From assembly GCA_021823555.1 (NCBI GenBank), contig JAKANW010000036.1, positions 1-12,409 on the forward strand: a stretch of DNA of 12,409 bases. The letters are read 5' to 3'. The translations under genes and the position numbers were made by a program. Origin of the DNA: Chloroflexota bacterium. GTDB lineage: Bacteria; Chloroflexota; Anaerolineae; Anaerolineales; Villigracilaceae. The first letter of the stretch is position 1, and the number at the start of each line of letters is the position of its first letter. The notes under the pieces were generated by a model. That model ran no database searches. It had not been told where the DNA came from and saw only the letters and a list, made by a program, of their open reading frames with translations. Below are positions 1-12,409 of this stretch, piece by piece.

Positions 1-325
1 GGCCCTGGGTCCCGTTTAGAAAGCGGACGCGGCCGCCCAGCAGGTACCTGCCAAACACGGTCCCGATGGGCGCGAAGCGCACAAAGCCGTTCCCGTCAAT
101 GTGACTGACGATCAAGCCGATCTCATTCATGTGGGCCGCGACCATAATCTTCCTCCCGCCTTTTGAGCCAGCCGAGGGTCCTTTGCGAGCGATCAAATTG
201 CCAAGCGAGTCCACCCGCACCTCATCGGCCAGCGGTTCGACCTCCGCCCGGATCAGGCCACGGATGGTGTCTTCGTATCCAGAAGGGCTGAAGGTCTGGG
301 TCAAATTTTGGAGGAGTTTTTTCAT
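1..325 (-). CDS. M42 family metallopeptidase (paralogue A), C-terminus beyond window
   Basis: This is the N-terminal 108 codons of an M42 (TET/FrvX/CelM-like) aminopeptidase; the rest lies left of the window. M42 enzymes are di-metal cytosolic aminopeptidases that usually form large oligomers and trim peptides. The start at 325 follows an AAGGCGAG ribosome site by a few bases. An overlapping ATG at 330 runs into TGA after one codon, so it cannot be the start. Visible family features are SPSGYE near residues 13-18, a DEVRVDSLGN stretch around 34-43, and AAHMNEIGL at 63-71. His65 is the expected first metal ligand. The residue two after it is Asn67, where the family normally has Asp (HMDEIG) and where the two other M42 copies here do have Asp. 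It follows the S51 peptidase gene by 51 nt and is probably the next operon gene. The family call is secure; activity is uncertain. Confidence 0.88.
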   Translation of the reverse strand, partial: MKKLLQNLTQTFSPSGYEDTIRGLIRAEVEPLADEVRVDSLGNLIARKGPSAGSKGGRKIMVAAHMNEIGLIVSHIDGNGFVRFAPIGTVFGRYLLGGRVRFLNGTQG

Positions 326-345
326 TTCATCTCGCCTTCAATAAT

Positions 346-362
346 GCAGGATGCCATCCCGC
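346..362 (-). other. Small intergenic hairpin between S51 and M42-A genes
   Basis: The short gap between the S51 stop and the M42-A start can fold in the minus-strand transcript as GCGGGAT / GGC loop / ATCCTGC, a 7-bp stem with one G-T wobble. No U-run follows, so it does not look like an intrinsic terminator. It could be a weak processing or attenuation element, or it could be chance. Confidence 0.2.
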
Positions 363-376
363 ACCACATCACTTAT

Positions 377-1093
377 TTATAGAGGAACTTGCTGGCCTGC
401 CGAATAAGTCTGCTCGGAATTTTTAGAAATGACGTGCACCTCGCCAACGCCCATCACCTGCCAATCCCCACCCAGCCTGCCAACCAAAGCCGTGTTTTCA
501 TCCACGCCAATGATGAATTGGCCCTTTTTCAGCGAACGGCGCAGGGCAAAGATCATGGGCTTGAAAACAGACGGCGCCCGGTCAAAATGGGGCAGCACGT
601 AGGCAGCTGGCAGTACACCAAAACCAGGCTGGCTGGCCGCGCCCATCAGACGGAAGTTGGGTACCGTCTGTGCCAGGATCATGGCGCCCGCCGAACAACC
701 CGCATACGCGGCGCCGCGCGCCCAGGCTTTTTGGGCCGCGTTCCAGGCCCGGCTGCCCTGCAGGGTCTGGTACAGGTAAACCGGACTGCCGCCGGAAAAA
801 TAGATCAGGTCGGCAGACTCCAGCGCGGACTCATAGCGCGGGTCATCCGCAGAGGCGCGGTCAATGATCGGCAAGGCGGTCACATCCGCATCGAGGTTTT
901 GGAAATGCTCGACGCCCATGCTCGACCAGCGGTTCACGCTGGCATCGCCTTCCTGCCCGGCCGCGGTCGGCAGGCAGACGACGCGCGCTTTGCGGCCCTC
1001 CACGTGCAAACTACTGAGCAGGTAACGGTCAATCGGATCCACCACGGGCAGGTATTCGCCTGCGCCCAGAAGGGCAATCAATCCATTCATCAT
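377..1093 (-). CDS. Peptidase S51 (cyanophycinase / dipeptidase E-like), class I glutamine amidotransferase-like fold
   Basis: A 238-residue cytosolic serine peptidase of family S51. Known members cleave Asp-X dipeptides (PepE) or the beta-Asp-Arg bonds of cyanophycin; which substrate applies here cannot be read from sequence. The nucleophile elbow is AGCSAGAM at residues 131-138 with Ser134 as nucleophile. FSGGSPVYL at 99-107 is the usual Gly-Gly loop, PHFDR at 168-172 gives a candidate catalytic His169, and GVDENTAL at 196-203 carries the conserved acidic pair. No signal peptide or membrane segment is seen, and the length is normal for the family. Two ATGs are possible: with AGGTG upstream, the second (1090) has slightly better spacing than the first (1093). 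It starts 30 nt after M42-B and sits between two M42 aminopeptidases, which suggests joint breakdown of peptides. Family confidence is high; substrate is unknown. Confidence 0.85.
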   Translation of the reverse strand: MMNGLIALLGAGEYLPVVDPIDRYLLSSLHVEGRKARVVCLPTAAGQEGDASVNRWSSMGVEHFQNLDADVTALPIIDRASADDPRYESALESADLIYFSGGSPVYLYQTLQGSRAWNAAQKAWARGAAYAGCSAGAMILAQTVPNFRLMGAASQPGFGVLPAAYVLPHFDRAPSVFKPMIFALRRSLKKGQFIIGVDENTALVGRLGGDWQVMGVGEVHVISKNSEQTYSAGQQVPL

Positions 1094-1123
1094 TTTGCAC
1101 CTGTAAGAGTCACAAGCAACTGA

Positions 1124-2176
1124 CTACTTTCTGTCGGCCACAAGATTCTTTGGCATACGTGTGATTACGGCATGGATCAAATTCAGCGTGTTCTTCCAAT
1201 CGTCCACCCGCGAGATGCTGATGGGCGAATGCGTGTACCGGTGCGGCACCGAAACCGAGACCGTCGGGATCCCGTCCAGCGAGCGCTGGATGGCGCCCGA
1301 GTCCGTGCCCCCGCCTCCCGGCTGGCGGAATTGATATGGGATGCCTTCCGCCTCGGCCGTTGCCTGCAAAAAGCGCACCAGCCGCGGGTCATGCAGGGTC
1401 GAGCCGTCAGCAATGTAGATGGCCGGGCCGAGACCCAGTTTGGTGTTGTAGAAAAGATTCTCGCGGCCATCGTGGGTGGGCAGGTCATGAGCGGGAGTCG
1501 AGTCAATGGCAATGGCTAAATCCGGGTCGAAGAAATGAGCCGCCGCCTTGGCCCCGCGCAATCCAATCTCTTTCTGCACCGAGAACGCCAGGCACAAGTC
1601 AATATTGGACGGGGTGTGTTTGAGCAACTCGATCAGGGTCGCCACGCCGATCCGGTCGTCAATGGATTTGGACAGAATGGAAGGGCCGACACGGCGAAAC
1701 TTCGTGGAAAACGCGGCGCGATCCCCCACCTTGGCTTTGCCGCCCGGTCCCAGGTCAATCCGCAGGGAGTCCAGACTCACTTTGCGAGTGTATTCGTCCG
1801 GCTCGAGCAAGTGGATGGGCTTGACTCCGATCACACCCGGCAGGTGGTCATGTCCAACTTGCACCTGCTTGCCCGCCAGATGACGTACATCTATGCTGCC
1901 CACCGTCTCGAAGCAGTACAGGCCATCTTCATCATCGCCGACGATCATGAAACCGACCTCGTCCATGTGCGCATCTAGCATCACGCGCAGCCGGTTCCGG
2001 GCGGCGCCGCGTTTGGTCGCCAACACGCTGCCCAGCGCATCCACTTTTACTTCGTCTGCATACGGCTTGACTTCCTCCAGCACGATCTTGCGGACTTCGC
2101 CTTCGTCGCCGGAGATCGCCACGGCATTACACAGCCGTTCCAGCAGTTTGAATTGAGCGGCTCCAATCGTCAGCAT
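1124..2176 (-). CDS. M42 family metallopeptidase (paralogue B), catalytic Glu replaced by Lys
   Basis: A full-length 350-residue M42 protein. Expected metal ligands are present: His70 in DAHMDEVG, Asp173 in SIDDR, Glu203, Asp225 in AIDST, and His316 in YTHSP. In characterised M42 enzymes two adjacent glutamates follow Gln: the first is the general base and the second binds metal. Here the motif reads SVQKEIGLRGA, so Lys202 stands where the catalytic Glu should be, while paralogue C keeps QEE. The codon is AAA, a single first-base change away from GAA. The protein may be inactive, a regulatory or structural subunit of a mixed oligomer, or have altered chemistry. The ATG lies one base after the TAA of paralogue C, so translation is probably coupled; only a weak GGGA precedes it. 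No signal peptide. Family identity is certain; catalytic state is inferred. Confidence 0.92.
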   Translation of the reverse strand: MLTIGAAQFKLLERLCNAVAISGDEGEVRKIVLEEVKPYADEVKVDALGSVLATKRGAARNRLRVMLDAHMDEVGFMIVGDDEDGLYCFETVGSIDVRHLAGKQVQVGHDHLPGVIGVKPIHLLEPDEYTRKVSLDSLRIDLGPGGKAKVGDRAAFSTKFRRVGPSILSKSIDDRIGVATLIELLKHTPSNIDLCLAFSVQKEIGLRGAKAAAHFFDPDLAIAIDSTPAHDLPTHDGRENLFYNTKLGLGPAIYIADGSTLHDPRLVRFLQATAEAEGIPYQFRQPGGGGTDSGAIQRSLDGIPTVSVSVPHRYTHSPISISRVDDWKNTLNLIHAVITRMPKNLVADRK

Positions 2177-2177
2177 G

Positions 2178-3248
2178 TTAATCCCAGGCTACCTTTTCAA
2201 TAAAGTCGGCTTCCAGCCCGGCCACGAATTCGGCCAGCAAACGACCGGTTCGTTGAATATCCTTGACCGAAGCCAGTTCCACCGGCGTGTGCATATTCCG
2301 GATTGGGATGCCTAATACAATGCTGGGTATCCCTTCGGCAGCCAGTTGCATCATCTCAGCATCCGTGCCGGAATGCGCCGGCATCGGCTCCACCGCACAA
2401 GGGATCTCCAACCGCTCAGCCAATTCTTTGAAGCGTTTGAAGAGGAAAGGGTGATTGTTCGGGCCAAGTCCCAACGTAAGCCCTTTGCCAATCGGAAAGC
2501 TATCCCAACCATTTACGCCAGGCCCTTTCCCATAAGTCGTATCCACTGCCACAGCAACATCAGGCCTTAATTGAAACGCAGAGGTCGCCGCGCCCTGTGC
2601 GCCAACCTCCTCCTGGCTGGTGGCGGCGGCCCACACATCCCAAACGTGGGACTTGGATCTCAATTCCTCCAGGCAGACGGTCAACGCCGCGACGGAGGCG
2701 CGATTATCCAGCGAATGCCCACTCACGGTCTCACCCGACATTTCAACGGGTTCCGTGTTAAAGGCCGCCAGGTCGCCGACGCGCACCCGCTTCGAGACCT
2801 CGCCCGGCGTCAAGCCGGTGTCCACCACGAGATGTTCCATGCGCAGGAAGCCACTGCTGGCGCCCTCGGGCAGCAGCCTGGCGGACGGCATAGCCACTAC
2901 GCCCGGCAACTCAGCGGCCCGGCCCAAGCCGGTTGCATAAACCAGCACAGGCGTGCCCGGCAGGACGCGCACATCCACGCCGCCCACGCTGGCCACGTAC
3001 AGGAATCCGTCCACGACTTTTTTGACGATCAAGCCAATGGCGTCCATGTGCGCGGCCAGCAGGATGGAAGGACGCGGCGACTTCCCCGTCCCCTTTTTCA
3101 GGGCATGCAGGGAACCAAGTCGGCTGCGCTGAACCTCGTCGGCCAGTGGAGACCATTTCTCCTCGATCAGGCGCGCGGCGGGAGTCTCGTAGGCTGAAAG
3201 GCCTGAAACCGATAAAAGGGACTTGAGGAAAGGCAGAATATCTGTCAT
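2178..3248 (-). CDS. M42 family metallopeptidase (paralogue C), active site intact
   Basis: A full-length 356-residue M42 aminopeptidase-type protein, cytosolic, expected to remove N-terminal residues from peptides using a two-metal centre. All key positions are in place: His67 and Asp69 in AAHMDAIGL, Asp181 in SLDNR, the Glu213-Glu214 pair in SQEEVGAQG, Asp236 in AVDTT, and His320 in RNMHTPVE. GGVDVRVLPGTPV near 89-101 and HSGTDAEMM near 292-300 also fit the family. It is therefore the only one of the three M42 copies here that looks catalytically normal. Its ATG begins 3 nt after the stop of the Thr/Pro-rich membrane protein, and its own TAA is separated by one base from the start of paralogue B, so the three genes should share one transcript. 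Paralogues B and C are clearly diverged rather than a recent duplication. Substrate specificity cannot be told. Confidence 0.93.
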   Translation of the reverse strand: MTDILPFLKSLLSVSGLSAYETPAARLIEEKWSPLADEVQRSRLGSLHALKKGTGKSPRPSILLAAHMDAIGLIVKKVVDGFLYVASVGGVDVRVLPGTPVLVYATGLGRAAELPGVVAMPSARLLPEGASSGFLRMEHLVVDTGLTPGEVSKRVRVGDLAAFNTEPVEMSGETVSGHSLDNRASVAALTVCLEELRSKSHVWDVWAAATSQEEVGAQGAATSAFQLRPDVAVAVDTTYGKGPGVNGWDSFPIGKGLTLGLGPNNHPFLFKRFKELAERLEIPCAVEPMPAHSGTDAEMMQLAAEGIPSIVLGIPIRNMHTPVELASVKDIQRTGRLLAEFVAGLEADFIEKVAWD

Positions 3249-3251
3249 GAA

Positions 3252-3791
3252 TTAAGATCCAAACGGCGTTGGAGAGGGAGCGAGGGTGGGCGTTTCAGAA
3301 GGCACGAGGGTGTCTGTCGGCGATGGCGTCAACGTATCGGTCGGCGGGATCGGCGAGGGAGTCACTGTGGGGGAAAGTGTATACGTAGCGGTTGGCGTAA
3401 AAGTCGGCGTGAAGGTATTGGTCGGTGAAGGCGTATCGCTGGGCGTAAAAGTGGGGACAGGAGAGAAAGTGGTGGTTGGGATAGGTGTATTCGTCGAAGG
3501 CTGGAACGGCGTCAGGGAGACAGTGGGAGTACTGGTAATCGAAGCGGTCACGGTAATGGAGGGAACCAAGGTGGGCGTCCCCGTCACGGTCAACGGAGTC
3601 GGGCTGACGGTCGGGGAAAGAGGCGTATCCGTCACCGCGGTAGTGCCCGTCGGGGTCGGCGTCGCGATATTCGCCGAGTTGGGGGCCAGCAGCAGGGCAA
3701 TCCCGCCAACGCAATAACAGGGGATGGTGAACAGGATGATGCTGGTCAGAATGAGGCGCAGACGAGCGCGGCGGTCGGTGGGATCGGGCAT
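3252..3791 (-). CDS. Membrane-anchored Thr/Pro/Ser-rich stalk protein
   Basis: About 179 residues from the ATG at 3791. A short basic N-terminus (MPDPTDRRARLR) precedes one hydrophobic segment of roughly 24 residues (about LILTSIILF to GGIALLLA). Everything after it is low-complexity Thr/Pro/Ser with TPT, SPT and TFTPT units to the end. This predicts a single-pass anchor with a long, rigid, perhaps glycosylated extracytoplasmic stalk and no catalytic domain. An in-frame ATG at 3812 would add seven residues, but it would leave only 5 nt to the divergent sbcC start. The 3791 start instead sits 10 nt from a TATAAT box with no ribosome site, which fits a leaderless message. It is the first gene of the peptidase operon, 3 nt before paralogue C. 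Similar TP-rich proteins are common in Anaerolineae; no specific function is known to me. Confidence 0.72.
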   Translation of the reverse strand: MPDPTDRRARLRLILTSIILFTIPCYCVGGIALLLAPNSANIATPTPTGTTAVTDTPLSPTVSPTPLTVTGTPTLVPSITVTASITSTPTVSLTPFQPSTNTPIPTTTFSPVPTFTPSDTPSPTNTFTPTFTPTATYTLSPTVTPSPIPPTDTLTPSPTDTLVPSETPTLAPSPTPFGS

Positions 3792-3800
3792 AACGGTTCG

Positions 3801-3806
3801 ATTATA
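3801..3806 (-). promoter_or_regulatory. -10 box of the peptidase operon (minus-strand reading of a palindrome)
   Basis: The palindrome ATTATAAT at 3801-3808 gives a perfect TATAAT on the minus strand. The start codon at 3791 follows 10 nt after its last base and no Shine-Dalgarno site is seen, so transcription would begin at or next to the ATG. No clear -35 element was found. The role is inferred. Confidence 0.5.
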
Positions 3807-3808
3807 AT
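3803..3808 (+). promoter_or_regulatory. -10 box of sbcC (plus-strand reading of the same palindrome)
   Basis: A perfect TATAAT lies on the plus strand, 10 nt before the sbcC ATG at 3818. There is no purine-rich ribosome site in front of that ATG, so a leaderless sbcC message is likely. No good TTGACA-like -35 is visible at the right spacing. Both divergent promoters would use the same eight bases, so they could compete for polymerase. Confidence 0.5.
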
Positions 3809-3817
3809 CCATGGCAC

Positions 3818-6418
3818 ATGATCCCCATCCAATTGCACATCTCCGGTTTCCTCTCCTACCGCGAACCCGCCGACCTCAACTTCAACAGCTTCGACCTGGC
3901 CTGCATCTCCGGGCAGAACGGCGCAGGCAAATCGTCACTGCTGGATGCAATGACGTGGAACCTGTTCGGCCAGGCGCGCGGCAAAAGCGACAATATCATC
4001 AACCTGGGCGCGAAGGCTGCCGAAGTTTCTTTAACGTTCGAGTATGAAGGCAACATCTACCGCGTCCAGCGCAGCCTGGCGCGCGGCAGGAATACGGTGC
4101 TGGAATTCCAAATTCTGGACGGTGGACCGGAGACCACGGACCGTCCATTAGCCTCTGTCCTCGATCAGGGCAGTTGGCGTCCACTGACCGAACGCACCAC
4201 GCGCGAAACACAGGCGCGCATCGAACAAACGCTGCGCCTCGACTATGACACCTTCGTCAACGCCTCCTTCTTCTTGCAGGGCAAAGCCGACCTGTTCACC
4301 CAGCAGACGGCCAGCAAGCGCAAAGAGGTGCTCGGCTCGATCCTCGGGCTGGAAATCTGGGAGACCTACCGCGAGCGCGCCGCCGAGCGCCGCAAGTCCA
4401 TCGAGCGCGAGCTGGCTGATATAGATGTGCGCGTGGCCGACATTGACGCGGAACTCTCCGAGGAGGAACCGCGCAAAAAACGGCTGGCCGAACTGGAAAC
4501 CAGTTTGAAGACCTTCAGTGCTGCCCGCGCCGCGCAGGAATCAACGCTGGAAAACTTCAGGAAGATGGCCGCTTCGCTGGCCGAACAACACAAACTGGCG
4601 GACACCCTTTCCGCGGCGCTCGAACGCTCGCGAAGCGCTCAGGCGGGACTGGCGAGTCGCCTGGCCGCCAAAGAAGCGGAACGCGCCGCCCAGACCAATC
4701 TCGTCAACCGCGCCAAAGAAATCGAGACCGCCTACAAAACCTGGCAATCGGCGCGGGAGGAAGTCTCCCGGCTGGACACAGTCGCGGCCCAATTCCGCGA
4801 GCATGATGAAAAACGCCAACCCTTGCTGCGCGAGATCGAATCCGAAAGGGCGCGGCTGGAACAGGAGCACAAGACGCTCAGCGAGCAGTTTTCAGTGGTC
4901 AGTAGTCAGTCGTCCGTGATCAACGGGCTGACAGCGCAGATCGAGGAGGCGAAGAAGTCGCTGGCGACCGCGGAAGCGAAACTGGCCGAACGCGAAGAAC
5001 TCGGCAGGCAGATCGGAGCGGCGCGTGAAAGGCTGGCGGAATTAAAGGCCGAGAATGAGGCCCTCAAAGCCCAAATGGATGAAATGAAGGCGCGCATTGA
5101 CCGGCTGGAAGAAACCGAGGGCGGGGATTGTCCCTTATGTGGGCAACCCCTCACTCCCGATCACCGCAAGCAGACCATCCGTCAATTGAAGCAGGATGGC
5201 AAAGGCTCCGGCGACCGTTACCGCGCCAACCAAAGGGAAATGGCCGGTCTTGCCGCGCAAATCACACAATGCGAATCACGCGTTACGCAATTAACTGCCG
5301 CCGAGCGCGAACGTCTCGCTGCATCCAATTCCATTTCCCAACTCAACGAGCGGCTGGAATCCCTGCGAAAGCAGCAAACGGACTGGGAAAAGACCGGCGC
5401 GAAACGCTTGAAAGAAATCGAAAAGGCTTTGGAAAGCGGCAAATACGCTCCCGAAGCGCAGAAGGAACTGGCGAAGATCAACAAGGAACTGGCCAAACTT
5501 GGCTACGATGCCTCCGCCCACGATGTGGCGCGGCAGGCCGAAGTCGAGGGGCGCAGCGCCGAACAGGAATTCCACGAACTGGAAGTTGCGCGTAAAGTCA
5601 GCCAGCAGATCGAGAACGAGATCAAAAGCCTGGAAGCGGATATCAAAAACCGGGAAGAAGAAATCGCCGCGCAGCAGAAACAATACGACTCGGTAGCCTC
5701 CGCCCTGGCTGCCGCCGAAGCCCAATCTCCCAACCTGGATGAAGCCGAGCGTGAACTTCTCAACTTGCGCGAGCAGGAGAACCAGGCACGCGATGAAGTT
5801 GTAGCAGCGCGGCAAAAGGTGACCGTGCTCGACAGCCTGCGCGCCCGCAAAACCGAGTACATGCTCCAACGTGAAGAACTTGGTCAATCCATCGCCCGCC
5901 ACAAAACACTGGAACGCGCCTTCGGCAAGGGCGGCGTCCCGGCGCTGCTGATCGAACAGGCCCTGCCGCAAATCGAAACCAAGGCCAACGACCTGCTCGA
6001 CCGCCTGAGCGACGGACAGATGAGCATCCGTTTTGTGACCCAGGCCGAATACAAAGACAAGAAGCGCGACGACCTGAAAGAGACGCTCGACATCCAGATC
6101 AGCGATGGCGCAGGGCTGCGCGATTACGAGATGTATTCCGGCGGCGAGGCTTTCCGCGTCAACTTCGCCATCCGCCTGGCGCTCTCCGAAGTACTGGCCC
6201 AGCGCAAAGGCGCCCGCCTGCAAACCCTGGTCATTGACGAAGGCTTCGGCTCGCAGGACGCCCAGGGCCGCCAGCGCCTGCTCGAAGCCATCAACCTGGT
6301 GAAAAACGACTTTGCCAAGATCCTGGTCATCACCCACCTTGATGAACTCAAGGACGCCTTCCCGACCAGGATCGAAGTCGAGAAGACCGGGAACGGCAGC
6401 GTGATTCGCGTACAGTAA
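3818..6418 (+). CDS. sbcC: SbcC/Rad50-type SMC-like ATPase, DNA double-strand-break processing
   Basis: An 866-residue protein, nearer archaeal Rad50 size than the longer E. coli SbcC. Known role: with the SbcD/Mre11 nuclease it forms a complex that opens hairpins and processes DNA ends. Walker A GQNGAGKSS is at 32-40; the Q-loop region around FVNASFFLQG is typical. Long Ala/Glu/Arg-rich coiled coils flank a zinc hook CPLCGQ (Cys438, Cys441). The ABC signature YSGGEAF begins at Tyr773, Walker B LVIDEGFGSQD has Asp807 and Glu808, and the switch His is His840 in VITHLDEL. All ATPase parts are intact. No sbcD lies next to it, which is unusual since sbcD often sits directly upstream. The ascending coil carries a heptamer repeat insertion (4892-4919). 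The start has no ribosome site and is likely leaderless. The gene converges on the decayed Rhs fragment. Confidence 0.96.
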   Translation: MIPIQLHISGFLSYREPADLNFNSFDLACISGQNGAGKSSLLDAMTWNLFGQARGKSDNIINLGAKAAEVSLTFEYEGNIYRVQRSLARGRNTVLEFQILDGGPETTDRPLASVLDQGSWRPLTERTTRETQARIEQTLRLDYDTFVNASFFLQGKADLFTQQTASKRKEVLGSILGLEIWETYRERAAERRKSIERELADIDVRVADIDAELSEEEPRKKRLAELETSLKTFSAARAAQESTLENFRKMAASLAEQHKLADTLSAALERSRSAQAGLASRLAAKEAERAAQTNLVNRAKEIETAYKTWQSAREEVSRLDTVAAQFREHDEKRQPLLREIESERARLEQEHKTLSEQFSVVSSQSSVINGLTAQIEEAKKSLATAEAKLAEREELGRQIGAARERLAELKAENEALKAQMDEMKARIDRLEETEGGDCPLCGQPLTPDHRKQTIRQLKQDGKGSGDRYRANQREMAGLAAQITQCESRVTQLTAAERERLAASNSISQLNERLESLRKQQTDWEKTGAKRLKEIEKALESGKYAPEAQKELAKINKELAKLGYDASAHDVARQAEVEGRSAEQEFHELEVARKVSQQIENEIKSLEADIKNREEEIAAQQKQYDSVASALAAAEAQSPNLDEAERELLNLREQENQARDEVVAARQKVTVLDSLRARKTEYMLQREELGQSIARHKTLERAFGKGGVPALLIEQALPQIETKANDLLDRLSDGQMSIRFVTQAEYKDKKRDDLKETLDIQISDGAGLRDYEMYSGGEAFRVNFAIRLALSEVLAQRKGARLQTLVIDEGFGSQDAQGRQRLLEAINLVKNDFAKILVITHLDELKDAFPTRIEVEKTGNGSVIRVQ
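4892..4919 (+). repeat. Heptanucleotide TCAGTNN repeat inside sbcC
   Basis: Three clean units (TCAGTGG, TCAGTAG, TCAGTCG) are followed by a degraded fourth (TCCGTGA). They encode a Ser/Val/Gln stretch near residues 359-368, interrupting an otherwise Glu/Arg/Lys-rich coiled coil. Three 7-nt units make 21 nt, so both reading frame and heptad spacing survive. It resembles the dispersed heptamer repeats found in several bacterial phyla. Confidence 0.6.
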
Positions 6419-6528
6419 ATTTCAGGGGGTATTTCTTACTATCATTTTGAACGCGGAGGGGACAAATCGCGCGGATTCGCACGTAAAGATAGTTGATGGT
6501 CTGCACGCCACGCGGTTGCCGTCGCCAT

Positions 6529-6548
6529 CCCTTCGACTTCGCTCAGGG
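6529..6548. repeat. Dispersed palindromic repeat, CCCTTCGA..CAGGG type
   Basis: The 20-base element CCCTTCGACTTCGCTCAGGG has CCCT/AGGG ends. On the minus strand it reads in frame as part of YPERSRR, exactly between the conserved Phe and DGDGNRV of the Rhs core. The other two Rhs copies lack it at the same place, so this is an insertion. The same motif is familiar as a dispersed repeat in many environmental bacterial genomes. Confidence 0.6.
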
Positions 6549-6763
6549 TAAACTCCAACAAAACTGGCTGAGGTGGTGGTCGTCATGGCCGGCAGGGCCC
6601 ATATCTTGAGCGACTCCGGCAGGGGCGGGAGTTCGGTCACCGTTCGTGCCGCGAGCATCAGCGGAGCGATCCTGTGGACGACGGTGCGAGACGGCAGGTC
6701 AGCCATAATATTCTCAGCCGTGTCTTTCTGGCTCACTTGTGGATCAGCAGCCCTCGCCCCCAG

Positions 6764-6786
6764 CCCCTCTCCCGCCAGGAGAGGGG
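6764..6786. repeat. Dispersed hairpin repeat with CCCCTCTCC / GGAGAGGGG stem
   Basis: A perfect 9-bp inverted repeat with a CGCCA loop, inside a C-rich/G-rich unit spanning about 6749-6790. On the minus strand it encodes TPLLAGEGLGAR, replacing the MAYEPPSLA segment of the other Rhs copies. It belongs to a widespread class of small non-coding repeats that spread without their own transposase. A second role as a terminator facing sbcC is possible but has no T-run to support it. Confidence 0.6.
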
Positions 6787-6830
6787 TGTAGGCCAGCGGC
6801 AGGCCAAAGACACGCACGATCAGGTTGCCA

Positions 6831-7109
6831 TCAAGGTAAACCTATAACCATGGTTAACAACGCAAGTATAGAACCCAGTATAAATAAGAGGGATATTGAT
6901 CTGGCGAGCCAAAGGTCAAGATAAGTATGTTTGTTTAAGAAATAAGCACTCGGTAGTTGCAGCTTAACAAAGAAGTTATCTTTATTTGCCTTTTGTCTTT
7001 TATGTTTAATTTTACTTAAATATATGTCGGGGTGAAACCATGGCAAATACGAATAATATAAAGAAGCAACTAAAAAGATTAATGCGTAAATAAATTTTAT
7101 CGTATTCAT
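6831..7109 (-). CDS. Small two-helix membrane protein, candidate partner of Rhs tip CT2
   Basis: A 92-residue protein I do not recognise. It has a hydrophobic segment at about residues 3-21, a basic middle (KIKHKRQKANK near 33-43), and a second hydrophobic segment at about 69-88, so both ends probably lie on the same side of the membrane. The ATG at 7109 was chosen because AGGTG stands about 8 nt before it. An earlier in-frame start at 7184 would overlap the Rhs end and has no comparable site. It begins 11 nt after the Rhs tip gene stops, and the ribosome site overlaps that stop codon, so translation is probably coupled. DNA is AT-rich, like CT2 and unlike the Rhs core. By position it fits an immunity protein of a polymorphic toxin pair; this is inference only. 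Confidence 0.62.
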   Translation of the reverse strand: MNTIKFIYALIFLVASLYYSYLPWFHPDIYLSKIKHKRQKANKDNFFVKLQLPSAYFLNKHTYLDLWLARSISLLFILGSILALLTMVIGLP

Positions 7110-7120
7110 GTGGTTTTCAC

Positions 7121-8815
7121 CTACTGACCGGTTTTTAGCCAAAACCGTATTCGATTGACAATAGGCGAGAGAGGAAAGCCCCATGTCACTGCTACACCTG
7201 CTCCTGGAGGAATATATGCACCACCTTCCATTGCTACTGGTGCCACATCCGGGAGTTTCCTTTCAAAGCCATAAAGTTCTGGCACATAGTCCACTGTGGA
7301 CGGGCTAACAGTAACTGACCCTCCGCCAACATAGCCTCCTCCAGCATTGATTGTTAACCCGCTGAGGAAAGTCTCTATGTTTCCCTGGCTTGGCATATCG
7401 CTGTCTAAGAGTGAACCAATCCACCCTCCCGTGAGCGAAAAAGTGGGCAACAATATTGATTTTCCCACGTTACCGCCTAATCCAATATAAACCTGATTAT
7501 AACGATCAACCGTTGCGCTAAATGTTAATAACTCCCCATTTACAGTAAATGTATAATAATCCGGATGAGATGGATCTAGATCCCAACTTGAAGGTGGGAC
7601 CCAAGGGCCAATTGATGTTGCTGCGCAGGGATGAGATTTAGGATAAGACGCTGGAGCACAGGATGGGGTAGGAGCAGTTGGTGCGATAGGCAATGTCGAG
7701 GGTGTTACTACAGGGGGCAGAGGTTTTGGCGGCCTCGAGTAGCTGCCTCGCTGTTCCCCATAGCATCCATAGGGACCGTCACAAGCCATATGCCCAGACG
7801 GATCGTTGTAAACCACAGGCGAGTTATTGGCGTAGGCGTACCTATCGTATCCTTGCACCCCACCCGGCACAATGCTATCTGCTTGGGCGAACCTCCCCAG
7901 CGAGCTATCGTACCAGCGCGCATTGAAATAGACCAAGCCGAAGGTACCGACGTACGAATATTGGCCGGTGAACTGGTATTGCGTGGGCGCCGTCCCGGCC
8001 TGGTAGCGCACCACGCCCCAGGCAGTGTAGCGCAGTTCCGAGACCACGTTGCCGCTGGCATCCAAGGTCAAGGAGGTGGAGTTGAGATGGTCGGAGAGCA
8101 GGTAATATAACGTGGAGCCTTGTCGCATCGCCACGCGCTGGCTCCCGGCATAGTAGTACTTGGTGATAATTTGGCCGGTCACCTCGTAGTAGTTGCCGAT
8201 GAAGTAGGTGGTGACTCCATTCACAGTCTGCGCCACGCGGTTGCCGTCGCCATCATACATGAAGGTGGCAGAGGTGGTATTCAGGGCGGGCATCGCCTGG
8301 ACCTTGAGGGCTTTGGCTTCCGGGTTTTGCACAGATTCCGGTAAGGGCGGCATGGCTGCCAAGTCAGCCATAATATTCTCAGTGGTAGCCTTCTCGTTCA
8401 TTTCTGGCGCAGAGGCTAAGGATGGAGGCTCGTAGGCCATCGGCAAGCCAAAGACGCGCACGATCAGGTAGGCCAGGTGGTCACGGTGTAGCGGATCGCC
8501 CGGACAGAAGTAGTTGCTGCCCGTCGCACAACTGTCGTTGATGCCCAGCCCCGACACCAGGTATTGGATGTAGTTCTTGAAGAATGAAGCGGAAATATCC
8601 ACGTAGGAATAGCTGGTATACGCGGGCACCGACCAGATGCCGCGGGCGCGCTCCACGAAGATGGCAAACTGCTCGCGCGTAGCCGCCTGGTCGGGGCAGT
8701 AGTTCGTCCCGCCGCAGCCGGAGGTGATGCCTTCGGCGGCAAACTGGTTGATCCAGTTGAAGGCCCAATACGAGGGCGGCACATGTCGATTTCTAACCCG
8801 ATTCAGAATTATCAA
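7121..8815 (-). CDS. Orphan Rhs tip: SLH fragment, Rhs core and unique C-terminus CT2
   Basis: An N-terminally truncated copy of the parent Rhs gene. Homology starts abruptly at 8783 ([13 protein letters not shown], inside the second SLH repeat) and runs through the third SLH repeat and the complete Rhs core ([42 protein letters not shown]). After the His codon at 7790-7792 the sequence is unrelated to the parent. The 222-codon CT2 starts Pro-rich, then becomes Gly/Ser/Thr-rich and beta-like (for example INAGGGYVGGGSVTV), with three cysteines near its start; no nuclease or toxin motif is recognised. The only upstream start is a TTG at 8815 giving 12 foreign residues and no good ribosome site, so it may be silent until recombination restores a full N-terminus. 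It is followed 11 nt later by a small membrane gene. Confidence 0.78.
   Translation of the reverse strand: MIILNRVRNRHVPPSYWAFNWINQFAAEGITSGCGGTNYCPDQAATREQFAIFVERARGIWSVPAYTSYSYVDISASFFKNYIQYLVSGLGINDSCATGSNYFCPGDPLHRDHLAYLIVRVFGLPMAYEPPSLASAPEMNEKATTENIMADLAAMPPLPESVQNPEAKALKVQAMPALNTTSATFMYDGDGNRVAQTVNGVTTYFIGNYYEVTGQIITKYYYAGSQRVAMRQGSTLYYLLSDHLNSTSLTLDASGNVVSELRYTAWGVVRYQAGTAPTQYQFTGQYSYVGTFGLVYFNARWYDSSLGRFAQADSIVPGGVQGYDRYAYANNSPVVYNDPSGHMACDGPYGCYGEQRGSYSRPPKPLPPVVTPSTLPIAPTAPTPSCAPASYPKSHPCAATSIGPWVPPSSWDLDPSHPDYYTFTVNGELLTFSATVDRYNQVYIGLGGNVGKSILLPTFSLTGGWIGSLLDSDMPSQGNIETFLSGLTINAGGGYVGGGSVTVSPSTVDYVPELYGFERKLPDVAPVAMEGGAYIPPGAGVAVTWGFPLSPIVNRIRFWLKTGQ
7790..8783 (-). repeat. Copy 2 of the ~1-kb SLH/Rhs-core repeat
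   Basis: This segment is a direct repeat of 9853-10854. Long stretches are base-identical, notably across the third SLH repeat, with scattered changes elsewhere and lower similarity near the DPSGH end. Its upstream edge is sharp: both copies share GGGCGGCAC and then diverge completely. Confidence 0.85.
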
Positions 8816-8842
8816 GGACGAATCGGTTGGATTCAGAATACA
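8784..8842. other. Junction spacer between small membrane gene and orphan Rhs copy
   Basis: Fifty-nine AT-rich bases between the stop of the small membrane gene (8843) and the point where Rhs homology resumes (8783). They match nothing in the parent gene, show no transposon ends or clear direct repeats, and probably mark a past recombination join. Confidence 0.45.
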
Positions 8843-9166
8843 CTACTTCTTGCGAATTGAATCCAATACAGTGAAACGCATATATGTTCCTAATATCGCA
8901 ACCAGTCCAAAAGGCAAACCGAGGCATAATAACAAGAGGAAACTACTGAGTGACCAATTCTCAATTGCATTTGGCGCACTAGTAAGATCAACAACTGAAA
9001 GCGCACTGGGCAACAGAACCATTACACTAATTCCTGTGTACAAAGAACGAGATATTTTCTCTCTTTTGCTCATAGGCGGAATCCAATACCGCGCTTCCCA
9101 ACCTATAGTTACAAGAGACAAGAGACTCAATATACTCGCCGTAAGAATAGCAACTATATTAACCAT
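8843..9166 (-). CDS. Small three-helix membrane protein, candidate partner of Rhs tip CT1
   Basis: A 107-residue protein I do not recognise. Hydrophobic segments lie at about residues 2-20, 43-60 and 72-95, with a basic loop (SKREKISR, 33-40) after the first and a charged C-terminus (DSIRKK). The ATG at 9166 has a good ribosome site, AAAGGA, about 8 nt upstream. It starts 35 nt after the parent Rhs gene stops and is on the same strand. Its DNA is AT-rich like CT1. It has no visible similarity to the 92-residue membrane protein that follows CT2, although the position is equivalent. Different small membrane proteins after different Rhs tips is what tip-specific immunity genes would look like; membrane immunity usually goes with membrane-active or periplasmic toxins. 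This role is inferred. Confidence 0.65.
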   Translation of the reverse strand: MVNIVAILTASILSLLSLVTIGWEARYWIPPMSKREKISRSLYTGISVMVLLPSALSVVDLTSAPNAIENWSLSSFLLLLCLGLPFGLVAILGTYMRFTVLDSIRKK

Positions 9167-9201
9167 TTTGTCGATCCTTTCTCAAAAATTCTATCAGTTC
9201 A

Positions 9202-9852
9202 TCAAGGGTTCGGAATAGCAATATGGACATTAAAGGAAGAATATAGATTCGCTATTACTTGTGGTAATTTACCTTCATCGTTTAATACAGCTAAATATTG
9301 AAGTCCTAGCGAAGGCTCTGATATAGAAGCTGCCCATCCTGCTCCACTTAATGCAGATGAAATATTAGTGTTTGATGAAACATTCATAGTGACATTTATA
9401 GTTGACTTGTCTAGGTAGCCCACAATACCTGTTTCGCCAGTTTTCAAATCTGCGAGAATGCTCAATGAACTTGCTGTTGAAGCAATGCCATTAGCAGTCT
9501 GTAAAAATGGCTGCACCAAAACTTCGCCCATAATCCACCCAGCAGCAGCTCCAGCAAGTCCAGTGACTGGCGCGCCCTCAAATCCTACTAAGCCTCCTAG
9601 CAACGCCATACCAAAGGTCATTACACCGACACCCGCTTCAGACCCAATATCAATTCCAAAGGCTATTTTGTCTAATAGTGCTGCAATTTCCCTTAACCTC
9701 GTGGGGGCAGCATTCGGAAGGAGTCTTTTTGCGATATCTACTGTGTTGAAATATATTCGATTATTACTACCGATAGGTTGCGATGGTAAATCAGGTTGTT
9801 GTGGTTTTGAAGGAGGTGAATAGTGACTACCACCATCTCCCTCCGTAAGCCA
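9202..9852 (-). other. Variable C-terminal tip CT1 of the parent Rhs gene
   Basis: The sequence after DPSGH is unrelated to CT2, so it is a separate module. It begins polar and Pro-rich ([14 protein letters not shown]), continues with a helical region ([15 protein letters not shown]), a Gly/Ala-rich hydrophobic region that could cross a membrane, and ends with a Ser/Asn/Thr-rich part ([14 protein letters not shown]). Base composition falls in GC relative to the core. No catalytic motif of a known Rhs toxin was found. Confidence 0.6.
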
Positions 9853-12409
9853 ATGACCAGACGGATCAGTATATCGGACGGGGTTATTATTAACAAATGC
9901 GTACCGATCCAAAGCCTGTGTACCTTGAGAGGCAAGAGGTACAATCGTATCAGGTTGGGCCCAGCGGTTAAGATAACCGTCATACCAACGTGCATTGAAA
10001 TAGACCAAGCCGAAGGAATCAACGTAGCTTCGTTGACCCGTGTACTGGTATTGCGTAAGCGTGGACCCGGCCTGGTAGCGCACTTGTCCCCAGGCAGTGT
10101 AGCGCAGTTCCGAGAGCACGTTGCCGCCGGAATCCAGCGTCAATGAGGTGGAGTTGAGATAGTCCGAGAGCAGGTAATATAACGTGGAGCCTTGGCGCAT
10201 GGCCACGCGTTGACTTCCAGCATAATAGTACTTGGTGACAATTTGGCCGGTCACTTCGTAGTAGTTGCCGATGAAATAAGTAGTCACACCATTGACGGTC
10301 TGCGCGACGCGGTTACCGTCGCCGTCATAAGTGAAACTGGCGGAGGTGGTGTTCAGGGCTGGCATGGCCCACACCTTGAGGGCTTTGGCTTCCGGGTCTT
10401 GCACGGATTCCGGCAAGGGCGGCATGGCTGCCAAGTCAGCCACAATATTCTCAGTGGTAGCCTTCTCGTTCATTTCTGGCGCAGAGGCTAAGGATGGAGG
10501 CTCGTAGGCCATCGGCAGGCCAAAGACACGCACGATCAGGTAGGCCAGGTGGTCACGGTGTAGCGGATCGCCCGGACAGAAGTAGTTGCTGCCCGTCGCA
10601 CAACTGTCGTTGATGCCCAGCCCCGACACCAGGTATTGGATGTAATTCTTGAAGACCGAGCCGGAGATATCCACATAAGAGTAACTGGTGTACGAGGGCA
10701 CCGACCAGATGCCGCGGGCGCGTTCCACGAAGATGGCAAACTGCTCGCGCGTGGCCGGGCTGTCCGGGCAGTAATTTCCGCCCCCGCAGCCGGCCGTGAT
10801 GCCCTCGGCCGCAAACTGGTTGATCCAGTTGAAGGCCCAATACGAGGGCGGCACGTCCGTAAAGCGCTGGGCGCTGGCGGGCGGGGTGTAGCCCGCACCG
10901 TGCTCGGCCTTTAGCAGGAAGATGGCCATCTCGGCGCGCGAGACGTTGTTCGTCGGGCAGTAGCGCAGGGGATTGTAGGCGCAGCCGCCGGTGATGCCCG
11001 CCCGGTACAAGGCTTCGATGTAGGGTTTGTACGGGTTGCCGTAGGGCACATCCGCAAAGATCGGCGCAGGCGTGGGAGTAATGGAGGGCGTGCTGGTGGG
11101 TGTGCGCGTGGGCGTGTTGGTAGGCGTGCGGGTGGGCGTGCGGGTGGAGGTGGGAAGGGGGGTCGGCGTGCTGGTGGCTGCCACCGCGGTCGGCGAGGCC
11201 TGTGGCGTGGCGGTCGGGTTGGCCGATCCGCTGACCGAGACCAGGTGTCCCTCGGCGTCATAGCCGAAGTTGGAGACTGCGCCGCCCGCGCTGCGATAGG
11301 TCATATTGCCGTCCGCATCGTAATTATACCCGCCGCCATTGAAGATGGACACGGCATGAGGATGGCCTGCGTCGTAGGTATAGGTCTGCCCGGCGCGGGT
11401 CTGCAGGTTGCCGGTCGTGGCGTTGTAGCTGTAGGTTTCGGAATATGTGCCTCCGCTGCCTCCCGTGGCCGAGGCGGAGGTCAGGCGGTTGAGAGAATCG
11501 TAACCGAAGCTCTGGGTCTGTGGCCCCGCCATCTGATCCAGGATGGTCTTCACGTTGCCGGCCGCATCGTAGGTGTAGCTCAGGTTCTGGAAGACGTATT
11601 GTGTGGAGACGCGGCTGGAGACGATCTGGCTCAGGCGGCCGCCCTGGACGTTCCAGGCGTTGTAATAGTAGTTGGTCTTCACGCCATCCCCGTACGTGCG
11701 CTGACTCAAACGTGAAGCGATATCGTAGGTGGTCCCGGTCACGTAACTGCTCACACCGGCAACTGTGTTGAGCAGCATCTGGGCGTTGTAGGTCTGGGTC
11801 ACCACTTCCCCATCCGGGTAGGTGATGGAGGTGGGCAGGTCGGCCAGGTTGTAGGCCCAGGAGGTATCGAAAGGCTGCCCAAGAATGATTTTATGTTCCT
11901 GGGTCATGTGGCCGCGCGCATCGTAGCTCCAGGAGGTCGAGCCGGAGCCATCGCTCATCGAAGTGCGGCGGCCAATCCCATAGATTCCGCTCGTTGGATC
12001 ATCGTACGTGTAGGTCGTGTTGACCGGTGCGCCGCAGCTTCCTGTACTGGATTTGCTCGTCAGGCGATTGAGGGGATCATAGCCCATGCTCAACACACAG
12101 CCGCGCGCGTCGGTCTGGGTCAACAGGTTGCCCAGGGCGTCGTAGGAATAGCTCCAATAGCCCATATCCGGGTCGCTCATGCTGGTCTTCTGCCCGGCGT
12201 AATTGTAAGTCATGCTGGTGGTCAATCCGCCGCGCAAAGTGGTGGACAGGCGGTTCAACGGGTCATAGGTATAGGTCACAACCGGCCCCGTCGGCGGGGT
12301 AACGCTCAACGTCCGCCCCCAGATATCGGTGGTCGTGACGGTGTTATGGGTTCCGCCATTTGTATCCGGCTCGGTCACGGTGGTGGTCAGGCTGTCGTAA
12401 GAATAATGG
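9202..12409 (-). CDS. Rhs/YD-repeat surface protein with interpolated SLH domains and C-terminus CT1 (5' end outside window)
   Basis: The frame is open to the right edge, so the N-terminus is missing; a GTG at 12378 is internal, since YD-repeat sequence (HYSYDSL) continues upstream. From the N-side: about a dozen YD repeats ([36 protein letters not shown]), a Thr/Pro linker (11062-11220), three SLH repeats (10517-11061), a linker, more YD repeats with the Rhs core ([27 protein letters not shown]), then DPSGH and the 216-codon CT1 (9202-9852). Rhs shells are known to enclose and deliver C-terminal toxins; SLH repeats normally tether proteins to the cell wall or surface glycans. CT1 has a Gly/Ala-rich hydrophobic stretch ([15 protein letters not shown] and onward) followed by an AT-rich end with no motif I know. 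It is followed by a small membrane gene. Confidence 0.92.
9853..10854 (-). repeat. Copy 1 of the ~1-kb SLH/Rhs-core repeat
   Basis: The source-like copy inside the parent gene, repeated at 7790-8783 in the same orientation. Such a long direct repeat could support recombination that deletes CT1 and its partner gene and joins the parent N-terminus to CT2. Confidence 0.85.
10517..11061 (-). other. Three SLH repeats with paired cysteines
   Basis: The three repeats start at [18 protein letters not shown] and YVDISGS. Each has the SLH pattern of a D-V/I start, an aromatic helix, a GITGGC-, GITAGC- or GINDSC-type turn and an R-E/D-H/Q helix. In each, a Cys after the turn is followed five or seven residues later by a second Cys in a YCP or FCP motif, so one disulphide per repeat is plausible outside the cell. 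Confidence 0.85.
11062..11220 (-). repeat. Thr/Pro linker repeat (RTPT/NTPT units)
   Basis: A low-complexity coding repeat between the YD-repeat shell and the SLH repeats, with units such as [16 protein letters not shown]. It should form an extended, flexible or glycosylated spacer, and it is compositionally like the tail of the stalk protein at 3252-3791. Confidence 0.8.

Follow-up and report, generated by a model that had tools for sequence, protein, structure and literature searches.

Results

Layout of the locus

This locus raises the question whether the variable tips and small membrane protein genes that follow repeated copies of an Rhs core in a Chloroflexota genome are toxin/immunity pairs. 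In the window, the whole stretch of 12,409 nucleotides that was analysed, the elements follow each other on the minus strand in the order Rhs core, CT1, an ORF with three transmembrane (TM) segments, a second core copy, CT2, a 2-TM ORF and a decayed third core:

9202..12408, minus strand: main Rhs protein P0001 (RHS_repeat 1.1e-28 and SLH 1.9e-10 in Pfam, Rhs_assc_core 4.2e-16 in NCBIfam)
10489..11061, minus strand: SLH region, about three SLH-like units between the YD repeats of the core (Pfam SLH at residues 515-558)
9853..10101, minus strand: end of the Rhs-associated core, last residues DPSGH (TIGR03696 at residues 770-852)
9202..9852, minus strand: CT1, variable tip of 216 aa containing a hydrophobic Gly-rich segment (related by profile to tips in G003, G219, G198 and G165)
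8843..9166, minus strand: P0003, 107-aa 3-TM protein, probable immunity protein of CT1 (homologues directly downstream of CT1 relatives)
7908..8782, minus strand: second copy of SLH/core, sharing 88.9% identity with the first across 875 nt (blastn E 0.0)
7121..7789, minus strand: CT2, 222-aa Gly-rich variable tip (relatives P0006, P0007 and L108)
6831..7109, minus strand: P0004, 92-aa 2-TM protein, candidate immunity protein of CT2 by its position after CT2
6499..6825, minus strand: third core fragment, decayed and without recognisable tip (tblastn 3e-18 to the main core)

The first-pass annotation had described this order, and every element was recovered in its place. It had also put each new core copy 5-60 nt behind the stop of the preceding small gene, and the measured distances agree with this: 60 nt separate the stop of the 3-TM gene (8843) from the first homologous base of the second core (8782), and 5 nt separate the stop of the 2-TM gene (6831) from the third core (6825).

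P0001 comprises 1068 aa within the window, and the 5' end of its gene extends past the window edge. The RHS repeats, the SLH domain and Rhs_assc_core were confirmed in the locus with Pfam and NCBIfam. The protein thus has the succession of an Rhs polymorphic toxin, YD/RHS repeats followed by the Rhs-associated core and a C-terminal variable tip, and in relatives cores of this kind precede differing tips. With PHROGs, the two Rhs frames matched in the repeat, SLH and core parts only, and no match fell in the tips CT1 and CT2 or in P0003 and P0004.

Core copies and the SLH insert

Two core copies lie downstream of the main one, and one of them has its own tip and partner, as in an orphan array. 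The nucleotide similarity of copies 1 and 2 stops at 9980/7908, about 40 codons before the DPSGH end, and their protein similarity continues beyond this point to the end of the core. In 50-nt steps the identity is 68% at 10004, 44% at 9954 and 20% in the next step, where a short indel between the copies throws the comparison out of register. The third core also matches the main core in short nucleotide stretches, and a direct-repeat search recovered the same repeat families. In the third core, visual inspection pointed to two palindrome-like stretches, neither of which recurred exactly in 213 loci, and one further sequence pattern was absent from the window.

The SLH region, whose three-unit extent was read from the sequence by eye, is preceded by a Thr/Pro-rich linker. 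SLH was not found in the core copies of relatives that were examined, nor was any combination of SLH and core present in 24 SLH-bearing loci (both strands examined). The SLH domain within an Rhs core is new here. The insert may serve to fasten the Rhs shell to the cell wall and, if functional, suggests a way to hold the shell there.

CT1 and the 3-TM protein P0003

Searched as a single sequence against 5.8 billion proteins, CT1 had no match at E<=1e-3. With profiles, CT1 relatives were detected in 4/248 genomes of the class, and two of them (E 1.4e-17 and 3.8e-14) were recovered by a profile built without them. A homologous 3-TM protein directly follows CT1 in the window and in the loci L177, L179 and L180, i.e. 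the tip and this partner occur together in four of the five CT1 loci, the window counted; the exception is the relative in G003, which precedes a different protein of 173 aa. Leave-one-out partner profiles recovered each of the four partners among 10,189 ORFs at E 1.4e-5 to 2.3e-15, the best unrelated match being 0.06 or worse. CT1 and the 3-TM partner are co-inherited, at 20-36% identity across genomes.

At E<=0.01 the partner profile matched in 5/248 genomes, in three of them at these CT1 loci. We rejected the weak matches (E about 0.002) in the other two, G097 and G035, which run antisense to a 488-aa frame. There was no other credible match in the 248 genomes, i.e. P0003 homologues were found only beside CT1. 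The ATG of P0003 has a Shine-Dalgarno-like AGAAAGGA upstream (by eye). P0003 is probably the immunity protein of CT1, and it is for CT1 that the tip/immunity reading holds best.

CT2 and the 2-TM protein P0004

In the protein set CT2 matched, besides the window's own protein, only P0006 (65% identity) and P0007 (46%), both of them metagenome Rhs proteins with other cores. P0004 matched only itself in the same set. For one CT2 relative the surroundings could be read: a 71-aa 2-TM ORF overlaps the stop of the tip and is followed by another core, and this ORF has no sequence similarity to P0004 (z -0.8). P0004 is paired with CT2 by position only, as a candidate.

By eye, and judged with no scored model, the orphan tip has no translation start and the immunity-candidate gene has one: no Shine-Dalgarno-like stretch was seen upstream of the TTG at 8815 in the orphan CT2 frame, and a Shine-Dalgarno-like AGGTGA precedes the ATG of P0004.

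Families of the tips and small proteins

Neither the tips nor the small proteins had a match above the curated cut-off in Pfam, NCBIfam or PADLOC. A similarity of P0004 to YrhK (0.00035, under the cut-off, about 15 residues) was rejected, and a match of CT2 to an adhesin in the PDB sequence search (0.0044) was rejected as composition; CT1 had nothing below 0.23 in that search. A 154-aa part of CT2 found no match in plasmid or phage records, nor did CT1 in plasmid records. AlphaFold models of CT2 (three sequences) and CT1 (two sequences) were uninformative (mean pLDDT 31).

Tips and partners in related arrays

The core was found in 114/248 genomes of the class, with 27 matches in one genome, and long arrays of the same kind are present in related genomes. 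Some array tips carry named domains, PT-HINT plus Ntox10 and DUF6973; Ntox44 was below its cut-off. Among 69 cassettes the partners were similar in 17/53 pairs with similar tips and in 6/2293 pairs with dissimilar tips. None of 2000 permutations reached 17 similar-partner pairs, the largest value being 4. The remaining 36/53 tip-similar pairs had no detectably similar partner, a figure that stands as counted, with some pairs common only in the linker and partners called by a simple longest-ORF rule. One motif was common to the partners of 5/5 zincin-like tips and to those of 0/64 other cassettes. Tip types and partner types thus co-vary across the 69 cassettes.

Are the tips directed at the membrane?

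A crude hydropathy count gave three TM segments in P0003 and two in P0004. Both partners look like integral membrane proteins, which makes the target's cytoplasmic membrane the likeliest site of action of the tips. Hydrophobic tips were not significantly linked to TM partners (16/24 against 21/45, Fisher p 0.13; Mann-Whitney p 0.053), and a glycine zipper was rejected as a mark of TM-partnered tips, GxxxGxxxG occurring in 7/24 of these and in 13/45 others. It is therefore chiefly the topology of the partners that points to a membrane target. That the tips attack the target cytoplasmic membrane, e.g. by depolarising it, we would give about an even chance.

Discussion

The results argue with good confidence that the locus is of the polymorphic Rhs toxin type and that its downstream part is a short array of tip/immunity cassettes displaced as orphans; that the tips are toxic, that the partners protect and that the membrane is attacked is what we infer from the sequences. 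In this reading the main Rhs protein would present CT1, and P0003 would guard the producer against it. A new tip would enter through recombination in the conserved core, and the older tip and its immunity gene would stay behind on the downstream side, still joined to part of the core. Such displacement would have left CT2/P0004 and the third core fragment as remnants; here the copying of the core is directly visible, and the order of events is what we infer. An orphan CT2 frame lacking an obvious start, next to small genes with ribosome-binding-like sites, suggests that the array is probably an immunity bank and a tip reserve, which would be reloadable via the 89%-identical core. A more specific version is tentative, and we hold it to be possible at best: a wall-tethered Rhs weapon, in which the SLH-bearing shell would hold membrane-attacking tips of a new family at the cell surface, the array banking tips with co-evolved integral-membrane immunity proteins (CT1 with the 3-TM family).

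The first-pass annotation had read the tips and small genes as toxin/immunity pairs, and had proposed a comparison of homologous loci. In these loci, cores of this kind are indeed joined to varying tip/partner pairs and form long arrays, and P0003 homologues were not widespread apart from CT1 in the 248 genomes. The reading gained from the co-occurrence of CT1 and P0003 and from the co-variation of types; it is weaker for P0004, which has no homologue, and the activity it assigns is putative.

The SLH insert would also suit a wall protein, and it is conceivable that the YD/SLH protein has a structural or adhesive role, anchored in the wall. Its changing C-terminus would then provide antigenic or receptor diversity, and its small companions would aid export or anchoring. 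SLH triples of the same type end ordinary long frames in G208, and neither tip of the window itself has a match among toxin families. However, a helper in export would be expected to act on the constant part of the protein, yet the partner types track the tip types, P0003 homologues stand only beside CT1 in the genomes searched, and array tips include named toxin domains. We consider this explanation unlikely. Still less probable is a dead array, in which duplicated cores would end in random, unselected tails and the small ORFs would be open by chance. The decay of the third core, P0004 without a homologue and the orphan frame without a start signal are what such an array would show, but CT2 remains conserved (46-65%) in Rhs proteins whose cores are different, and unselected sequence would not be expected to leave CT1 and P0003 recognisable together at 20-36% identity; for CT1/P0003 the idea is largely refuted. 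It is equally improbable that the small membrane proteins form a second part of the toxin, as co-toxins or pore partners, instead of conferring immunity. P0003, inherited together with its tip, could be one subunit of a pore, and sequence alone does not separate the two roles, but the small genes have their own start signals. To our knowledge, the gene directly after the tip in characterised Rhs loci is the immunity gene, which also speaks against co-toxins.

Comparison with known systems

Orphan tip arrays themselves are already known. In the orphan cdiA-CT/cdiI and rhs-CT/rhsI modules described by Poole et al. 2011 (PMC3150448), the main toxin gene is followed by fragments of the parent that carry another tip together with the immunity gene belonging to it; the orphan cdiA-CT genes mostly lack start signals, up to eleven orphan pairs occur in one cdi locus, and in the Rhs loci of D. 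dadantii immunity is encoded by the gene that immediately follows the tip. The polymorphic Rhs locus in the window resembles these modules in that the main toxin gene is followed by core fragments with other tips and their own small genes. The examples described there are from Proteobacteria and have VENN or DPxGL boundaries, whereas in the window nucleotide identity ends about 40 codons before the DPSGH end, the core has an SLH insert, and the tips and partners fall in none of the named families searched.

As a functional model for CT1 and CT2 we used, going by its published description, the Tse5/Tsi5 pair of Pseudomonas aeruginosa (PMC9637101), an Rhs tip that depolarises the membrane and an immunity protein with two predicted TM regions. 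Tse5 differs in being T6SS-delivered and in having a PAAR-like N-terminus; P0001 was read without its N-terminal end. EsxX/ExiCD and TspA/TsaI (PMC12744356) are likewise membrane-depolarising toxins with Gly-zipper segments and integral-membrane immunity proteins, and exiCD is described there also as orphan genes. These toxins are, however, T7SS substrates and not Rhs proteins, and GxxxGxxxG was not specific to TM-partnered tips in our study.

The first-pass annotation could match the tips and partners to no known family and suggested an undescribed Chloroflexota set. The former was borne out among the named families searched (Pfam, NCBIfam, PADLOC), and CT1, CT2 and the partner families appear to be new in this sense. 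The latter stands for the families; systems of this kind had already been called abundant in Chloroflexi in the survey of Zhang et al. 2012 (PMC3482391), which also describes toxin cassette arrays and the toxin-then-immunity order. The locus differs from the systems of that survey in that no family in Pfam takes in CT1, CT2 or their partners above the curated cut-off, and the term SLH is absent from the portion of its main text that was searched. No bench study of such tip/partner pairs was found for Chloroflexota in the open-licence literature (titles and starts of abstracts; PMC3482391). To the known systems the locus adds a co-inherited family of tip and 3-TM partner matching no named family searched, and the genomes of this class with long cassette arrays hold many natural tip/partner pairs for specificity testing in the phylum.

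Layout of the Rhs locus

The Rhs locus occupies the minus strand from position 12408 to about 6499, in the order Rhs protein, CT1, P0003, second SLH/core copy with CT2, P0004 and third core. CT1 and CT2 denote the variable C-terminal tips of the first two core copies, P0003 and P0004 the small transmembrane (TM) proteins encoded after them (TM segments predicted by hydropathy count).

from 12408, minus: Rhs protein with tip CT1, 5' end open
9166-8843, minus: P0003, 107-aa ORF, three predicted TM segments
frame 8815-7121, minus: second SLH/core copy with tip CT2
7109-6831, minus: P0004, 92-aa ORF, two predicted TM segments
to about 6499, minus: third core fragment, decayed (tblastn, 3e-18)
3818-6418, plus: SbcC-like ATPase, convergent to the Rhs locus
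other side of the Rhs locus: two M42 peptidases and one S51 peptidase (domain search)

The spacings between small gene and next core reported in the first-pass annotation, 60 and 5 nt, were both confirmed. Core copy 2 shares 88.9% identity with copy 1 across 875 nt. The longest stretches without a mismatch measure 116 and 74 nt, lengths that would in principle suffice for homologous recombination. The nucleotide similarity stops at 9980 and 7908, respectively, about 40 codons ahead of the DPSGH end of the core, thus the terminal core segment seems to be part of the exchanged unit. Two short palindrome-like stretches were seen by eye inside the decayed third core (6499-6825); they had no exact match among 213 loci. 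A 186-aa Thr/Pro-rich ORF (3252-3812), whose N-terminus by eye has one hydrophobic segment, adjoins the SbcC-like gene and did not match NCBIfam.

In profile searches the main Rhs protein showed RHS repeats, an SLH match and the Rhs-associated core. The SLH part (10489-11061) lies within the repeat region, preceded by a Thr/Pro-rich linker and followed by the last YD units. This insert was not found in the Rhs cores of relatives: tblastn alignments obtained with an SLH-containing query begin only at the post-SLH part (17 loci in 6 genomes, E≤1e-4), and among the matches listed in the core search of 248 genomes none extends more than 1-2 residues into the SLH part. As a query of its own the SLH part had matches in 3 of the 248 genomes, with 24 SLH loci returned. 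Both strands of every one of these loci were read: the SLH units end a long frame in which the Rhs-core motif was absent by the patterns used.

The CT1/P0003 and CT2/P0004 pairs

When a profile was built from CT1 and two relatives, it hit 4 of 248 genomes, of which two were new; with a five-row profile and 396 genomes, the result was again these four. In three loci (L177 of genome G219, L179 of G198 and L180 of G165) a P0003-like protein with three TM segments directly follows the CT1 tip, the ends overlapping or adjoining; in the fifth CT1 locus, that of G003, the partner is different (173 aa). Smith-Waterman z values against shuffles were 18.5 for P0003-L180, 8.6 for P0003-L179, 4.2 for P0003-L177 and 1.5 for L177-L179, but the score of an unrelated TM partner against P0003 (66) was near that of L179 (71), thus pairwise scores alone are insufficient. 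Leave-one-out partner profiles run against 10,189 ORFs recovered all four partners (1.4e-5 to 2.3e-15), the next unrelated match being at least 0.06. With tips, in a database that left out L179 and L180, the corresponding values were 1.4e-26 for the window, 7.5e-24 for L140 and 4e-24 for the G003 copy. At E≤0.01 the P0003 profile matched 5 of 248 genomes, those of L177, L179 and L180 plus two with antisense matches.

Two metagenome Rhs proteins with other cores carry relatives of CT2 (65% and 46% identity), and a remoter one occurs in L108 of G082 (3e-5 and 5.9e-8 in two comparisons). The four-row CT2 profile matched one of 248 genomes, G082, whose copy was already a profile row. In L108 a 71-aa ORF encoding two TM segments overlaps the stop of the CT2 relative and is followed by a new core copy. 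This ORF has no detectable sequence similarity to P0004, so the case for a CT2/P0004 pairing is one of position and topology, seen in two loci.

Cassette arrays in related genomes

Among named genomes, the eight best relatives of the core were Anaerolineales or other Chloroflexota MAGs, which fits the placement given in the first-pass annotation. The core was found at E≤1e-10 in 6 of the 7 genomes reached through loci, and matched in 114 of 248 genomes of the class of G003; G003 itself has 27 core matches, of which contig C16 carries eight and C40 seven. Stretches were taken from 41 genomes picked, non-randomly, for strong or clustered core matches. In 56 loci plus the window, read by script, 77 core ends were detected, which fall in 38 of the loci and in the window itself. 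Of these ends, 74 carry a tip (60-420 aa) with a stop, and a next ORF follows 69 of the 74. The partner was defined as the next ORF by a simple longest-ORF rule, and two of the 69 cassettes come from the window. Tips were 190-270 aa long in 59 cassettes, and 24 of the 69 partners had at least two TM segments (hydropathy count).

Tip and partner types go together across cassettes. At the thresholds used, partners were similar in 17 of 53 tip-similar pairs (no similarity in the other 36) vs. 6 of 2293 tip-dissimilar pairs. None of 2000 partner permutations reached 17 similar pairs (the largest number was 4), a figure to be taken as a guide because the pairs depend on one another and part of the tip similarity sits in linkers.

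Tips with a zincin-like HE(F/L/M)(G/A)H motif had partners carrying PC(W/F/Y)xxI(T/V)xGxT in five of five cassettes, a motif absent from the remaining 64 partners. The group was seen in L094, L096 and L099, and by eye L179 and one L101 cassette fit it as well; of the partners in the five counted cassettes, four have, by eye, a lipoprotein-type N-terminus. Judged by these motifs, zincin-like tips and lipoprotein-like partners are a candidate tip/immunity family, in which immunity would act outside the cytoplasm. Related hydrophobic tips with related TM partners of 92-112 aa were seen in L091 (cassettes 1, 5 and 6) and L098 (cassette 0), and these four cassettes apparently form a second membrane tip/partner family.

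A Pfam scan covered 30 proteins, i.e. 28 of 37 listed tips and the metagenome Rhs proteins P0006 and P0007, and gave no match at E≤0.01 for 26 of them. A PT-HINT pretoxin domain and Ntox10 were found on a tip (L097:714-1760) that belongs to a long Rhs frame of G003, and DUF6973 on one tip; Ntox44 on one tip and Peptidase_Mx1 on another protein were below their cut-offs.

Proposed function and comparison with known systems

Orphan tip arrays are already known, and polymorphic toxin systems are described as abundant in Chloroflexi in a 2012 survey (PMC3482391). As far as our searches go, which for the literature covered an open-licence library, we count as new the CT1 tips and their three-TM partners as a pair family, the CT2 family, the size of the arrays in the class and the SLH insert; the terms S-layer homology, Rhs repeat and toxin occur together in one paper (PMC1876623).

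If the locus works like known Rhs and CDI loci (PMC3150448), as it probably does, P0003 and P0004 would be immunity proteins and the downstream cassette a displaced tip retained as immunity bank and reserve. Details in support are that, by eye, Shine-Dalgarno-like sites precede both small genes and none was seen upstream of the orphan CT2 frame.

The membrane partners suggest that the tips may themselves act on membranes, which we regard as an even chance; hydrophobic-tip and glycine-zipper tests against TM partners were negative or marginal in the 69 cassettes. Known parallels are Tse5/Tsi5, a membrane-acting tip with a membrane partner (PMC9637101), and EsxX and TspA, membrane-acting toxins with membrane partners (PMC12744356).
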